A stretch of DNA of 57,683 bases from Flavobacteriales bacterium (GTDB lineage Bacteria; Bacteroidota; Bacteroidia; Flavobacteriales_F; PHOS-HE28): positions 1 to 57,683 of the forward strand of contig JADZAC010000044.1 of assembly GCA_020852835.1 (NCBI GenBank), read 5' to 3'. The notes under the pieces are model-generated. The model was not told where the DNA came from, did not search any database, and saw only the letters and a list, made by a program, of their open reading frames with translations. This document shows, piece after piece, positions 1 to 57,683 of the stretch. Each line of letters opens with the position of its first letter. Position 1 is the stretch's first letter. The position numbers and the translations under genes were made by a program.

Positions 1-362
1 CCGAACATGGAGCCGAAGATGTCGTTGAGGTCCTGCTCATCGCCTCTGCTGGATCCGCCGGTGCGGCCACTGAATGGTTCGCCTCCCTGGAATGGACCGC
101 CGCCTGCGGAAGCCCGCTCCCGCTGCGCGGCCTCGATCTGGTCCGCATGCTTCCACTGGTCGCCGTACTTGTCGTACTTCTTGCGGCTGTCCGGGTCGCT
201 GAGCACCTCGTTGGCCTCATTGATCTCCTTGAATTTGCGCTCGGCCTCCTTGTCCTTGGGGTTGAGGTCCGGGTGGTATTTCCGGGCCAGCTTGCGGTAA
301 GCTTTCCGGATCGTTTCGGCGGTGGAGCCGCGGTCCACGCCCAAGATCGTGTAGTAGTCCAT
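1..362 (-). CDS. DnaJ/CbpA-type J-domain co-chaperone (3' part cut by window edge)
   Basis: The first 120 codons are visible; the rest runs off the left edge. Residues 1-65 form a J domain with the HPD motif at residues 30-32, preceded by the basic helix II ([11 protein letters not shown]) and followed by [13 protein letters not shown]. This is the surface that stimulates DnaK ATPase. From about residue 85 the chain becomes Gly/Phe/Ser-rich, as in the G/F linker of DnaJ and CbpA. The start is the ATG at 362-360, which gives the usual MDYYxILGV opening. Whether the missing part has a zinc-finger (DnaJ) or not (CbpA) cannot be seen; the short, direct linker and the MDYY start favour the CbpA class. 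A weak CATCTTTG box lies about 30 nt upstream. Confidence 0.9.
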
Positions 363-757
363 CGCCAAGCGCCGGGGTTGGCCCCAGCCAAAGATGGCAA
401 CTTCCCCAACGTGCAACAAACGGGGAAGGATCTCCCCGATGGTGGATCGCCTTGCGTGTTCGGGGGTTTTTCTAAAGTCCTGATCACCAAGCGCCGGCGG
501 GCAGTTTCCCTTTACGCGGCAAAGTTGGAACGGCTTTCGCGTGTTGCTCCATGGAAAGCGGGGGTCGCCATTTGGAACGATCTGCGCGAAGTTTTTTGGT
601 CAACGACGGTCATAGACCGTTGGTCCGTGGCGTTTTGGTGGAAATGCCACGGCGGGGCGGTGCCTTCAAGGGTGCCGCCCTTCGTTTTTTCGGCAGTAGA
701 GAAAGTGATGTTTGGGTGAATGGCCTTTTTTTGTCCGGATTCCGACCCCGCTGCACC
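363..757 (+). promoter_or_regulatory. Structured intergenic region upstream of the permease (candidate leader RNA or sRNA)
   Basis: No gene is evident in this 395-nt stretch. Read on the plus strand it holds a chain of stems: ACGCG/AAAG at 514-524 pairing with CTTT/CGCGT at 534-542; an ACGGTC/GACCGT hairpin at 606-620; an 11-bp hairpin at 625-652 (loop TGGTGG); and a GC-rich terminator at 655-690. The segment CTTTCGCG (534-541) could instead pair with CGCGAAG (585-591), which is followed directly by six T. That gives two mutually exclusive folds, as in attenuators. It could also be an independent sRNA gene ending at 690. No known riboswitch class was recognised. Confidence 0.4.
655..690 (+). 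terminator. Rho-independent terminator-like hairpin
   Basis: GGGCGGTGCC (655-664) pairs with GGTGCCGCCC (671-680) over 10 bp including two G-T wobbles, with the loop TTCAAG. A T-rich tail TTCGTTTTTT (681-690) follows. No protein gene precedes it on this strand, so it either ends a small RNA or acts as an attenuator 67 nt before the permease start. Confidence 0.65.
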
Positions 758-2503
758 ATGTCCACTTCCCCAAAGAAGCTCGGCGCGCTGCCTGCCACGG
801 CCATTGCCGGCAACGACATTACGAGCAGCTGCCTGTATGTGAGCTCCATCGCCATCCTGCATGCGGGCGTATGGGCGGTGCCGGCCTTGTTGCTGGTGGC
901 CGGCGTGCTCTTCCTGTTCCGCAAGGTGTACGGCGAGGTGGTGGGCGCCTTGCCGCTGAACGGCGGGGCCTACAACGTGCTGCTGAACTCCACCAACAAG
1001 TACAACGCGAGCATCGCAGCCACGCTCACCATCCTGAGCTACATGGCCACGGCGGTGCTCAGCGGCACCACGGCCATGCACTACATGCATGCACTGGTGC
1101 CGTCCCTGCCGGTGCTGCTGGCCACGGCGGGCGTGCTGCTGCTGTTCATGGCACTGAGCATCGCGGGCATCTCCGAATCATCGGTGGTGGCCACGGTGAT
1201 CTTCATCGCGCACTTGTCCATCATGGTGCTGCTGATCCTGGGCGGGCTGTGGTATGTGGCCACGCACGGGTTCGCCGTGTTCAGCCTGAATTGGAACGCG
1301 CCGCTGCCCGATGGCCACGGCATCGCCACGGCGCTCTTCCTGGGCTTCAGCACGGCCATGCTGGGCGTCACGGGCTTCGAGAGCTCGGCGAACTACGTGG
1401 AGGAACAGGCGCACGGCGTGTTTCCGCAAACCCTGCGCAACATGTGGGTGGCGGTCACCGTGCTTAACCCCTTGATCGCCGTGGCCGGCCTGATGGTGCT
1501 GCCCATGGCCACCATCGCCTCCAACAGCGAGGCCATGCTCTCGATCATGGGCCTGGAGATCGGCGGCCAATGGCTCGCCACCGTGATCAGCATCGATGCC
1601 GTGGTGGTGCTCTGCGGCGCGGTGCTCACCAGCTATGTGGGCGTCACCGGCCTGGTGAAGCGCATGACCCTGGACCGCATCCTGCCCCAATTCCTGCTGA
1701 AAGAGACCAAGCAAGGCAGTTCCCCGCGCATCATCATCCTCTTCTTCCTGCTATGCCTCTCCGTGCTGTTGATCACCAATGCGCGCGTGGATGCACTGGC
1801 GGGGGTGTACACCATTTCCTTCCTCACGGTAATGGCCTTCTTCGCCTTGGGCAATTTCATGCTGAAGATCAAGCGGGCCCGCCTGCCCCGGCCGGAAACG
1901 GCCTCCACGGCCGTGGTATCGCTGGCGCTCTTCGGCGTGCTGGCCGCGCTCTATGGCAATGTGAAGCTCAACCCGGAGTTCCTGGTGGTCTTCCTGCAGT
2001 ACTTCGTGCCCTTCCTGCTGGTGATCGCTTTCCTGCTGAACCGCAAGGCCATCCTGGAGTACCTGATGATCTGGGTGGGCGGCTTTGTGGAGAGCATGCC
2101 CGGCCTGGCGGCGCTGGGGCGTTTCACCCTGTCCAAGACCATCCGCCGGCTCAACCGACAGGAGTTCGTGTATTTTTCCAAGGGCGACGATCTGGCGGTG
2201 ATCAACCGGGTAATGGCCTATGTGGTGGCCAACGAGATCACCCGCAAGCTGAAGATCGTCACCGTGCACAAGGATGGTGAGCACGTTCACGAAGAGTTCC
2301 TGCACGAGGTGCAGGTGCTGGACAAGGCCTACGACACCTTGGACGTGGAGTTCATCCAGCTGCGCGGCCTGTTCGGTCCCGAACTGGTGCACCGGCTCAG
2401 TGAGGAATGGCATATCCCCACGAACTTCATGTTCATCGGCTCGCCGGGCGACCGGTTCCCGTACCGCATCGCGGAACTGGGCGGTGTGCGGCTGGTGATC
2501 TGA
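758..2503 (+). CDS. APC-superfamily permease with C-terminal soluble domain
   Basis: A 581-residue integral inner-membrane transporter. The first ~460 residues contain about twelve hydrophobic segments in the order expected for amino acid/polyamine/organocation (APC) carriers, beginning with the ITSSCLYVSS region. The last ~130 residues are soluble and predicted cytosolic, ending in a universal-stress-protein-like alpha/beta stretch. This architecture is shared by amino acid permeases of COG0531 and by KimA-type potassium importers, so the substrate cannot be named. I chose the ATG at 758 because the 69 upstream in-frame codons have no hydrophobic or family character and overlap the structured leader. 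The gene converges on a metalloprotease gene 13 nt downstream. Confidence 0.85.
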   Translation: MSTSPKKLGALPATAIAGNDITSSCLYVSSIAILHAGVWAVPALLLVAGVLFLFRKVYGEVVGALPLNGGAYNVLLNSTNKYNASIAATLTILSYMATAVLSGTTAMHYMHALVPSLPVLLATAGVLLLFMALSIAGISESSVVATVIFIAHLSIMVLLILGGLWYVATHGFAVFSLNWNAPLPDGHGIATALFLGFSTAMLGVTGFESSANYVEEQAHGVFPQTLRNMWVAVTVLNPLIAVAGLMVLPMATIASNSEAMLSIMGLEIGGQWLATVISIDAVVVLCGAVLTSYVGVTGLVKRMTLDRILPQFLLKETKQGSSPRIIILFFLLCLSVLLITNARVDALAGVYTISFLTVMAFFALGNFMLKIKRARLPRPETASTAVVSLALFGVLAALYGNVKLNPEFLVVFLQYFVPFLLVIAFLLNRKAILEYLMIWVGGFVESMPGLAALGRFTLSKTIRRLNRQEFVYFSKGDDLAVINRVMAYVVANEITRKLKIVTVHKDGEHVHEEFLHEVQVLDKAYDTLDVEFIQLRGLFGPELVHRLSEEWHIPTNFMFIGSPGDRFPYRIAELGGVRLVI

Positions 2504-2516
2504 GCCGCGCCAAGAG

Positions 2517-4520
2517 CTATTCCTTCACCAGGCGGGCCGTGAACAGGCCTTGGGCCGGGTGGTGAAGTTGCGCGGTGTACACCCCCGGGGCCAGGTTGCC
2601 GATGTCCAGTGTCCACGCCTCTGCTTGACCACGCCAGACATGTGCGGCGGAAAGCACCATTTGCCCGGTGTTGCCGGTAATGGTGATCCACACAGGGCCC
2701 GCCTCCAGGCCCGATGCCTGTATCCGCACCGTCCCTTTGGCCGGGTTGGGGAACAAGGCCAGCTCCGTTGGGGCGGGCCCGGCGACGGCCACCCCCGCCG
2801 GTATGCCCTCCACCACCTGCACCGTATAGTCCTCGCTTTCGCCGGAGGAGTAATCGGATGCATTGCAGGGGCTGGCGTCGTTGTCCAGTCCGTATTGCAG
2901 GCGCACCCGCAGGCGCACCGCCGCCAAGGCCGCATCATCCGGTACCGTGACCGGCGTGTACCAAGGGCCGGTGCCGAACAGGTCCATCACCTGTTCATCG
3001 GCGGTGAAAAGCCCGTCATGGTCCCAGTCGATCCAGGCGCGCATGGTGGATTCCTCCCAGCTGGCAGTGGCCGAAACGTACAGTTCATGCGTGCTTCCCC
3101 GGGCTACTTCGGTGAACTGTTCGGTGTAGTCGCTGTAGCCGGTCACTGCGGCGCAGTTCCAAGCGGGATCGGCCTGTTGGTTGTCGATGGTGTTGAACAG
3201 CACCTGGTCGATGTATTCGATCGCACCGCCCCAGTGCTGCGGCAGGCAGATGCGCCCGGCGCACGTGTCGCCCTCGAAGTAGGGCACGCGGTGCATGGCG
3301 TACCGGGCCATCACCGGCGCCATTTCGGCCCACTGCCGCACCATGTCGGCCTGGTCCGTGTTGCCGATGGGCGTGCCCTGGTCGTCGTTCACCAGCGGGG
3401 TGGAATAGAAATTCACGTCATTGCCGCAGAGGTGGGTGCGCCAGTGGCCGTTGTCCATGCCGTTGCGGAAGTCCGCATTGTCCGGATAGCAATGGTTTCC
3501 CCCGGCATTGTGCCCCGCTTCATGGCGGAACACGGTGCCCCACTCCACCCCGCATACGGAGGTGCGCCCGGGCATGCCGCCCCAGCCGCCGGCGGAGCCG
3601 GGCGCGCCGGTGGGCGTTTGGAACACGGTGATCAGGTCCGGCGCCAGGCTGTCGTTGGCCGCGCTGAACCAGCTCCAGGCATCCTCCAACACGCTGGTTA
3701 CTATGCCCGGGTTGTTGGGCGTGGTGCCCGTGCCCACCAGCCGCAGGTACACGGTGTCCTGCAGGGAGTTGGCCAGCCCCATGTTCACTGTTTCCAGATT
3801 GGCTTGGGCGTGGGCCTCCAGATCGCCGGCCAAGGCTGCGGCGGTATCGGAATAGCCGGCAAACACGTCCACCACATAGCGCCCGGCGGCATCAGTTTCA
3901 TTGCAGCTGGTGTCGCATGCAGCCCTTGTCCCGCTCGCGGGCAGCTGGCCGGGGTGTGCTGCCAGTATGCCACAGCGCCCGTTGCCGAAGGGTTTGCACT
4001 GCCGCACACGGTACTCGCCCGGGCCGGGCGCGGGCAATACCTGGAAGAATCCCTGCTCCGTTTCCACCTGGGCCACCAGCTTGCCCGTGGCGGTATTGAG
4101 CACGAACAGCGTATTGCGGTAGTGCGGCAAGTGGTCGAAGCGGTGGTCTGCTACGCGGCCCTTCCACACTTGCAGGCCCCGGTATGCCGGCCGCGGATCG
4201 CGCTGCAGCTGCACCGTGAAGGACAGATCGTGGAAGAGGTTGATCTCCAAAGGCCGCGAAAGATCAAGCGTGCCGTCGGCGGCAGTGGGCTGCAGGCGCA
4301 CCAGGCGCGAACGCAGTTCACCGCCGGCCAGTATCGGGGATGCGGAAGTGCCGGTGGCCGCGTGCGGCAGATCGGTGAACAGCACGTGCCGCTCCTGCGC
4401 CTGCACGGTGTGCTGCAACATGGGCAGCGCCCAAGTGCACAGCAGCAGCAGCAGGCCTGTGGAGGCGGTCCGGTTGCCGAGGGGGGTCTTGGCCCTGTGA
4501 TCGGGTTGTTGCTGGTCCAT
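2517..4520 (-). CDS. Secreted metzincin-type zinc metalloprotease with GEVED domain and T9SS sorting signal
   Basis: A 667-residue exported protein. An N-terminal signal peptide (hydrophobic LLLLLCTWALPML, probable cleavage near residue 41) sends it across the inner membrane. The catalytic motif HExxHxxGxxH occupies residues 333-343 (HEAGHNAGGNH), the metzincin signature with three zinc-ligand histidines. A GEVED-type module follows at roughly 440-560 (DWDHDGLFTADEQ, ending GESEDYTVQV). The last ~80 residues (from FPNPAKG) form a type A T9SS C-terminal domain, which directs outer-membrane translocation and surface attachment or release. The substrate is unknown. It lies between a permease on the opposite strand and a small conserved gene upstream on the same strand. 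Confidence 0.9.
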   Translation of the reverse strand: MDQQQPDHRAKTPLGNRTASTGLLLLLCTWALPMLQHTVQAQERHVLFTDLPHAATGTSASPILAGGELRSRLVRLQPTAADGTLDLSRPLEINLFHDLSFTVQLQRDPRPAYRGLQVWKGRVADHRFDHLPHYRNTLFVLNTATGKLVAQVETEQGFFQVLPAPGPGEYRVRQCKPFGNGRCGILAAHPGQLPASGTRAACDTSCNETDAAGRYVVDVFAGYSDTAAALAGDLEAHAQANLETVNMGLANSLQDTVYLRLVGTGTTPNNPGIVTSVLEDAWSWFSAANDSLAPDLITVFQTPTGAPGSAGGWGGMPGRTSVCGVEWGTVFRHEAGHNAGGNHCYPDNADFRNGMDNGHWRTHLCGNDVNFYSTPLVNDDQGTPIGNTDQADMVRQWAEMAPVMARYAMHRVPYFEGDTCAGRICLPQHWGGAIEYIDQVLFNTIDNQQADPAWNCAAVTGYSDYTEQFTEVARGSTHELYVSATASWEESTMRAWIDWDHDGLFTADEQVMDLFGTGPWYTPVTVPDDAALAAVRLRVRLQYGLDNDASPCNASDYSSGESEDYTVQVVEGIPAGVAVAGPAPTELALFPNPAKGTVRIQASGLEAGPVWITITGNTGQMVLSAAHVWRGQAEAWTLDIGNLAPGVYTAQLHHPAQGLFTARLVKE

Positions 4521-4600
4521 TTTGCCTTGTTTTTACCCGCCGTGGTGCGGCAACGCGCTCCGGCAGGACAGGGAGCTTCTTTGCGCAGGCGCAGCCGGTG

Positions 4601-4933
4601 TCACCCCTTCTCGAAGTAATGAAGGATGGATTCTTTGATCAGCCGTTCCTGTTCCTTGCCGTTCAATGGCGGCAGTTCCTTGGCCCGTTCAAAGTGCGGC
4701 CAGCCATCGGCATCGCGCCCAAGCTCCTTGTAATAGCCGTACGGGGTGAGCAGTACCGATACGGCGATGTGCATCAGGTTCACCTTTTCGTCTTTCTTGA
4801 AGTCCCGCGCCGGTTGCCCCAACTCCTGCACACCGATCAGAAAGAGCATCGCGTCGAGTTCCATGGGCATGCCGAAGTGTTGCTCCATTTCCTTCATCAG
4901 GTCGCGCCAACGCTTCTCGAACACCAAGTCCAT
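4601..4933 (-). CDS. Small conserved hypothetical protein (110 aa)
   Basis: A 110-residue soluble, charged protein without signal peptide or membrane segments. It resembles small uncharacterised proteins of Bacteroidota, with a helical N-terminus (FEKRWRDLMKEMEQHFG), a central LFLIGVQELGQ segment and a conserved-looking GYYKELGRDADGWPHF stretch. No catalytic motif was recognised and no function is proposed. Codon use and GC match the neighbours. A box TACCTTCA at 4943-4950 lies 9 nt before the ATG and could be its -7 promoter element, giving a very short leader. It is divergent from cvpA. Confidence 0.75.
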   Translation of the reverse strand: MDLVFEKRWRDLMKEMEQHFGMPMELDAMLFLIGVQELGQPARDFKKDEKVNLMHIAVSVLLTPYGYYKELGRDADGWPHFERAKELPPLNGKEQERLIKESILHYFEKG

Positions 4934-5101
4934 TGCAGGCGGTGAAGGTATGCCCGGCCGTGCCGATGCGCACCGGCCGATCTTGGCTGCGGCACGGGCG
5001 GCCCGCCACTGCCGCTACGGACGCAGTATGGGCTCCATGCGAAGCCGCGCGGTTTTGCGGGCCTCCCTGCGTTCGGTACGGCCAACCGGACCCGTGTGCC
5101 G

Positions 5102-5109
5102 TACACTTG
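5102..5109 (+). promoter_or_regulatory. -7 promoter box of cvpA
   Basis: TACACTTG fits the Bacteroidota -7 box; exactly 4 nt separate it from the ATG at 5114, predicting a leaderless transcript. Confidence 0.5.
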
Positions 5110-5113
5110 CCGC

Positions 5114-5632
5114 ATGAACTGGTTGGACTGGGTACTGCTGGCCTTGTTGGTGGCGGCTGCCGTGCAAGGGTTCTTTCGCGGCCTGGTGGTGGAGGCGGCC
5201 TCCTTGTTGGCCTTGTTCCTGGGCATCTGGGCGGCATCGCGCTACAATGCACGGGTGGCCGCTTGGGCAGGCTTGGGCCCGGAGCAGGAAGTCATCTCCT
5301 TTATGATCACCTTCATCGCCATTCTCTTGGTGGTGCACCTGCTGGCCAAGGTGCTCACCAAGGCCTTGGACCTGGCCATGCTGGCCCTGCCCAACAAGGT
5401 GGCCGGTTTGTTCTTCGGTGCCTTGCGCGGGGCGTTCATGCTCAGCGTGGTGCTGAACCTCCTTTCAGCAACGGCGGGCTCCTCCAGCGTGATCTCCAAG
5501 AAGACCGTGGAAGGCTCCGCGCTGTACGGACCGCTCCAGGCATTCGCTCCGCTGCTCGTTCCGGCCCTGGGCAACGGCAAGTGGCTGAACCGTGCCGTGG
5601 ATGCGGTGCAGGAAGCCGTTGGCCGCGAGTGA
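5114..5632 (+). CDS. cvpA: CvpA family membrane protein
   Basis: A 172-residue inner-membrane protein of the colicin V production (CvpA) family. It opens with MNWLDWVLL, a typical family start, followed by GFFRGLVVEAASLLALFLGIW, and has four hydrophobic segments with the characteristic glycine-rich first hairpin. CvpA proteins have been tied to envelope homeostasis in other bacteria; the biochemical role is unsettled. A GTG at 5096 would add six residues (MPYTCR), but the family start and a -7 box ending 4 nt before the ATG favour 5114. It lies 50 nt upstream of a PLP enzyme that has its own promoter box. Confidence 0.9.
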   Translation: MNWLDWVLLALLVAAAVQGFFRGLVVEAASLLALFLGIWAASRYNARVAAWAGLGPEQEVISFMITFIAILLVVHLLAKVLTKALDLAMLALPNKVAGLFFGALRGAFMLSVVLNLLSATAGSSSVISKKTVEGSALYGPLQAFAPLLVPALGNGKWLNRAVDAVQEAVGRE

Positions 5633-5670
5633 TGGCGTTGCGTGACCGCCCGCAACTTCCGCGGATCCGG

Positions 5671-5678
5671 TAGCTTCG
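5671..5678 (+). promoter_or_regulatory. -7 promoter box of the methionine gamma-lyase-type gene
   Basis: TAGCTTCG, 4 nt before the ATG at 5683; a GC-shifted form of TAnnTTTG. Confidence 0.5.
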
Positions 5679-5682
5679 CCCC

Positions 5683-6927
5683 ATGGACCACAAGCTGCTT
5701 CGCCCCGAAAGCCTGATGATGAGCTACGGCTACAAGCCCGAGCTCAGCCAAGGCGCCGTGAAATGCCCCATCTTCCAAACCAGCACCTTCGTTTTCCAAA
5801 AGGCGGAGGACGGCAAGGCTTTCTTTGAAGTAGCCTACGGCCTGCGCGAGCAGAGCGAAGGGGAGGAGCTCGGGCTGATCTACAGCCGCCTGAACAACCC
5901 CGACCTGGAGATCCTGGAGGACCGCCTCGGCCTGTGGGAACAAGCAGGTGACTGCGCCGTGTTCGAGAGCGGCATGAGCGCCATCACCACCACCTTGCTG
6001 GAGTTCCTTTCGCCCGGTGACCTGCTGCTGTTCAGCAACCCGATCTATGGGGGAACCGACCACTTCATCAAGCACATCCTCACCCGCTTCGGCATTGAGG
6101 TGCTGGGCTTCTATCCGTGGGAGCAGGACCGCCTGGAGGAGATCGTGCGCAAGAGCGGCAAGGCCGACCGCTTGAAAATGATCTACGTGGAGACCCCGGC
6201 CAACCCCACCAACATCCTGATCGACATCGCCGCCTGCAGCCGCTTGGCCAAACAGTTCAGCACGGCGGAGCGGCCCGTGCTGCTGGCCGTGGACAATACG
6301 TACATGGGGCCGCTCTGGCAGCACCCCATGAAGCAGGGTGCCGACCTGGTGCTCTATTCGGCCACCAAGTACATCGGCGGCCACAGCGACGTGATCGCTG
6401 GCGCCTGCCTGGGCAGCAAGGAACTGATGGCACGCGTGAAAGGCCTGCGCAGCTTTTTGGGTTGCATGGCCGGGCCGTGGACCGGCTGGCTCCTGCTGCG
6501 CAGCCTGGAAACCCTCAAACCCCGTATGGAAACCCAGGCCCGGGGCGCAGCGGAGGTGGCCGATTTCCTCAAGCAGCACCCCAAGGTGAAGAAGGTGCAC
6601 TACCTCGGCTTCATCGAAGATCCCGCCCAGCAGCGCGTCTTCAAGAACCAGTGTTTCAGCGCCGGCGCCATGCTTTCTTTTGATGTGCAGGGCGGTGAAC
6701 CGGAGGCTTTCCGCTTCCTCAATGCCCTCAAGCTCGTTAAGCTCGCCGTGAGCCTGGGCAGCACCGAATCGCTCGCCGAACACCCCGCCACCATGACCCA
6801 TGTGGGCGTGGACCCGGGCGAGCGCGAAAAGCTCGGCATCACCGGTGGTCTGGTCCGGCTCAGCGTGGGCGTGGAGCATCCCAAAGACCTGATCGCCGAC
6901 TTGGAGCAAGCCTTGCTGGCGGTCTAG
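5683..6927 (+). CDS. Trans-sulfuration PLP enzyme, methionine gamma-lyase / cystathionine gamma-synthase family
   Basis: A 414-residue cytosolic PLP-dependent enzyme of the Cys/Met metabolism family. The PLP lysine is K229 in SATKYIGGHSD. The substrate/cofactor regions SRLNNPDLEILEDRL, FESGMSAI, YVETPANPTN and DNTYMGPLWQHP are in the expected order. Length is normal for the family. Members split L-methionine to methanethiol, 2-oxobutyrate and ammonia, or act on cystathionine or O-acylhomoserine; sequence inspection alone does not decide which. An insertion around residues 40-60 (FFEVAYGLREQSEGEELG) is longer than in classic CGS and is common in the Bacteroidota subgroup usually annotated as cystathionine gamma-synthase family. 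It lies upstream of the SUF operon but is separated by a clear promoter. Confidence 0.85.
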   Translation: MDHKLLRPESLMMSYGYKPELSQGAVKCPIFQTSTFVFQKAEDGKAFFEVAYGLREQSEGEELGLIYSRLNNPDLEILEDRLGLWEQAGDCAVFESGMSAITTTLLEFLSPGDLLLFSNPIYGGTDHFIKHILTRFGIEVLGFYPWEQDRLEEIVRKSGKADRLKMIYVETPANPTNILIDIAACSRLAKQFSTAERPVLLAVDNTYMGPLWQHPMKQGADLVLYSATKYIGGHSDVIAGACLGSKELMARVKGLRSFLGCMAGPWTGWLLLRSLETLKPRMETQARGAAEVADFLKQHPKVKKVHYLGFIEDPAQQRVFKNQCFSAGAMLSFDVQGGEPEAFRFLNALKLVKLAVSLGSTESLAEHPATMTHVGVDPGEREKLGITGGLVRLSVGVEHPKDLIADLEQALLAV

Positions 6928-6989
6928 CGCCGGGCACGGCCTCTGGTGCTTGCCGCCCGGGCACGCCGGTTGCCGCACCACGCTCGCGC

Positions 6990-7020
6990 TTGTAGCCCAA
7001 TTCCGCATGGGCTACCTTTG
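6990..7020 (+). promoter_or_regulatory. Promoter of the SUF operon
   Basis: A -33 TTG (6990-6992), a 20-nt spacer and a -7 box TACCTTTG (7013-7020) match the Bacteroidota consensus. Initiation is expected a few nt downstream, giving a leader of about 55 nt before sufC. Confidence 0.65.
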
Positions 7021-7027
7021 CGCCGCC

Positions 7028-7049
7028 ATTCTAATTAGAATTAATCTAA
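7028..7049 (+). promoter_or_regulatory. Operator-like overlapping palindromes at the suf start site
   Basis: ATTCTAATTAGAAT (7028-7041) is a perfect 14-bp palindrome. It overlaps a second inverted repeat, TTAGA-ATTAA-TCTAA (7035-7049). This AT-rich patch in a GC-rich genome starts a few nt after the -7 box, so a bound repressor would cover the transcription start. Rrf2-family Fe-S sensors (IscR, RirA and relatives) commonly control suf operons; which regulator binds here is inference. Confidence 0.6.
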
Positions 7050-7081
7050 ATAAGTAGGACGGCGACATACATCCGGACAAC

Positions 7082-7828
7082 ATGCTGAAGATCAACGGAC
7101 TTCAAGCGAGCATTGGGGACAAGCAGATCCTCAAGGGCTTGAACTTGGCGGTAAAAGCGGGCGAGGTTCACGCCATCATGGGGCCCAACGGCAGCGGCAA
7201 GAGCACCTTGGCCAATGTGCTGGCAGGCCGCGAAGACTATGAAGTCACCTCAGGAACCATCTCCTACCAAGGCGAGGACCTGCTGCCATTGGCCCCCGAA
7301 GAACGCGCTTGGAAGGGTTTGTTCCTGGCCTTCCAGTACCCGGTGGAGATCCCCGGGGTAAGCAACCTGAATTTCCTGCGCACGGCGCTCAACGAGAAAC
7401 GCATCGCCAACGGCCAACCGGAAATGGGCGGGAAAGACTTCCTGGCACTAGTGCGCGAACGCGCCAAGCTGGTGGAGATGGAGCCGGACCTGATGAACCG
7501 CAACCTGAACGTGGGGTTCAGCGGCGGTGAAAAAAAACGCAACGAGATCTTCCAGATGGCCATGCTGGAACCCCGGCTCGGCATCCTGGATGAGACCGAC
7601 AGCGGGCTGGACATCGATGCCCTGCGCATCGTGGCCGGCGGCGTGAACAAACTGCGCAGCAAGGACAATGCCTTCATCGTGGTGACCCACTATCAGCGGC
7701 TGCTGGACTACATCGTGCCCGACGTGGTGCACGTGATGGCGGACGGCAAGATCCTCAAGAGCGGGCCGAAGGAACTGGCGCTGGAGCTGGAGGAGAAAGG
7801 ATACGATTGGGTAAAGGAGCATGCGTGA
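7082..7828 (+). CDS. sufC: SufC, Fe-S cluster assembly ATPase
   Basis: A 248-residue ABC-type ATPase that powers the SufBCD iron-sulfur scaffold in the cytosol. Walker A GPNGSGKST is at residues 34-42, the ABC signature FSGGEKKR and Walker B GILDETDSGLD are intact, and the switch histidine is in VVTHYQRLL. It is the first gene of the operon: the promoter and palindromic operator lie just upstream, and sufB, which normally precedes sufC in Bacteroidota, is not present in this window. The stop overlaps the start of sufD (TGATG). Confidence 0.97.
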   Translation: MLKINGLQASIGDKQILKGLNLAVKAGEVHAIMGPNGSGKSTLANVLAGREDYEVTSGTISYQGEDLLPLAPEERAWKGLFLAFQYPVEIPGVSNLNFLRTALNEKRIANGQPEMGGKDFLALVRERAKLVEMEPDLMNRNLNVGFSGGEKKRNEIFQMAMLEPRLGILDETDSGLDIDALRIVAGGVNKLRSKDNAFIVVTHYQRLLDYIVPDVVHVMADGKILKSGPKELALELEEKGYDWVKEHA

Positions 7829-9102
7829 TGGCCACGGCAACCATGACTGATCCCAAGGAAGGCGTGCTCCCCCTGATCGAAGGGAGCACATGGCCCGGCG
7901 CTGCGGAAGCGTTGGCTTTGGTGCAAACGTTGCCCGTGCCCACCAGCAAGACCGAAGCTTGGAAATACACCCGCGTGGCCAAGCTGTTCAACTTTGCGTA
8001 CACCGCCCCCTCGGGCGATGCACCGGTGGAGCTTCCCCCAAGGCTGCCGTTCCCCGCCACGCGCGTGGTGTTCGTGAACGGCCATTTCCGCCGGGACCTC
8101 AGCGACGAACTGAAGGCCGACAAGGGCGTGGTGATCGACAGCATCACCCACCACCTTGCGCATGGCCCGCTCCAGGCCAACTACGGCCGCATCGCACCCA
8201 TCGGCGACAGGCTCTTCACCGCCATGAACGCCGCCGGCCCCACGGACGGACTGATCATCTTGGCGGTGAAGGGCGCACAGACCACCAAGCCCGTCCATGT
8301 GCTGCGCATCACCACCGGGAATGGTGGACCCATGCTGATCCAGCCGCGCGACCTGATCATGCTGCACGAAGGTGCCAAGGTGGAGCTGATCGATGAGCAT
8401 GTCGCCATCGGCAATGCCGCGTCCTCCTTGGTGAACAGCGTGCGCGAGTGCGTGGTGGGCGATGGGGCCGAGCTCACCTTGCACATGGCGCAGAACGAGC
8501 CGGACGGCCCGGCCGACATCGGCCTGGACGCCGTGGAAGTGGCTGCGGGCGGGCACTTCAGCGTGGACACCACCACGCTCCACGGCACCCTGGTGCGCAA
8601 CGAACTGTTCGTGTCCCTGGCCGGCGCTGGCGCCCATGCCGAGCTCAACGGCACCTACCTGCTGAACGGCACCGCACACGCGGACAACCACACCTGCATC
8701 AGCCACGACGTGGCGGATTGCACCAGCGATGAGCTCTACAAGGGCATCGTTGCGGGCAAGGCCACCGGCGTGTTCAACGGTCGCGTCTACGTGCGGCAGG
8801 ATGCCCAACGCACCCGTGCCTACCAGCGCAACGCCAATGTGCTGGCGGGCGATGACGCCCGCGTGTACAGCAAGCCCGAGCTGGAGATCTACGCAGACGA
8901 CGTGAAGTGCAGCCACGGTTGCACCATCGGCCGCATGGATGAACAAGCCCTGTTCTATCTGCGCTCGCGCGGGGTCGGCGAGGCAGAGGCCCGCAGGCTG
9001 ATGGCCCATGCCTTCGTCACCGAAGTGGTGGAGCGCATTGCCAATGCCGAATGGCGGACGCACCTCACGGGATTGATCGATACGAAGTTGGAAACGCTAT
9101 GA
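7828..9102 (+). CDS. sufD: SufD, Fe-S cluster scaffold component
   Basis: A 424-residue cytosolic partner of SufB and SufC. The N-terminal helical region includes TSKTEAWKYTR, a family hallmark, followed by a long beta-helix and a C-terminal helical domain with the conserved VKCSHGCTIGRMDEQALFYLRSRG block, where the family carries its conserved Cys/His. The ATG at 7828 overlaps the sufC stop, implying translational coupling; an upstream in-frame start at 7807 would overlap sufC coding sequence without family support. A 79-nt spacer follows before sufS. Confidence 0.96.
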   Translation: MATATMTDPKEGVLPLIEGSTWPGAAEALALVQTLPVPTSKTEAWKYTRVAKLFNFAYTAPSGDAPVELPPRLPFPATRVVFVNGHFRRDLSDELKADKGVVIDSITHHLAHGPLQANYGRIAPIGDRLFTAMNAAGPTDGLIILAVKGAQTTKPVHVLRITTGNGGPMLIQPRDLIMLHEGAKVELIDEHVAIGNAASSLVNSVRECVVGDGAELTLHMAQNEPDGPADIGLDAVEVAAGGHFSVDTTTLHGTLVRNELFVSLAGAGAHAELNGTYLLNGTAHADNHTCISHDVADCTSDELYKGIVAGKATGVFNGRVYVRQDAQRTRAYQRNANVLAGDDARVYSKPELEIYADDVKCSHGCTIGRMDEQALFYLRSRGVGEAEARRLMAHAFVTEVVERIANAEWRTHLTGLIDTKLETL

Positions 9103-9181
9103 CCGGGCCGGGCCGCAACGTATACCAAGGGCACCAACAATTCCGGCGCGCCCTTCATGTGCGTTGTGCCCTTCGCGGCAA

Positions 9182-10447
9182 ATGATCATGAACACCACGG
9201 CGGAACACCTGGGCTTGGATGTGGAACGGATCCGCCCGCAGTTCCCGATCTTGAATGAATTGGTGCATGGCAGGCCGCTCGTGTATTTCGACAACGCCGC
9301 ATCAGGCCAGAAACCGCTGCGCGTGATCGAGGCCGTGGACGGCTACTACCGGCGCATCAACGCCAACGTGCACCGCGGCGTTCATACACTGAGCAACCTG
9401 GCCACCGAAGCCCAGGAGGCCGCCAGGGAAGCGGTGCGCGACCACATCAACGCAAAGCACGCGCACGAGGTGGTGTTCACCGCCGGTACAACGGCCAGCC
9501 TGAATTTGGCCGCGTACAGCCTGGGCCAACTGTTGCTGAAGCCCGGCGATGAGGTGCTCATCACCGGCATGGAGCACCACGCCAACATCGTGCCCTGGCA
9601 GCTGGCGTGCGAACGCCATGGCGCGGTGCTGAAGGTGGTCCCGGTCACCGAGCAAGGTGAGCTGGACCTGGCCGGGATCCCGGGCCAAGCCCGGACTGAC
9701 GGTCCGTTCACGGACCGCACGAAGGTCCTCGCCATTTCGCATGTGAGCAATACGCTGGGCACCATCAACCCGGTGAAGGAATTGGTGGCGGAGGCCAAGC
9801 GGCACGGCACCACCACGGTGGTGGACGGCGCGCAAGCGGTGCCGCACCTTTCCGTGGACGTGCAGGACCTCGGTTGCGACCTCTACGCCTTCAGCGGCCA
9901 TAAGATGTACGCGCCCACGGGCATCGGTGTGCTGTACGGACGGGAGGAGCTGCTGGAGCGCATGCCGCCCTGGCAAAGCGGCGGCGAGATGATCGACCGC
10001 GTGACATTCGAGAAAACCACCTACGCCAAACTGCCCTTCAAGTTCGAGGCCGGCACGCCCCACATTGCGGGCATCGTGGGCCTGGGCGAGGCGGTGCGTT
10101 GGATGCACGACGCCGGCATGGCCGCCATGGCCGCGCAGGAACTGGCGCTGCTGGAGCACGCAACCAAGGAGCTGCTGCAGATCGACGGCCTGCGCATCAT
10201 CGGCACGGCCGCGAAGAAGGTGGGCGTGATCAGTTTCACGATCGAAGGCGTGCACCACTACGACCTCGGCACCTTGTTGGACCAGCAAGGTATCGCGGTG
10301 CGCACGGGCCACCACTGCACCCAGCCGTTGATGGACCGGTTCGGCGTGAACGGCACTACGCGCGCGAGCTTTGCACCGTTCAACACCCTGGCCGAAGTGG
10401 ATGCCTTGGTGGCGGCCGCCCGGAGAGCCGTGAAACTATTGCGATGA
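9182..10447 (+). CDS. sufS: SufS, cysteine desulfurase
   Basis: A 421-residue PLP enzyme that removes sulfur from L-cysteine and hands it to SufE for cluster assembly. The PLP lysine is K241 in FSGHKMYAPTGIG and the catalytic persulfide cysteine is C379 in RTGHHCTQP, typical of the SufS (group II) type with a short active-site loop. The N-terminal DNAASGQKPLRVI segment is also characteristic. Starts at 9182 (MIMN) and 9188 (MNTTAE) are both possible; neither has a clear purine-rich ribosome site. Confidence 0.96.
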   Translation: MIMNTTAEHLGLDVERIRPQFPILNELVHGRPLVYFDNAASGQKPLRVIEAVDGYYRRINANVHRGVHTLSNLATEAQEAAREAVRDHINAKHAHEVVFTAGTTASLNLAAYSLGQLLLKPGDEVLITGMEHHANIVPWQLACERHGAVLKVVPVTEQGELDLAGIPGQARTDGPFTDRTKVLAISHVSNTLGTINPVKELVAEAKRHGTTTVVDGAQAVPHLSVDVQDLGCDLYAFSGHKMYAPTGIGVLYGREELLERMPPWQSGGEMIDRVTFEKTTYAKLPFKFEAGTPHIAGIVGLGEAVRWMHDAGMAAMAAQELALLEHATKELLQIDGLRIIGTAAKKVGVISFTIEGVHHYDLGTLLDQQGIAVRTGHHCTQPLMDRFGVNGTTRASFAPFNTLAEVDALVAAARRAVKLLR

Positions 10448-10469
10448 CCCTTTGACAAGCTCAGGGTGA
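10448..10469 (+). repeat. Short palindromic repeat filling the sufS-sufE spacer
   Basis: The unit CCCTTTGACAAGCTCAGGGT is a small hairpin (CCC..TGA pairs with TCAGGG around CAAGC). It fills almost the whole 23-nt gap between sufS and sufE. From memory it resembles the CCTTCGACAAGCTCAGG-type intergenic repeat common in many bacterial genomes; only one copy occurs in this window. Confidence 0.45.
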
Positions 10470-10470
10470 A

Positions 10471-10914
10471 ATGCAAGAAACAAGCACATTGGCACAGGCC
10501 CAGCAGGAGGTGGTTGATGAGTTTGCCATGCTCAGCGATTGGCAAGACCGCTATGAGCAGCTCATCGAGCAGGGCAAGGACCTTGCGCTGATCGCCCCGG
10601 AACACAAAGTGGACGGTAACCTGGTGCGCGGCTGCCAAAGCCGGGTATGGCTCCATGCAGCGTACCGCGCTTCGGCCCCGCCCGGTACAGGCACCATTCA
10701 CTTCACCGCCGACAGTGACGCCTTGATCACCAAGGGCATCGTGGCACTGCTGGTGCGCGTGTACAACGACCGCAGTCCGCAAGAGATCATCGGTGCCTCC
10801 ACCGAGTTCATCGACCGCATCGGCCTGCGCGAACACCTGAGCCCCAACCGCGCCAACGGCCTCAGTGCCATGATCGACCAGATGAAACGCTACGCGCTGG
10901 CTTATACGGGATGA
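10471..10914 (+). CDS. sufE: SufE, sulfur acceptor protein
   Basis: A 147-residue small cytosolic protein that accepts the persulfide from SufS and passes it to the SufBCD scaffold. The sulfur-carrying cysteine is C55 within VRGCQSRVWLHA, the defining SufE motif, and the C-terminal region contains ITKGIVALLVRVYN as in other members. It sits between sufS and sufT. The ATG at 10471 directly follows the small palindromic repeat. Confidence 0.95.
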   Translation: MQETSTLAQAQQEVVDEFAMLSDWQDRYEQLIEQGKDLALIAPEHKVDGNLVRGCQSRVWLHAAYRASAPPGTGTIHFTADSDALITKGIVALLVRVYNDRSPQEIIGASTEFIDRIGLREHLSPNRANGLSAMIDQMKRYALAYTG

Positions 10915-10934
10915 GATGCGTTGCAGAACAGGAC

Positions 10935-11036
10935 TTGTCCTATGCCCAATGTCCTATCCGCCGCATCAGGCATCGGGCAACAGGCATAGAGCAGTTGACA
11001 TAGGACACTAGACACCAGGCATAGGACAATTGACAC
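10935..11036. repeat. Inverted degenerate heptad array A
   Basis: The sufE-sufT spacer is almost wholly made of 7-nt units. Eleven consecutive heptads run from 10960 to 11036 without a phase break; read on the plus strand they fit NNGRCAN, with CA at positions 5-6 in all eleven and a purine at position 4 in all eleven (AGGACAA, CAGGCAT, TAGACAC, TTGACAT and so on). Three heptads of the inverse form (TTGTCCT, ATGCCCA, ATGTCCT) occupy 10935-10955, so the two arms can pair; TTGTCCTATGCC has a perfect 12-nt inverse partner at 11018-11029. No start codon-led ORF explains the pattern. Confidence 0.8.
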
Positions 11037-11056
11037 CCAAGCCGCACCTGCGGCGC

Positions 11057-11383
11057 ATGGAAATGACCCCCGAGGAGAAGACCCAACTGGAGGAGCGCGT
11101 GATCCTGACGCTCAAGACCATCTACGACCCGGAGATCCCCGTGGACATTTACGAGCTGGGCCTGATCTACGACGTGGTGGTCAACGACGACGCCAGCCTG
11201 TACATCAAAATGACCCTTACCAGCCCGGCATGCCCCGTGGCGGGATCGCTGCCCGGCGAGGTGGAGGAGAAGGTGGCCCAAACCATGGGCGCGAACGGCG
11301 CCAAGGTGGACCTCACCTTCGAGCCGCCGTGGACCAAGGACATGATGAGCGAAGCCGCGCAGTTGGAGCTGGGGTTCATGTAG
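11057..11383 (+). CDS. sufT: SufT, MIP18/DUF59 Fe-S assembly factor
   Basis: A 108-residue MIP18-family protein that helps mature Fe-S proteins. The family motif DPEIPVDIYELGLIY lies at residues 24-38 and the conserved reactive cysteine is C59 in TSPACPVAG. The start is the ATG at 11057 (MEMTPEEK). The earlier in-frame TTG at 11030 would begin inside the heptad array and has no family support. It follows sufE in the operon, separated by the array. Confidence 0.93.
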   Translation: MEMTPEEKTQLEERVILTLKTIYDPEIPVDIYELGLIYDVVVNDDASLYIKMTLTSPACPVAGSLPGEVEEKVAQTMGANGAKVDLTFEPPWTKDMMSEAAQLELGFM

Positions 11384-11424
11384 ACCGTATTCAGATGCGG
11401 AAAGCTTAATAAGCAGAGCTGAAA

Positions 11425-11940
11425 ATGACGGACGGTCCCATCCTCAACAAGGTCGCCAGCAGCGGCGTGATCACCTTGGACCTGGAAGAGCTCTACCCGC
11501 AGGGCGAACGTGTGGTGTTCGACCTCAAACCGCTGCTCTGGCAGGAGATCGCGCTGAAGGAGGATGACCTGCGGGCCTTCTGCAAAGCGCACCACTGGGC
11601 GCAGTACAAGGACAAGTGCGTCTCTGTGCATTGTTCCGCGGACGCGATCATCCCCACGTGGGCCTTTATGCTCGTCGCCGTGCACTTGCAACCGCATGCG
11701 GCATTCATCACCCAAGGTGACGGGGAAGCATTGGAACGCGCCCTCTTCACCCGCTTTGTGCAGCAGTTGGACGTGGAACCGTGGCGCGATGCCCGCGTGA
11801 TGGTGAAGGGCTGCAGCAAATTGCCCGTGCCGCTGAACGCCTACGTGGAACTCTCCGCCAAACTGATGCCCGTGGTAAGGAACCTGATGTTCGGCGAGCC
11901 TTGTGGTGCCGTGCCGCTCTTCAAGGCTCCCAAGCAATAG
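11425..11940 (+). CDS. DUF2480 family protein
   Basis: A 171-residue soluble protein matching the DUF2480 family, which is confined mostly to Bacteroidota and regularly sits in the suf neighbourhood. It has the family-like LEELYPQGERVVFDLKPLLWQ opening and a VMVKGCSKLPVPLNAYVELSAKLMPVVRNLMFGEPC-type ending, of which the Gly-Cys and the final Gly-Glu-Pro-Cys are possible metal or cluster ligands. Function is unknown; a role in Fe-S biogenesis is only suggested by position. It lies 41 nt after sufT on the same strand. Confidence 0.85.
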   Translation: MTDGPILNKVASSGVITLDLEELYPQGERVVFDLKPLLWQEIALKEDDLRAFCKAHHWAQYKDKCVSVHCSADAIIPTWAFMLVAVHLQPHAAFITQGDGEALERALFTRFVQQLDVEPWRDARVMVKGCSKLPVPLNAYVELSAKLMPVVRNLMFGEPCGAVPLFKAPKQ

Positions 11941-11942
11941 GT

Positions 11943-11950
11943 TACCTTGG
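11943..11950 (+). promoter_or_regulatory. -7 promoter box of the metallopeptidase gene
   Basis: TACCTTGG, 4 nt before the ATG at 11955; suggests the next gene is transcribed separately from the SUF operon. Confidence 0.4.
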
Positions 11951-11954
11951 GCGC

Positions 11955-14072
11955 ATGCGCCGAGCGGCTTTCCTGCTTTTCTGGCTGTTCGCCATGGGCC
12001 TGTGCGCCCAGCCCGATACGGCCACCGACAGCAGCCAGGTGCCCAACAGCGCCAACGGCTGGTACCTCAGTCCGCACGGCACCATCCGGATCCTGGTGAT
12101 CTTCGCTGAGGTCGACTACGACAAGGACCCGGCAAAAGACCCCCAGCCCAAAGGTGCTCCCCACTGGCCCAAGGGCCAGTTGCCCACGTGGAAGGACGAG
12201 CTCTTCGATCCCTTTCCCACGGACAAGCCGAAAGGGGAAGTGACGCGCTACTACCGCGATGTGAGCCTGGGGCGGTTCACGGTGCTGGGCGACTACATCA
12301 ACCGCCTGGTGACCATCCGCGAAAGCGAGCAGGACCGCATGGGCGACTGGAGCGCAATGGCCTGGGAGGGCGCCAACAAGTTCGGGGAACTGATCACCGC
12401 CCACGGCCTGTCCGTGGCCGACTTCGACCAGTGGACCGACGGGGGGAAACCCGGCATGCCCAAGATCAACTTGCCGGACGATCTGCCCAGCTACGACCAC
12501 GTGATGGTGATCGTGCGCAACAGCCATGTGCTCACCCACGGGCAAGGCAGCACCGATGCGGGAAGCGCGGGCCTGCTTTACGGCCACCCCAGCGATACCC
12601 AAAGCCGGTTCGGTGCCAAGAACGGCCTGCCCTTCGGCATCCTAAAGCACGAGTTCAACCACCTGCTGCTGGGCGGCAACAACTTTCACAGTGGCGGCGG
12701 CAACGCCCCCATTTTCACCGGATATTTCATTCCCGTGCAAGGAGGCTGGAGCCTGATGGGTGCAGCCAACAGCTCCTTGCTCACCTGCAGCGGTTGGGAC
12801 CGCGACCGCATGGGGTGGCAGCCGCCCGGCAGCCGCTACCGCATCCGGGCCCGCAATTTGGACGGTGCTGAAGTCAACGCCGACATCGATCCGCTGGCCG
12901 GCGATACCGGCCTGTACGTGCTGCGCGATTTTGTTTCCACCGGCGATGCCTTGCGGATCCGCATGCCTTTCATTCCGGCGGATGAGCACCCCCAGTGGCT
13001 GTGGCTGGAAAATCACCAAGGCACGGCACGCAACAGTTCGCCCACGGACCAGTTCCAATACCAGTACATGAGCTGCGTGAAACCGGCCGTGCCCGGGATC
13101 TACGCGCAAATGCAGGTGGACAAGGACCGCAGGACGGGAAGGGACATCTACGGCGGGCATGCGGATTACCTGCGGCCCGTGCTTGCCAACGGCAACTACG
13201 ACTGGCGCCTGCGGGGCGACACCATCACCTTCAAGTGCCTCTGGCCGGGGCCCACCGAGCCGTTCCTCTCCAAACCGGCCTGGTCCAATCCCCTCACCGG
13301 CACCCAGGAGCAGGAGTTCCCTTTGTTCGACAAGAACGGCGACGGCAAGCTTACCCGCAAGGAAGCCATCGTCCCCCGGGTCGGCATTTGGAACGGGCGC
13401 ATGGTGGACGACGGCGGCTATATGGGCAGCTCCCGCCATGCCTTCACCCCGCAGGGCAACCATCGGATTGCCATGGGCACCAATCCGTCCAGCGCCAACA
13501 TGCTTACCCTCGCCGCCAATATGAACAAGGAGGTGAACAAGGCGAAAAACCCGGACAACCGTACCGTGTATCTCAATGGGATCAGCGTGGAACTGCAGGA
13601 ACAGCGCGCCAATGGCGACATGGTGGTGCGCGTACGCAGCGGTGATACGCACCTTGCCGAAGATGTGCGCTGGTGCGCGGACAGCATCGTGCTGCCCGCG
13701 CTGGGCGGTTACCGCGGCACGGCCTTGACCCTGGCCCCGGGGAAAACCCTGCTGATCGACAGGTCAGCCACGCCCACGCGGCTCGGGGAGCAGGGCGGAA
13801 ACGGTGCTGGCGCTTGGTTCAGCCCGGCCACCCGATTCACGGTTGCCGCTGGGGCGCTGGTGGTGTTGGAGCGCAAAGCGGAGTTGCGGCTGCTGAACAA
13901 TTCCGTGATGCACCTGATGCCCGGTTCGGAACTGCAACTGGATCCCAGGGCCAAGCTCGACATACGGCCGGGATGCAAGGTGGTGTTGCACGGCAACGCC
14001 CAGCTCAACGCTCCCGAACGGCTGTTGGGCAAGCTGCGGAAAAAGGGCCGGCTGGTACAGGCCGGGGAGTAA
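11955..14072 (+). CDS. Exported HExxH zinc metallopeptidase with an EF-hand-like loop
   Basis: A 705-residue exported protein with a signal peptide (MRRAAFLLFWLFAMGLCAQ). The zinc motif HEFNH lies at residues 232-236, followed by LLLGGNNFHSGGG, which resembles M6-type (immune inhibitor A-like) peptidases. An EF-hand-like calcium loop DKNGDGKLTRKEA starts at residue 459. The C-terminal ~90 residues form repeated short beta strands (LRLLNNSVMHLMPGSEL and similar) and end without a recognisable T9SS sorting domain, so its final location is uncertain (periplasm or another secretion signal). The ATG at 11955 is preferred over the in-frame GTG at 11781 because it begins the signal peptide and avoids overlap with the DUF2480 gene. 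Confidence 0.82.
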   Translation: MRRAAFLLFWLFAMGLCAQPDTATDSSQVPNSANGWYLSPHGTIRILVIFAEVDYDKDPAKDPQPKGAPHWPKGQLPTWKDELFDPFPTDKPKGEVTRYYRDVSLGRFTVLGDYINRLVTIRESEQDRMGDWSAMAWEGANKFGELITAHGLSVADFDQWTDGGKPGMPKINLPDDLPSYDHVMVIVRNSHVLTHGQGSTDAGSAGLLYGHPSDTQSRFGAKNGLPFGILKHEFNHLLLGGNNFHSGGGNAPIFTGYFIPVQGGWSLMGAANSSLLTCSGWDRDRMGWQPPGSRYRIRARNLDGAEVNADIDPLAGDTGLYVLRDFVSTGDALRIRMPFIPADEHPQWLWLENHQGTARNSSPTDQFQYQYMSCVKPAVPGIYAQMQVDKDRRTGRDIYGGHADYLRPVLANGNYDWRLRGDTITFKCLWPGPTEPFLSKPAWSNPLTGTQEQEFPLFDKNGDGKLTRKEAIVPRVGIWNGRMVDDGGYMGSSRHAFTPQGNHRIAMGTNPSSANMLTLAANMNKEVNKAKNPDNRTVYLNGISVELQEQRANGDMVVRVRSGDTHLAEDVRWCADSIVLPALGGYRGTALTLAPGKTLLIDRSATPTRLGEQGGNGAGAWFSPATRFTVAAGALVVLERKAELRLLNNSVMHLMPGSELQLDPRAKLDIRPGCKVVLHGNAQLNAPERLLGKLRKKGRLVQAGE

Positions 14073-14105
14073 CCCCCGGCGGGCGGTCCTTGCCGGTGAA
14101 ACGCC

Positions 14106-15002
14106 TCAGCGGATGCTCTCCAGCTTGCGCTGCAAGGCATCCACCGTGCGCTGGATCTCGGCTTGGGCAGCGGCCTTCTCCTCCTTGGCCTTCTGGGCCT
14201 GGGGCAATGCGGTGCCGCTCTTGGTCAGTTCCTTCTGGGCCTTGGCCTCGCTGTCCATGGCTTTGGCCATTTTCCCTTCGTTTTTGGTGATCTTTTCCCG
14301 GGCCTTGGTGAGCTTCTTGAAATCCTTGGGGTCTTGGCTCAGCGTCCACTTCTGGTTGTACAGGTCGATCTCCTTTTGCATGATGGCATGCTCGCTCTGC
14401 AGCTTGCTCTTCTCCTTGGCGATCTTGTCCAGGTTGGCTTGTGCCTTGTTCACCCGGCCTTGGGCCTTGTCCTGGCTTTGGGTGGCGCTCTCCGCCTTGC
14501 TGCCCGCTTTGTCCAGCTTGGAGGACCACGTGTTCAATTGACTTTGCACCACCGCTTTGTTGAGCTGCACGCCCAAGTCGCGCACGGCCGGCTGAAGAGT
14601 GGCAAGGTCCAGCGCCGTGGAGGTGCCCGGTTGCAGAAAGGCCAAGGCCAGCATGCTTCTGCCTTGTTTCTTGTCCTGTACCACGCGGGCCAGCACGTCC
14701 GTCAGGCTGCCGCTCCCGCCGAAGTTCACCCCGCTGGCCTTGAGCAGGTCGCCCTGCTTTTTGAAGGTTGCGCCCGGCATGACCGTCTTCAACAGGCCGG
14801 TGACCTGCGAGGCGGATGCTTCATACACCGGGACCGTGAGCGCGGCCACGGTAACGCTGTCGTTGCGCAGCGAATCCGTGCCCACGGCGATCTCTTTGTC
14901 CCATTGCAGGGTGGTGCCGTCCTTCAATGCGTTTTGGGCGCGAAGGGTGGTGGCCGCTACCAAGGCCATTGCGAGCGTGAAGGAGGAACGGATCAGCGTC
15001 AT
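14106..15002 (-). CDS. Exported coiled-coil protein, unknown function
   Basis: A 298-residue protein with an N-terminal signal peptide (SSFTLAMALVAATTLRAQ). The middle ~110 residues form a globular region with many short beta strands. From about residue 155 to the end it is strongly helical and rich in Lys, Glu, Ala and Gln (SKLDKAGSKAESATQSQDKA, AKAQKELTKSGTALPQAQ), predicted as a long coiled coil. It is probably periplasmic. No family is recognised. The start is the ATG at 15002; a TATCTTCG box lies 24 nt upstream. It converges on the metallopeptidase gene 33 nt away. Confidence 0.8.
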   Translation of the reverse strand: MTLIRSSFTLAMALVAATTLRAQNALKDGTTLQWDKEIAVGTDSLRNDSVTVAALTVPVYEASASQVTGLLKTVMPGATFKKQGDLLKASGVNFGGSGSLTDVLARVVQDKKQGRSMLALAFLQPGTSTALDLATLQPAVRDLGVQLNKAVVQSQLNTWSSKLDKAGSKAESATQSQDKAQGRVNKAQANLDKIAKEKSKLQSEHAIMQKEIDLYNQKWTLSQDPKDFKKLTKAREKITKNEGKMAKAMDSEAKAQKELTKSGTALPQAQKAKEEKAAAQAEIQRTVDALQRKLESIR

Positions 15003-15026
15003 GGGAATAAGGGATGCTTGTGTTCG

Positions 15027-15034
15027 CGAAGATA
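15027..15034 (-). promoter_or_regulatory. -7 promoter box of the coiled-coil gene
   Basis: TATCTTCG on the minus strand, giving a predicted leader of about 20 nt before the ATG at 15002. Confidence 0.5.
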
Positions 15035-15094
15035 GGATGGGCCGGTGTTGCACCTGGCCGCAACGGCGGGCAAACGCACCTAACAATTCTTCCT

Positions 15095-15116
15095 CATGGG
15101 CCATTGAGGGCCCATG
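15095..15116. repeat. Hairpin 1 of the palindrome cluster
   Basis: CATGGGCC (15095-15102) and GGCCCATG (15109-15116) form a perfect 8-bp stem with loop ATTGAG. Confidence 0.6.
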
Positions 15117-15225
15117 CACCATGTTGATGATCGTTGGACCTGTCTTCGCACTTTGCGCTGGATAGCAAGGCCGATGACCTGCTTGGTGCAGTTGCTCCGT
15201 GGGCACCGCTTCAAAGGGCCAAAGG

Positions 15226-15274
15226 CCCGCAACAAACAAGCCCATGGCACCGCCATGGGCTTGTTTGTTGCGGG
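15226..15274. repeat. Hairpin 2: perfect 23-bp inverted repeat with ACC loop
   Basis: The arm 15226-15248 (begins CCCGCAACAAAC, ends CCATGGC) is perfectly complementary to 15252-15274; the loop is ACC. No T-run follows on either strand, so it is not a standard terminator. Confidence 0.85.
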
Positions 15275-15375
15275 TTCGAACGGGGCTGAAGGCCACGCAC
15301 ATAGGCCAGGTAGACCGGGGCAATGAAGAGCAAGGCTCATGATGTTACGGGCCTACAGCCCTCTGCCGCATCTAC

Positions 15376-15416
15376 GCACATTTCAGCCCTTGGCACCGCC
15401 AAGGGCTGAAATGTGC
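15376..15416. repeat. Hairpin 3: perfect 19-bp inverted repeat with ACC loop
   Basis: The arm 15376-15394 (GCACATTTCAGCCC then TTGGC) pairs perfectly with 15398-15416; the loop is again ACC, and the innermost TGGC/GCCA is shared with hairpin 2 while the outer arm sequence differs. Confidence 0.85.
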
Positions 15417-15437
15417 CGTGCCTTCAGCACGGTATCG

Positions 15438-15474
15438 GGCTTTGTACAGAGCGGGATCGGCCCGGTACAAAGCC
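15438..15474. repeat. Hairpin 4: 10-bp inverted repeat with inner stem
   Basis: GGCTTTGTAC (15438-15447) pairs with GTACAAAGCC (15465-15474); an inner CGGG/CCCG stem lies within the loop. Confidence 0.65.
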
Positions 15475-15715
15475 GCTCCTGCACGCTCATTCAACTCGGT
15501 GTCTACGGGATCATTTTCCGGTGAAGCATGGGCGGAAAAGAGACCGGAGGACGAGTTTGAAGAGATCCTAAACAGGCTCGAAGGGCCAAGACATCATTGA
15601 GCCAAGCCTGAATTGTGGCCAGCCCGAAGTTCAGATGCGTTTGCCCTGGGCCGCAACGGCGGTGCCGGGCCCTACCACCCCGGAGCTGGTCCGCTTGTTT
15701 GCGGCAGCGATCGGT

Positions 15716-16909
15716 TCAGCTGTTCTGCACGGCAGCGATCCCGGGCAGCACCTTGCCTTGCAGGTATTCCAGCATGGCGCCCCCGCCCGTGCTCACATAG
15801 CTGATCTTGTCCGCCAGGCCGAACCGGTTCACGGCGGCCACACTATCGCCACCGCCCACGAGAGAGAAGGCACCATGCGCCGTGGCATCCGCCACGGCCT
15901 GGGCCACGGCCAAGCTGCCTTTTTGGAAGCTCGGCATCTCGAACACCCCCATCGGCCCGTTCCACAAGATGGTCCGGCTGCGCTTGATCACCTCGCTGAA
16001 CTGCGCTATACTGGCCGGTCCGATGTCCAAACCCATCCAACCCGCCGGGATCGCGTCCGCCGGGCACACATCCGTGCTGGCATGGTCAGCAAAGGCATCG
16101 GCCACCACGGCATCCACGGGCAGGTGCAGTTTCACGCCCTTGTCCTTGGCGGCTGCAAGGATCACGCGGGCCGTGGCCGCATGGTCGTCCTCCACCAGTG
16201 AATTGCCCACCTGCCCGCCCATCACCTTAATGAAGGTGAAGGCCATTCCCCCTCCGATGATCAGCTCATCGCATTTCACCAGCAGGTTGCGCAACACTTC
16301 GATCTTGCTGCTCACCTTGGCCCCGCCTACGATCGCGCACAGCGGCTTCTCGGGCCGGTCCAGCACCTTGGCCAGGCTGTTCAGTTCGCTGGCCACCAGG
16401 TAGCCGAACAGTTTGGCCTCCGCGAAGTATTGGGCCACGATGGTGGTGCTGGCGTGGGCCCGGTGTGCCGTACCGAACGCATCGTTCACGTATACATCGC
16501 CCAGGGCGGCCAGGGCCTTGCTGAAGGTCTCGTCTCCTTGCTCCTCCTCGGGGTGGAACCGCAGGTTCTCCAGCACCAGCACTTCCCCGGGTTTCAAGGC
16601 CGCCGCCTTGGCACGGGCCTGTTCACCGATGCAGTCCGTGGCGAACTGCACGGGTACGCCCAACAAACCAGCCAAGTGCTTGGCCACGGGCCCCAGGCTC
16701 ATCGCCGGGTTCACCTTGCCCTTGGGCCGGCCTAGGTGGCTCATCAAGATCGCACTGCCCCCGTCCGATAGGATCTTGCGCACCGTGGGCAGGATGGCCC
16801 GGGCACGTGTGTCATCGGCCACGCTCAGGTCGGCATCCAAGGGCACGTTGAGGTCTACGCGCACCAGCGCCTTGCGCCCCTTGAAGTTGAAGTTGTCCAT
16901 GGTCTGCAT
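15716..16909 (-). CDS. pgk: Phosphoglycerate kinase
   Basis: A 397-residue cytosolic glycolytic enzyme converting 1,3-bisphosphoglycerate and ADP to 3-phosphoglycerate and ATP. The N-terminal substrate site RVDLNVPLD, the SHLGRPKG motif, [10 protein letters not shown], the [11 protein letters not shown] region and the C-terminal [13 protein letters not shown] nucleotide-binding loop are intact. Length is typical. The ATG at 16909 ([11 protein letters not shown]) is preferred because a -7 box ends exactly 4 nt before it; the ATG at 16900 (MDNFNFKG) is also family-like. It has no operon partner. Confidence 0.97.
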
Positions 16910-16913
16910 GGCG

Positions 16914-16921
16914 CGAAAGTA
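16914..16921 (-). promoter_or_regulatory. -7 promoter box of pgk
   Basis: TACTTTCG on the minus strand, 4 nt before the ATG at 16909; TTTC about 20 nt further upstream may be the -33 element. Confidence 0.55.
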
Positions 16922-17054
16922 TCGGACATTGACCAATGCGGAAACACAGTTCGGATCGCCCGGGAAATACCATTTCGCATTTCAACTGCGTCTACAGATG
17001 CGCAGCTATGTTCCGGAAAGGTCGCAAGTTCATTGGGGGCATTGATCACGTGAA

Positions 17055-17219
17055 TAGAGGGCATCTCAAAATTATCCTTCGGGCTGCACTTGGGTCTTTC
17101 ACGGCCATATATCGTTGCTCAATCCTCACATAGCCACCGGCTATGCTCCGGTTTCGCGCCTCATCTGGCCGCGAAATCCCGCAAGTTCGCTTCCAAAAAC
17201 AAATTTGAGATGCCCTCTA
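17055..17219. mobile_element. MITE-like 165-bp inverted-repeat element
   Basis: TAGAGGGCATCTCAAA (17055-17070) and its exact complement TTTGAGATGCCCTCTA (17204-17219) bound the element. The interior is also an imperfect palindrome: ACTTG..TTTCACGGCCA on the left matches the complement of the right half (ACTTG..TTTCGCGGCCA), and the centre is CATAGCC-ACC-GGCTATG. It encodes nothing. The right end supplies the TAG stop of the sorting-domain remnant next to it. No clear target-site duplication was seen. Confidence 0.6.
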
Positions 17220-17471
17220 ATGTTGCACCACCAATCGTTCGGTCCGTTCCACGCCTCCATCCCTGTGCAGTTCCACCAGGTACAGGCCCGGTGCCAAGCC
17301 CCGGGTATCCCAGCTGTGCCGCCCCTGTTGCCCGCTGGTGGCGTAGCGGTGCAACACCCGGCCGGCGGCATCGCGCACCACCAAATATACCGCTCCCGTG
17401 TGGCCCGGCAAGTCTCCTGGCCGGGCAAAGGCTTCTACACCCGGATCCACCTCACCGTTTGCCGCAGCCAC
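17217..17471 (-). pseudogene. Remnant of a T9SS type A sorting domain
   Basis: This open stretch of 84 codons ends in a recognisable sorting-domain half: YLVVRDAAGRVL, then QGRHSWDTRGLAPGLYLVEL, then GGVERTERLVVQ, the usual strands of a type A C-terminal domain. It lacks the leading PNPA-type segment in frame. In another frame just upstream (17475-17530, minus strand) EVFFHPRPTPHCKVELTV resembles that missing segment, suggesting a frameshift. There is no signal peptide or catalytic domain before it, so it is best read as the degraded tail of a lost secreted protein, with the MITE-like element at its 3' boundary. Confidence 0.65.
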
Positions 17472-17652
17472 GGACGGTGTACGGTGAGTTCCACCTTGCA
17501 GTGAGGGGTAGGCCGAGGATGGAAGAAGACCTCCATAGGACCATTGCCACCGTGGCCTCGTTGTGGGGTGTTATAAGGTACTCCATCAACGACGCGGATA
17601 ATAAGATGCGTTTGGCTGGGTCCCCGGGTCTGCTCGCCCCTGCAACCCGCCG
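17472..17652. other. Intergenic stretch, no intact gene
   Basis: Between the sorting-domain remnant and the delta' promoter I see only out-of-frame traces of the same lost gene near 17475-17530 and nothing else recognisable. Confidence 0.5.
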
Positions 17653-17660
17653 TAAACTTG
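17653..17660 (+). promoter_or_regulatory. -7 promoter box of the delta' gene
   Basis: TAAACTTG, 4 nt before the GTG at 17665; supports the GTG as the true start and a leaderless mRNA. Confidence 0.5.
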
Positions 17661-17664
17661 CACC

Positions 17665-18798
17665 GTGCAGTTCAACAAGATCATCGGCCATGCGGCGCTG
17701 AAGGCACGCCTGATCGGCAACCTGCGTGAAGGGCGGATCCCCCATGCCCAGTTCTTCCTCGGGCCGCGTGGCAGCGGGGCGCTCCCCTTGGCCTTGGCCT
17801 ATGGGGCCTATCTGCTTTGTGAGCAGCCCGGCGAGGGCGACGGCTGCGGCCAGTGCAATGCCTGCAAGATGACCGCCAAGCTGGCCCACCCGGACCTCAA
17901 CCTGGTCTTTCCCATCTTCTTGTCCAAGGAGGTGCGTACCTGCGAGCCGTTCGCCGGGGAATGGCGTGCAGCCGTGCTGGAAGAGCCTTATTTGGATGAT
18001 GAGGGTTGGCGGGTCAGGCTCAAAGGCGAGAACAAGCAGCTGCGCATGGGCGTGGATATCGCCGGGGAAGTGGTGCGCAAGCTCAGCCTGAAGGCCTTTG
18101 CCGGGGGGTGGAAGGTGATGTTGATCTGGCTGCCCGAGCTCATGGATGCCTACATGGCCAATAAGATCCTCAAGGTGCTTGAGGAGCCCGAGCCGCGCAC
18201 GGCATTTCTGCTTGCCGGCCACTCCAACGACCGGATGCTGCCCACCATCCTCAGCCGCACCCAGCTGGTGAAAGTGGCATCACCGGATCCCGGCGAGGTG
18301 GCGTCCGCCGTGCTGCAGCGCTTCCCCGGGCTGAGCGGCGAACAGGCCCGCGGCATTGCGGCACGCAGTGAAGGCGATCTCTTGGAGGCCTGGGCCATGG
18401 CCGAAGGCCGCGAGGCGGAATCCTTTCTCTTTCTGCGCGATTGGCTGCGCGCCTGCTACGCCCGCAAATGGGAGGAAGCCGTGGCCGCTGCCGACCAATT
18501 TGCCAAAATGGGGCGCGAGCCCCAAAAGGGCCTCATGGCCTATGCGCTCTATTTGATGCGCCAGTGCATGCTGCACCTGCAGGACCTGCCCCAGCTGATC
18601 ACTGCCGGCGGGGAGGAGCGGGCGTTCGTACAGAAGTTCAGCACCGTGCTGGACATGGCCAGCCTGGAGGCAGTGCGGGCGGAGCTGGAGGCCGCATATG
18701 GCCACCTGGAGCGGAACGCCAATCCGAAAGTGCTGTTGTTGGACCTGGGCTACAGCCTGGGTTCGTTGCTGCGCGCCAAGGAAGGCGCGACCGGATAA
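17665..18798 (+). CDS. holB: DNA polymerase III delta' subunit-like protein (HolB)
   Basis: A 377-residue clamp-loader-type protein starting at GTG (MQFNKIIGHAALKARL). The N-terminal AAA+ domain contains a P-loop position GPRGSGALPLALAY that is degenerate, as is usual for delta', and the four-cysteine zinc element CEQPGEGDGCGQCNAC around residues 53-68. LSRTQLVKV is the family sensor region. It would sit in the clamp-loading complex that places the beta clamp on DNA. An insertion of about 60 residues after the zinc element (EVRTCEPFAGEW onward) is seen in Bacteroidota members. It is the first gene of the row holB-ricT-gldH-PBP1A. Confidence 0.88.
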   Translation: MQFNKIIGHAALKARLIGNLREGRIPHAQFFLGPRGSGALPLALAYGAYLLCEQPGEGDGCGQCNACKMTAKLAHPDLNLVFPIFLSKEVRTCEPFAGEWRAAVLEEPYLDDEGWRVRLKGENKQLRMGVDIAGEVVRKLSLKAFAGGWKVMLIWLPELMDAYMANKILKVLEEPEPRTAFLLAGHSNDRMLPTILSRTQLVKVASPDPGEVASAVLQRFPGLSGEQARGIAARSEGDLLEAWAMAEGREAESFLFLRDWLRACYARKWEEAVAAADQFAKMGREPQKGLMAYALYLMRQCMLHLQDLPQLITAGGEERAFVQKFSTVLDMASLEAVRAELEAAYGHLERNANPKVLLLDLGYSLGSLLRAKEGATG

Positions 18799-18844
18799 AA
18801 AGCCCGCAGCAAGCAACCAACCTTCCGCAGGCTGGCGCCGGCGC

Positions 18845-18852
18845 TATCTTCG
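18845..18852 (+). promoter_or_regulatory. -7 promoter box of ricT
   Basis: TATCTTCG, 5 nt before the ATG at 18858. Confidence 0.5.
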
Positions 18853-18857
18853 CGCCA

Positions 18858-20204
18858 ATGTCCTGTGCGGGTTGTGCGAGTTCATCCAAGGAGGGTCCGG
18901 GGGGGTGCAAGAGCAAGGGCTCCTGCAGTTCCGGAGGGTGCAACAAGTTGGAAGTGCATGATTGGCTGGCCGGTGTGCCGTTGCCCAACGGCATGCCTCC
19001 TTTTGATGCGGTTGAAGTGCAGTTCAAGCACACCCGAAAAAACTTTTACCGGCTTGCCGGCGCACCGCCCCTGACCGCCGGCGACGCCGTGGTGGTGGAA
19101 GCCGCCTCGGGCACCGATGTGGGCGTGGTGAGCTTGGCCGGTGAACTGGTGCGTGCCCAAATGCAGCGCAAGAACACCGGCACCGATACCTATGAACTGC
19201 GCAAGGTGGTGCGCAGGGCCACCCAGGAAGACCTTGACCGTTGGCATGAAGCCCGCGGCAAGGAGGACGGGCTGCTCAAGGCCGCACGGCAGATCTGCCA
19301 AGAGGCCAAGCTGGACCTGAAAGTGAGCGATGTGGAATATCAAGGGGACGGCACCAGGGCCACCATCTACTATACTGCCGAGGAACGCGTGGATTTCCGT
19401 GAACTGCTGCGCAAGCTCACCAACCGCTTCCCGGTGCGCGTGGACATGAAGCTCCTCGGCGCCCGGCAGGAAGCGGCACGCCTGGGGGGCATTGGCCCCT
19501 GCGGCAGGGAGCTCTGCTGCAGCACCTGGCTCACCGACCTGCGCAGCGTTACCACCAGCGCCGCCCGGTACCAGCAACTGGCGCTCAACCCCCAGAAGCT
19601 CACCGGCCTCTGCGGCAAGCTCAAGTGCTGCCTGAACTATGAGCTGGACATGTACATCGAGGCCATCAAGAGCTATCCATCGCCCAATGCCAAGTTGAAG
19701 ACCAAGCAGGGCACCGGCACCCACATGAAGACCGACATCTTCAAGGGGCTTATGTGGTACCTCTTCAAAAAGCCCGGTGAACCGGTGGCCATGGCCGCCT
19801 TGCCGGTGGAAAACGTCCGTGAGATCCTCGCCGCGAACAAGCAGGGCATAGAGCCGGAAGTGGACCTGCGCATGGCCGAGGAGCATGCGGTCCAACAGGC
19901 CGAAGCACCAACCGCCGACTATGAGAATGTGATCGATGGCGGCGACGACCTGGCACGGTTCGACAAGAAAATGAAGAGCGGCAAACGCCGTGGCCGCGAC
20001 CGGAACAAGAAGCCCTCCGCCGAAGGCCGGACCACACAGGCCGATGCGGGCCAACCAGGCCGCAAGGCAGGTGCCATGCCCCAACCCGGCAATGCACCGG
20101 CCGAGGGCGGACGCCGCAGCCGCGATGGCCGCGACAGACGGCGCAGAGGACCCCGCAACGGCGCATCACCCAAACCCACCGGCCCCAAGCCCGGCAACGC
20201 GTGA
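18858..20204 (+). CDS. ricT: PSP1-domain protein RicT (YaaT)
   Basis: A 448-residue cytosolic protein of the PSP1/RicT family. The N-terminus is cysteine-rich (CAGC, then several CxxxC-like spacings), the PSP1 domain spans roughly residues 50-250, and the family block GIGPCGRELCCSTWL with the later GLCGKLKCCLNYE contains the cysteines that bind an Fe-S cluster in the Bacillus Ric complex, where RicT affects RNA processing and development. Whether that role holds in Bacteroidota is unknown. The last ~90 residues are low-complexity, Arg/Gly/Pro/Lys-rich and probably disordered, possibly RNA-binding. The 3' end overlaps gldH by 4 nt (GTGA). Confidence 0.93.
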   Translation: MSCAGCASSSKEGPGGCKSKGSCSSGGCNKLEVHDWLAGVPLPNGMPPFDAVEVQFKHTRKNFYRLAGAPPLTAGDAVVVEAASGTDVGVVSLAGELVRAQMQRKNTGTDTYELRKVVRRATQEDLDRWHEARGKEDGLLKAARQICQEAKLDLKVSDVEYQGDGTRATIYYTAEERVDFRELLRKLTNRFPVRVDMKLLGARQEAARLGGIGPCGRELCCSTWLTDLRSVTTSAARYQQLALNPQKLTGLCGKLKCCLNYELDMYIEAIKSYPSPNAKLKTKQGTGTHMKTDIFKGLMWYLFKKPGEPVAMAALPVENVREILAANKQGIEPEVDLRMAEEHAVQQAEAPTADYENVIDGGDDLARFDKKMKSGKRRGRDRNKKPSAEGRTTQADAGQPGRKAGAMPQPGNAPAEGGRRSRDGRDRRRRGPRNGASPKPTGPKPGNA

Positions 20205-20686
20205 AACCCGCCTTTACGATCTCCGTGCTTGCAGCCCTGCTGTTGGCGGCCTGCACCCGGCATGTGGCCTTCCAGGAGAGCCGCCAGGTGCCCGATGGCC
20301 GCTGGCATCGTTCCTGGAAACCACAGTTCGTTTTCGAGGTCACCGATACCATGGCGGCAAAAGACATCTTCCTGGACATCCGCCATACCGGAGACTATCC
20401 CTTCAGCAACCTCTTCCTTTTCACCACTTTGCAAGGGCCCGATGGCCGCAGCTTCACCGACACCGTGGAATGTACCTTGGCCGATCCCGCGGGCCGCTGG
20501 TACGGCAAGGGCACCGGGTTCATCTTCAGCGACAGGTTCCAGGCCCATGTGCTTTACCGCATCAACAACAGATTCCCCGAGCAGGGCCGTTATCTCTTCA
20601 CGCTGGAGCAAGCCATGCGCTCAGAGGAGCTGCCCGGTGTGATCGATGTAGGCATCAGCGTGGAGGATCCGGCAAACAGGAAATGA
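20201..20686 (+). CDS. gldH: Gliding motility lipoprotein GldH
   Basis: A 161-residue outer-surface-directed lipoprotein. The signal peptide ends in the lipobox LLAAC with the acylated cysteine at residue 18. The rest is a beta-rich domain with the family-like DIRHTGDYPFSNLFLF segment. GldH is one of the lipoproteins needed for Bacteroidota gliding, where it acts with the GldA-N/T9SS apparatus. The start is GTG at 20201, overlapping the ricT stop, and its own stop overlaps the next ATG (ATGA), so ricT-gldH-PBP1A are translationally coupled. Confidence 0.92.
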   Translation: MKPAFTISVLAALLLAACTRHVAFQESRQVPDGRWHRSWKPQFVFEVTDTMAAKDIFLDIRHTGDYPFSNLFLFTTLQGPDGRSFTDTVECTLADPAGRWYGKGTGFIFSDRFQAHVLYRINNRFPEQGRYLFTLEQAMRSEELPGVIDVGISVEDPANRK

Positions 20687-23130
20687 ACCGCAAGACCACG
20701 GCAGGCACGGCGCCGGCCCCAGGCCGGAATAAACGGTGGTATGCCTTGTGGTGGCTGGCGGTGCTGGGGCCGGTGGCGGGCTTGCTCACCTTATTGCTCC
20801 TGGCCGCCTCCAGCAAGGACCTGCCCGGTACGGCGGAGCTGCAGAACCCCCGGAGCGACCTGGCCACCACGGTGCTCTTCAGCGATGGCACCCTGATGGG
20901 ACAGTACTACCGCGAAAACCGCATACCGGTGGATTTTTCCAAGATCAACCCCAATGTGGTGCATGCCTTGGTGGCCACTGAAGATGAGCGCTTCTTCACC
21001 CATAGCGGCGTGGACCTGCGCGGAACAATGAGGGCCGCAGTGTTCCTGGGCAAACGCGGCGGGGCCAGCACCATTACCCAGCAACTGGCCAAAATGCTCT
21101 TCCATGATGTGCGCCAGGATTTCTTGGGCCGTGTGTTCCAGAAATTCCAGGAATGGATCATTTCGGCCAGGCTGGAACGCGAGTACACCAAGGAAGAGAT
21201 CATCGCCATGTACCTCAACCGCTTTGATTGGATCAATCAAGCGGTGGGCATCAACTCCGCAGCACGCGTTTATTTCAACACCACCCCCGATTCGTTGCGC
21301 GTGGAACAAGCGGCCATGCTGGTGGGCATGTGCAAGAACCCCGCGCTCTTCAACCCATTGCGCCGGCCCGAAGCCACCCTCCAGCGCCGCATGGTGGTGC
21401 TCAACCAAATGGTGAAGAACGGATTCTTGGACCGCCAGGCCTACGACTCGCTCAAAGTGCTGCCATTGGGCCTGGATTTTCAGCGTGTGGACCATACCGA
21501 GGGCCCCGCACCCTACCTGCGGGAAGCCTTGCGCAGCGAGCTTCAACGCCTCTTCTCAGCCAAGGACCCCGAAACCGGAAAGCTCAAGATCGCCAAGCCC
21601 GATGGATCGGCCTATGACATCTATACCGATGGACTGAAGGTGTACACCACCATCGATCGCCGCATGCAGCGCTTCGGGGAGTGGGCCGTTCGCGAGCACT
21701 TGGCCAGCGAATTGCAGCCGGAGTTCTTCAAGGACCTGGCCAAAAAGAAGAACAGGCCGTTCGATTTCCGGGTCAGTCCGGATGAGATCAAGGCCATCAT
21801 GGCGTCGGCACGCATGCGCAGCGACCGCTACAAAACGCTCACGGGAAAGCTCTGCCCCAACTGCCAACGGCCCGCAGCCTACATCGTGAAGGAAAAACTG
21901 CAAGGCAAGAGCAGCTACCACTGCGACCCGGCCAAGGGCGGCTGTGATACCTGGTGGCCCGTGCTGGACAAGCAGGGCATCGAGAAACAGTTCGACACCC
22001 CGGCCCGGATGACCGTGTTTACCTGGCATGGCGAGGTGGATACCCTGATGACGCCCAATGACAGCATCCGCTATTACAAGAGCTTCCTGCAGAGCGGCCT
22101 GTTGAGCATGGACCCCCACACGGGCTTCGTCAAGGCTTGGGTCGGCGGCATTGATTTCAAGCACTTCCAGTACGACCACGTGGCCCAAGCCCGCAGGCAG
22201 GTGGGTTCCACGTTCAAGCCCTTTGTGTATGCCACCGCCATTCGCGAGGGCATGTCGCCCTGCACCGAGCTGCCCAACCAGAAAACCTGCTTCAACATGC
22301 CAGCCGGCCAGCCGGATTGGTGCCCCCAGAACAGCGACAACAAATACGGCGGAATGGTCACCCTCAAGTTCGCCTTGGCCAATTCCATGAACACGATCAC
22401 CGCGTGGATCATGAAACAGTACGGCCCGCAATCGGTGACCACCCTGGCCCGGCACATGGGGGTGAAAAGCCCGCTGGAGCCCGTGCCTTCGCTTTGCCTG
22501 GGCGTGGCCGACCTCACCTTGGAGGAAATGACCGGAGCCTTCTCCACCTTCGCCAATGAAGGGGTGTACATCCGCCCCATGGTGTACACGCGCATCGAGG
22601 ACAAGAACGGCAACACCCTCTTGGACATGGCCCCGCAGACCGAGGAAGCCCTGGACCCCACCACCTCATACATCATGCTCAACATGTTGAAAGGCGTGGT
22701 GGACGGTGCCTACAACCCCAGCACGGGCAAAACCGTCGGCACGGGCATGCGCCTGCGCATGGGCTGGGGCAACCGGGCCAAGTACGGCAACATCAAGTTC
22801 CCCACGGCCGGCAAAACCGGTACTACCCAGAACAACAGCGATGGCTGGTTTATCGGCATCACCCCGGACCTGGTCACCGGCGTATGGACCGGCGCGGAAG
22901 ACCGCAGCGTGCGCTTCAGCCGTACCGATCAGGGGCAAGGAGCGAACATGGCCCTGCCCATCTACGGCTACTACATGAACAAGGTGTATGCGGACAGCAC
23001 CATTGCCATCAGCACCGGCGACTTTGCCAAACCCGAGGGCATGGGCGAAGTGGACTTGAACTGCTTCCAACGGGGGGGCCAAGGGGCGGGGCAGAACCAA
23101 GGCGGGCAGGAAGAGCCTACCTGGGAGTGA
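20683..23130 (+). CDS. mrcA: Penicillin-binding protein 1A (bifunctional transglycosylase/transpeptidase)
   Basis: An 815-residue class A PBP that polymerises and cross-links peptidoglycan. It has a short basic cytosolic tail, one membrane anchor (about residues 22-45), a GT51 glycosyltransferase domain (TEDERFFTHSGVD with the catalytic Glu, GASTITQQLAKML) and a transpeptidase domain with the nucleophile motif STFK (GSTFKPFVYA) and the KTGT box. Odd feature: between the two domains lies a CxxC-x19-C-x6-C segment (CPNCQ ... YHCD ... GGCD) that looks like a zinc ribbon, unusual in a periplasmic domain. The ATG at 20683 overlaps the gldH stop. It converges on the next gene with a 3-nt gap. Confidence 0.95.
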   Translation: MNRKTTAGTAPAPGRNKRWYALWWLAVLGPVAGLLTLLLLAASSKDLPGTAELQNPRSDLATTVLFSDGTLMGQYYRENRIPVDFSKINPNVVHALVATEDERFFTHSGVDLRGTMRAAVFLGKRGGASTITQQLAKMLFHDVRQDFLGRVFQKFQEWIISARLEREYTKEEIIAMYLNRFDWINQAVGINSAARVYFNTTPDSLRVEQAAMLVGMCKNPALFNPLRRPEATLQRRMVVLNQMVKNGFLDRQAYDSLKVLPLGLDFQRVDHTEGPAPYLREALRSELQRLFSAKDPETGKLKIAKPDGSAYDIYTDGLKVYTTIDRRMQRFGEWAVREHLASELQPEFFKDLAKKKNRPFDFRVSPDEIKAIMASARMRSDRYKTLTGKLCPNCQRPAAYIVKEKLQGKSSYHCDPAKGGCDTWWPVLDKQGIEKQFDTPARMTVFTWHGEVDTLMTPNDSIRYYKSFLQSGLLSMDPHTGFVKAWVGGIDFKHFQYDHVAQARRQVGSTFKPFVYATAIREGMSPCTELPNQKTCFNMPAGQPDWCPQNSDNKYGGMVTLKFALANSMNTITAWIMKQYGPQSVTTLARHMGVKSPLEPVPSLCLGVADLTLEEMTGAFSTFANEGVYIRPMVYTRIEDKNGNTLLDMAPQTEEALDPTTSYIMLNMLKGVVDGAYNPSTGKTVGTGMRLRMGWGNRAKYGNIKFPTAGKTGTTQNNSDGWFIGITPDLVTGVWTGAEDRSVRFSRTDQGQGANMALPIYGYYMNKVYADSTIAISTGDFAKPEGMGEVDLNCFQRGGQGAGQNQGGQEEPTWE

Positions 23131-23133
23131 GCG

Positions 23134-24012
23134 TTACGCATAGCGGCGAAGCAACGCGCCCAAGCGGTTGGCATAGCTGCCCCCGAACAGGTTGAGGTGC
23201 ACCAGTACGGGATACAGGTTGCAGAGGTCCACACGATCTTCCCATCCCGGTGCCAACGGGGCCTCCTCTTGGTACGCGGTATGGAATTCCCGATCGAAAC
23301 CGCCGAACAGCCGGGTCATCGCCAGGTCCATTTCCCGGTGCCCGTAATACACGGCGGGATCGATGAGCACCGGTTCGCCGGTGGTGGATGCCAAGTAGTT
23401 GTTCTTCCAGAGATCGCCATGCAGCAGGGCCGGTGGTTCCGCCGGGAAGAGTTCAGGCAGCCGGCGGTACAACCGCTCAAAGCGCAGCACATCGCCGGGG
23501 TTGATCCGCTGGTTGTCGCGCGCCAGTTGCACCAAGGGGTCCAAGCGGCACAGCACCATGAAATCGGCCCAATCGGCATGGGCGGTGTTCTTTTGCGGCA
23601 ACAGGCCGATGAAGTTGTCGTGGTCCAAGCCGAACGTGCCCCGGGTGTGGCGGTGAAGTTGGGCCAGGGACCGGCCGAACCGGTGCTGGAAGCCGCGATC
23701 TTCTTCCGCTTGGGCGATGTGCTCCATCAGCAGAAAGGTAGTGCCGTCCAGTTCTCCCTGGGCGATCACTTCCGGCACGCGCAATACGCCCGCACGGCGC
23801 AGGATGCCCAAGCCGCGTTCCTCGGAAACAAACAGGCTGGGGAAGCGGTCGGCCGTATTCGTCTTCAGAAAAAACGGGCCTGCGTCCGTTGCCAAGCGGA
23901 AGGCATCGTTTACACTTCCCCCATAAAGCGGGATCGCGTCGCGGATCGTTGTTCCCCGGCCCAAGCGGGCGGACAACAGGATGCCAAGATGCTCGACCAA
24001 CGGTTTGTTCAT
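23134..24012 (-). CDS. Fructosamine kinase family protein
   Basis: A 292-residue cytosolic kinase-fold protein of the fructosamine-3-kinase/aminoglycoside phosphotransferase group. The N-terminal lobe has GGSVNDAFRL and FLKTN, the latter with the ATP-anchoring lysine. The catalytic motif LLHGDLWKNNYL contains the general-base Asp, and IDPAVYYGHREMDLAM supplies the metal-binding Asp. Members repair glycated amines by phosphorylating ketosamines. The start is the ATG at 24012; upstream in-frame codons run into the tRNA terminator and tRNA. It is tail-to-tail with PBP1A. Confidence 0.9.
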   Translation of the reverse strand: MNKPLVEHLGILLSARLGRGTTIRDAIPLYGGSVNDAFRLATDAGPFFLKTNTADRFPSLFVSEERGLGILRRAGVLRVPEVIAQGELDGTTFLLMEHIAQAEEDRGFQHRFGRSLAQLHRHTRGTFGLDHDNFIGLLPQKNTAHADWADFMVLCRLDPLVQLARDNQRINPGDVLRFERLYRRLPELFPAEPPALLHGDLWKNNYLASTTGEPVLIDPAVYYGHREMDLAMTRLFGGFDREFHTAYQEEAPLAPGWEDRVDLCNLYPVLVHLNLFGGSYANRLGALLRRYA

Positions 24013-24079
24013 GGGCAGGTACAAAGGAAGCCCATGCTGCGGCATGCCGCCTGCCATGCTTGCGGCCGGCCCGGAATGA

Positions 24080-24108
24080 ACAAGGCGGCACCGGAGGTGC
24101 CGCCTTGT
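24080..24108 (-). terminator. Terminator-like hairpin behind tRNA-Ala
   Basis: A perfect 13-bp stem (ACAAGGCGGCACC with GGTGCCGCCTTGT) around loop GGA lies 2 nt beyond the encoded CCA of the tRNA; the trailing sequence on the minus strand is only moderately T-rich (TTCATT). Confidence 0.7.
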
Positions 24109-24110
24109 GT

Positions 24111-24188
<78 letters not shown>

Positions 24189-24229
24189 GTAAGCCGAACC
24201 GGCGGTACAGGACCGCCCGGATCGGACGG

Positions 24230-24258
24230 CAAAGATAATTGAAATTCGGAACGCCCAA
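24230..24258 (-). promoter_or_regulatory. Promoter of tRNA-Ala
   Basis: TTG (24258-24256), an 18-nt spacer and TATCTTTG (24237-24230) on the minus strand give the clearest consensus Bacteroidota promoter in the window, about 40 nt before the mature 5' end. Confidence 0.75.
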
Positions 24259-24272
24259 TTGGGATGTGTCCT

Positions 24273-26936
24273 TCAGGCGCCTTGACCGGCCAAACACTTG
24301 TACCATTCCGTTTGGTACCGTACCCGGGCCTTGCCGCGCACGGGCATGCGGTAGGCATTGGTGAGCCCGGCATCGATCTGGCGGGCTTTTGCGGTGTCGC
24401 GCCACTGGAGTTCCAAGAAGCGCAATACTTCCGCCTTCAGCCCTGCATCCAAGACCGGGAAAGCCACTTCGATCCGGCGGTCCATGTTCCGTTGCATCCA
24501 GTCCGCGCTTGACAGGTACACCAGCGGGTCGCCTTGGTTGTGGAACACATAGGCCCTGGCGTGCTCCAGGAAACGGTCCACAATGCTGATCGCTTCGATG
24601 CGGGAGCTGTGCCCGCGAACGCCCGGAACCAAACAACAGATCCCCCGCACGATCAGGCGGACACGGACCCCGGCCCGGCTCGCATCGTACAATTTGCGGA
24701 TCAAGGGCTTGTCTTCCAAGCTGTTCAACTTCAGCAACACCGATGCCGGCTTGCCGTTCAGGGCGTGTTCGATCTCCCGGTCCACGGCCGCCTCCAAGCA
24801 GCTGCGTAAGTGGTCTGGCGAGGTGGCCAGCCATTTGGTGCGTTGAGGGGGGTAGCCTTGCAGCAATTGTTCGAAGATGCGGGCCACCTCGGCGGTGATC
24901 GTTTTGCGCGTGGTCAACAGCCCCAGATCGGCATAGGTGCGCGCGGTATCTTCATTGAAGTTGCCCGTGCCCAGATAGGCTTCCCGGCCCTGTCCGCTTC
25001 CCTTTTTGCGCTCGATCAGCAATAGCTTGCCGTGGACTTTGTAGCCGGCCACGCCATAGCTCACATGGGCGCCGGCCCGGGCCAGGGCCGCCCCCCAGTG
25101 CAGGTTGTTGCGCTCATCAAATCGCGCCAGCACTTCCATGACCACGTCCACGCGCTTGCCCCTCCGTGCCGCATCCGCCAATGCTGCACAGATCAACGAA
25201 CGGTCCGCCACCCGGTACAGGGTGATGGCGATCCGTTTTACCGCAGGGTCTGTTGCGGCTTGTTGCAACAATTGAACGATCGCCGAAAAGCTGTGATAGG
25301 GGAAGTGGAGCAGCAGGTCGTGCCGCAACGGCCGCCGTGCCGCCAAGCGCTTGTTCAACAGCGGGTGGTCCAAGGGGGGCAGCGGTTCATCGCGCAGTGT
25401 TCCCCGGCCCTCCACAGGCAATTGCAACAGGTCGTTCAGGTTAGGGTATCGGCCTCCGGCGAACGACTCATGTTGCCCCACCCCCAGGGCCTGCTGCACT
25501 TGGCCCAACATGCGGCGGGGAAGGGCACGGTCATAAATGAACCGGACCGGTACTCCGGTATTCCGTTTGCGCAGGCTGCGGCGCACCCTTAGCACTACAT
25601 CGTCGCTGTATTCCTCATCCAGGTAGAGCTCGGCATCCCGGGATATTTGGATGGCATGGCACGCTTTGATGGCCCACCCTTTGAACAGATCTGCCGCCCC
25701 GGCACGCACCACGTCGTCCAAGAAGATCATGTCCGTGCGTTGCTCTTGGGCGGGAAGCAGCAGGAAGCGCCCCAGCTCATCCACGGGCACGTTCACCAGC
25801 ACCAGCCGGTCCTTGCCCTTGGTGCGGGACAGGGCGATCACCAGGGAAAGCTGCCGGTCGGCAACGAACAGGTCCGTGGAGTCATCAAGCCCGGCCACGT
25901 GCAGCAAGGGTGCCACCGTGCGCCGGAAGTAGGCCAGCACATAGGCCCGCTGATCGGCGGAAAGCAGGCCCGGGCGCAGTATGCGGATCCCGTGCTGCCG
26001 CAACGCCGGCATCAGGTCGCTCCCGTAGAGCTGCTCCGCTTCGGCTTGTTGGCGCAGGGCCTCCTGGTTGATGCGGCCCAAGTGCTTGCCCGGCGGTATT
26101 TCCAACGCGGAGCGGTTCCTTTTCCCGAGTTTGCCCAAGGCGCGCAACTGCGCCACGCGCACACGGTAGAACTCTTCCATATTGCCGCTGTGGATGGCCA
26201 CGAACTTCAGCCGTTCCAGCAACGGAACCGTCACGTCCCGTGCTTCCTGCAACACACGGGCATTGAAGTGCAGCCAGCTGAGCTCGCGATCGGTGAATGG
26301 CAGCGGCCCGTTGGCGGCCCCGGCTGGCAGTTGGCGCAGGCCATGGCTGTGCAGCTGCCGCAACTGCCCCAGGTTAATGGCCTTCTGTTTGCCGAACCGC
26401 TGCCGGGCATAGGCGGTGTGGAAACGATGGTCTTCCAAAAAGGTGAGGCTGTGCAAAAGTTGTTGTGCAGCCGGTACCGTTTGGCCCAGCACGGCCTCAC
26501 GCTCGGCATGCAGGCGTGCCGAGCGATCAAGGAATCCCGCCTGCCCTGCCGTGCACGTGTCGGCATCCTGAAGCACCCGTTGTGCAAGGTTCCGGGGTCG
26601 GGTACCCCGGCGGGTGGCCAAGATCAAGGCAGTGATCTCGGTTATGGCGGCGTGCCCCACACCCTTGGCGGCAAGCCATTTTTCTGCATGCGCCGCGCCG
26701 GCCTGCTCATGCCCTTCATAGGTGGTGGCATAGCCCGTGTCGTGGAACAGCGCTGCCAGCTCCAAGCACAGCAGCTGATCGCCCTGCAGGCCGGATGCCC
26801 GACCGATCTCCACCGCCCAGCGGGCCACGGAAAGGGTGTGCTCCAGGTCGTGGAACACCATGTGCCGGGGCATGTGCTTGGAAAAATAGCGGCGCACGTA
26901 CAAGCGTGCTTTTTCCAATAGGCCGGGGGTGGGCAT
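24273..26936 (-). CDS. ppk1: Fusion of an HD phosphohydrolase domain to polyphosphate kinase 1
   Basis: An 887-residue protein with two parts. Residues ~1-190 form an HD-type metal-dependent phosphohydrolase domain: HDLEH near residue 29, the metal pair H65-D66 in ALFHDTGY, and a later Asp in LQDADT. From about residue 213 (FTDRELSWLHFNARVL) to the end is a full-length PPK1, with HSGNMEEFYRVRV at the ATP side, the phosphohistidine motif KVHGK, and FLEHARAYVF carrying the second conserved histidine. PPK1 polymerises the gamma-phosphate of ATP into polyphosphate, reversibly. The HD domain could cleave a nucleotide or polyphosphate; its substrate is unknown. The ATG at 26936 is chosen because TACATTCG lies just upstream; a far upstream ATG would overlap the divergent gene. 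Confidence 0.9.
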   Translation of the reverse strand: MPTPGLLEKARLYVRRYFSKHMPRHMVFHDLEHTLSVARWAVEIGRASGLQGDQLLCLELAALFHDTGYATTYEGHEQAGAAHAEKWLAAKGVGHAAITEITALILATRRGTRPRNLAQRVLQDADTCTAGQAGFLDRSARLHAEREAVLGQTVPAAQQLLHSLTFLEDHRFHTAYARQRFGKQKAINLGQLRQLHSHGLRQLPAGAANGPLPFTDRELSWLHFNARVLQEARDVTVPLLERLKFVAIHSGNMEEFYRVRVAQLRALGKLGKRNRSALEIPPGKHLGRINQEALRQQAEAEQLYGSDLMPALRQHGIRILRPGLLSADQRAYVLAYFRRTVAPLLHVAGLDDSTDLFVADRQLSLVIALSRTKGKDRLVLVNVPVDELGRFLLLPAQEQRTDMIFLDDVVRAGAADLFKGWAIKACHAIQISRDAELYLDEEYSDDVVLRVRRSLRKRNTGVPVRFIYDRALPRRMLGQVQQALGVGQHESFAGGRYPNLNDLLQLPVEGRGTLRDEPLPPLDHPLLNKRLAARRPLRHDLLLHFPYHSFSAIVQLLQQAATDPAVKRIAITLYRVADRSLICAALADAARRGKRVDVVMEVLARFDERNNLHWGAALARAGAHVSYGVAGYKVHGKLLLIERKKGSGQGREAYLGTGNFNEDTARTYADLGLLTTRKTITAEVARIFEQLLQGYPPQRTKWLATSPDHLRSCLEAAVDREIEHALNGKPASVLLKLNSLEDKPLIRKLYDASRAGVRVRLIVRGICCLVPGVRGHSSRIEAISIVDRFLEHARAYVFHNQGDPLVYLSSADWMQRNMDRRIEVAFPVLDAGLKAEVLRFLELQWRDTAKARQIDAGLTNAYRMPVRGKARVRYQTEWYKCLAGQGA

Positions 26937-26943
26937 CCATGTG

Positions 26944-26951
26944 CGAATGTA
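26944..26951 (-). promoter_or_regulatory. -7 promoter box of the HD-PPK1 gene
   Basis: TACATTCG on the minus strand, 7 nt before the ATG at 26936. Confidence 0.45.
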
Positions 26952-27014
26952 GGTGCCCCTGTTACGGGCAGGCCGGAACTTCCCGGGGAGAACGGCGCGC
27001 GGGCTTCGCGCTTT

Positions 27015-27022
27015 TATGTTTG
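27015..27022 (+). promoter_or_regulatory. -7 promoter box of the SiaB-like gene
   Basis: TATGTTTG, a full match to TAnnTTTG, 14 nt before the ATG at 27037. Confidence 0.5.
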
Positions 27023-27036
27023 TGCCTGCACGGGCC

Positions 27037-28056
27037 ATGGCCTGCAAGGACCAGATCGTTTCTATCGCCCACGACCCCCGGCAACCCATGGCCACTACGC
27101 CCCTGCCAGCCCCATTGGTTCATCCCTTGCTTGCCTGTTCGGGCGGAAATCGGTTCCTGTTCGGATACAGCGGAGCCTTTCCCGACGAACATTCCGCGCG
27201 CTTGATCGAACTGGTGGAAGTGATGGCTGCCCGGGATCAATCCCTGCGCAGCGGCAAAGGCCGCCTGGCCTTCATCCTGGTGGAAGCCTACCAGAACATC
27301 ATACGCCACCAGGCCATTTCCGCAACGGCGGACCCGTGGGGGGCCGCCAGGCCGATGTTCTTGATCCAGGATCAGCAAGGCATGCAAGTGATGACCACCC
27401 GCAATGCAGTGTCCCACAAGCAGGCAGAGGCGCTGAGAACGCAATTGGCCGAGTTGGTGCGCATGGAAGATGCCGCATTGAAGGAACTGTTGCTGCAGGG
27501 GATCCAGCGCCCCTCCACCACGGGGGTCCGGGGAGCAGGGCTGGGCCTGATCGGTATGTTGCGCCGCACCGGGGAAAAGCCCACCTGGACGTTTGCACCG
27601 GTGGACAAGGAGCACCAAGCGTTCAGCCTGCACTGGGCCTTGGACCACTGGCCCAAGGCCACAACCACCGGCGGTGAAATGCTGTTGGACTTACCGGCGT
27701 GGATGAGCGAACACCGCGTTCAGCTGTGCTATGCCGGACCTTGGACCGCAGACCTGGGAACCGTGCTTTTACGCTTGGCCGGGGCGGAATGGCCTCACAG
27801 CCCGGCAGGACCCGATGGCCATGACCAACGGCTGCAGCAATTGGCCGAGGCGGTCCTGCCTGTGTTTTCGGGCAGCGGGCAACTTGCCGTTGCGCTGCAT
27901 GGCGGAAGCCCCATGCGCCTGACCGTAGGCGGCCTTGTTGCGCATGATGTGCCCGCCCGATGGCAGGGCCGATGGGAGCAGGCGGAATGGACCCTCGGGC
28001 CGGCCATGCCCGAACCCGGGGGAGGCGTGTTGGCCAGCGTAAGCTTTCCGTGGTAG
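27037..28056 (+). CDS. SiaB-like (DUF6272) regulatory protein
   Basis: A 339-residue cytosolic protein. The segment LVEVMAARDQSLRSGKGRLAFILVEAYQNIIRHQ resembles DUF6272/SiaB proteins, relatives of anti-sigma-factor-like serine kinases of the GHKL fold: the EAYQNIIRH helix corresponds to the N box. In Pseudomonas, SiaB phosphorylates SiaC in a switch linked to c-di-GMP and aggregation; no SiaC or SiaA gene is visible here. The C-terminal ~150 residues look like a second, diverged copy of the fold. ATG 27037 fits the promoter box; ATG 27088 (MATTPLPAP) is the alternative. It is divergent from HD-PPK1 with a 100-nt shared control region. Confidence 0.7.
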   Translation: MACKDQIVSIAHDPRQPMATTPLPAPLVHPLLACSGGNRFLFGYSGAFPDEHSARLIELVEVMAARDQSLRSGKGRLAFILVEAYQNIIRHQAISATADPWGAARPMFLIQDQQGMQVMTTRNAVSHKQAEALRTQLAELVRMEDAALKELLLQGIQRPSTTGVRGAGLGLIGMLRRTGEKPTWTFAPVDKEHQAFSLHWALDHWPKATTTGGEMLLDLPAWMSEHRVQLCYAGPWTADLGTVLLRLAGAEWPHSPAGPDGHDQRLQQLAEAVLPVFSGSGQLAVALHGGSPMRLTVGGLVAHDVPARWQGRWEQAEWTLGPAMPEPGGGVLASVSFPW

Positions 28057-28211
28057 CAGTATACCGTGCAGTGTTGCAGCACCGGTTGGCGAGGGTTGGC
28101 CCGGCTTGCCATCGGGCCATGCCGGGGATCCCTCAAGGCAGGTTGGAATTCCAAGCCATCGCATCAATTGCTCTGGCGCTGCGCTTCACCTTTTTGGTAA
28201 ATTGATCGCGC

Positions 28212-28373
28212 ATGCCATCCTTGTTGTACAGCATACAGCGGTTACTGCACTGGTTCGAAGCGTGGTTTGAACGGCGCTTCGGCTGGTTTCTGACCAACGG
28301 CATGAAGGAAACCGATGCCTCGCGGAGGCGTGCGGCCCAAGAAAGGGAGCAGCGATCGCCGCCTACAGCTTGA
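28212..28373 (+). CDS. Small basic-aromatic protein, 53 aa
   Basis: A short ORF from ATG 28212. The product begins MPSLLYSIQRLLHWFEAWFE and continues RRFGWFLTNGMKETDASRRR, ending in a charged tail. The first half is an amphipathic helix rich in Trp and Phe, which suggests membrane-surface association. The pattern resembles small conserved Bacteroidota proteins I recall, but I cannot name a family. Its 3' end overlaps the aldehyde dehydrogenase gene tail-to-tail by 11 nt. A TAAATTGA sequence just upstream is a weak -7 candidate. Confidence 0.55.
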   Translation: MPSLLYSIQRLLHWFEAWFERRFGWFLTNGMKETDASRRRAAQEREQRSPPTA

Positions 28374-29808
28374 TGCACACATTGCGCGGTTCCGTGAAGA
28401 ACCGGAGCGCTTCGCGCCCGCCTTCACGGCCCACCCCGCTGTGTTTCATGCCTCCGAAGGGGGTGCGCAGGTCGCGCAGCATCCAGCAGTTCACCCATAC
28501 AATGCCGCTCTTCAATTGCCTGGCCATGCGGTGCATGCGCCGGCCGTCCGCGGTCCACAGCACGCTGGCCAGCCCGTAGCGGGTGCCGTTCGCGGCCTGC
28601 AGGGCCTCCTCCTCCGTGTCGAACGGTTGAATGGTGACCACGGGCCCGAAGATCTCCTCTTGATTGGTGCGGCAGCCGGGACCCAAGCCTTCGATCACGG
28701 TCGGGGCCATGTACCATCCTTGGGCCAACGGCCCGCCCAAGCGCACCTGGTCGCCCCCGCACAGCAGCGTGCCACCCTCTTCCTTGGCCAAGGCTACATG
28801 GCTGAGCACCTTGTTCAAGTGGGCCTCGCTGACCACCGCGCCAATGTCCGTGCTCTGCTCCCCCGGATCACCTACGCGCAGGGCCTTGACCCGCTCCACG
28901 AATGCCGCCCGAAAGCGGGGATATAGCGAACGTTCCACCAGGATGCGCGATCCGCACAGGCAGATCTGGCCCTGGTTGCTGAAGGAGGAGCGCACCGTTT
29001 CCTTGAGCATCTCCTCGAAATCGCAGTCGGCAAACACCAATACGGCGTTCTTGCCCCCTAGTTCCAAGCTCAACTTCTTGAACATCGGCGCGGCTGTCGC
29101 GGCGATACGCGCACCAGTGGCCGTTCCGCCCGTGAAGGAGATGGCCGGAATGGCCGGATGTTCGGTGATGGCGGCGCCAACCTTGGGGCCGGTGCCCTGT
29201 ACGATGTTCAGCACCCCGGGGGGAAATCCGGCCTCGATGCAGCGCTCGGCCAGCATATGCGTGGTGAGCGGGGTCAGCTCCGAGGGCTTGGCCACCACCG
29301 TACAGCCCGTGGCCAGTGCCGGTGCCACTTTCCAAGTGAACAGGTAGAGCGGCAGGTTCCAAGGGCTGATGCAGCCTGCCACGCCTACCGCCTGCCGGTC
29401 CGTGTAGTTCACCGCTTCGTCATCGGTCAGGTGGGCTTCGCTCTCCCAATGCAGGATGGCCGTGGCAAAGAACCGCAGGTTGGCGATGGCCCGCGGGACG
29501 TCCACTTCCATGGCCAGGTGCAGCGGTTTGCCGTTGTCGCGGCTCTCTGCTGCCGCAAACAAGGCCAGGTCCCGTTCCACCAGATCGGCCACGCGCATCA
29601 GGGCGTCATGCCGCCGCTTGCGCCCAAGGGCCATCCAGCCGGGCAAGGCCTGCGTGGCCGCTTCCACGGCCCGGTCCACGTCCTGCCGGTCGCTGTCGGC
29701 AATGTGCGTGAACACCCGGCCCTCGCCCGGGGCATGCCCCTCCAGCCATTGGCCTCCGGCTGCCGGGCCAAGCTTGCCGCCGATGTAGTTGAGCACTTGC
29801 TGCATCAT
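28363..29808 (-). CDS. Aldehyde dehydrogenase, probable 2-aminomuconic 6-semialdehyde dehydrogenase
   Basis: A 481-residue cytosolic NAD(P)-dependent dehydrogenase. The catalytic cysteine lies in SNQGQICLCGSRI and the general-base Glu in LSLELGGKN; SPWNLPLYLFTWKVAPALATG and the FTGGTATG nucleotide loop are typical. Family similarity is closest to the 2-hydroxymuconic/2-aminomuconic semialdehyde dehydrogenases. With 3-hydroxyanthranilate dioxygenase and ACMSD encoded 3-5 kb away, oxidation of 2-aminomuconic semialdehyde in tryptophan breakdown is the likely role. The ATG at 29808 lies 4 nt after a perfect -7 box. Confidence 0.88.
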   Translation of the reverse strand: MMQQVLNYIGGKLGPAAGGQWLEGHAPGEGRVFTHIADSDRQDVDRAVEAATQALPGWMALGRKRRHDALMRVADLVERDLALFAAAESRDNGKPLHLAMEVDVPRAIANLRFFATAILHWESEAHLTDDEAVNYTDRQAVGVAGCISPWNLPLYLFTWKVAPALATGCTVVAKPSELTPLTTHMLAERCIEAGFPPGVLNIVQGTGPKVGAAITEHPAIPAISFTGGTATGARIAATAAPMFKKLSLELGGKNAVLVFADCDFEEMLKETVRSSFSNQGQICLCGSRILVERSLYPRFRAAFVERVKALRVGDPGEQSTDIGAVVSEAHLNKVLSHVALAKEEGGTLLCGGDQVRLGGPLAQGWYMAPTVIEGLGPGCRTNQEEIFGPVVTIQPFDTEEEALQAANGTRYGLASVLWTADGRRMHRMARQLKSGIVWVNCWMLRDLRTPFGGMKHSGVGREGGREALRFFTEPRNVCIKL

Positions 29809-29812
29809 GAAA

Positions 29813-29820
29813 CAAAGGTA
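29813..29820 (-). promoter_or_regulatory. -7 promoter box of the aldehyde dehydrogenase gene
   Basis: TACCTTTG on the minus strand, exactly 4 nt before the ATG at 29808. Confidence 0.6.
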
Positions 29821-29908
29821 GGCGGCCAAGCCCCCGTTCCCCGGAGTGCCCACGCGCCCCGAAGGGGTTAAACATCGTTACCACGGCCGCCAGTTGGAGC
29901 AGGGCCGG

Positions 29909-29916
29909 TACTTTTC
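29909..29916 (+). promoter_or_regulatory. -7 promoter box of the histidine kinase gene
   Basis: TACTTTTC, 7 nt before the ATG at 29924; last base deviates from consensus. Confidence 0.35.
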
Positions 29917-29923
29917 AGCCTGA

Positions 29924-31372
29924 ATGGGCAGACGGACGATCAACCGCCTTATCGCCGCCATCACCGTGGCCTTGTTGGGCCTGGTGCTGGTGCAGGCCCT
30001 TTGGGTGCGCGACATCCTGGCCTTGAAGGAGGCCCAGTTCAATGAAAGCATCGACAATGCCTTGGTGGCCGTAGGTGACCGCTTGACCATGGCCGAAGCC
30101 CGCCACCAGTTGCGCCTTTTGCCCGGCGCCGTTCCCGCCGGGATGCCCCCCTTGGAGCCGCCTCCGGCACTGCCTGACTCCACCGGGGCTGCGGTCCTGC
30201 CGCCACCAGACCCGCTGGAAGAGCTGTTGCGGGGGCTGCTTGCCGGAGGCCTGATGCGCGATATCCATGACCGGATCGACCCGCAACTGCTCGATTCCTT
30301 GGTGCGTGAGGAGCTGCGGCTGCGCCATATTCAAGGTGCCTACTCCTATGCCGTGATCGGTTCCACCGGTGAAGTGGTGGTCACCGGGCCTGGTGCGGCC
30401 GAATATGCACCTCTGGCGGCGGGCAGCCCCCACCGCACCCGCTTGTTCCGCAATGATTGGCCGGCCGGCCCCGATGGTGCACCCACTTGGTGGCTGCACC
30501 TGCAAGTGCCCCGGCGCGCGCCCATGCTGCTGCGCACCGTGTGGCCCATGCTGGTTTCAACGGCGGTCTTCCTCTTGCTGATCACCTTCACCTTCGGCTA
30601 TGCCCTGCGGGCCATCTTCCGGCAAAAACGTTTGGGCGACATCAAAAACGACCTGGTAAACAACCTGACACACGAACTCAAGACCCCCATCAGCACCATT
30701 GCCTTGGCGTGCGAGGCCTTGAACGATCCGGGCATGCCCAAGGAACCGGCCCAAGTGAACGCGCTTATCGGCATGATCAAGGATGAGAACAAACGGCTGG
30801 GCATGCTGGTGGAGAGCGTGCTGATGAGCGCGGTGACCGACGAGGGCGGCATGCGGTTGCGCTTCGCCGACGTGGACATGCACGCATTGCTCGCGGAAGT
30901 GGTGCGCAACGGTGCTCTCCAGACCGGGAGGCGCGGAGGAAGCATCCAACTGCAGCCGAACGCGGAATTGGCCCACATCCGCGGAGACCGCACCCACCTC
31001 ACCAGCATCTTCCACAACCTCATCGATAATGCGGTGAAGTACTGCGCAGGATCACCGGTGGTGCAGATCTGCACCCGCAGCGATGCCCAAGCCCTTACCA
31101 TTGAAGTGCGCGACAATGGCATCGGTATTCCCCGCGCCGAACAGGGCAAGATCTTCGACCGCCTCTACCGGATCCCTACCGGCAACGTGCACAACGTGAA
31201 AGGGTTCGGGCTGGGGTTGAGCTATGTGCGGTCCGTGGTGGAGCGCCATGGCGGCACCATCCGCGTGGAAAGCACCACCGATCCCGGCGAACGCGGCACC
31301 GGGAGCAGTTTCATCATAACATTACCATTCGAACATGGAGGAGGAAACAAGGCTGTTGCTGTGCGAGGATGA
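29924..31372 (+). CDS. Sensor histidine kinase
   Basis: A 482-residue inner-membrane sensor. One membrane segment near the N-terminus (LIAAITVALLGLVLVQALWV), a periplasmic domain of about 180 residues with a proline-rich stretch (PPLEPPPALPD), a second membrane segment (MLVSTAVFLLLITFTFGYAL), then a HisKA domain with the phospho-accepting His in NLTHELKTPIS and a HATPase_c domain (HNLIDNAVKY N box, DNGIGIP, GFGLGLSYV). It pairs with the response regulator whose start lies inside its last codons (38-nt overlap). The layout resembles RprX/RprY of Bacteroides. The signal is unknown. Confidence 0.93.
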   Translation: MGRRTINRLIAAITVALLGLVLVQALWVRDILALKEAQFNESIDNALVAVGDRLTMAEARHQLRLLPGAVPAGMPPLEPPPALPDSTGAAVLPPPDPLEELLRGLLAGGLMRDIHDRIDPQLLDSLVREELRLRHIQGAYSYAVIGSTGEVVVTGPGAAEYAPLAAGSPHRTRLFRNDWPAGPDGAPTWWLHLQVPRRAPMLLRTVWPMLVSTAVFLLLITFTFGYALRAIFRQKRLGDIKNDLVNNLTHELKTPISTIALACEALNDPGMPKEPAQVNALIGMIKDENKRLGMLVESVLMSAVTDEGGMRLRFADVDMHALLAEVVRNGALQTGRRGGSIQLQPNAELAHIRGDRTHLTSIFHNLIDNAVKYCAGSPVVQICTRSDAQALTIEVRDNGIGIPRAEQGKIFDRLYRIPTGNVHNVKGFGLGLSYVRSVVERHGGTIRVESTTDPGERGTGSSFIITLPFEHGGGNKAVAVRG

Positions 31373-32036
31373 CCCGAATTTGGGCATGTTGCTGGCGCAA
31401 TACCTGCAGGCAAAAGGGTACCAGGTGGAGCTGAGGCAGGACGGCCAGGCCGGCTGGGAAGCGTACAAGGAAGGCGGGTTCGACCTGCTGCTGTTGGACA
31501 TCATGATGCCGCTCAAGGACGGGTTCACCTTGGCGCGCGAGATCCGCAGGCAGGACGACCAAACACCCATCATCTTCCTCACCGCGAAGAACATGCGGCA
31601 GGATACGCTCGAAGGCTTTGAGAGCGGTGCCGACGACTACCTCACCAAGCCCTTCAGCATGGAGGAGCTGCTCTTCCGGATCAACGCCGTGCTGCGCCGC
31701 TCGCGCGAAGTCTCCAAACCGGCCGAACGGCCCACGAAGTTCAACCTGGGCAAGTATGTTTTTGATGCACGCAAGCAGCTGCTGTCCAGCCCAACGGGGG
31801 AGCGCAACCTCACCACCAAGGAGAACGAATTGCTGCACCTCTTGTGCGAACACGCCAATGCCCTGCTGGACCGGCCGCAGGCGCTGCACGCCGTGTGGGG
31901 CGCCGACAACTACTTCAATGGCCGCAGCATGGACGTGTACATCGCCAAGTTGCGCAAATACCTGGCCGGCGACCCTGCAGTGGAGATCGTGAACGTGCAC
32001 GGCAAAGGCTTCCGCCTGGTGGTGCCCGGAACCTGA
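31335..32036 (+). CDS. OmpR-family response regulator
   Basis: A 233-residue cytosolic transcription regulator. The receiver domain has the acidic pair CEDD, the phospho-accepting Asp in LLLLDIMMPLKDG, and the switch Thr/Lys in FLTAKN and LTKPF. The C-terminal winged helix (NLTTKENELLHLL, GRSMDVYIAKLRKYL, NVHGKGFRL) binds DNA. The ATG lies inside the 3' end of the kinase gene, implying coupled translation. It converges on the SDR gene 22 nt away. Confidence 0.95.
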   Translation: MEEETRLLLCEDDPNLGMLLAQYLQAKGYQVELRQDGQAGWEAYKEGGFDLLLLDIMMPLKDGFTLAREIRRQDDQTPIIFLTAKNMRQDTLEGFESGADDYLTKPFSMEELLFRINAVLRRSREVSKPAERPTKFNLGKYVFDARKQLLSSPTGERNLTTKENELLHLLCEHANALLDRPQALHAVWGADNYFNGRSMDVYIAKLRKYLAGDPAVEIVNVHGKGFRLVVPGT

Positions 32037-32058
32037 CCGGCAGGCATTACGCTCCCGC

Positions 32059-32847
32059 CTACAGGCACCCGGTACGTCCGCCGTCCACCGGCAGGTTGAT
32101 GCCGTTGATGTACGCACCGGCCGGCCCGGACAGAAAACAGATGGCATAGGCCACTTCGGCCGGTTCGGCAAACCGCTGCAACGGGATCTCCGCCAACATT
32201 TCCCCGGCGGCCTCCGCTTCGGTGCCACCGCTCTTTTTCGCCTTGTTGGCAATGATCGCCTGCAGGCGGCCGGTGGCCGTGGCGCCGGGCAGCACGTTGT
32301 TTACCGTGATGTTGAACGGCCCCAGCTCATGGGCCAAGGTCTTGCTCCACTGCGCCACCGCCCCGCGAATGGTGTTGCTCACGCCCAAATTGGGCAATGG
32401 CGCTTTCACGCTCGTGCTGATCACGTTGATGATTCGGCCGCTGCGGCGCTCCTTCATGCCCGGCACCACCGACCGCACCAAGGTTTGAAAGGCCAGCAGG
32501 TGCAGCCGGAAGGCCTGTTCATACGCATCGATCCCGGCTTCGTGTGCGAGGCCCGGGGGCGGCCCACCGGTGTTGTTCACCAGGATGTCCACGCCACCGG
32601 CGCGCTCCAAACAGCCGGCCAAGGCGGCCTGCAGCGCACCGGTGGCCGACATGTCGGCCACCACATAGCCGTGCTGCTGGCCGACACCGGCCTCGAGCGT
32701 GGCCACCGCTTCGCGCAACTTGCCCTCATCACGCGCCAGCAACGTGACGCGTGCCCCAAGCTTGGCCAGTTCCCCGGCCGTAGCCAGCCCGATCCCTTGG
32801 GTTCCCCCGCCCACCAGGGCATGCCTGCCGTCCAAACGGATGTCCAT
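32059..32847 (-). CDS. SDR family oxidoreductase
   Basis: A 262-residue short-chain dehydrogenase/reductase. The cofactor motif is GGGTQGIGLATA, the NNTG motif (VNNTGGPPPG) follows, and the catalytic serine sits in NVISTSVKAPLP. At the expected YxxxK position the sequence reads NTIRGAVAQWSK, so the usual Tyr appears replaced (the site resembles SNTIRGA..), as in a Bacteroidota SDR subgroup; this may alter catalysis. It lies next to the 3-hydroxyanthranilate dioxygenase gene on the opposite strand and may serve the same pathway. The ATG at 32847 follows a perfect -7 box by 4 nt. Confidence 0.88.
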   Translation of the reverse strand: MDIRLDGRHALVGGGTQGIGLATAGELAKLGARVTLLARDEGKLREAVATLEAGVGQQHGYVVADMSATGALQAALAGCLERAGGVDILVNNTGGPPPGLAHEAGIDAYEQAFRLHLLAFQTLVRSVVPGMKERRSGRIINVISTSVKAPLPNLGVSNTIRGAVAQWSKTLAHELGPFNITVNNVLPGATATGRLQAIIANKAKKSGGTEAEAAGEMLAEIPLQRFAEPAEVAYAICFLSGPAGAYINGINLPVDGGRTGCL

Positions 32848-32851
32848 GTGC

Positions 32852-32859
32852 CAAAGGTA
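32852..32859 (-). promoter_or_regulatory. -7 promoter box of the SDR gene
   Basis: TACCTTTG on the minus strand, 4 nt before the ATG at 32847. Confidence 0.6.
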
Positions 32860-32903
32860 GCTGCCGCCGAACCGGCGGATCGTCGATCCCCGGGCCGTGG
32901 ACG

Positions 32904-32911
32904 TACCTTCG
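32904..32911 (+). promoter_or_regulatory. -7 promoter box of the dioxygenase gene
   Basis: TACCTTCG, 17 nt before the ATG at 32929. Confidence 0.45.
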
Positions 32912-32928
32912 GGACCCATTCCAGCCGC

Positions 32929-33459
32929 ATGCCCATACGCCGCCCCTTCAACCTCCTGCAATGGGTCGCTGACAACCGCGACCTGCTGAAGCCACCCGTG
33001 GGAAACAAGAACTTGTACGCCGATGCCGGCGATTACATCGTGATGATCGTGGGCGGCCCCAATGCGCGCAAGGACTACCATTGGAACGAGACCGAGGAAC
33101 TCTTCTACCAACTGGAAGGCGATATCGAGGTGGGCCTGCAGGAGGACGGAAAAGCGGTGAAAGTGCCCATCCGGGCCGGGGAAATGTTCCTGCTGCCGGC
33201 GCGTACGCCGCACAGCCCGAGCCGCCCGGCAGGAAGCGTGGGTCTGGTGATCGAGTGCAAGCGCGCCGACCGCGAAATGAGGGATGGCCTGTTGTGGTTT
33301 TGCGAAAGCTGCAACCACAAACTGCATGAGGAATATTTCGTGCTCAACGACATCGAACAGGATTTCCTGCCCCGCTTCCGGAAGTTTTACGGCAGCGAGG
33401 ACTTGCGTACGTGCAAACAGTGCGGCAAGGTGATGGAGGCCGATCCGCGATTTACCTGA
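32929..33459 (+). CDS. nbaC: 3-hydroxyanthranilate 3,4-dioxygenase
   Basis: A 176-residue cupin enzyme that opens the ring of 3-hydroxyanthranilate with O2, giving 2-amino-3-carboxymuconate semialdehyde. The Fe(II) ligands are visible as His in YHWNETEELF, Glu in the same segment, and His in ARTPHSPSRP. The C-terminus carries two CxxC pairs (CESC and CKQC), the rubredoxin-like second iron site found in bacterial enzymes. The next gene, ACMSD, starts 9 nt downstream and uses its product, so the two form an operon. Confidence 0.95.
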   Translation: MPIRRPFNLLQWVADNRDLLKPPVGNKNLYADAGDYIVMIVGGPNARKDYHWNETEELFYQLEGDIEVGLQEDGKAVKVPIRAGEMFLLPARTPHSPSRPAGSVGLVIECKRADREMRDGLLWFCESCNHKLHEEYFVLNDIEQDFLPRFRKFYGSEDLRTCKQCGKVMEADPRFT

Positions 33460-33468
33460 GCCCCATCA

Positions 33469-34485
33469 ATGGCCGAGCTGTTTGCCGTAGACATCCACAC
33501 GCACATCCTGCCCAAGGACATCCCGGATTTCGGGAAGCGCTTCGGCTATGGCGGCTTCATCCACCTGGACCACCACAAGCCGGGCTGTGCCCGGATGATG
33601 AAGGACGACCGCTTCTTCCGTGAGGTGGCGGCCAATGTGTGGGACCCTGCCGTGCGCATGCAGGAGTGCGCTGCGCACCACGTGCATGTGCAGGTGCTCA
33701 GCACCGTGCCGGTGATGTTCAGCTATTGGGCAAAACCGCAGGACACGCTCAACCTGGCCATGTTCCTCAACGATCACCTCGCATCCGTCGTGCAGCAGCA
33801 CCCTAAGCGCTTCGTTGGCCTGGGTACCTTGCCCATGCAGGATCCGGAGCTGGCCTTGCGCGAACTGGAACGCTGCAAACAGATCGGGCTGGCGGGCGTG
33901 GAAGTGGGCACCCACGTGGAAGGGGTGAACCTGGGGGAACCGCAGCTCTTCCCGATCTTCCAGGCCTGTGAAGCACTGGGCATGGCCGTTTTCGTGCATC
34001 CATGGGACATGCTCGGCAAGGAGCGCACCGACAAATACTGGTCGCCCTGGCTGGTGGCCATGCCCATGGAAACCACCTTGGCCATCACCAGCATGATCTT
34101 CAGCGGGCTGTTCGAAAAGTTGCCCGGTCTGCGCGTGGCCTTTGCCCATGGCGGCGGCTCATTTCCGGGCACATTAGGCCGCATACAGCATGGGTTTGAA
34201 GTGCGGCCGGACCTGTGCGCCGTGGACAACAATGTGCCGCCGAAGAACTACCTGGGCCGGTTCTGGCTGGATTCGCTGGTGCATGACCCGGCCATGCTCC
34301 AGCACGTGGTAAACCTGGTGGGCGCGGACCGCGTGGCCTTGGGCACGGACTATCCCTTCCCCTTGGGCGAACTGGAGCCCGGCAAGCTGATCCACTCCAT
34401 GCCTTGGGATGATCGGCAGAAGGAAATGCTGCTCAGCGGCGCTGCTTTGCAATGGCTCAACCTGCCCCGCGCACGGTTCACCTGA
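33469..34485 (+). CDS. Aminocarboxymuconate-semialdehyde decarboxylase (ACMSD)
   Basis: A 338-residue amidohydrolase-fold, zinc-dependent decarboxylase that turns 2-amino-3-carboxymuconate semialdehyde into 2-aminomuconate semialdehyde, diverting tryptophan carbon away from NAD synthesis. Metal ligands: DIHTH near the start, FVHPWDM, and the Asp in LGTDYPFPLG; FAHGGGSFP carries the catalytic His region. Length is typical. It follows the dioxygenase gene. The 3' end overlaps the convergent T9SS protein gene by 8 nt. Confidence 0.94.
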   Translation: MAELFAVDIHTHILPKDIPDFGKRFGYGGFIHLDHHKPGCARMMKDDRFFREVAANVWDPAVRMQECAAHHVHVQVLSTVPVMFSYWAKPQDTLNLAMFLNDHLASVVQQHPKRFVGLGTLPMQDPELALRELERCKQIGLAGVEVGTHVEGVNLGEPQLFPIFQACEALGMAVFVHPWDMLGKERTDKYWSPWLVAMPMETTLAITSMIFSGLFEKLPGLRVAFAHGGGSFPGTLGRIQHGFEVRPDLCAVDNNVPPKNYLGRFWLDSLVHDPAMLQHVVNLVGADRVALGTDYPFPLGELEPGKLIHSMPWDDRQKEMLLSGAALQWLNLPRARFT

Positions 34486-37400
34486 TCAGGTTCACATGCC
34501 CGAATGCCGTGTGCGCACTGCCGTTGGCCGTGGTGTAGTCCACGCGCCACACATAGGTGTCGATCGGCGAATCCATGCCATGGAACGTGCCGTCCCAAGC
34601 ACCTTCCAGGCGGTCCGTCGCAAAGACCTGCCCTCCCCAGCGGTTGAAGACCAGCAAGCGGTATTCGGTGACTTCATGCGCCAAGGCGAAGAAGCGGTCG
34701 TTCACCCCGTCACCGTTCGGCGTGAACGTGTTCGGCAAGAAGATCGATCCCCGGAAATACACGGTGACCTGGTCGGTGGCCTTGCAGCCGTTCCCATCAG
34801 TGATCTCCACCGTATAGATCGTTGTGCTGAGCGGTGATGCAAACGGTTCGGGGCAGTCGGCGCAGCTGAGCGTGGAGTCCGGCGACCACAGGAAAGTGCC
34901 GCTGCCGTATGCATGGATCTGCACGCTGTCTCCCCAATCCACCGTGCCTTCGAAGCCGGCCGATACCGAGGCCGGCGGGAACAAGGCCACGTTCACCGAC
35001 GCCGTGTCCGCACAGCCCAGGTCGTTCTGGACCACCGCCCAATAGCTTCCTGCTGCGGCGGGATCCAGCTCCAAGCTATCGGCGGTGGAAACCACGGGCG
35101 CCCATTGAAAAACTGTCCCGCCCGAAGCGTGCAACACCAACGGTTCACCGGGGCATACCGTGGTGTCCGGCCATGCCTCGGCAAGCACGCTTAGCACATC
35201 CACGAACACCGTGGTGCTGGTGGTGCCGCACGCATTGCCTACCAGCACGGTGTACGTGGTGGGAGCAAGGGGGGCCACCACCGGGTCGGGCACTTGCAGG
35301 TCGGTGATCCCCGCCATGGGCTGCCACGCGTAGGTGTCTCCGCCTTGCACATGCAATTGTGCGGCATCGCCCTTGCAGATCACCGTGTCGTTTGCCAAGG
35401 GCACGGGGGCGTTGTACTGCACGATCACCAGCACGGAGTCTTCCACCTCGCAGCCTTGGTCCGTGGTGATCAACACGTGGTATAGCGTGGTATCGGCCGG
35501 GCTGGCCGTCGGTGTGGCCGAGGCGGGGTCGTCCAAGCTGGTGCCGGGCGTCCAACTGTAGGTCGCCCCGCCGGTGGCGGTGAGTTGTACGGTGCCTCCC
35601 AAGCACACGGTGGCATCTTCGCCCGCCCCCACACCGATCGGTTCGGCCACCACCACTTCAATGCTGGCGGTGTCCGTGCCGCAGCTATCGGTGACAATAA
35701 CGGTGTAGGTGGTGGTGGTGCCCGGCTGTACCACCGGGTCGGCCACGGTGAGGTTGGTGATGCCGTCGGCGGGCAGCCACTGATAAACATGTCCGCCATG
35801 GGCCTGCAATTGCAAGCTGCCGCCAACGCACAGCACGGGCACGGGATCGATGGTGGCGGGCTCCGGAAGGATCACCGTGATATCCAGGTAGGCGGTGTCA
35901 TTGCTGGTGCACACGTCCTCGTCGCTGAGCACCAGCCGAACGGTGTATTGGCCCGGGCTGGTGTATGTGTGCGTAGGCTCGAATTCGGTGGTGCCGGTGC
36001 CGTCCCCGAAATCCCAATCAAAGAGGGTGCCTCCCTGGCTGAGGTTGATGAAGGTGACCGTGGCCCCGGGCAGGCATGCAAAGCTCGGCCCGTCCACTTC
36101 GATGTGCGCCGTGGGCTGCAGCAGGGCGAATTTGAACACGCCCATGTTGCAGTTGAACGAGTTGTTGGTGTTTGACCAGGCTCCGGGGGTGGTGGGGAAG
36201 TCGTTGTTCCCGCCGCAGCCCGCGCATACTGCCTGGTACACCGTGCCGTGCTTGTCGAAGCGCGAGGTGCCGCCATCCACGTGCTCATTGCTGTTGGAAC
36301 CGCCGAAGAAGGTGGCATAGTTCAGCGCTGCGGCATCCTCGGCAAGCACCATCAGGTAGAAGTCGCTGTTGTCGGTAGCGGGCTGATAGGCATCTGCGGT
36401 AACGGGCAAGCCGACGGTGGTGCTGTTGTCGGCCGCCACGTAATGGTTCACCATGCCGCCCCAGCCGCTGAAGTAGATCTGCCCGCAATCGCTCACCAAA
36501 AAGGCGGAAGGCGCGATGTCCTCATCACCAAGCCCTGAACCGATCACCGTGGACCAGCTCGATGCACCCAACGCATTGTCCAGCTTATGGATGAACTGTG
36601 AACTGCCCGGATTGCCGTACACGCCTGATGACACCGGATAGGCGCCGTGCGTTTGCCCGACCACGTAAACGTCATCATCCAGGTCAATTTGTACAAAATA
36701 GCTCTGGTCGTATTGCGGAGTACCCACATAGGTGGCCGAGAGGCTCTGGCCGAGGTCCGCTGAGAGCCGCAATACATACCCGTCGCCGTTGCCGCTGTAG
36801 CTTCCTTGGTACGGCTGCCCGGGCAAGGACAGGTTGTTGCTGGTGGTACCGCCGGTAACGAAGACCTGGCCGTTCGAATCGAACTGGACCCCATAGCCGC
36901 TGTCATTGCCGGAACCCCCGAAATAGGTGGCCGATAGCGTGGCCAGCAGCGGGTCCAGCCGGAAGATGAAGGCGTCCTGCGTGCCCCCGCCGAAGGTGCT
37001 CTGGGGGGCATTGGCGCTGATGGGCATGTCCAAGCTCTGTGTGGTGGTGGCCACCACAGGGTATTCCAGCGGGTCCAAGGCGATCTCTCCCCGAAAGTGG
37101 TCGCCGTAGTTGTGCACGAGGGTGGCAACATTGTTGATGCCGTCGTTGCCGCTGCCCCCAACGAAGGTGCTGGCGACCAGTGCGGTGGCATCCGCCGTGA
37201 AATGGGCCACCACGATGTCCGTGCCGCTATCGTGGCCGTAGCCATAACCGCCCAACATGCCGTACCACGGCTGCCCGATGCCTACCGCCGTGCCGCCGTT
37301 GAAACTTGCATCATGGGCACCTGGGGTGGCGGGGAAGTCCGCCGAGCCGGTGCTGCCCAGCAAGTACAGCTCGTTGCTGGTGTTCACCACCAGGCTGTGA

Positions 37401-38383
37401 GGTGTTTCGTTGCCGCTGCCGCCGATGTAAGTGCTCCACACCAACGCACCGCCATCGGGGCTGAACTTGGTAATGCCGATATCGATGATGCCGCCGTTGA
37501 ACGAGGGATCCTGAACACCCAAGGTGGTGGGGTAGCCACTGCCGAATACGATGCCGCCCCCGTACAAGTGGCCCTCATTGTCGTACGTGGCGGTGAACCC
37601 GAAATTATCCGCTGCGCTGCCTGAATAGCTGCCGAAGCTCAGCACCGGATCGATCACCAGGGGAAGGCTCTGGTCATAGCCGTCGGGCAGGTGGAAACGG
37701 AGCCGGTCGCCGTCCAGCGCGAACTGGCATCGTACAGGTATTCGGCCCAGGGAGGTTTGCTGCCAAGCCACCGGCGCTTCCTCGATCACCTTGCCGCAGG
37801 TGGTCTCCACCACCAATCGTCCCTGTTCCAAGTGCAGGCGATCCTGCCCTTCAAAGCGCATCCGGACCTGCCCCGGGTCGGCCCCGGCCGCTACTTCCAG
37901 CTCGTACTTCAGTCCGTTTGTCCCATCCACGTGCAGGTCAATGCCGGGATAAAGCGCCTTCATGCGCACTTGCCCGAAGATGCCGCAGCGGGTGCCCCAG
38001 CGGGCGGGATCGTTCCCCAGGAAATAATTCTCGTAGTGCGCCAGCCGTTCCGTCCCTTCGGGGATGGCCCTTTGTGCGCCCTCGAACCGCACCCTGAAGG
38101 CATGCGCTTTCAAGGGTCCGTGATCGCCGTCGTGCGCATGTTCCCGGTGTGCCAAGGGGCCACCGGTGTGCAAGAGGTAGGTGAAGGCATCGTGCTCCAC
38201 ATACATCGCACCGCCCGGTACCAGGGCCCGGTAGGCCACCTGCGGCGGCCACTGGCCTTTGTTTTCCGTGAACCGCGCAACCGGCGGCTCCGTTGCCCAC
38301 AACGGCACGGTGAACAGATACAGGACTATGGCGTGGAGTTGGCGCACCGGATCGTTGGGAAGTTGCAAGGTACCCAATGCCAT
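34478..38383 (-). CDS. Large T9SS-exported adhesin-like protein (DUF7948, SBBP repeats, PKD, gliding-type C-terminus)
   Basis: About 1301 residues. After a signal peptide (LHAIVLYLFTVPLWA) comes an N-terminal domain starting TENKGQWPPQVAY (DUF7948-like), then several SBBP-type beta-propeller repeats (FGSYSGSAADN, YIGGSGNETPHSLVV, YFGGSGNDSGYGVQF), a PKD domain (FDWDFGDGTGTTEFEPTHTY), about five Ig-like/PKD-like modules beginning CxGxxxxLxAxGGxxYxW, and the type B gliding-motility-associated C-terminal domain (IFLPNTFTPNGDGVNDRFF). It should be carried to the cell surface by T9SS. The start is uncertain: ATG 38383 (given) or 38389, but a GTG at 38347 lies right before the signal peptide and downstream of a TACCTTGC box. 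It is divergent from purF. Confidence 0.9.
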   Translation of the reverse strand: MALGTLQLPNDPVRQLHAIVLYLFTVPLWATEPPVARFTENKGQWPPQVAYRALVPGGAMYVEHDAFTYLLHTGGPLAHREHAHDGDHGPLKAHAFRVRFEGAQRAIPEGTERLAHYENYFLGNDPARWGTRCGIFGQVRMKALYPGIDLHVDGTNGLKYELEVAAGADPGQVRMRFEGQDRLHLEQGRLVVETTCGKVIEEAPVAWQQTSLGRIPVRCQFALDGDRLRFHLPDGYDQSLPLVIDPVLSFGSYSGSAADNFGFTATYDNEGHLYGGGIVFGSGYPTTLGVQDPSFNGGIIDIGITKFSPDGGALVWSTYIGGSGNETPHSLVVNTSNELYLLGSTGSADFPATPGAHDASFNGGTAVGIGQPWYGMLGGYGYGHDSGTDIVVAHFTADATALVASTFVGGSGNDGINNVATLVHNYGDHFRGEIALDPLEYPVVATTTQSLDMPISANAPQSTFGGGTQDAFIFRLDPLLATLSATYFGGSGNDSGYGVQFDSNGQVFVTGGTTSNNLSLPGQPYQGSYSGNGDGYVLRLSADLGQSLSATYVGTPQYDQSYFVQIDLDDDVYVVGQTHGAYPVSSGVYGNPGSSQFIHKLDNALGASSWSTVIGSGLGDEDIAPSAFLVSDCGQIYFSGWGGMVNHYVAADNSTTVGLPVTADAYQPATDNSDFYLMVLAEDAAALNYATFFGGSNSNEHVDGGTSRFDKHGTVYQAVCAGCGGNNDFPTTPGAWSNTNNSFNCNMGVFKFALLQPTAHIEVDGPSFACLPGATVTFINLSQGGTLFDWDFGDGTGTTEFEPTHTYTSPGQYTVRLVLSDEDVCTSNDTAYLDITVILPEPATIDPVPVLCVGGSLQLQAHGGHVYQWLPADGITNLTVADPVVQPGTTTTYTVIVTDSCGTDTASIEVVVAEPIGVGAGEDATVCLGGTVQLTATGGATYSWTPGTSLDDPASATPTASPADTTLYHVLITTDQGCEVEDSVLVIVQYNAPVPLANDTVICKGDAAQLHVQGGDTYAWQPMAGITDLQVPDPVVAPLAPTTYTVLVGNACGTTSTTVFVDVLSVLAEAWPDTTVCPGEPLVLHASGGTVFQWAPVVSTADSLELDPAAAGSYWAVVQNDLGCADTASVNVALFPPASVSAGFEGTVDWGDSVQIHAYGSGTFLWSPDSTLSCADCPEPFASPLSTTIYTVEITDGNGCKATDQVTVYFRGSIFLPNTFTPNGDGVNDRFFALAHEVTEYRLLVFNRWGGQVFATDRLEGAWDGTFHGMDSPIDTYVWRVDYTTANGSAHTAFGHVNLIR

Positions 38384-38471
38384 GACCATTTCGCACTGTC
38401 GGCGGTTGCTTCGTCCGGCTTTGCCCGGGCAACCGTGGTTCCGGTCATGGTGGTGGTGCTTGCGCGGACCG

Positions 38472-38479
38472 TACCTTTG
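38472..38479 (+). promoter_or_regulatory. -7 promoter box of purF
   Basis: TACCTTTG, 31 nt before the ATG at 38511. Confidence 0.5.
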
Positions 38480-38510
38480 CCGCTCTTCTTTCCCGCCATT
38501 CCCGCCTACC

Positions 38511-40412
38511 ATGAGCGACGCGATCAAGCACGAGTGCGGCCTGGCCTTCATCCGCTTGCGGAAGCCGATGGCCCACTACTTGGAACGGCACGGAAGTGCG
38601 CTGTACGGCCTCAACAAGCTGTATCTGCTGATGGAGAAGCAGCACAACCGCGGGCAGGACGGTGCTGGTGTGGCCACCATCAAGCTGGACCCACAGCCGG
38701 GAACCCCGTTCATCGACCGCGACCGCAGCACCTCCAAGGATGCCATCCAGCTGATCTTCGACCGCATCCACCGGGGAATTGGTGCTGCCTTGGCCGCCGA
38801 ACCCTCCCTGGCGGGCGATGCGGAAAGGCTCAAACAGGCTGCGCCCTATGTGGGTGAATTGCTGCTGGGCCACTTGCGGTACGCCACTTTCGGGCGCGAT
38901 GAACTGGAGAACTGCCACCCGCGCCGCCGGCTCAGCAACTGGATCACCCGCAATCTGGTCGTGGCGGGCAATTTCAACATGACCAACGTGGACGAGCTCT
39001 TCAACCTGCTCGTTTCCATCGGCCAAAGCCCAAAGGAACGCAGTGACACCATGACGGTGCTCGAAAAGATCGGGCATTACCTGGACATGGAGAACGAACG
39101 GTTGCGCGGCATCCACCACCAGCTGGGCTACACCGAAAGGCAGATCTCGGAGATCATTTCCGCGAAGCTCGATGTGGCCGCCATCCTCCGCCAAAGTGCC
39201 TTGGACTTCGATGGCGGGTACGCGCTGGCCGGGCTTATCGGCCACGGCGACGCCTTCATCCTGCGCGACCCCGCAGGCATTCGCCCCTGTTTCTGGTATG
39301 CCGATGAAGAGGTGGTGGTGGCCGCAAGTGAACGCCCCGCCATCCAAACCGCCTTCGGCCTGAAGGTGGACCAGGTGCAGGAACTCACACCGGGCTGCGC
39401 CTTGATCGTGAAGAAGGACGGCAGCCATGCCGTGGAGGAGATCTTGCCCCCGCTGCAAAAGCGGGCCTGCAGCTTCGAACGCATCTACTTCAGCCGCGGC
39501 AGTGATACCGATGTCTACCGCGAGCGCATCGCGCTGGGCCGTTCGGTATGCCCTGCCATACTGGAGGCCATCGACCACGACCTGGAGAATTCCGTTTTCT
39601 CCTTCATCCCCAACACGGCGGAAGTGGCGTGCTACGGCATGCTCAAGGAGCTCGAAGATGAGCTGGACCGGGTGAAGGAACGCCGCATCCTTGAGCTGGG
39701 CCCCCAACCCGACCCCGCCAAATTGAGGGCCATCCTGGCCTTGCGGCCACGCTTGGAAAAGGTGGCCATCAAGGATGCGAAACTGCGCACCTTCATCACC
39801 AATGATTCCGATCGCAACGACCTGGTGGCACATGTCTACGACATTACCTACGGTACGGTGAGGCCCGGCCGCGACAACCTGGTGGTGATCGATGACAGCA
39901 TCGTGCGCGGCACTACGCTCAAGCAGAGCATCCTGAAAATGCTGGACCGGCTGGAGCCGCGCAAGATCGTGGTGGTGAGCAGCGCACCCCAGATCCGCTA
40001 TCCCGACGGCTATGGCATCGACATGGCCAAGCTCGGGGACCTGGCCGCGTTCCAGGCCGCCATTTCCTTGCTCAAGGAGACCAAACAGGAGAACATCATC
40101 GACGATGTGTACGACCGCTGCCTGGCCATGGTGGACAAACCCATTGCCGAACAGTACAATGCCGTGAAAGACATCTACCGGCCCTTCACGGCCGGCCAGA
40201 TCAGCAAGCGCATCGGCGAACTGCTCACCCCGCCGGAGATCAAGGCCGAGGTGGCCGTCGTTTTCCAAAGCATCGAAGGGTTGCACGCCGCCTGCCCGGA
40301 TCATACGGGCGACTGGTATTTCACCGGCGACTATCCCACCCCGGGCGGCAACCGCGTGGTGAACCGCGCCTTCATCAACTGGCGCCAAGGCAAGAACGTC
40401 AGGGCTTACTAG
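38511..40412 (+). CDS. purF: Amidophosphoribosyltransferase (PurF-like, long form)
   Basis: A 633-residue cytosolic enzyme for the first step of purine synthesis: PRPP plus glutamine gives phosphoribosylamine. After an eight-residue leader (MSDAIKHE) comes Cys9 (CGLAFIRL), which after removal of the leader would be the N-terminal nucleophile of the glutaminase domain; QHNRGQDGAG and GHLRYATFG are typical. The C-terminal half has the PRPP loop VVIDDSIVRGTT. It is longer than E. coli PurF (about 505 residues) because of an insertion in the middle, as in other Bacteroidota. The ATG at 38511 is right for the short leader. The stop overlaps the convergent GH3 gene by 4 nt. Confidence 0.92.
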   Translation: MSDAIKHECGLAFIRLRKPMAHYLERHGSALYGLNKLYLLMEKQHNRGQDGAGVATIKLDPQPGTPFIDRDRSTSKDAIQLIFDRIHRGIGAALAAEPSLAGDAERLKQAAPYVGELLLGHLRYATFGRDELENCHPRRRLSNWITRNLVVAGNFNMTNVDELFNLLVSIGQSPKERSDTMTVLEKIGHYLDMENERLRGIHHQLGYTERQISEIISAKLDVAAILRQSALDFDGGYALAGLIGHGDAFILRDPAGIRPCFWYADEEVVVAASERPAIQTAFGLKVDQVQELTPGCALIVKKDGSHAVEEILPPLQKRACSFERIYFSRGSDTDVYRERIALGRSVCPAILEAIDHDLENSVFSFIPNTAEVACYGMLKELEDELDRVKERRILELGPQPDPAKLRAILALRPRLEKVAIKDAKLRTFITNDSDRNDLVAHVYDITYGTVRPGRDNLVVIDDSIVRGTTLKQSILKMLDRLEPRKIVVVSSAPQIRYPDGYGIDMAKLGDLAAFQAAISLLKETKQENIIDDVYDRCLAMVDKPIAEQYNAVKDIYRPFTAGQISKRIGELLTPPEIKAEVAVVFQSIEGLHAACPDHTGDWYFTGDYPTPGGNRVVNRAFINWRQGKNVRAY

Positions 40413-41911
40413 CCGGTCGCCTTCAGGCCCAAGCCCTCCGTATAGCGCCGGTCATTGGCCAGGCGCGGCACCTTGCTCTGGGCATCGTTCATGCCCCGGG
40501 CCTTCATCCATGCCGTAAATCCGCCGCGCTGAACCTGTGCAATGACCAACGGGCGCAACACCTTGCCCGTGATCAGGTCCTTGTAGTATGGATTGCGGCC
40601 TTGGAGCGCTTTGTCCATATACCGGCCGAACCCTTCCATGTCGGCCGGAGGGGCGGCAAACTCTATGAACCATTCGTGATAGGGGAGCCCGCCTTGGGGT
40701 GGTGAAAGTTGCGGGGCCACCGTGAACTCGGCCACTTCACATGGGAAAGCGGCCATGGCCGCCTTCAGGGCCCCCTCCACCTCCTCCCCGATCACGTGCT
40801 CGCCGAAGGCACTGGTGTAGTGCTTGGTCCGCCCGGTTACCAAGATGCGCGGTGGGTCCAGGGAGACGAACCGCACCGTGTCGCCTAGTTCGTAGCCCCA
40901 TAGGCCGGCGCTGGTGTGCAGCACCAGCGCGTAGTTCACGCCCAGTTCCACTTCACCGATGGACAATCGCCGGGCACCGGGCGTTCCCAATTCCGATACC
41001 GGAATGAACTCGTGGTAGATGCCATCGCCCAGCACCAGCAGGAGGCCATCGCCGGGGCCTTGATCCTGGTAAGCCAGAAAACCTTCGCTGGCCGGAAACA
41101 TCTCCAAGCTGTCCACCGGCCCGCCGATCAACGATTCCAAGCGGCTCCGGTAGGGGGCATAGTTCACCCCGCCGTACACGAAGAGCGAGAAGTTCGGGAA
41201 CACCTCGCGCACGCAGGCCTTGCCGGTGCGGGCCAACAAGCGCTCGAAATACATCTGCACCCACGCCGGAATGCCGCTGATCAACCGCAGGTCCGCCTGC
41301 ATGGTCTCCCCCACGATCGCCTCCACCTTTTGCTCCCAATCGGCTATGGAGTTGGTGGCGAAGCTGGGCATGCGGTTGCGCTGGAGGTACCCGGGCACAT
41401 GGTTGGCCACGATGCCGCTGAGCCGCCCGGTGGGTATGGCCCCCGTGCGGTCCAGCACGGGGCTGCCTTGCAGAAAGATCATCTTCCCGTCCACAAAGGC
41501 CGCGTTGCCTGTGCGGGCGATGTAGCCCAACAAGGCCCGGCGTGCACTTCCCGTGTGGTTCGGAAGGCTGGCCTTGGTGATGGGAATGTACTTCACGCCG
41601 CTGGTGGTCCCGCTGGTCTTGCACAAGTACAGCGGCCGCCCCGGCCACAGTACATCCGCCTCGCCCGAGGTGGTCCGCTCGATGTACGGCCGGATCCCTT
41701 CATAGTCGCGCAGCGGTACGGCCTGCACCAAGGAAGCATGATCGATGGCATCGCCCAGCCGATGCTCCCTGCCAAAGGCCGTGTGCCTCCCGGCGGCCAG
41801 CAGCCCTTGGAGCACCTTGGCCTGGGTTGCGGCCGGCCGGCCGGCCGCACGCATCACCCGCTCCACCGAGCGGTGCGCCAGCAACAAGGCCAATTTGCTT
41901 TTGACCGCCAT
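40409..41911 (-). CDS. GH3 family acyl-acid amido synthetase-like protein
   Basis: A 500-residue protein of the GH3 family (ANL-type adenylating fold). The ATP motif KTSGTTSGVKYIPIT lies near residue 100; YGGVNYAPYRSRLESLIGG, EGFLAYQDQGPGDGLLL and YELGDTVRFVSLDPPRILVTGRTKHY are further family motifs. Plant members join amino acids to auxin or jasmonate; the bacterial substrate is unknown. The ATG at 41911 begins 4 nt after the stop of the M23 peptidase gene, so the two are co-transcribed. Confidence 0.9.
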   Translation of the reverse strand: MAVKSKLALLLAHRSVERVMRAAGRPAATQAKVLQGLLAAGRHTAFGREHRLGDAIDHASLVQAVPLRDYEGIRPYIERTTSGEADVLWPGRPLYLCKTSGTTSGVKYIPITKASLPNHTGSARRALLGYIARTGNAAFVDGKMIFLQGSPVLDRTGAIPTGRLSGIVANHVPGYLQRNRMPSFATNSIADWEQKVEAIVGETMQADLRLISGIPAWVQMYFERLLARTGKACVREVFPNFSLFVYGGVNYAPYRSRLESLIGGPVDSLEMFPASEGFLAYQDQGPGDGLLLVLGDGIYHEFIPVSELGTPGARRLSIGEVELGVNYALVLHTSAGLWGYELGDTVRFVSLDPPRILVTGRTKHYTSAFGEHVIGEEVEGALKAAMAAFPCEVAEFTVAPQLSPPQGGLPYHEWFIEFAAPPADMEGFGRYMDKALQGRNPYYKDLITGKVLRPLVIAQVQRGGFTAWMKARGMNDAQSKVPRLANDRRYTEGLGLKATG

Positions 41912-41915
41912 GCGC

Positions 41916-42824
41916 TCAGTTGAAACCGATGTGGGTTTGTGGATCCACCGCCTTCCCTCCCGACCAAAGCTCAAAGTGCAGGTGGGGCCCGGTGGTGAGC
42001 TCCCCGCTGTTGCCCACAATGCCAATGGCCTCACCGGCCTTCACTTGATCGCCTGCTTTGCGCAGCAGCACGGCGTTGTGCTTGTACATGCTTACCAGGC
42101 CCAAGCTGTGCTGCACGGCCATCACATAGCCCGCATCACTGGTCCAGCTCGCCATGATCACCGTGCCGTCCAAACAGGCCATCACCGCTTCATCCGCTTT
42201 GGCCACGATGTCTATGCCGTAGTGGCCTTGGGCGGGATCGTAGGCGTTGGTGACCACCCCGCGCAATGGCGGGTAGAACAACAGGCCCGGCAGCCCCAAG
42301 CGCTCCACGGTGGCCCCTCCGGCGGAGTGGTGCACGCTATAGGCCTCCTCCTGCCTGACCCGTGCACGCAGCACACTGTCCGCAGCAGAGGCCTTCAGGT
42401 CGGCAGCGGCAGGTGTGGCGGTGGCTACGGGCATGGTGAGGGAGGTGCTGTCTGCGGGCAGCTTGCCGCTCAGCACCTGGCGCAGATTGGAAAGGTAGGC
42501 ATCGCGCACGTCCATTACCCGGTCCAAGGAATCGGCGGTGACCATGGCGCGGTAGGCATTGAGCTTCACCCGTTGGTCCGAATAGCCGGGAATGTACTGC
42601 TTCAATGGGGTGAACACGATCACTGCTGCCACGAACAACGCATTTACAATGAACAGGATCACGGCCAACAGGATCACGTTCATGCGCGACAGCCGCAAAC
42701 TGAACCGCTCTTCGTACGTTGATTCATTGATCAGCACCGCGCGGTACTTGTTGCGCAACTTGCGCATCAACCGCTTGCGGCGCAGTTTGCGCTCTTCGCT
42801 TTCCTTGTTCGGGGAAGTGGCCAT
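41916..42824 (-). CDS. Membrane-anchored M23 (LytM-type) peptidase
   Basis: A 302-residue protein with a basic cytosolic N-terminus (KESEERKLRRKRLMRKLRNKYR), one membrane segment (VILLAVILFIVNALFVAAVIVF) and a periplasmic part with a helical linker followed by an M23 domain. Zinc-ligand motifs HYGIDIV (HxxxD) and GPHLHFELW (HxH) are present, so it is probably an active peptidoglycan endopeptidase rather than a NlpD/EnvC-type pseudoenzyme. The start is the ATG at 42824; a CACCTTTG box ends 9 nt before it. It is divergent from the msrC gene. Confidence 0.92.
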   Translation of the reverse strand: MATSPNKESEERKLRRKRLMRKLRNKYRAVLINESTYEERFSLRLSRMNVILLAVILFIVNALFVAAVIVFTPLKQYIPGYSDQRVKLNAYRAMVTADSLDRVMDVRDAYLSNLRQVLSGKLPADSTSLTMPVATATPAAADLKASAADSVLRARVRQEEAYSVHHSAGGATVERLGLPGLLFYPPLRGVVTNAYDPAQGHYGIDIVAKADEAVMACLDGTVIMASWTSDAGYVMAVQHSLGLVSMYKHNAVLLRKAGDQVKAGEAIGIVGNSGELTTGPHLHFELWSGGKAVDPQTHIGFN

Positions 42825-42906
42825 GGTGATGCGCAAAGGTGGGGCTTGGAGGGCACGTTGCGATGCCTCGTGTGCCGGAGGGCGGCCCCGTGCCACGGGC
42901 GCCCGG

Positions 42907-42914
42907 TATCTTCG
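42907..42914 (+). promoter_or_regulatory. -7 promoter box of the msrC gene
   Basis: TATCTTCG, 10 nt before the ATG at 42925. Confidence 0.5.
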
Positions 42915-42924
42915 CACCACTTCC

Positions 42925-43413
42925 ATGGCCGATCAGATCCTAGTACCTGCTTCTGCGATCCGCTCCGTCCGCTATCGCGCGCTGCTTCCCCAATTGCAGG
43001 CGCTGTTGCTCGGGGAGCAGGACCCGGTGGCTGCCATGGCCAACTGCAGCGCGGCGTTGCACCAAATGTTCCGCTGGCATTGGACCGGTTTTTACCGCGT
43101 AGCTGGGGACCAACTGGTGCTGGGGCCTTTTCAAGGGCCGGTGGCGTGCAACAGGATCCCCTACGGGAAGGGGGTTTGCGGCACGGCTTGGGCACAAGAC
43201 CGCACCTTGGTGGTGCCCGATGTGGAGGCCTTTCCCGGCCATATCGCCTGCAGCGCCGCCAGCCGCAGTGAGATCGTTGTTCCCTTGCACGGCCGCAGCG
43301 GAAAAGTTGCCGCAGTCCTGGATGTGGACAGCAGCCTGCCCGATGATTTTGGCCCGGAGGATGAACATGGGTTGGCCACCTTGTGCCAACTGATCGAGTC
43401 CTTGCTCCCATGA
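42925..43413 (+). CDS. msrC: Free methionine-(R)-sulfoxide reductase (GAF domain)
   Basis: A 162-residue single GAF-domain enzyme that reduces free methionine-R-sulfoxide. The family cysteines are visible in YGKGVCGTAW and in FPGHIACSAASRSEIVVP, the latter containing the catalytic Cys; FYRVAGDQLVLGPFQGPVAC contributes the third. Length is normal. The start is the ATG at 42925. Its stop overlaps the next ATG (ATGA), so the downstream lipoprotein gene is coupled to it. Confidence 0.93.
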   Translation: MADQILVPASAIRSVRYRALLPQLQALLLGEQDPVAAMANCSAALHQMFRWHWTGFYRVAGDQLVLGPFQGPVACNRIPYGKGVCGTAWAQDRTLVVPDVEAFPGHIACSAASRSEIVVPLHGRSGKVAAVLDVDSSLPDDFGPEDEHGLATLCQLIESLLP

Positions 43414-45014
43414 ACCGGGTTGTTGCGGCCGTGTGCATGGCCCTGTTCCTGTTCGCCTGCGCCCAAGTGCGCGAACCGCAGGGCGGGCCCAAGGACACCC
43501 GGCCGCCGGGCTTGGCCGGTGCCGAGCCGCCCAATGGCAGCACGGGTTTTTCCGGCAATACGATCGTGCTGCATTTCGATGAACGGGTGAAATTGGACCG
43601 GGTGCACGAAAAGCTCCTGGTATCCCCGCCGCTTGCAAAACCCCCGGTGGTGCAAGTGGCCAAGGGGACGGAGGTGATCATTGCCCTCCATGCGCCGTTG
43701 GCCGACAGCACCACCTATACCTTCAACATCGGCGAGGCCGTGCTCGACCTCAGCGAAGGCAATCCGGCCGCGGGCCTCACCTATGTGGCTTCCACTGGTC
43801 CCCACTTGGACAGCCTCACCCTGCAAGGCCGGGTGATCGAGGCCCGCAGCGGGAAACCTGCTGCCGATGTGCAAGTGATCCTTCAGGATGCCCGGGACAC
43901 GGGCGATGTGCGGACGGTGGCACCGAAGTATTTCACACGGACCAAGGCGGACGGCTCCTTCCTGCTCACCCACCTGCAGGCCGGCGCCATGAGGCTCTAC
44001 GCCCTGCGCGACCGCAACGGCAATTTCCGGTTCGACCTGCCTGCTGAAGAGGCCGCATTTCTCGCCGGCACGGTGGACCCGCGTGACACGCTGCCCCATC
44101 TGTTGCGGCTTTTCCAAGCCCTGCCGGACCAGCAAATGGTGCAGGGCAGCAAAGTGCTGCCCGAAAGGGGTTGGCAGTTGCTGTTTGCAAGGCCCGCCGG
44201 GGAGGTGGCGCTGCATTCGCTGGACCGATCCGGCGACAAGCTCCGGTGGTGGCCCGAATGGAATCCTTCCCGCGATACGCTGGTCATGTGGCCTTCGGAC
44301 ACGGCATGGCTCGCAGGGCAGCGTTTTGTGCTGCTGGAGGATGGCCGGGCCTTGGACACCCTTACCTACCACGTCAGCAGCCCCATGCCGTTCAATCTCG
44401 GGCTGGTGCTCAAGCAACATCCTGCCGGCAACAACACCTGGCAACTGGAAAGCACACGCCCGGTGTTATCCGTGGATACCGCCTTCGTCATGCTCCGTGC
44501 AGACACGGTGGTGATGCCTTGGGCCGTACATCCCGACAGCATCCATGGCCGCACTATTGGACTGGACCTGGCTCCGCAACGGGAGAGATCCTTGGAGCTG
44601 ACACTCTTCCCCAAGGCCGTTACTGCGCTCATGGGCGGCACCAACGATACCACCAAGCTCACCCTGGGTGCAACCGATCCCCGTGCCCTGGGCAAGCTAA
44701 AAGTGCTCCTGGAAGTGGACAGTGGCTTGACCGCCCACGGCCCCTTTGTGCTCCAACTCACTGCGGGCCAAGGGAGGGTGGTAAGGGAAGCGCACCCCGC
44801 TGCATTGCCTGCCGAAGTGGTGTGGGAACAACTGGTGCCGGGCAGTTATGAGGTACAGTTGATCGAAGACCGCGATGGTGACGGCCGATGGAGCACCGGT
44901 TCCTACCCGGCCGGGAAACAGCCGGAGCGGGTGTTCCTTGACCCTGACCCCGTGCAGATCCGGGCCGGTTGGTCCGTAAAGCGGGCCTGGAGCTTGGCGA
45001 ACTTCCAGAAATAA
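43410..45014 (+). CDS. Ig-like-domain lipoprotein
   Basis: A 534-residue exported lipoprotein with the lipobox LFLFAC (acylated Cys at residue 16), a following QGGPKDTRPP segment common in this Bacteroidota family, and a bacterial Ig-like (Big_5 type) domain (TGFSGNTIVLHFDERVKLD ... TYTFNIGEAVLD). A carboxypeptidase-regulatory-like fold (LQGRVIEARSGKPAADVQVILQD) follows. The C-terminal part holds a DRDGDGRWSTG metal-binding-like loop. The function is unknown; its family is often encoded near envelope genes. It overlaps msrC by 4 nt. Confidence 0.85.
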   Translation: MNRVVAAVCMALFLFACAQVREPQGGPKDTRPPGLAGAEPPNGSTGFSGNTIVLHFDERVKLDRVHEKLLVSPPLAKPPVVQVAKGTEVIIALHAPLADSTTYTFNIGEAVLDLSEGNPAAGLTYVASTGPHLDSLTLQGRVIEARSGKPAADVQVILQDARDTGDVRTVAPKYFTRTKADGSFLLTHLQAGAMRLYALRDRNGNFRFDLPAEEAAFLAGTVDPRDTLPHLLRLFQALPDQQMVQGSKVLPERGWQLLFARPAGEVALHSLDRSGDKLRWWPEWNPSRDTLVMWPSDTAWLAGQRFVLLEDGRALDTLTYHVSSPMPFNLGLVLKQHPAGNNTWQLESTRPVLSVDTAFVMLRADTVVMPWAVHPDSIHGRTIGLDLAPQRERSLELTLFPKAVTALMGGTNDTTKLTLGATDPRALGKLKVLLEVDSGLTAHGPFVLQLTAGQGRVVREAHPAALPAEVVWEQLVPGSYEVQLIEDRDGDGRWSTGSYPAGKQPERVFLDPDPVQIRAGWSVKRAWSLANFQK

Positions 45015-45253
45015 GCCTTCGTCGAAGCTTTTTGCCGGGCTGGTTTCTTGGCCTGCTGGGATCAAATCACTTGAAACACAGGCGGGTTGCGCCGATGGCA
45101 AGGAATTTGCCGGTGCCGGGGGCAACCACCCCCATGGGCTCAACGTCTTTTCGTCGAATAAATTCGCCCATTCATCGAAAGCAACCTTCTCCTTATCGGC
45201 GCGTATCAAGGTCGCGTTGGAATGAAGGTCTCCACCATGCGAATGCCCACTGT

Positions 45254-48200
45254 ATGCGCCATTGGATAAGCGTGTTCATGCTTTTCTCCGCTATGCTGGC
45301 GGGGGCCCAGCCGGTGCCATTGGATACGCGCGGGCGCGAGTTTTGGCTGGGGTTCATGCAGAATGCCTCCGGTACCCAGCAGCTCTCGGTGAAGATCGCC
45401 GCAGGACAGGCCACCACGGGAACGGTAAGCGTGCCCTTGGCCGGTTGGAGCACCCCTTTCAGCGTGGCCGCCAACGGCGTCACCACCGTCGTGATCCCCA
45501 ACCTGTACGAGGCTACCGGCTCGGAGAGCGTACTGGACCGGGGCGTGCACATCACCGCAGTCGATCCGGTCACGGTTACGGCGGTCAACTACCAGAACCA
45601 AACCACCGATGCCGCACAGGTGCTGCCCGTGCCGGGCTTGGGCACCAGCTACCGCGTGGATGCGCTGCCAGGCACCTCCACGGCTTTCCAGAACGGGCAA
45701 TACATCTTCCGCAGCGAGTTCCTGATCGTGGCCACCGAGGATGGAACGGAGGTGAGCATCACTCCGACAACCGCCACCACCGCTGGCAACGCCCCGGGCG
45801 TGCCGTTCACCGTTCAGCTCAACGCCGGCCAGGTCTACCAAGTGCAGGCCCTCAGCGGCCTCACCGACTTTACCGGTACCTTGGTCACCGGCACGGACCA
45901 AAGCGGCCCGTGCCGGCCGTTCGCCGTTTTTGGCGGCAGCATGTGCGCGGTGATGAACTGCGCCGCCTGCGACCATGTGAATGAACAGATGGCCCCACTG
46001 AACACCTGGGGCACCTCCTTCCACACCGTGCCCTTGGGCAATATGGCCGCTTGGGGCTTCCGGGTGCTGGCCAACGAGAACAATACGGCCGTGACCATTG
46101 ATGGAGGAGCGCCGATCATCTTGGGGGCCGGCGGCATCCATGTGGTGCCCAGCACCAACCAGCCGGCTTGCATCACCAGCGACAAGCCCGTCAGTGTAGC
46201 CCAGTTCATGGTAGGGGCCACCTGTGCAGGCACGGGCGACCCTTCGTTGCTGCTGCTCACTGCCGATGAGCGCTTGAGCACTGCGGCCGCGTTCACCACC
46301 CTGTTCTCCACACAGGTCAGCATCGCCCATTATGTCAGCGTGGTCACCCCAACATCCGCCATTGCACAACTGCTGCTGGACGGAGTGCCGGTTGCACCAG
46401 CATCCTTCAGCACCTACGCCGGTTGCGCGGGTTTGTCCTATGTGAAGGTGCCGGTGCCGGCAGGCAGCCACCAGCTCGCATCCAGCACCGGCTTTCTGGC
46501 TTACGCCTATGGGTTGGCATCGGGGGAGAGCTACCTCTATCCCTTGGCCAACACGATGACGGTGCCTGATCCGCAAGATTCGGTGATCTGTTCTTCCAGC
46601 CCGGTCACCCTCACCTCGCCGATCACATTGGCCAATGCCGAGTGGACCATGGCCAGTGATCCAGGCACCGTGTTGGCCACGGGCAACAGCTTCACCTTCA
46701 CGCCCGACCATAATGATGTGTACCGGGTGGAGGGTGAGATCCTGCCCAGCGGTTGCACGCAGTTTTTTGAGTTCCAAGTGGGCCTGCCCGTGCAGCCGCA
46801 ACTGAGTTTGACGGCCAACGCCGCCCCGGGCGCCACCGTTTGCCAGTACAGCCCGGTGCAACTCGGTACCGGTGCGGCCCCCGATCCGGCTTGGTTCAAC
46901 CTGAGCTGGAGCCCCTCCGCAGAGATCTCCGACCCCACCATTCCGAATCCTGTTGCCTACCCCAGCCAAACCACTTGGTACAAGTTGCACGTTACCAGCC
47001 CTGTTGGCTGCGGCAGCGCGCTTGACAGCGTGCTGGTCCAGGTCCAAGCCAGCAACATCTTCGGGGTGCGCACCTCCGTGGCCGACGATTCCATCTGCTC
47101 AGGCAACACCACCTCGTTGCTGGCGGAAGTGGAGCGCGTGCTGTACGCGGATGCATTTGAGGTGGCTCCTGCCGCCTGGTGGGCCTCCGTGCAAGGGGCC
47201 TCCGCCAGCGCCGCCTGCGGCTCGATCACCGGCTCCGCCCTGTATTTCAACGGTGCCGGCATCCGCAGTGCCTCCACGCCGTCCATGTCCATTACCACCG
47301 GCGGCGTAGCCCATTTTGCCCTCAAGATCGCCGCTGGCGCAGCACCCTGTGATGATGCCGAACCGGGTGAAGATGTGGTGCTTGAGTACAGTACCGATGG
47401 TGCAACTTGGCTGGTGCTCGCCACCTTCAATGAGGCTGCCTATCCGGCCATTGCCCAGCTGAACGTTCCCATCCCGGCGCTTGGTGCACCCGGCAACACG
47501 CTGCGCTTACGCTGGCGGCAGCCGCTGCATTCCGGGGCCGGCCAGGACAACTGGATCTTGGACAATGTGCTGATCACCCGCTATGAGACCGCCTCGCCGG
47601 TGATGTGGATGCCGGCCACCGGCTTGGACAACCCCACCAGTGCGGCACCTGTGGCCACTCCGGCCGTCGATACCTGGTACAAGGCCATGGTGACCAATTC
47701 TTCGGGCTGCGTGTACTTGGATTCGGTGCTGGTGAGGGTGGCCCCTGCTTTTGCCGTAGTGCCGATGAACGATACGCTGCGCTGCGGGCCTGGAGGCGTA
47801 CAGCTTTCGGCCCAGGCCACCTCCGGCTCAGGGCTTGCGTGGTCCTGGGCACCGGCAACGGGCCTGAGCAACACGGCGGTGCACGATCCCATGGCAACTC
47901 CGGCTACCACCACGAGCTATACCGTGACCGCAGCAAATTCATGGGGGTGCACCGCCACCGAGCAGCTCACGGTGGCAGTGAGCCAGTTGAGCGCAGTGAA
48001 TGCCTCGGCCACGGACTTGAACCTCTGCCACGGCGAGACCGTGGGCTTGTCAGCGCTGGTTTCCTCCTCGGGCGCATACAGCCTGGCCTGGTCGCCCGCC
48101 AGCGCGGTGGCCTCGCCCATGGCGGCCACCACCACGGCCACGCCCCCGGGCAGCACCAACTTCGTGTGCACGGCAACGGATGCGGCCACGGGCTGCCAGC

Positions 48201-50230
48201 TCAGTGCCGCAGTTGCCGTGGCGGTAAGCCCCGCCTATGCTCTGGACCTGATGCCCGACACCACCGTGTGTTCCGCATTGGGCATGCAGTTGCAAGCGGC
48301 CCACAACGTGCCGGCCCCCTACCAGGCCGCATGGAGCCCCGCAGCCAACCTCAATGCCGCGAACATCCTGCAGCCTACCATCCTGGTGGATGCCTCCGCC
48401 ACCTACGTGCTTACCCTGACCGATGCGGCCGGGTGCACCACCACGGATTCCACCCAGGTTACCGTGGCCTTCGAAAACCTGGAAACCCCGGTGAGCCTCT
48501 CCGCCTGCCAAGGCGAAACACTGGTGCTGGACGCCGGTTTTCCGGGTTCCACCTACCAGTGGAACAACAATGCCTCCTCGCAAACCATTGCCGTCAGCCA
48601 ATCGGGGCAGTACACCGTGACCATTACCGATGTGCAGGCCTGCCAGGTGATCAAAACCTTCAACGCCTTCTTCCATGCCCTGCCCGTGGTCAACTTGGGC
48701 CCCGACCTTGCCCTCTGCGGGCAAAACGCCCAGGTGCTCGATGCGGGCAATGCCGGCAATGCGGTTGTTTGGAACACGGGGTCCACGGCCCACCAACTAT
48801 CCGTGAGCGCCACAGGCACCTACACCGCAACGGTCACCACCACCCAGGGATGCCAAGCCTCCGATGCCGTGCAGGTGGTGTTCAACGCGCTGCCTGTTGA
48901 TGCGTTGCAGGATGTGACCTTGTGCATGGACCAGCCGGCGGGCCTGGATGCGGGCAACCCCGGCAGCACCTACTTGTGGAACACCGGCGAAACGGCACAA
49001 TCCATCACTCCGGCGGGCACCGGCACTTACACGGTTACCGTGACCACCGCACAGCAGTGCAGCGCCACCTTCGATGCACAAGTCACCCTGATGCCGTTGG
49101 TGCAGGTGGACCTCGGCCCCGATCAGGTGCTGTGCGACGGCCAGCAGGCCGTACTGGACCCCGGCGCCTTGGCGGCCACCCTGCTGTGGAGCACCGGCAC
49201 CACCGCGCCAACGCTGGCCGTGGATGTAAGCGGAACCTACAGCCTTGCCGCCACCAACGGCTACTGCGCGGACAGCGATACGGTGAACGTGCTCTTCCAC
49301 CCGTCGCCGGTGAACACGCTGGCCGACCAGACCGCCTGCATCGGGCAATCCATCACCTTGGATGCCGGCAACGCCGGAGCCGCGTTTGTTTGGAGCGATG
49401 GCAGCAGCAACCAGTCGATCACGGTCACCGCCGCAGCTACGTATTCGGTGCTGGTCACCAACGCCCAAGGTTGCACGGCGACCTTCTCCGCCGAGGCGAG
49501 CTTCGTGCCGCGGCCCGTGGTGGACCTGGGTGCGGATACCGTGCTCTGCTCCGGCCAGCAGTTATGGCTGGATGCGGGCAACCCCGGCAATGCCTGCACC
49601 TGGAGCACGGGCTCCACGGCACAATCCGTTGCGGTGGCCCATGGCGGCACATTCTGGGTGGCCGTGGACAACGGCTACTGCAGTGCCGCGGATTCGGTGC
49701 TGGTCATCTTCAATCCGTCGCCATCGCCCATGCCCGCCCACCAATTCTTCACCTGTCTGGACGACGATCCGCACTTCGTGGAGATCGATGCCGGCAATCC
49801 GGGGAGCACTTACTGGTGGGATGACGGCCAGCTGAGCCGGGTGATCCGTGCGGGCGCTTACGGTTGGCGCCAGGTCACCATTACCAACGCGTTCGGTTGT
49901 TCCCTTGTGGACAGTGCCCTGGTGAGCGAGTTCTGTACGCCCACGATCTTCATCCCCAACACCTTCACCCCCAACGGTGATGGCCGCAACGACCTGTGGC
50001 TGGTTTCGGGCTACAACATCGCCCAGTTCGACCTGCGCGTGTTCGACCGCTGGGGCGAAGAGATCTTTCATGCCACGGACGCGGGCCAAGGATGGGATGG
50101 AACGGTGAACGGGCAGCCGGTGCCCAACGAGGTATACGTGTTCCACGTGGTGTACCGCCTGCAGGAAGAGAGCGGCGGCAAGCTCGGCTTTGAGCAGACC
50201 CGCACGGGCCACGTGCAAGTGCTCCGGTAA
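45254..50230 (+). CDS. Giant T9SS-exported protein: IgGFc-binding-like domain, Ig-like repeats, gliding-type C-terminus
   Basis: A 1658-residue surface protein. A signal peptide (WISVFMLFSAMLAGAQP) precedes an IgGFc-binding-like domain of about 400 residues (DTRGREFWLGFMQN; FLIVATEDGTEVSITP; CDHVNEQMAPLNTWG). The centre contains a jelly-roll-like insert (YADAFEVAPAAWWASVQG) and mixed PKD/Ig-like modules. At least six close copies of a ~75-residue unit follow, with the pattern Cys...LDAGNPG..Y.W.TG...QSI.V...GTYTVTVT. The type B gliding-motility-associated C-terminal domain (IFIPNTFTPNGDGRNDLW) ends it. It is probably an adhesin or surface filament. The ATG at 45254 opens the signal peptide; upstream in-frame codons look non-coding. 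No clear -7 box was seen. Confidence 0.9.
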   Translation: MRHWISVFMLFSAMLAGAQPVPLDTRGREFWLGFMQNASGTQQLSVKIAAGQATTGTVSVPLAGWSTPFSVAANGVTTVVIPNLYEATGSESVLDRGVHITAVDPVTVTAVNYQNQTTDAAQVLPVPGLGTSYRVDALPGTSTAFQNGQYIFRSEFLIVATEDGTEVSITPTTATTAGNAPGVPFTVQLNAGQVYQVQALSGLTDFTGTLVTGTDQSGPCRPFAVFGGSMCAVMNCAACDHVNEQMAPLNTWGTSFHTVPLGNMAAWGFRVLANENNTAVTIDGGAPIILGAGGIHVVPSTNQPACITSDKPVSVAQFMVGATCAGTGDPSLLLLTADERLSTAAAFTTLFSTQVSIAHYVSVVTPTSAIAQLLLDGVPVAPASFSTYAGCAGLSYVKVPVPAGSHQLASSTGFLAYAYGLASGESYLYPLANTMTVPDPQDSVICSSSPVTLTSPITLANAEWTMASDPGTVLATGNSFTFTPDHNDVYRVEGEILPSGCTQFFEFQVGLPVQPQLSLTANAAPGATVCQYSPVQLGTGAAPDPAWFNLSWSPSAEISDPTIPNPVAYPSQTTWYKLHVTSPVGCGSALDSVLVQVQASNIFGVRTSVADDSICSGNTTSLLAEVERVLYADAFEVAPAAWWASVQGASASAACGSITGSALYFNGAGIRSASTPSMSITTGGVAHFALKIAAGAAPCDDAEPGEDVVLEYSTDGATWLVLATFNEAAYPAIAQLNVPIPALGAPGNTLRLRWRQPLHSGAGQDNWILDNVLITRYETASPVMWMPATGLDNPTSAAPVATPAVDTWYKAMVTNSSGCVYLDSVLVRVAPAFAVVPMNDTLRCGPGGVQLSAQATSGSGLAWSWAPATGLSNTAVHDPMATPATTTSYTVTAANSWGCTATEQLTVAVSQLSAVNASATDLNLCHGETVGLSALVSSSGAYSLAWSPASAVASPMAATTTATPPGSTNFVCTATDAATGCQLSAAVAVAVSPAYALDLMPDTTVCSALGMQLQAAHNVPAPYQAAWSPAANLNAANILQPTILVDASATYVLTLTDAAGCTTTDSTQVTVAFENLETPVSLSACQGETLVLDAGFPGSTYQWNNNASSQTIAVSQSGQYTVTITDVQACQVIKTFNAFFHALPVVNLGPDLALCGQNAQVLDAGNAGNAVVWNTGSTAHQLSVSATGTYTATVTTTQGCQASDAVQVVFNALPVDALQDVTLCMDQPAGLDAGNPGSTYLWNTGETAQSITPAGTGTYTVTVTTAQQCSATFDAQVTLMPLVQVDLGPDQVLCDGQQAVLDPGALAATLLWSTGTTAPTLAVDVSGTYSLAATNGYCADSDTVNVLFHPSPVNTLADQTACIGQSITLDAGNAGAAFVWSDGSSNQSITVTAAATYSVLVTNAQGCTATFSAEASFVPRPVVDLGADTVLCSGQQLWLDAGNPGNACTWSTGSTAQSVAVAHGGTFWVAVDNGYCSAADSVLVIFNPSPSPMPAHQFFTCLDDDPHFVEIDAGNPGSTYWWDDGQLSRVIRAGAYGWRQVTITNAFGCSLVDSALVSEFCTPTIFIPNTFTPNGDGRNDLWLVSGYNIAQFDLRVFDRWGEEIFHATDAGQGWDGTVNGQPVPNEVYVFHVVYRLQEESGGKLGFEQTRTGHVQVLR

Positions 50231-50235
50231 CGTGC

Positions 50236-51006
50236 TCACTCCAGGGTGAAGCGGTCGGCCTCCATGGCCACCGGGAATTTCGCCCGGAAATCCTCCAATG
50301 GCGCGCGCCCCAGCACGCCGGATGCCATGCCTTGGTCCGGGAGTACGGCGGTCACCTCACCCTTGGGGCTCACCAGGGCCGATCCACCGCTGTAGTGGAT
50401 GCCTTTGCCGTCCATGCCCACCCGGTTCACGCCCACCACGTAGCTCTGGTTTTCGATGGCACGGGCAATGAGCAGCTGGTTCCATGCATACACCCGTGCC
50501 TCGGGCCAGTTGGCCACGTACAGGATGGCATCATAGTCGCCGCGGTTGCGCGCGAACACGGGGAAGCGCAGGTCGAAGCAGATCTGCAGCAACAGGCGCC
50601 AGCCGCGCCAGTTCACCACCACCCGCTCAGTTCCCGCCCGAAAATGGCTGGTTTCCTCCGCGAACCGGAAGAGGTGCCGCTTGTCGTAGCACGTCACCTG
50701 TCCGCCGGGTTCCACGAAGAGGCCCCGGTTGAAGCAATGCCCGCCCTCGCTGATGATGGCGCTGCCGTACAGCGCGGCATCCAGCGTGCGGGCCTGTTCC
50801 CGCATCCAGGCCACGGTGGGGCCGTCCATGCTCTCGGCCAGCTCCCGGCTGCGCATGCTGAAGCCCGTGGTGAACATCTCCGGCAGCACCACCAGGTCGG
50901 TGGTGCCCTGCTTCCCTGCCAGCATGCCCGCGAACCGGTTCCGATTGGCCTGGCCATCCTCCCATTGGAGCATGGATTGCAGGAGCAGCACCCTTAGATC
51001 TTGCAT
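50236..51006 (-). CDS. Carbon-nitrogen hydrolase, probable omega-amidase (NIT2/YafV-type)
   Basis: A 256-residue cytosolic nitrilase-fold amidase with the catalytic triad Glu (LPEMFTTGF), Lys (YDKRHLF) and Cys (QICFDLRFP). The motifs resemble omega-amidases, which hydrolyse 2-oxoglutaramate or 2-oxosuccinamate to the oxo acid and ammonia. Context supports this: the preceding gene is a YbdL-type aminotransferase whose 3' end overlaps this gene's start by 13 nt. The start is the ATG at 51006. Confidence 0.9.
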   Translation of the reverse strand: MQDLRVLLLQSMLQWEDGQANRNRFAGMLAGKQGTTDLVVLPEMFTTGFSMRSRELAESMDGPTVAWMREQARTLDAALYGSAIISEGGHCFNRGLFVEPGGQVTCYDKRHLFRFAEETSHFRAGTERVVVNWRGWRLLLQICFDLRFPVFARNRGDYDAILYVANWPEARVYAWNQLLIARAIENQSYVVGVNRVGMDGKGIHYSGGSALVSPKGEVTAVLPDQGMASGVLGRAPLEDFRAKFPVAMEADRFTLE

Positions 51007-52136
51007 AGCTTCTCAATTGCCGCATCCAAGGTAGCATCCTGCTTGGCGAAGCAGAAGCGGAGCAGGCGCTGTTCCGGGGGCGGATCGTGGTAGAAGGGCG
51101 ACAATGGAATGGCGGCAACGCCGTGTTCGCGCGCCAAGCGTTGCGCGAACGGCAGGTCGTGCTCGTTGCTGATCGCACTGTAATCGGCAACTTGGAAATA
51201 GGAGCCCTCGCAGGGCAACAACTTGAAGCGTGATCGGCGCAGGCCTTCCGCGAAGTGGTCGCGCTTAGCCTGGAAGAAGGCAGCGACGCCGTTGTAGTTC
51301 GCCGGTTCCCGCAGATAGGCGGTAAGCGCATGCTGCACGGGCGTGTTCACGCTGAACACATTGAACTGGTGCACTTTTCGGAACTCGGCCATCAGCGCTT
51401 GCGGGGCCAGCACGTAACCCGCCTTCCAGCCGGTGGCGTGGAATACCTTGCCGAAGCTGAACACCACGAAGGCACGCTCGCGCAAGGCAGGGCAGTTGAT
51501 CGCCGAGGCATGCGGTTCCCCGTCGAACACCAGGTGCTCGTAGACTTCATCGCTCAGCAGCAGGATGTCCGTGCCATGCAGCAGGGCGGCGATGCGCTGC
51601 ATGTCCGCCTCGCGCAGGATGGTGCCCGCCGGGTTGTGCGGCGTGTTCACCACCAGCATGCGGGTACGCTTGGTGATCACGGCCTCCAAAGCATCGGCAT
51701 GGAACTTCATATCGCTGCCCAAGCGCACGTGCACCGGCTTCCCCCCGAAGAGCTCCACGGCCGGTGCATAACAATCGTACGCCGGGTCCACGATGATCAC
51801 CTCATCACCCGGGTGCACCACGGCCGCAACAATGGTGAAGATGGCCTGTGTGGCTCCCGCCGTCACGGTCACCTCCGTGTCCGCATCATAGCGGTAGGCA
51901 TACAGCCGTTCTGCTTTTTGGCCGATCGCTTCCCGGAGCGCCGGCAGGCCCGGCATGGGGGCGTACTGGTTGTGGCCGGCGCGCATGGCATCGTTGACCT
52001 GGGCGATCAGCGAGGCATCAACAGGAAAATCGGGAAAGCCCTGGCTGAGGTTGATGGCACCGCATTCCTGCGCCAGCTTGCTCATCACGCTGAAGATGGT
52101 GGTGCCCACCCTGGGCAGCTTGCTGGGGATCTGCAT
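50994..52136 (-). CDS. Methionine/glutamine aminotransferase, YbdL/KAT-type
   Basis: A 380-residue fold-type I PLP aminotransferase. NLSQGFPDFPVD, NQYAPMPGLPALREAIG and the PLP lysine in FSFGKVFHATGWKAGYV match methionine aminotransferase YbdL and glutamine transaminase K. It probably transaminates 4-methylthio-2-oxobutyrate or other 2-oxo acids with glutamine. The glutaramate product would be consumed by the omega-amidase encoded in the overlapping next gene (glutamine transaminase-omega-amidase pathway, methionine salvage). The ATG at 52136 follows a -7 box by 5 nt; the longer upstream frame has no family support. Confidence 0.92.
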   Translation of the reverse strand: MQIPSKLPRVGTTIFSVMSKLAQECGAINLSQGFPDFPVDASLIAQVNDAMRAGHNQYAPMPGLPALREAIGQKAERLYAYRYDADTEVTVTAGATQAIFTIVAAVVHPGDEVIIVDPAYDCYAPAVELFGGKPVHVRLGSDMKFHADALEAVITKRTRMLVVNTPHNPAGTILREADMQRIAALLHGTDILLLSDEVYEHLVFDGEPHASAINCPALRERAFVVFSFGKVFHATGWKAGYVLAPQALMAEFRKVHQFNVFSVNTPVQHALTAYLREPANYNGVAAFFQAKRDHFAEGLRRSRFKLLPCEGSYFQVADYSAISNEHDLPFAQRLAREHGVAAIPLSPFYHDPPPEQRLLRFCFAKQDATLDAAIEKLCKI

Positions 52137-52141
52137 GCGGC

Positions 52142-52149
52142 CGAAGCTA
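52142..52149 (-). promoter_or_regulatory. -7 promoter box of the aminotransferase gene
   Basis: TAGCTTCG on the minus strand, 5 nt before the ATG at 52136. Confidence 0.5.
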
Positions 52150-52289
52150 CGGATCGCCACTGGCTGATCCGTGCGCTGCGGTAACCAAGGTTGTACGAGC
52201 GGGCGCTGCCTAGCGGCACGCGGGCCCCACAGGGGCTGCCCGGCCATGTTGGCGAAAACGTTCACAGGGCCGAAAGGCCGGGCAACCGC

Positions 52290-53405
52290 CTACTTCAACG
52301 TGCGCAGAAAGAACTGCTGGAGCGTTTCCGATGAACCCACGTTCAACGGGAGGGAAGGGACCTGGGCATTCACCTTGATCCCTTTGCTCTGGGCGGTGTC
52401 CACCAGCCGCTTGATGTGGATGGAATTGTGCAGCACATCGGAGGGCTTGTCCACCTCCTTGTCGCTGGCGAACCACATCTCCGGGTCGCTGCGGTCCATC
52501 ATCGCGGGCATGTCCAGGTCCTTGCGCATGGCCACGAAGGCCGGGTCCGTGGTCAGCGCCTGGAAATCCGAGGTGCCGTAGAACTCGGTGACACGCGGCT
52601 TGAACCGGGGGTCCTCGGTGGGCTTCACGCCGTATTTCTCCATGAACATGGGGTCCCAGCTGAAGATGTCGTAGCTGCTCTGCGGGTTGATGGCGGCCAC
52701 GGCCTGGATGCGGGTGCTTTCGCGGGCGATGGGGTCGGCGCTGTTGGGGTCGGCCAGGTCGTCGTGCACGCCCAGCCACACGGATGAACCGGCGCCGGCG
52801 CTGATGCCCATGCACCCGATGCGGTTCTTGTCGATGCCCAGTTCCGTGGCATGGTATCGGATGAACTGCAGGCAGCGTTGGATGTCCCTCAGCGAGTTCT
52901 TCACGCCGTCTGGCCCCTCCCTCAGAAAGCGGTAGTTGATGGTGGCCACCCCGAAGCCCGCATTGGTCCACGCGGTGATCTCCGGTGCAAAGCGCTTATG
53001 GAAGTGGTCCTTGCTGCCGTTGGCAAATCCGCCGCCGTGGATGAAGATCACCAGCGGTGCCGGGGTTTGGCCCTTGGGCAGGTACATGTCGAAGATCAGC
53101 CGGTCGGACGTGCCGTAGTGCACGTTGGCGGCGTATTTGTTGGACACGGCCACCGGTGCAGCGGAATTGTTCAAGGTCAATTCGCTCACGTACGTGGCGG
53201 CGGCAGCGCTGGCGTCCACACCGCCTGGTTTGGTCGTGGTGTTGCCTCCATGTCCTTGGCCGCCCGGGCCCCTGCCGCCACCGGGTCGCTGCCCTTGGCC
53301 GGGCCGATCGCCCGGCAAGCGGGTGAGTTGGGTGCAGCCGCTGGCGGCGATCAGGAGGAATGCGGCAAGCAGCAGGCGGGCGTGCTGAAGGAAATGGAAG
53401 GCCAT
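52290..53405 (-). CDS. Alpha/beta-hydrolase (esterase/lipase-like) lipoprotein
   Basis: A 371-residue lipoprotein. The signal peptide ends in the lipobox IAASGC (Cys near residue 24), followed by a Gly/Arg/Pro-rich disordered linker. The hydrolase domain has the oxyanion motif HGGGFANGS, the nucleophile elbow GISAGAGSS, a candidate acid in the DPEMWFASDKEVD region and a His near LHNSIHIKRL. This resembles the hormone-sensitive-lipase/BD-FAE type group. The substrate is unknown. A TATTTTGG box (53455-53448, minus strand) lies 43 nt upstream. It is downstream of sdhB, separated by heptad array B. Confidence 0.87.
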   Translation of the reverse strand: MAFHFLQHARLLLAAFLLIAASGCTQLTRLPGDRPGQGQRPGGGRGPGGQGHGGNTTTKPGGVDASAAAATYVSELTLNNSAAPVAVSNKYAANVHYGTSDRLIFDMYLPKGQTPAPLVIFIHGGGFANGSKDHFHKRFAPEITAWTNAGFGVATINYRFLREGPDGVKNSLRDIQRCLQFIRYHATELGIDKNRIGCMGISAGAGSSVWLGVHDDLADPNSADPIARESTRIQAVAAINPQSSYDIFSWDPMFMEKYGVKPTEDPRFKPRVTEFYGTSDFQALTTDPAFVAMRKDLDMPAMMDRSDPEMWFASDKEVDKPSDVLHNSIHIKRLVDTAQSKGIKVNAQVPSLPLNVGSSETLQQFFLRTLK

Positions 53406-53494
53406 GGGGAATTTGGGGGTTGGGTGGGCACAAGGACCAATGTCGTGCCAAAATAGGGCAAGAGCCTTAAAATGCTGTGCGCTGGTGGGTAGGC

Positions 53495-53557
53495 CCTGCG
53501 TCCCACGCCCTACGTCCTACGAACTAGCATCAAGGGCCTGGTCCGTAGGGCGTAGGG
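53495..53557. repeat. Inverted degenerate heptad array B
   Basis: Five consecutive 7-nt units from 53495 (CCTGCGT, CCCACGC, CCTACGT, CCTACGA, ACTAGCA) are followed after a short gap by two inverse units (CGTAGGG, CGTAGGG; 53544-53557). The heptad is CCYRCGN. The arms can pair imperfectly. It sits between the esterase gene and sdhB, both on the minus strand. Confidence 0.7.
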
Positions 53558-53598
53558 AAGGGTGGTGCGTCGAATGGAAGACCATCCCGCCAAGCTCC

Positions 53599-54357
53599 TT
53601 ATTCCCGGCTCAGGGTGGCGCCTAGGTATTCGCGGTTCAGCCGCGCGATGTTCTCCAGGGAAATGTCCTTGGGGCACTCGATCTCGCAGGCGCCGATGTT
53701 GCTGCAGTTGCCGAATTTCTCGGCATCCATTTGCTGCACCATGTTCAGGGCGCGTTCGCGGGCTTCGGGCCTTCCTTGGGGCAGCAGGGCGTACTGGCTC
53801 ACTTTGGCGGACACGAAGAGCATGGCCGAACCGTTGGGGCAGGCGGCCACACAGGCGCCGCAGCCGATGCAGGCCGCGGCATCGAAGGCCTTGTCCGCAT
53901 CGGCCTTGCGCACGGGCATGGCGTTGGCGTCCACCAAGTTGCCCATGGTGTTCACGCTCACGAAGCCGCCGGCCGCCTGTATGCGGTCGAAGGCGCCGCG
54001 GTCCACCACCAGGTCCTTCACCACGGGGAAGGCTTCGGCGCGCCAAGGCTCCACGTAGATCGTGTCACCGTCCTTGAATTTGCGCATGTGCAGCTGGCAG
54101 GTGGTGATGTGCCGTTCGGGCCCGTGGGGCCGCCCGTTGATGAACAGGCTGCACATGCCGCAGATGCCTTCGCGGCAATCGTGATCGAACGCGATCGGGT
54201 CCTCTCCCTTGCGCACGAGATCGTCGTTCAGCACATCGAGCATCTCGAGGAACGACATATCCTCGGAGACGTCATTCACCGGATAATCCTTGATGCTGCC
54301 CTTGTCATTCGAGCCGTTCTGTCTCCAGATCTTCAGGTTCAATTTCATGTTGCCCAT
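53599..54357 (-). CDS. sdhB: Succinate dehydrogenase/fumarate reductase iron-sulfur subunit
   Basis: A 252-residue peripheral membrane subunit that relays electrons from FAD to the membrane quinone site. The plant-type [2Fe-2S] ligands are in [10 protein letters not shown] with the later Cys in TTCQL; the [4Fe-4S]/[3Fe-4S] cysteines are in [13 protein letters not shown] and [13 protein letters not shown]. The length and sequence are of the Bacteroidota type B complex. Both ATG 54357 and ATG 54348 (MKLNLKIW) are possible. It lies 69 nt after sdhA in the sdhCAB order. Confidence 0.95.
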
Positions 54358-54426
54358 CTGCCTTGCTATTGTATGTCGACCAGGAGGGTACGACGGTACG
54401 GGTGCATTGATCGATCGTGGGTGCGC

Positions 54427-56442
54427 CTATTTGTAGCTGCGTTGCGTCAGCTTCACTTCGTTGAATTCCAAATGCTCCTTGTGCAGATTCGCTTTGCCGG
54501 CTTCACCTAACCACTCCCAAGCCGCCACGTACGCGTAGTTCTCGTCGTCGCGTTTTGCTTCGCCCTGCTGCGGGCCATCCAACTCCTGGGATTCCTCCCG
54601 GAAGTGGCCGCCGCAGCTTTCGTTGCGGTTCAGCGCGTCCATGCACATCAGTTCGCCTAGCTCGATGAAGTCCGCTACTCGCCCTGCTTTCTCCAGTTCC
54701 TGATTGAATTCGTTCGCCGTGCCGGGTACACGCACATACTTCCAGAACTCTTCGCGGATCCGGCGGATCTCTACGATCGCTTCCTGCAAACCTTGTGCAT
54801 TGCGCGCCATGCCGCACTTGTCCCACATCACCTTCCCTAGGCGACGGTGGAAGTCATCGACAGGCTTCGTGCCTTTGTTGTTCAAGAAGTGGTGGATGCG
54901 GTCCTTCTGTTCCTTCTCGGCGGCATCGAATTCAGGACGCATCGTGTCGATCGGTCCTGTGCGGATGTCATCAGCGAGGTAATCGCCCACGGTGTACGGG
55001 ATCACGAAGTAGCCATCGGCCAAGCCTTGCATCAGTGCGGATGCACCGAGACGGTTCGCGCCATGATCGCTGAAGTTGGCTTCACCCAAGCAGAAGAGGC
55101 CGGGCACGGTGGTCTGCAGGTTGTAGTCCACCCACAGGCCGCCCATGGTGTAGTGTACGGCCGGGTAGATCTTCATCGCGTGCTTGTAGGGGTCCTCGCC
55201 GACGATGTTCTCGTACATGTCGAATAGGTTGCCGTACTTCTCGCTCACGACCGCCGTGCCCAACTCGCGGATCTGCTCCGGCGAGGCATTCTCGACCTTC
55301 TGCATGTTCGCTTGCTGCTTGCCGTAGCGCTGGATCGCGGCGCTGAAGTCGAGGTACACTGCTTCACCGGTCTTGTTCACGCCGAAGCCTGCATCGCAAC
55401 GCTCCTTCGCAGCACGGCTCGCCACATCGCGCGGAACAAGGTTCCCAAAGGCCGGGTAACGGCGTTCCAAGTAATAGTCACGATCCGCTTCCGGGATGTC
55501 GCTTCCTTTCTTCTTGCCTTCGCGGATCGCTTTCGCGTCCTCGATGTTCTTCGGCACCCAAATGCGGCCGTCGTTTCGGAGCGATTCGCTCATCAGCGTG
55601 AGCTTGCTCTGGTGCGTGCCGCTCACGGGGATGCACGTCGGGTGGATCTGCGTGTAGCACGGATTGCCGAAGTAAGCGCCGCGCTTGTGTGCCTTCCACG
55701 CCGCCGTCACATTGCTGCCCATGGCGTTCGTGCTCAGGAAGAACACGTTGCCGTAGCCACCGGTGCAAAGCAATACCGCGTGCGCACCGTGGCGTTCGAT
55801 CTCGCCGGTGATCAGGTTGCGTGCAATGATGCCACGTGCCTTGCCATCGACCACGACCACATCAAGCATCTCGTGGCGGTCGAACATCTGCACGGTGCCT
55901 TTGCCCACTTGGCGCATCAGCGCGCTGTACGCCCCGAGCAACAACTGCTGACCTGTTTGCCCACGCGCATAGAAGGTGCGGCTCACCTGCACGCCACCGA
56001 ACGAACGGTTATCGAGCAGCCCACCGTAATCACGGGCGAAGGGAACGCCTTGCGCCACGCACTGGTCGATGATGTTCGCGCTCACTTCCGCAAGGCGATA
56101 GACGTTCGCTTCGCGGGAGCGGTAATCGCCGCCCTTCACGGTGTCATAGAACAGGCGGTAGGTGCTGTCGCCGTCGTTCTGGTAGTTCTTCGCGGCGTTG
56201 ATCCCACCTTGCGCGGCGATGCTGTGCGCACGACGAGCGCTGTCCTGGAAGCAGAAGGCTTTTACGTTGTAGCCCATCTCCGCAAGGGAAGCAGCGGCAG
56301 CTCCTCCGGCCAGACCCGTGCCCACCACGATGATGTCGATGCGGCGCTTGTTGGACGGTGCTACGATGCGGATGTGTCCCTTGTGATCGGTCCACTTCTT
56401 ATCGATGGGGCCGGGAGGGATCTTGCTGTCGAGGGTGCTCAT
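54427..56442 (-). CDS. sdhA: Succinate dehydrogenase/fumarate reductase flavoprotein subunit
   Basis: A 671-residue FAD-carrying catalytic subunit. The dinucleotide motif [15 protein letters not shown], the covalent-FAD region ([16 protein letters not shown]), the active-site segment [15 protein letters not shown] and [15 protein letters not shown] are intact. It oxidises succinate or reduces fumarate as part of SdhCAB. The ATG at 56442 ([11 protein letters not shown]) is chosen; the earlier frame start is TTG at 56451. The spacer to sdhC contains heptad array C. Confidence 0.96.
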
Positions 56443-56450
56443 GGAATGCA

Positions 56451-56534
56451 AATGCGTTACGAGTTAGCGTGTTTCGTGTTCCGTGTTGGTGCGCATTCAA
56501 CGCGCAACACGTAACCCGTCAACACGCAACGAGC
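56451..56534. repeat. Inverted degenerate heptad array C, inside the sdh operon
   Basis: Left arm: ACGAGTT, AGCGTGTT, TCGTGTT, CCGTGTT (56459-56487), fitting NCGNGTT. Right arm: AACGCGC, AACACGT, AACCCGTC, AACACGC, AACGAGC (56499-56534), the inverse form. Each arm has one 8-nt unit, at mirror-image positions. The arms align along their whole length, with 26 of 34 positions complementary when counted over 56455-56488 against 56498-56531, yet the N positions differ from unit to unit. It separates sdhA from sdhC. Confidence 0.75.
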
Positions 56535-56557
56535 GGCAGGCTTGTGGGTGGAGGGCT

Positions 56558-57247
56558 TCATTGGATCCATCCGAAGTACATGCTCACCGGCATCAGTGCG
56601 AAGAGCGTTGGAACGATGATGCTGAAGACGACACCGAACGCGGCGATGATCGGATTGTACCGCTTGTGGTTCAAGCCGAGCGATTGGAACGCGCTCTTGA
56701 AACCGTGGAGCAAATGCCAGAACAAACTGAAGCAACCTAGCACGTAGATCACCACCACGATCGGGTTCTCGAAGGTCTGCACCATCAACGCGAAGAGGTT
56801 CTCTTGCCCTTCCGGATCAAGGGGTAACTCGTCGAGACTTCCGACGATGCCGCGGCTCTTCACCCAGAAATGCCAGAGGTGTACGATCAGGAAGAGAAGG
56901 ATGAGCGTTCCGAGTATGCCCATGCTCGCACTGTACCAACTGCGGCTCGCACTGCCCTTCTCCATCGCGTACTTCACCGGACGCGCCGCGCGGTTCTGGC
57001 GCCAGAGCATCAGGCCGTCCACCACATGGGCGATAAGCCCCAGGAAAAGCACGATCTCCATGGTGCGGATGAAGATGTTGGTACCGAAGAAGTGGGCCAC
57101 CATGTTGAAGGTGACACCGCCGTCGTTCCAGAAGATCATCGCGTTCACCCCGGCATGCACCACGAGGAAGGTGATAAGGAAAAGGCCCGTGAGGGCCATC
57201 CAATACTTCTTGACGAGGGAGGAACCGAAGAGGGCTGTTCGTGCCAT
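56558..57247 (-). CDS. sdhC: Succinate dehydrogenase cytochrome b subunit
   Basis: A 229-residue integral membrane protein with five hydrophobic segments, the type B single-subunit diheme anchor. Heme-ligand histidines are expected among VVHAG, GLIAHVVDG, HLWHFW and FWHLLHG. It anchors SdhAB and reduces or oxidises menaquinone. It is the first gene of sdhCAB. The ATG at 57247 (MARTALFGSSLVKKYWMALTG) is family-typical and a perfect -7 box lies 38 nt upstream. Confidence 0.94.
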   Translation of the reverse strand: MARTALFGSSLVKKYWMALTGLFLITFLVVHAGVNAMIFWNDGGVTFNMVAHFFGTNIFIRTMEIVLFLGLIAHVVDGLMLWRQNRAARPVKYAMEKGSASRSWYSASMGILGTLILLFLIVHLWHFWVKSRGIVGSLDELPLDPEGQENLFALMVQTFENPIVVVIYVLGCFSLFWHLLHGFKSAFQSLGLNHKRYNPIIAAFGVVFSIIVPTLFALMPVSMYFGWIQ

Positions 57248-57285
57248 GACTACTTACCGGCGGACCGCTGAGGTCCGTTCGGTGG

Positions 57286-57293
57286 CAAACTTA
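57286..57293 (-). promoter_or_regulatory. -7 promoter box of the sdhCAB operon
   Basis: TAAGTTTG on the minus strand, a full consensus match; a small CGGACC/GGTCCG hairpin lies in the 38-nt leader. Confidence 0.6.
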
Positions 57294-57434
57294 CGGGGCA
57301 GGCGGTTGGCATGGAAACAGTGGGGATATCCAAACTTGTTTAGAACCGTTCTGATCTGATGCTCAAGCACCGCCAGCCACTATGCAATGCCGTTCGGTAT
57401 CGATGCACCAGCAACGACGCCGTCCGCAATACCT

Positions 57435-57442
57435 TACCTTGG
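57435..57442 (+). promoter_or_regulatory. Candidate -7 box of the cytochrome gene
   Basis: TACCTTGG, about 49 nt before the ATG at 57492. Confidence 0.3.
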
Positions 57443-57491
57443 TGTAACGGGCGGCCATTCATACACCACATCCGACCCATGCCTCAGTCCC

Positions 57492-57683
57492 ATGAAAAAG
57501 ACGTTGAAAGTCCTTGGGATCCTGCTCTTCGTCATCCTGATCGGGGGCGCCGCATTGATCACCTACATCACCCAAGCCCTGCCGGACATCCCCGTACAGG
57601 CCGACCTGAAGGTGGAGATCACACCCGAGCGTGTGGCGCGCGGCGAGTACCTGGCCAACAGTGTGTGCGTGTGCATGGACTGC
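57492..57683 (+). CDS. c-type cytochrome family protein, 5' part only
   Basis: The first 64 codons are visible. The chain begins MKKTLKVLGILLFVILIGGAA, an N-terminal signal anchor, followed by a VEITPERVARGEYLANSVC region. The last bases encode CVCMDC, so a CxxCH heme-attachment site is expected to be completed just past the window edge. The product is probably a membrane-anchored or periplasmic cytochrome c. It is divergent from sdhCAB, with a 244-nt intergenic region that holds promoters in both directions. Confidence 0.8.
   Translation, partial: MKKTLKVLGILLFVILIGGAALITYITQALPDIPVQADLKVEITPERVARGEYLANSVCVCMDC

Follow-up and report, generated by a model that had tools for sequence, protein, structure and literature searches.

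A CGNGTTN heptad hairpin between sdhC and sdhA, probably a gene-less relative of PF05635 intervening-sequence elements

Tandem seven-nucleotide repeats have been described in several bacterial settings. The 23S rRNA intervening sequence (IVS) of Coxiella burnetii carries an S23p ORF whose flanking terminal inverted repeats pair into a stem, and has been described as a selfish element (PMC4990558). RNase III cleaves this stem in vitro, and tandem GACAGAT heptamers, two to three copies plus a degenerate one, stand directly before the ORF (PMC4990558). Xanthomonas genomes contain intergenic tandem heptads of the GGGAATC type (GGGANTN), with about five fixed and two variable positions and about four units per array. 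These lie mostly between aligned ORFs, and 70–75 inverted pairs occur per genome in two species (PMC4692102). The P6b element of the Nostoc tRNA-Leu intron bears 7-nt repeats of classes I and II on both sides of its stem, with whole-repeat indels in one or both sides (PMC4476775). TAACTGA arrays, found in Beggiatoaceae, Cyanobacteria and Bacteroidetes, are intergenic direct heptamers, many of them situated by start codons and patchy across taxa (PMC4679880). Finally, PF05635, the family of 23S rRNA intervening-sequence proteins (IVPs), has a homologue in Avd of the diversity-generating retroelements (DGRs), which is required for DGR retrohoming (PMC10053308).

Here, we describe a heptad-repeat hairpin, array C, in a 57,683-nt stretch of DNA from a Flavobacteriales bacterium (hereafter the window). 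Array C lies between sdhC and sdhA, outside any 23S rRNA helix, and fills 77 nt of their 115-nt spacer (56443–56557). Both neighbouring genes are co-directional on the minus strand. The coordinates given to array C by a first-pass annotation of the window proved correct to within a few bases. The features of the locus are as follows.

54427–56442, minus strand: sdhA, succinate dehydrogenase flavoprotein, downstream of array C in the operon
56455–56488, plus strand: 5′ heptad arm (GT-type), CGTTA CGAGTTAG CGTGTTT CGTGTTC CGTGTTG
56460–56467, plus strand: 8-nt unit in the 5′ arm, CGAGTTAG
56489–56497, unstranded: loop of 9 nt, GTGCGCATT
56498–56531, plus strand: 3′ heptad arm (AC-type), inverted, CAACGCG CAACACG TAACCCG TCAACACG CAACG
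56519–56526, plus strand: 8-nt unit in the 3′ arm, facing the 8-nt unit of the 5′ arm, TCAACACG
56558–57247, minus strand: sdhC, succinate dehydrogenase membrane subunit, upstream of array C in the operon

Array C consists of two 34-nt arms of the heptad CGNGTTN separated by the 9-nt loop. Read from the outside towards the loop, the left arm is CGTTA, CGAGTTA+G, CGTGTTT, CGTGTTC and CGTGTTG, and the reverse complement of the right arm is CGTTG, CGTGTTG+A, CGGGTTA, CGTGTTG and CGCGTTG. The 34 facing positions comprise 26 Watson–Crick pairs, two G–T pairs and six mismatches. Within the four complete units, Watson–Crick pairing holds in every one of the 20 fixed columns, and the eight variable-column pairs comprise five mismatches, one G–T pair and two Watson–Crick pairs. 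The annotation had noted one 8-nt unit per arm at matching positions, as well as differing variable bases in the paired units. Both observations hold: the unit at 56460–56467 lies exactly opposite that at 56519–56526, and the disagreement of variable bases, evident in five of eight column pairs here, is general over 53 hairpins. Array C has inverted terminal arms of tandem 7–8-nt units, and no PF05635 ORF lies between them, the loop being only 9 nt long.

A detector that scores any inverted pair of 7- or 8-nt tandem arrays, blind to their sequence, ranked array C first in the window with a score of 87 (the maximum in dinucleotide-shuffled windows was 68). Ranks 2 and 3, scoring 76 and 73, are likely the arrays that the annotation had called B and A.

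53494–53557, unstranded: heptad hairpin CCTACGN / CGTAGGN (likely array B), just past the end of sdhB; same class, another heptad, opposite polarity
10937–11013, unstranded: heptad hairpin of the GTCCTAT type (likely array A); same class, another heptad

The 5′ arm of array B is AC-type, a polarity that runs against nearly all other solo hairpins. As a single genome holds many heptad types, a strict system of one heptad per genome was rejected. Counts by heptad type are biased because the CGNGTTN pattern was partly used to find CGNGTTN solo hairpins; the spacer, background and IVP-flank analyses are free of that bias.

We know of no established function for stand-alone PF05635 proteins. They were found in 43 of the 44 genomes searched in the genus and in 90 of 118 in the phylum, and their genes commonly sit between inverted heptad arms. 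Such arms, scored within 250 nt on each side of the gene, flanked 50 of 88 fetched genus IVP genes vs 2 of 329 control genes, one of which was itself an IVP gene (the 88 include a few duplicates, with little effect on the ratio). A detectable arm pair was absent at about four in ten genus IVPs. Outside the genus, other families of the phylum contributed 28 IVPs, 17 of them with arms (0 of 140 shuffles). In a wider set drawn from named genomes across many phyla, 61 of 78 IVPs had arms, as did 1 of 390 shuffles and 2 of 89 outer flanks. Self-identity of the sequence by IVP genes peaks at a lag of 7 (0.362 vs 0.252 farther away) and again at 14. The IVP gene is co-directional with both neighbours at 41 of 48 scored cross-phyla loci and at 27 of 50 genus loci.

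Arms beside IVP genes can expand. GGTGATT is repeated about 15 times in a row beside the IVP gene in the sdhA–sdhB spacer of genome G042 (locus L105), and at locus L220 the 8-nt unit TGGTCAAC forms a long run. Because the arms of some IVP elements (L130, L170, L232, L244 and L220) have a regular period of 8 nt rather than 7, the array period may be characteristic of the protein clade.

A complete counterpart of array C occurs in the same assembly. This 96-contig assembly (G000) holds two sdhC–sdhA–sdhB loci whose SdhC proteins are 71% identical. At the second (contig C92, locus L109), an IVP gene stands between CGNGTTN arms in the sdhC–sdhA spacer; its product, P0001, matches PF05635 with 97 bits against a cut-off of 33.8. 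Genome G033 likewise has an IVP gene between CGNGTTN arms in this spacer. Contamination is a possible origin of the second locus but is not indicated, as the Sua5-type gene beside the C92 sdh copy has no high-identity duplicate in the assembly.

Heptads vary greatly between elements. Their weak common core, read along the sense strand of the 5′ arm, is NNRGTNN (alignment score 312 vs 231 ± 3 in column-shuffled sets). The heptad type tracks the IVP clade, beyond base composition and at unrelated sites. Protein and heptad similarity were correlated within the genus (Mantel r 0.40 over all pairs; 0.154, p = 0.0015, over pairs at different sites) and across phyla (0.27). Composition alone gave 0.12, 0.06 and 0.06, respectively, and the observed values were never reached in 100 trials each. 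The site before what is presumably sufC, a name taken from a reading of the neighbouring ORF, illustrates this correspondence. Two IVP clades occupy it, each in different species: the arms are GATTGCT in the first clade and CGNGTTN in the second. The CGNGTTN-armed IVPs of the sdhC–sdhA and suf sites are 62–67% alike, and the GATTGCT-armed suf-site IVPs are about 45% alike to the CGNGTTN-armed ones. Arms and gene are therefore linked, and different elements take the same spacers. This match between repeat sequence and protein type suggests that an IVP recognises its own heptads.

The CGNGTTN family was recognised by inspection: such arms accompany P0001, the sdhC–sdhA IVP of G033 and the suf-site IVPs of G005, G010 and G022. 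Across phyla, CGNGTTN-likeness did not rise significantly with identity to P0001 (Spearman 0.18, p 0.17). The nearest-heptad similarity of array C to the IVP set was 0.73 (p 0.33, composition-shuffled), against a reference with mostly CGGGTTN arms that left out the CGTGTTN-armed suf IVPs, whose arm scores fell below the cut-off. Since no IVP gene adjoins array C, its assignment draws on the heptad, the location and the second sdh locus; and since its loop is 9 nt and holds no ORF, it was filed as a gene-less derivative rather than a complete element. We consider it probable that array C is an orphan copy of an IVS-like element of the CGNGTTN family, with the mechanism set out below.

Gene-less and decaying forms occur elsewhere. 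Solo hairpins matched IVP heptads better in the given than in the reversed polarity in 30 of 32 cases, array B being one of the two exceptions. In related species, gene-less hairpins with heptads known beside IVP genes share the same spacers. In a gammaproteobacterial locus (L315), a truncated PF05635 ORF lies between (GGGACTC)n and (GAGTCCC)n arms, which in turn lie between apparent carA and carB genes. At another (L314), GGGAATC arms enclose an IVP gene whose conserved reading frame switches partway through; the genome in question, also from the class Gammaproteobacteria, is rich in GGGAATC heptads. These forms look like intermediate steps by which a complete element decays into a hairpin of the array C kind.

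The sdhC–sdhA spacers of relatives vary widely. Among 35 further loci that were read, about half have minimal or short spacers, mostly under 40 nt, with no array. The remainder hold a hairpin or a direct array of at least six heptad types: GTTGTCN (G016, G037, G022, G018), CGNGTTN (G023, G025, G042), GGCTCGN (G008, G039), GTGCGAG (G038), AGTTCGT (G020), GATGTCC (G043) and GGTTGNN (G013, G024). The arrays of G018 and G020 are direct, lacking the inverted arm, and the G023/G025 hairpin has 8-nt units at differing places in its two arms.

These spacers bear on a reading that follows from the first-pass annotation, in which array C is an RNA hairpin of the sdh operon and selection holds its arms in register, conceivably because the stem serves processing, stability or differential sdhC/sdhA expression. 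Array C does sit in an operon spacer and every fixed column pairs; the G008 and G039 hairpins at the same spacer are, moreover, very stable (z about −7). Array C itself, however, is only modestly stabler than shuffles (z −1.9 and −1.4 for the two strands, −1.6 for the exact spacer), and no Rfam match was found in 53300–57683. About half of the species have just the minimal spacer, and others have another heptad or a direct array that is unable to form such a stem. The annotation had envisaged arms that evolve as a pair in unit length and not in exact sequence, and this stood in part. The presence of 8-nt units is common to both arms (Fisher p = 6.5e-8; 56 hairpins), and unit length is therefore a property of the whole array. 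Paired units, for their part, are no more alike than unpaired ones: in-register identity showed no excess over shuffled order (difference −0.07 ± 0.03 matches per unit; 53 hairpins). What failed was the mirrored placement, with nine mirrored 8-nt units vs 7.6 expected (p = 0.28) in the 12 hairpins that have such units in both arms. Mirrored 8-nt units were thus rejected as a general rule, as were compensatory base changes between arms, of which there were none over the 53 hairpins.

The comparison of relatives had been put forward by the annotation as one way to check its proposal, with length changes confined to one arm as a refuting outcome. Unmirrored 8-nt units in G023/G025, the missing inverted arm in G018/G020 and the array-free spacers of about half of the species amount to that outcome and argue against selection for exact register. 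A regulator held in register is unlikely because relatives vary in heptad, arm presence and 8-nt placement, and we consider the RNA-hairpin reading as a whole quite improbable. A regulatory RNA in the sdh transcript was accordingly rejected as the leading idea, its presence, sequence and structure being unconserved in relatives. The fixed and variable positions are better explained if the arrays fall into families, with the heptad core of each matched to its cognate IVP.

In the adjoining sdhA–sdhB spacers, an element can fill the whole interval between stop and start codons. Many genus members (e.g. L096, L103, L111, L116, L120, L124, L125 and L109) share another short palindrome, GTCGACCC...GGGTCGAC, between sdhA and sdhB, and it is absent from the window copy and, in the parts shown, from IVP-bearing sdhA–sdhB spacers. 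Among the sdh spacers compared, no clean pair of empty and filled sites with a target duplication was found; for G023 vs G025, none can be read because the element replaces the entire spacer from stop to start codon.

Mobility of another kind also merits consideration. The detector made nine matches in 313 kb of the same assembly, or about 29 per Mb, and nothing reached 72 in about 1.4 Mb of shuffled sequence. Short, dispersed intergenic hairpins at this density resemble the distribution of REP elements, and array C could be imagined as a palindrome of the REP/BIME kind, mobilised by a RAYT-type transposase, or as a MITE of an ordinary insertion sequence. We regard either origin as very improbable. 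REP elements have a fixed palindrome and a terminal tetranucleotide (GTAG/CGTC families; PMC3733652), whereas the class of array C is built of tandem heptads of many sequences. The gene found repeatedly between the arms encodes a PF05635 protein, not a transposase. Nor was a target duplication seen, in what was a limited test, with no near-identical empty site among the spacers compared.

A plainer account holds that array C is an ordinary tandem-repeat hairpin, produced by replication slippage plus one inverted duplication or a quasi-palindrome template switch, with no link to IVPs. Slippage alone can make heptads, because tandem arrays without inverted arms occur, both at the same spacer in G018 and G020 and as TAACTGA repeats. 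Heptad simple-sequence repeats are indeed known from many bacteria (PMC4692102, PMC4679880). Arrays reach 15 or more units beside some IVPs, and paired units lack a compensatory match, both in favour of this account. Slippage nonetheless leaves three observations unexplained: the arms at 50 of 88 PF05635 loci vs 2 of 329 controls, the way heptads stay clade-specific at unrelated sites as well as across phyla, and the polarity shared by 30 of 32 solo hairpins. We therefore think it unlikely as the whole explanation; slippage is probably how arms change length and not how they arise.

The preferred reading, an orphan copy of an IVS-like element, comes with a proposed mechanism. A complete element comprises a 5′ tandem-heptad arm, the gene for a PF05635 four-helix protein, and a 3′ arm of the same heptads inverted. 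It sits between two genes, mostly co-directional with both, in the manner of the IVSs of 23S rRNA genes. Each IVP, probably a pentamer, would bind its own heptads as RNA or single-stranded DNA, with one or a few heptads per subunit. The protein would read about five of the seven bases, leaving two free to vary and allowing a spacing of 7 or 8 nt. Elements would spread together with their arms, and gene-less hairpins would arise by gene loss; a same-clade IVP may mobilise them in trans. Five chains are present in each of the two solved structures of the family, 2gsc and 2rld. Avd is a pentamer that acts with reverse transcriptase and RNA. In TRAP, each subunit of a ring takes up one short repeat, and the spacing between repeats has some slack; a TRAP-like ring would account for the fixed and free positions, the 7-or-8 spacing and the short arrays. 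The part played in retrohoming by Avd, a homologue of PF05635 (PMC10053308), offers a further parallel. By analogy with the 23S IVS, RNase III cutting of these stems in mRNA is plausible, and array C is probably tolerated in the sdh mRNA rather than acting as a regulator.

A broader proposal can be put forward more tentatively. PF05635 might be the hallmark of a class of very small mobile elements spread across phyla; in each, a pentameric four-helix protein would recognise its own heptad array in the way of TRAP. The heptad would serve as a fast-diversifying, clade-specific address, and hairpins of the array C type would be non-autonomous members mobilised in trans. If true, such a class would account for why bacterial intergenic DNA is so rich in heptanucleotide repeats and heptad hairpins, an excess long known. 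For annotation, many intergenic operon hairpins may be element remnants and not regulators.

Apart from the Coxiella IVS heptamers, a link between PF05635 and heptad arms was not found in the open-access literature searched. New with respect to that literature are the inverted heptad arms as the general frame of intergenic PF05635 genes, the correspondence of heptad type to protein clade and the membership of gene-less hairpins in the same family. Complete elements share with the Coxiella IVS a PF05635 ORF between inverted repeats and tandem heptamers. Unlike that IVS, which lies in a 23S rRNA helix and has few heptamers, they stand between protein-coding genes, with heptads filling both arms; in addition, the heptad follows the protein clade, and array C has no ORF. 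The Xanthomonas heptads were studied as G-quadruplex formers, with no mention of the IVP protein found there (PMC4692102). Array C lacks the G-tracts of the GGGAATC type, and arms of that very type enclose an IVP gene in the one GGGAATC-rich Gammaproteobacteria genome noted above. The Nostoc P6b repeats differ in lying within a group I intron and in having no protein gene. TAACTGA arrays are nearly all direct and use one fixed heptamer, with a single inverted case in the main genome, and the only protein partners proposed for them are general RNA-binding proteins (PMC4679880). Finally, the IVP genes described here appear to stand alone, unlike Avd in DGRs. The heptad repeats of Coxiella, Xanthomonas, Nostoc and Beggiatoaceae had previously been noted separately, without a common cause. 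Inverted heptad arms that are the usual frame of PF05635 genes, and whose sequence follows the protein, tie the heptad-repeat question to the IVP question, so that what IVPs do and why bacterial tandem repeats are so often seven long become a single problem.
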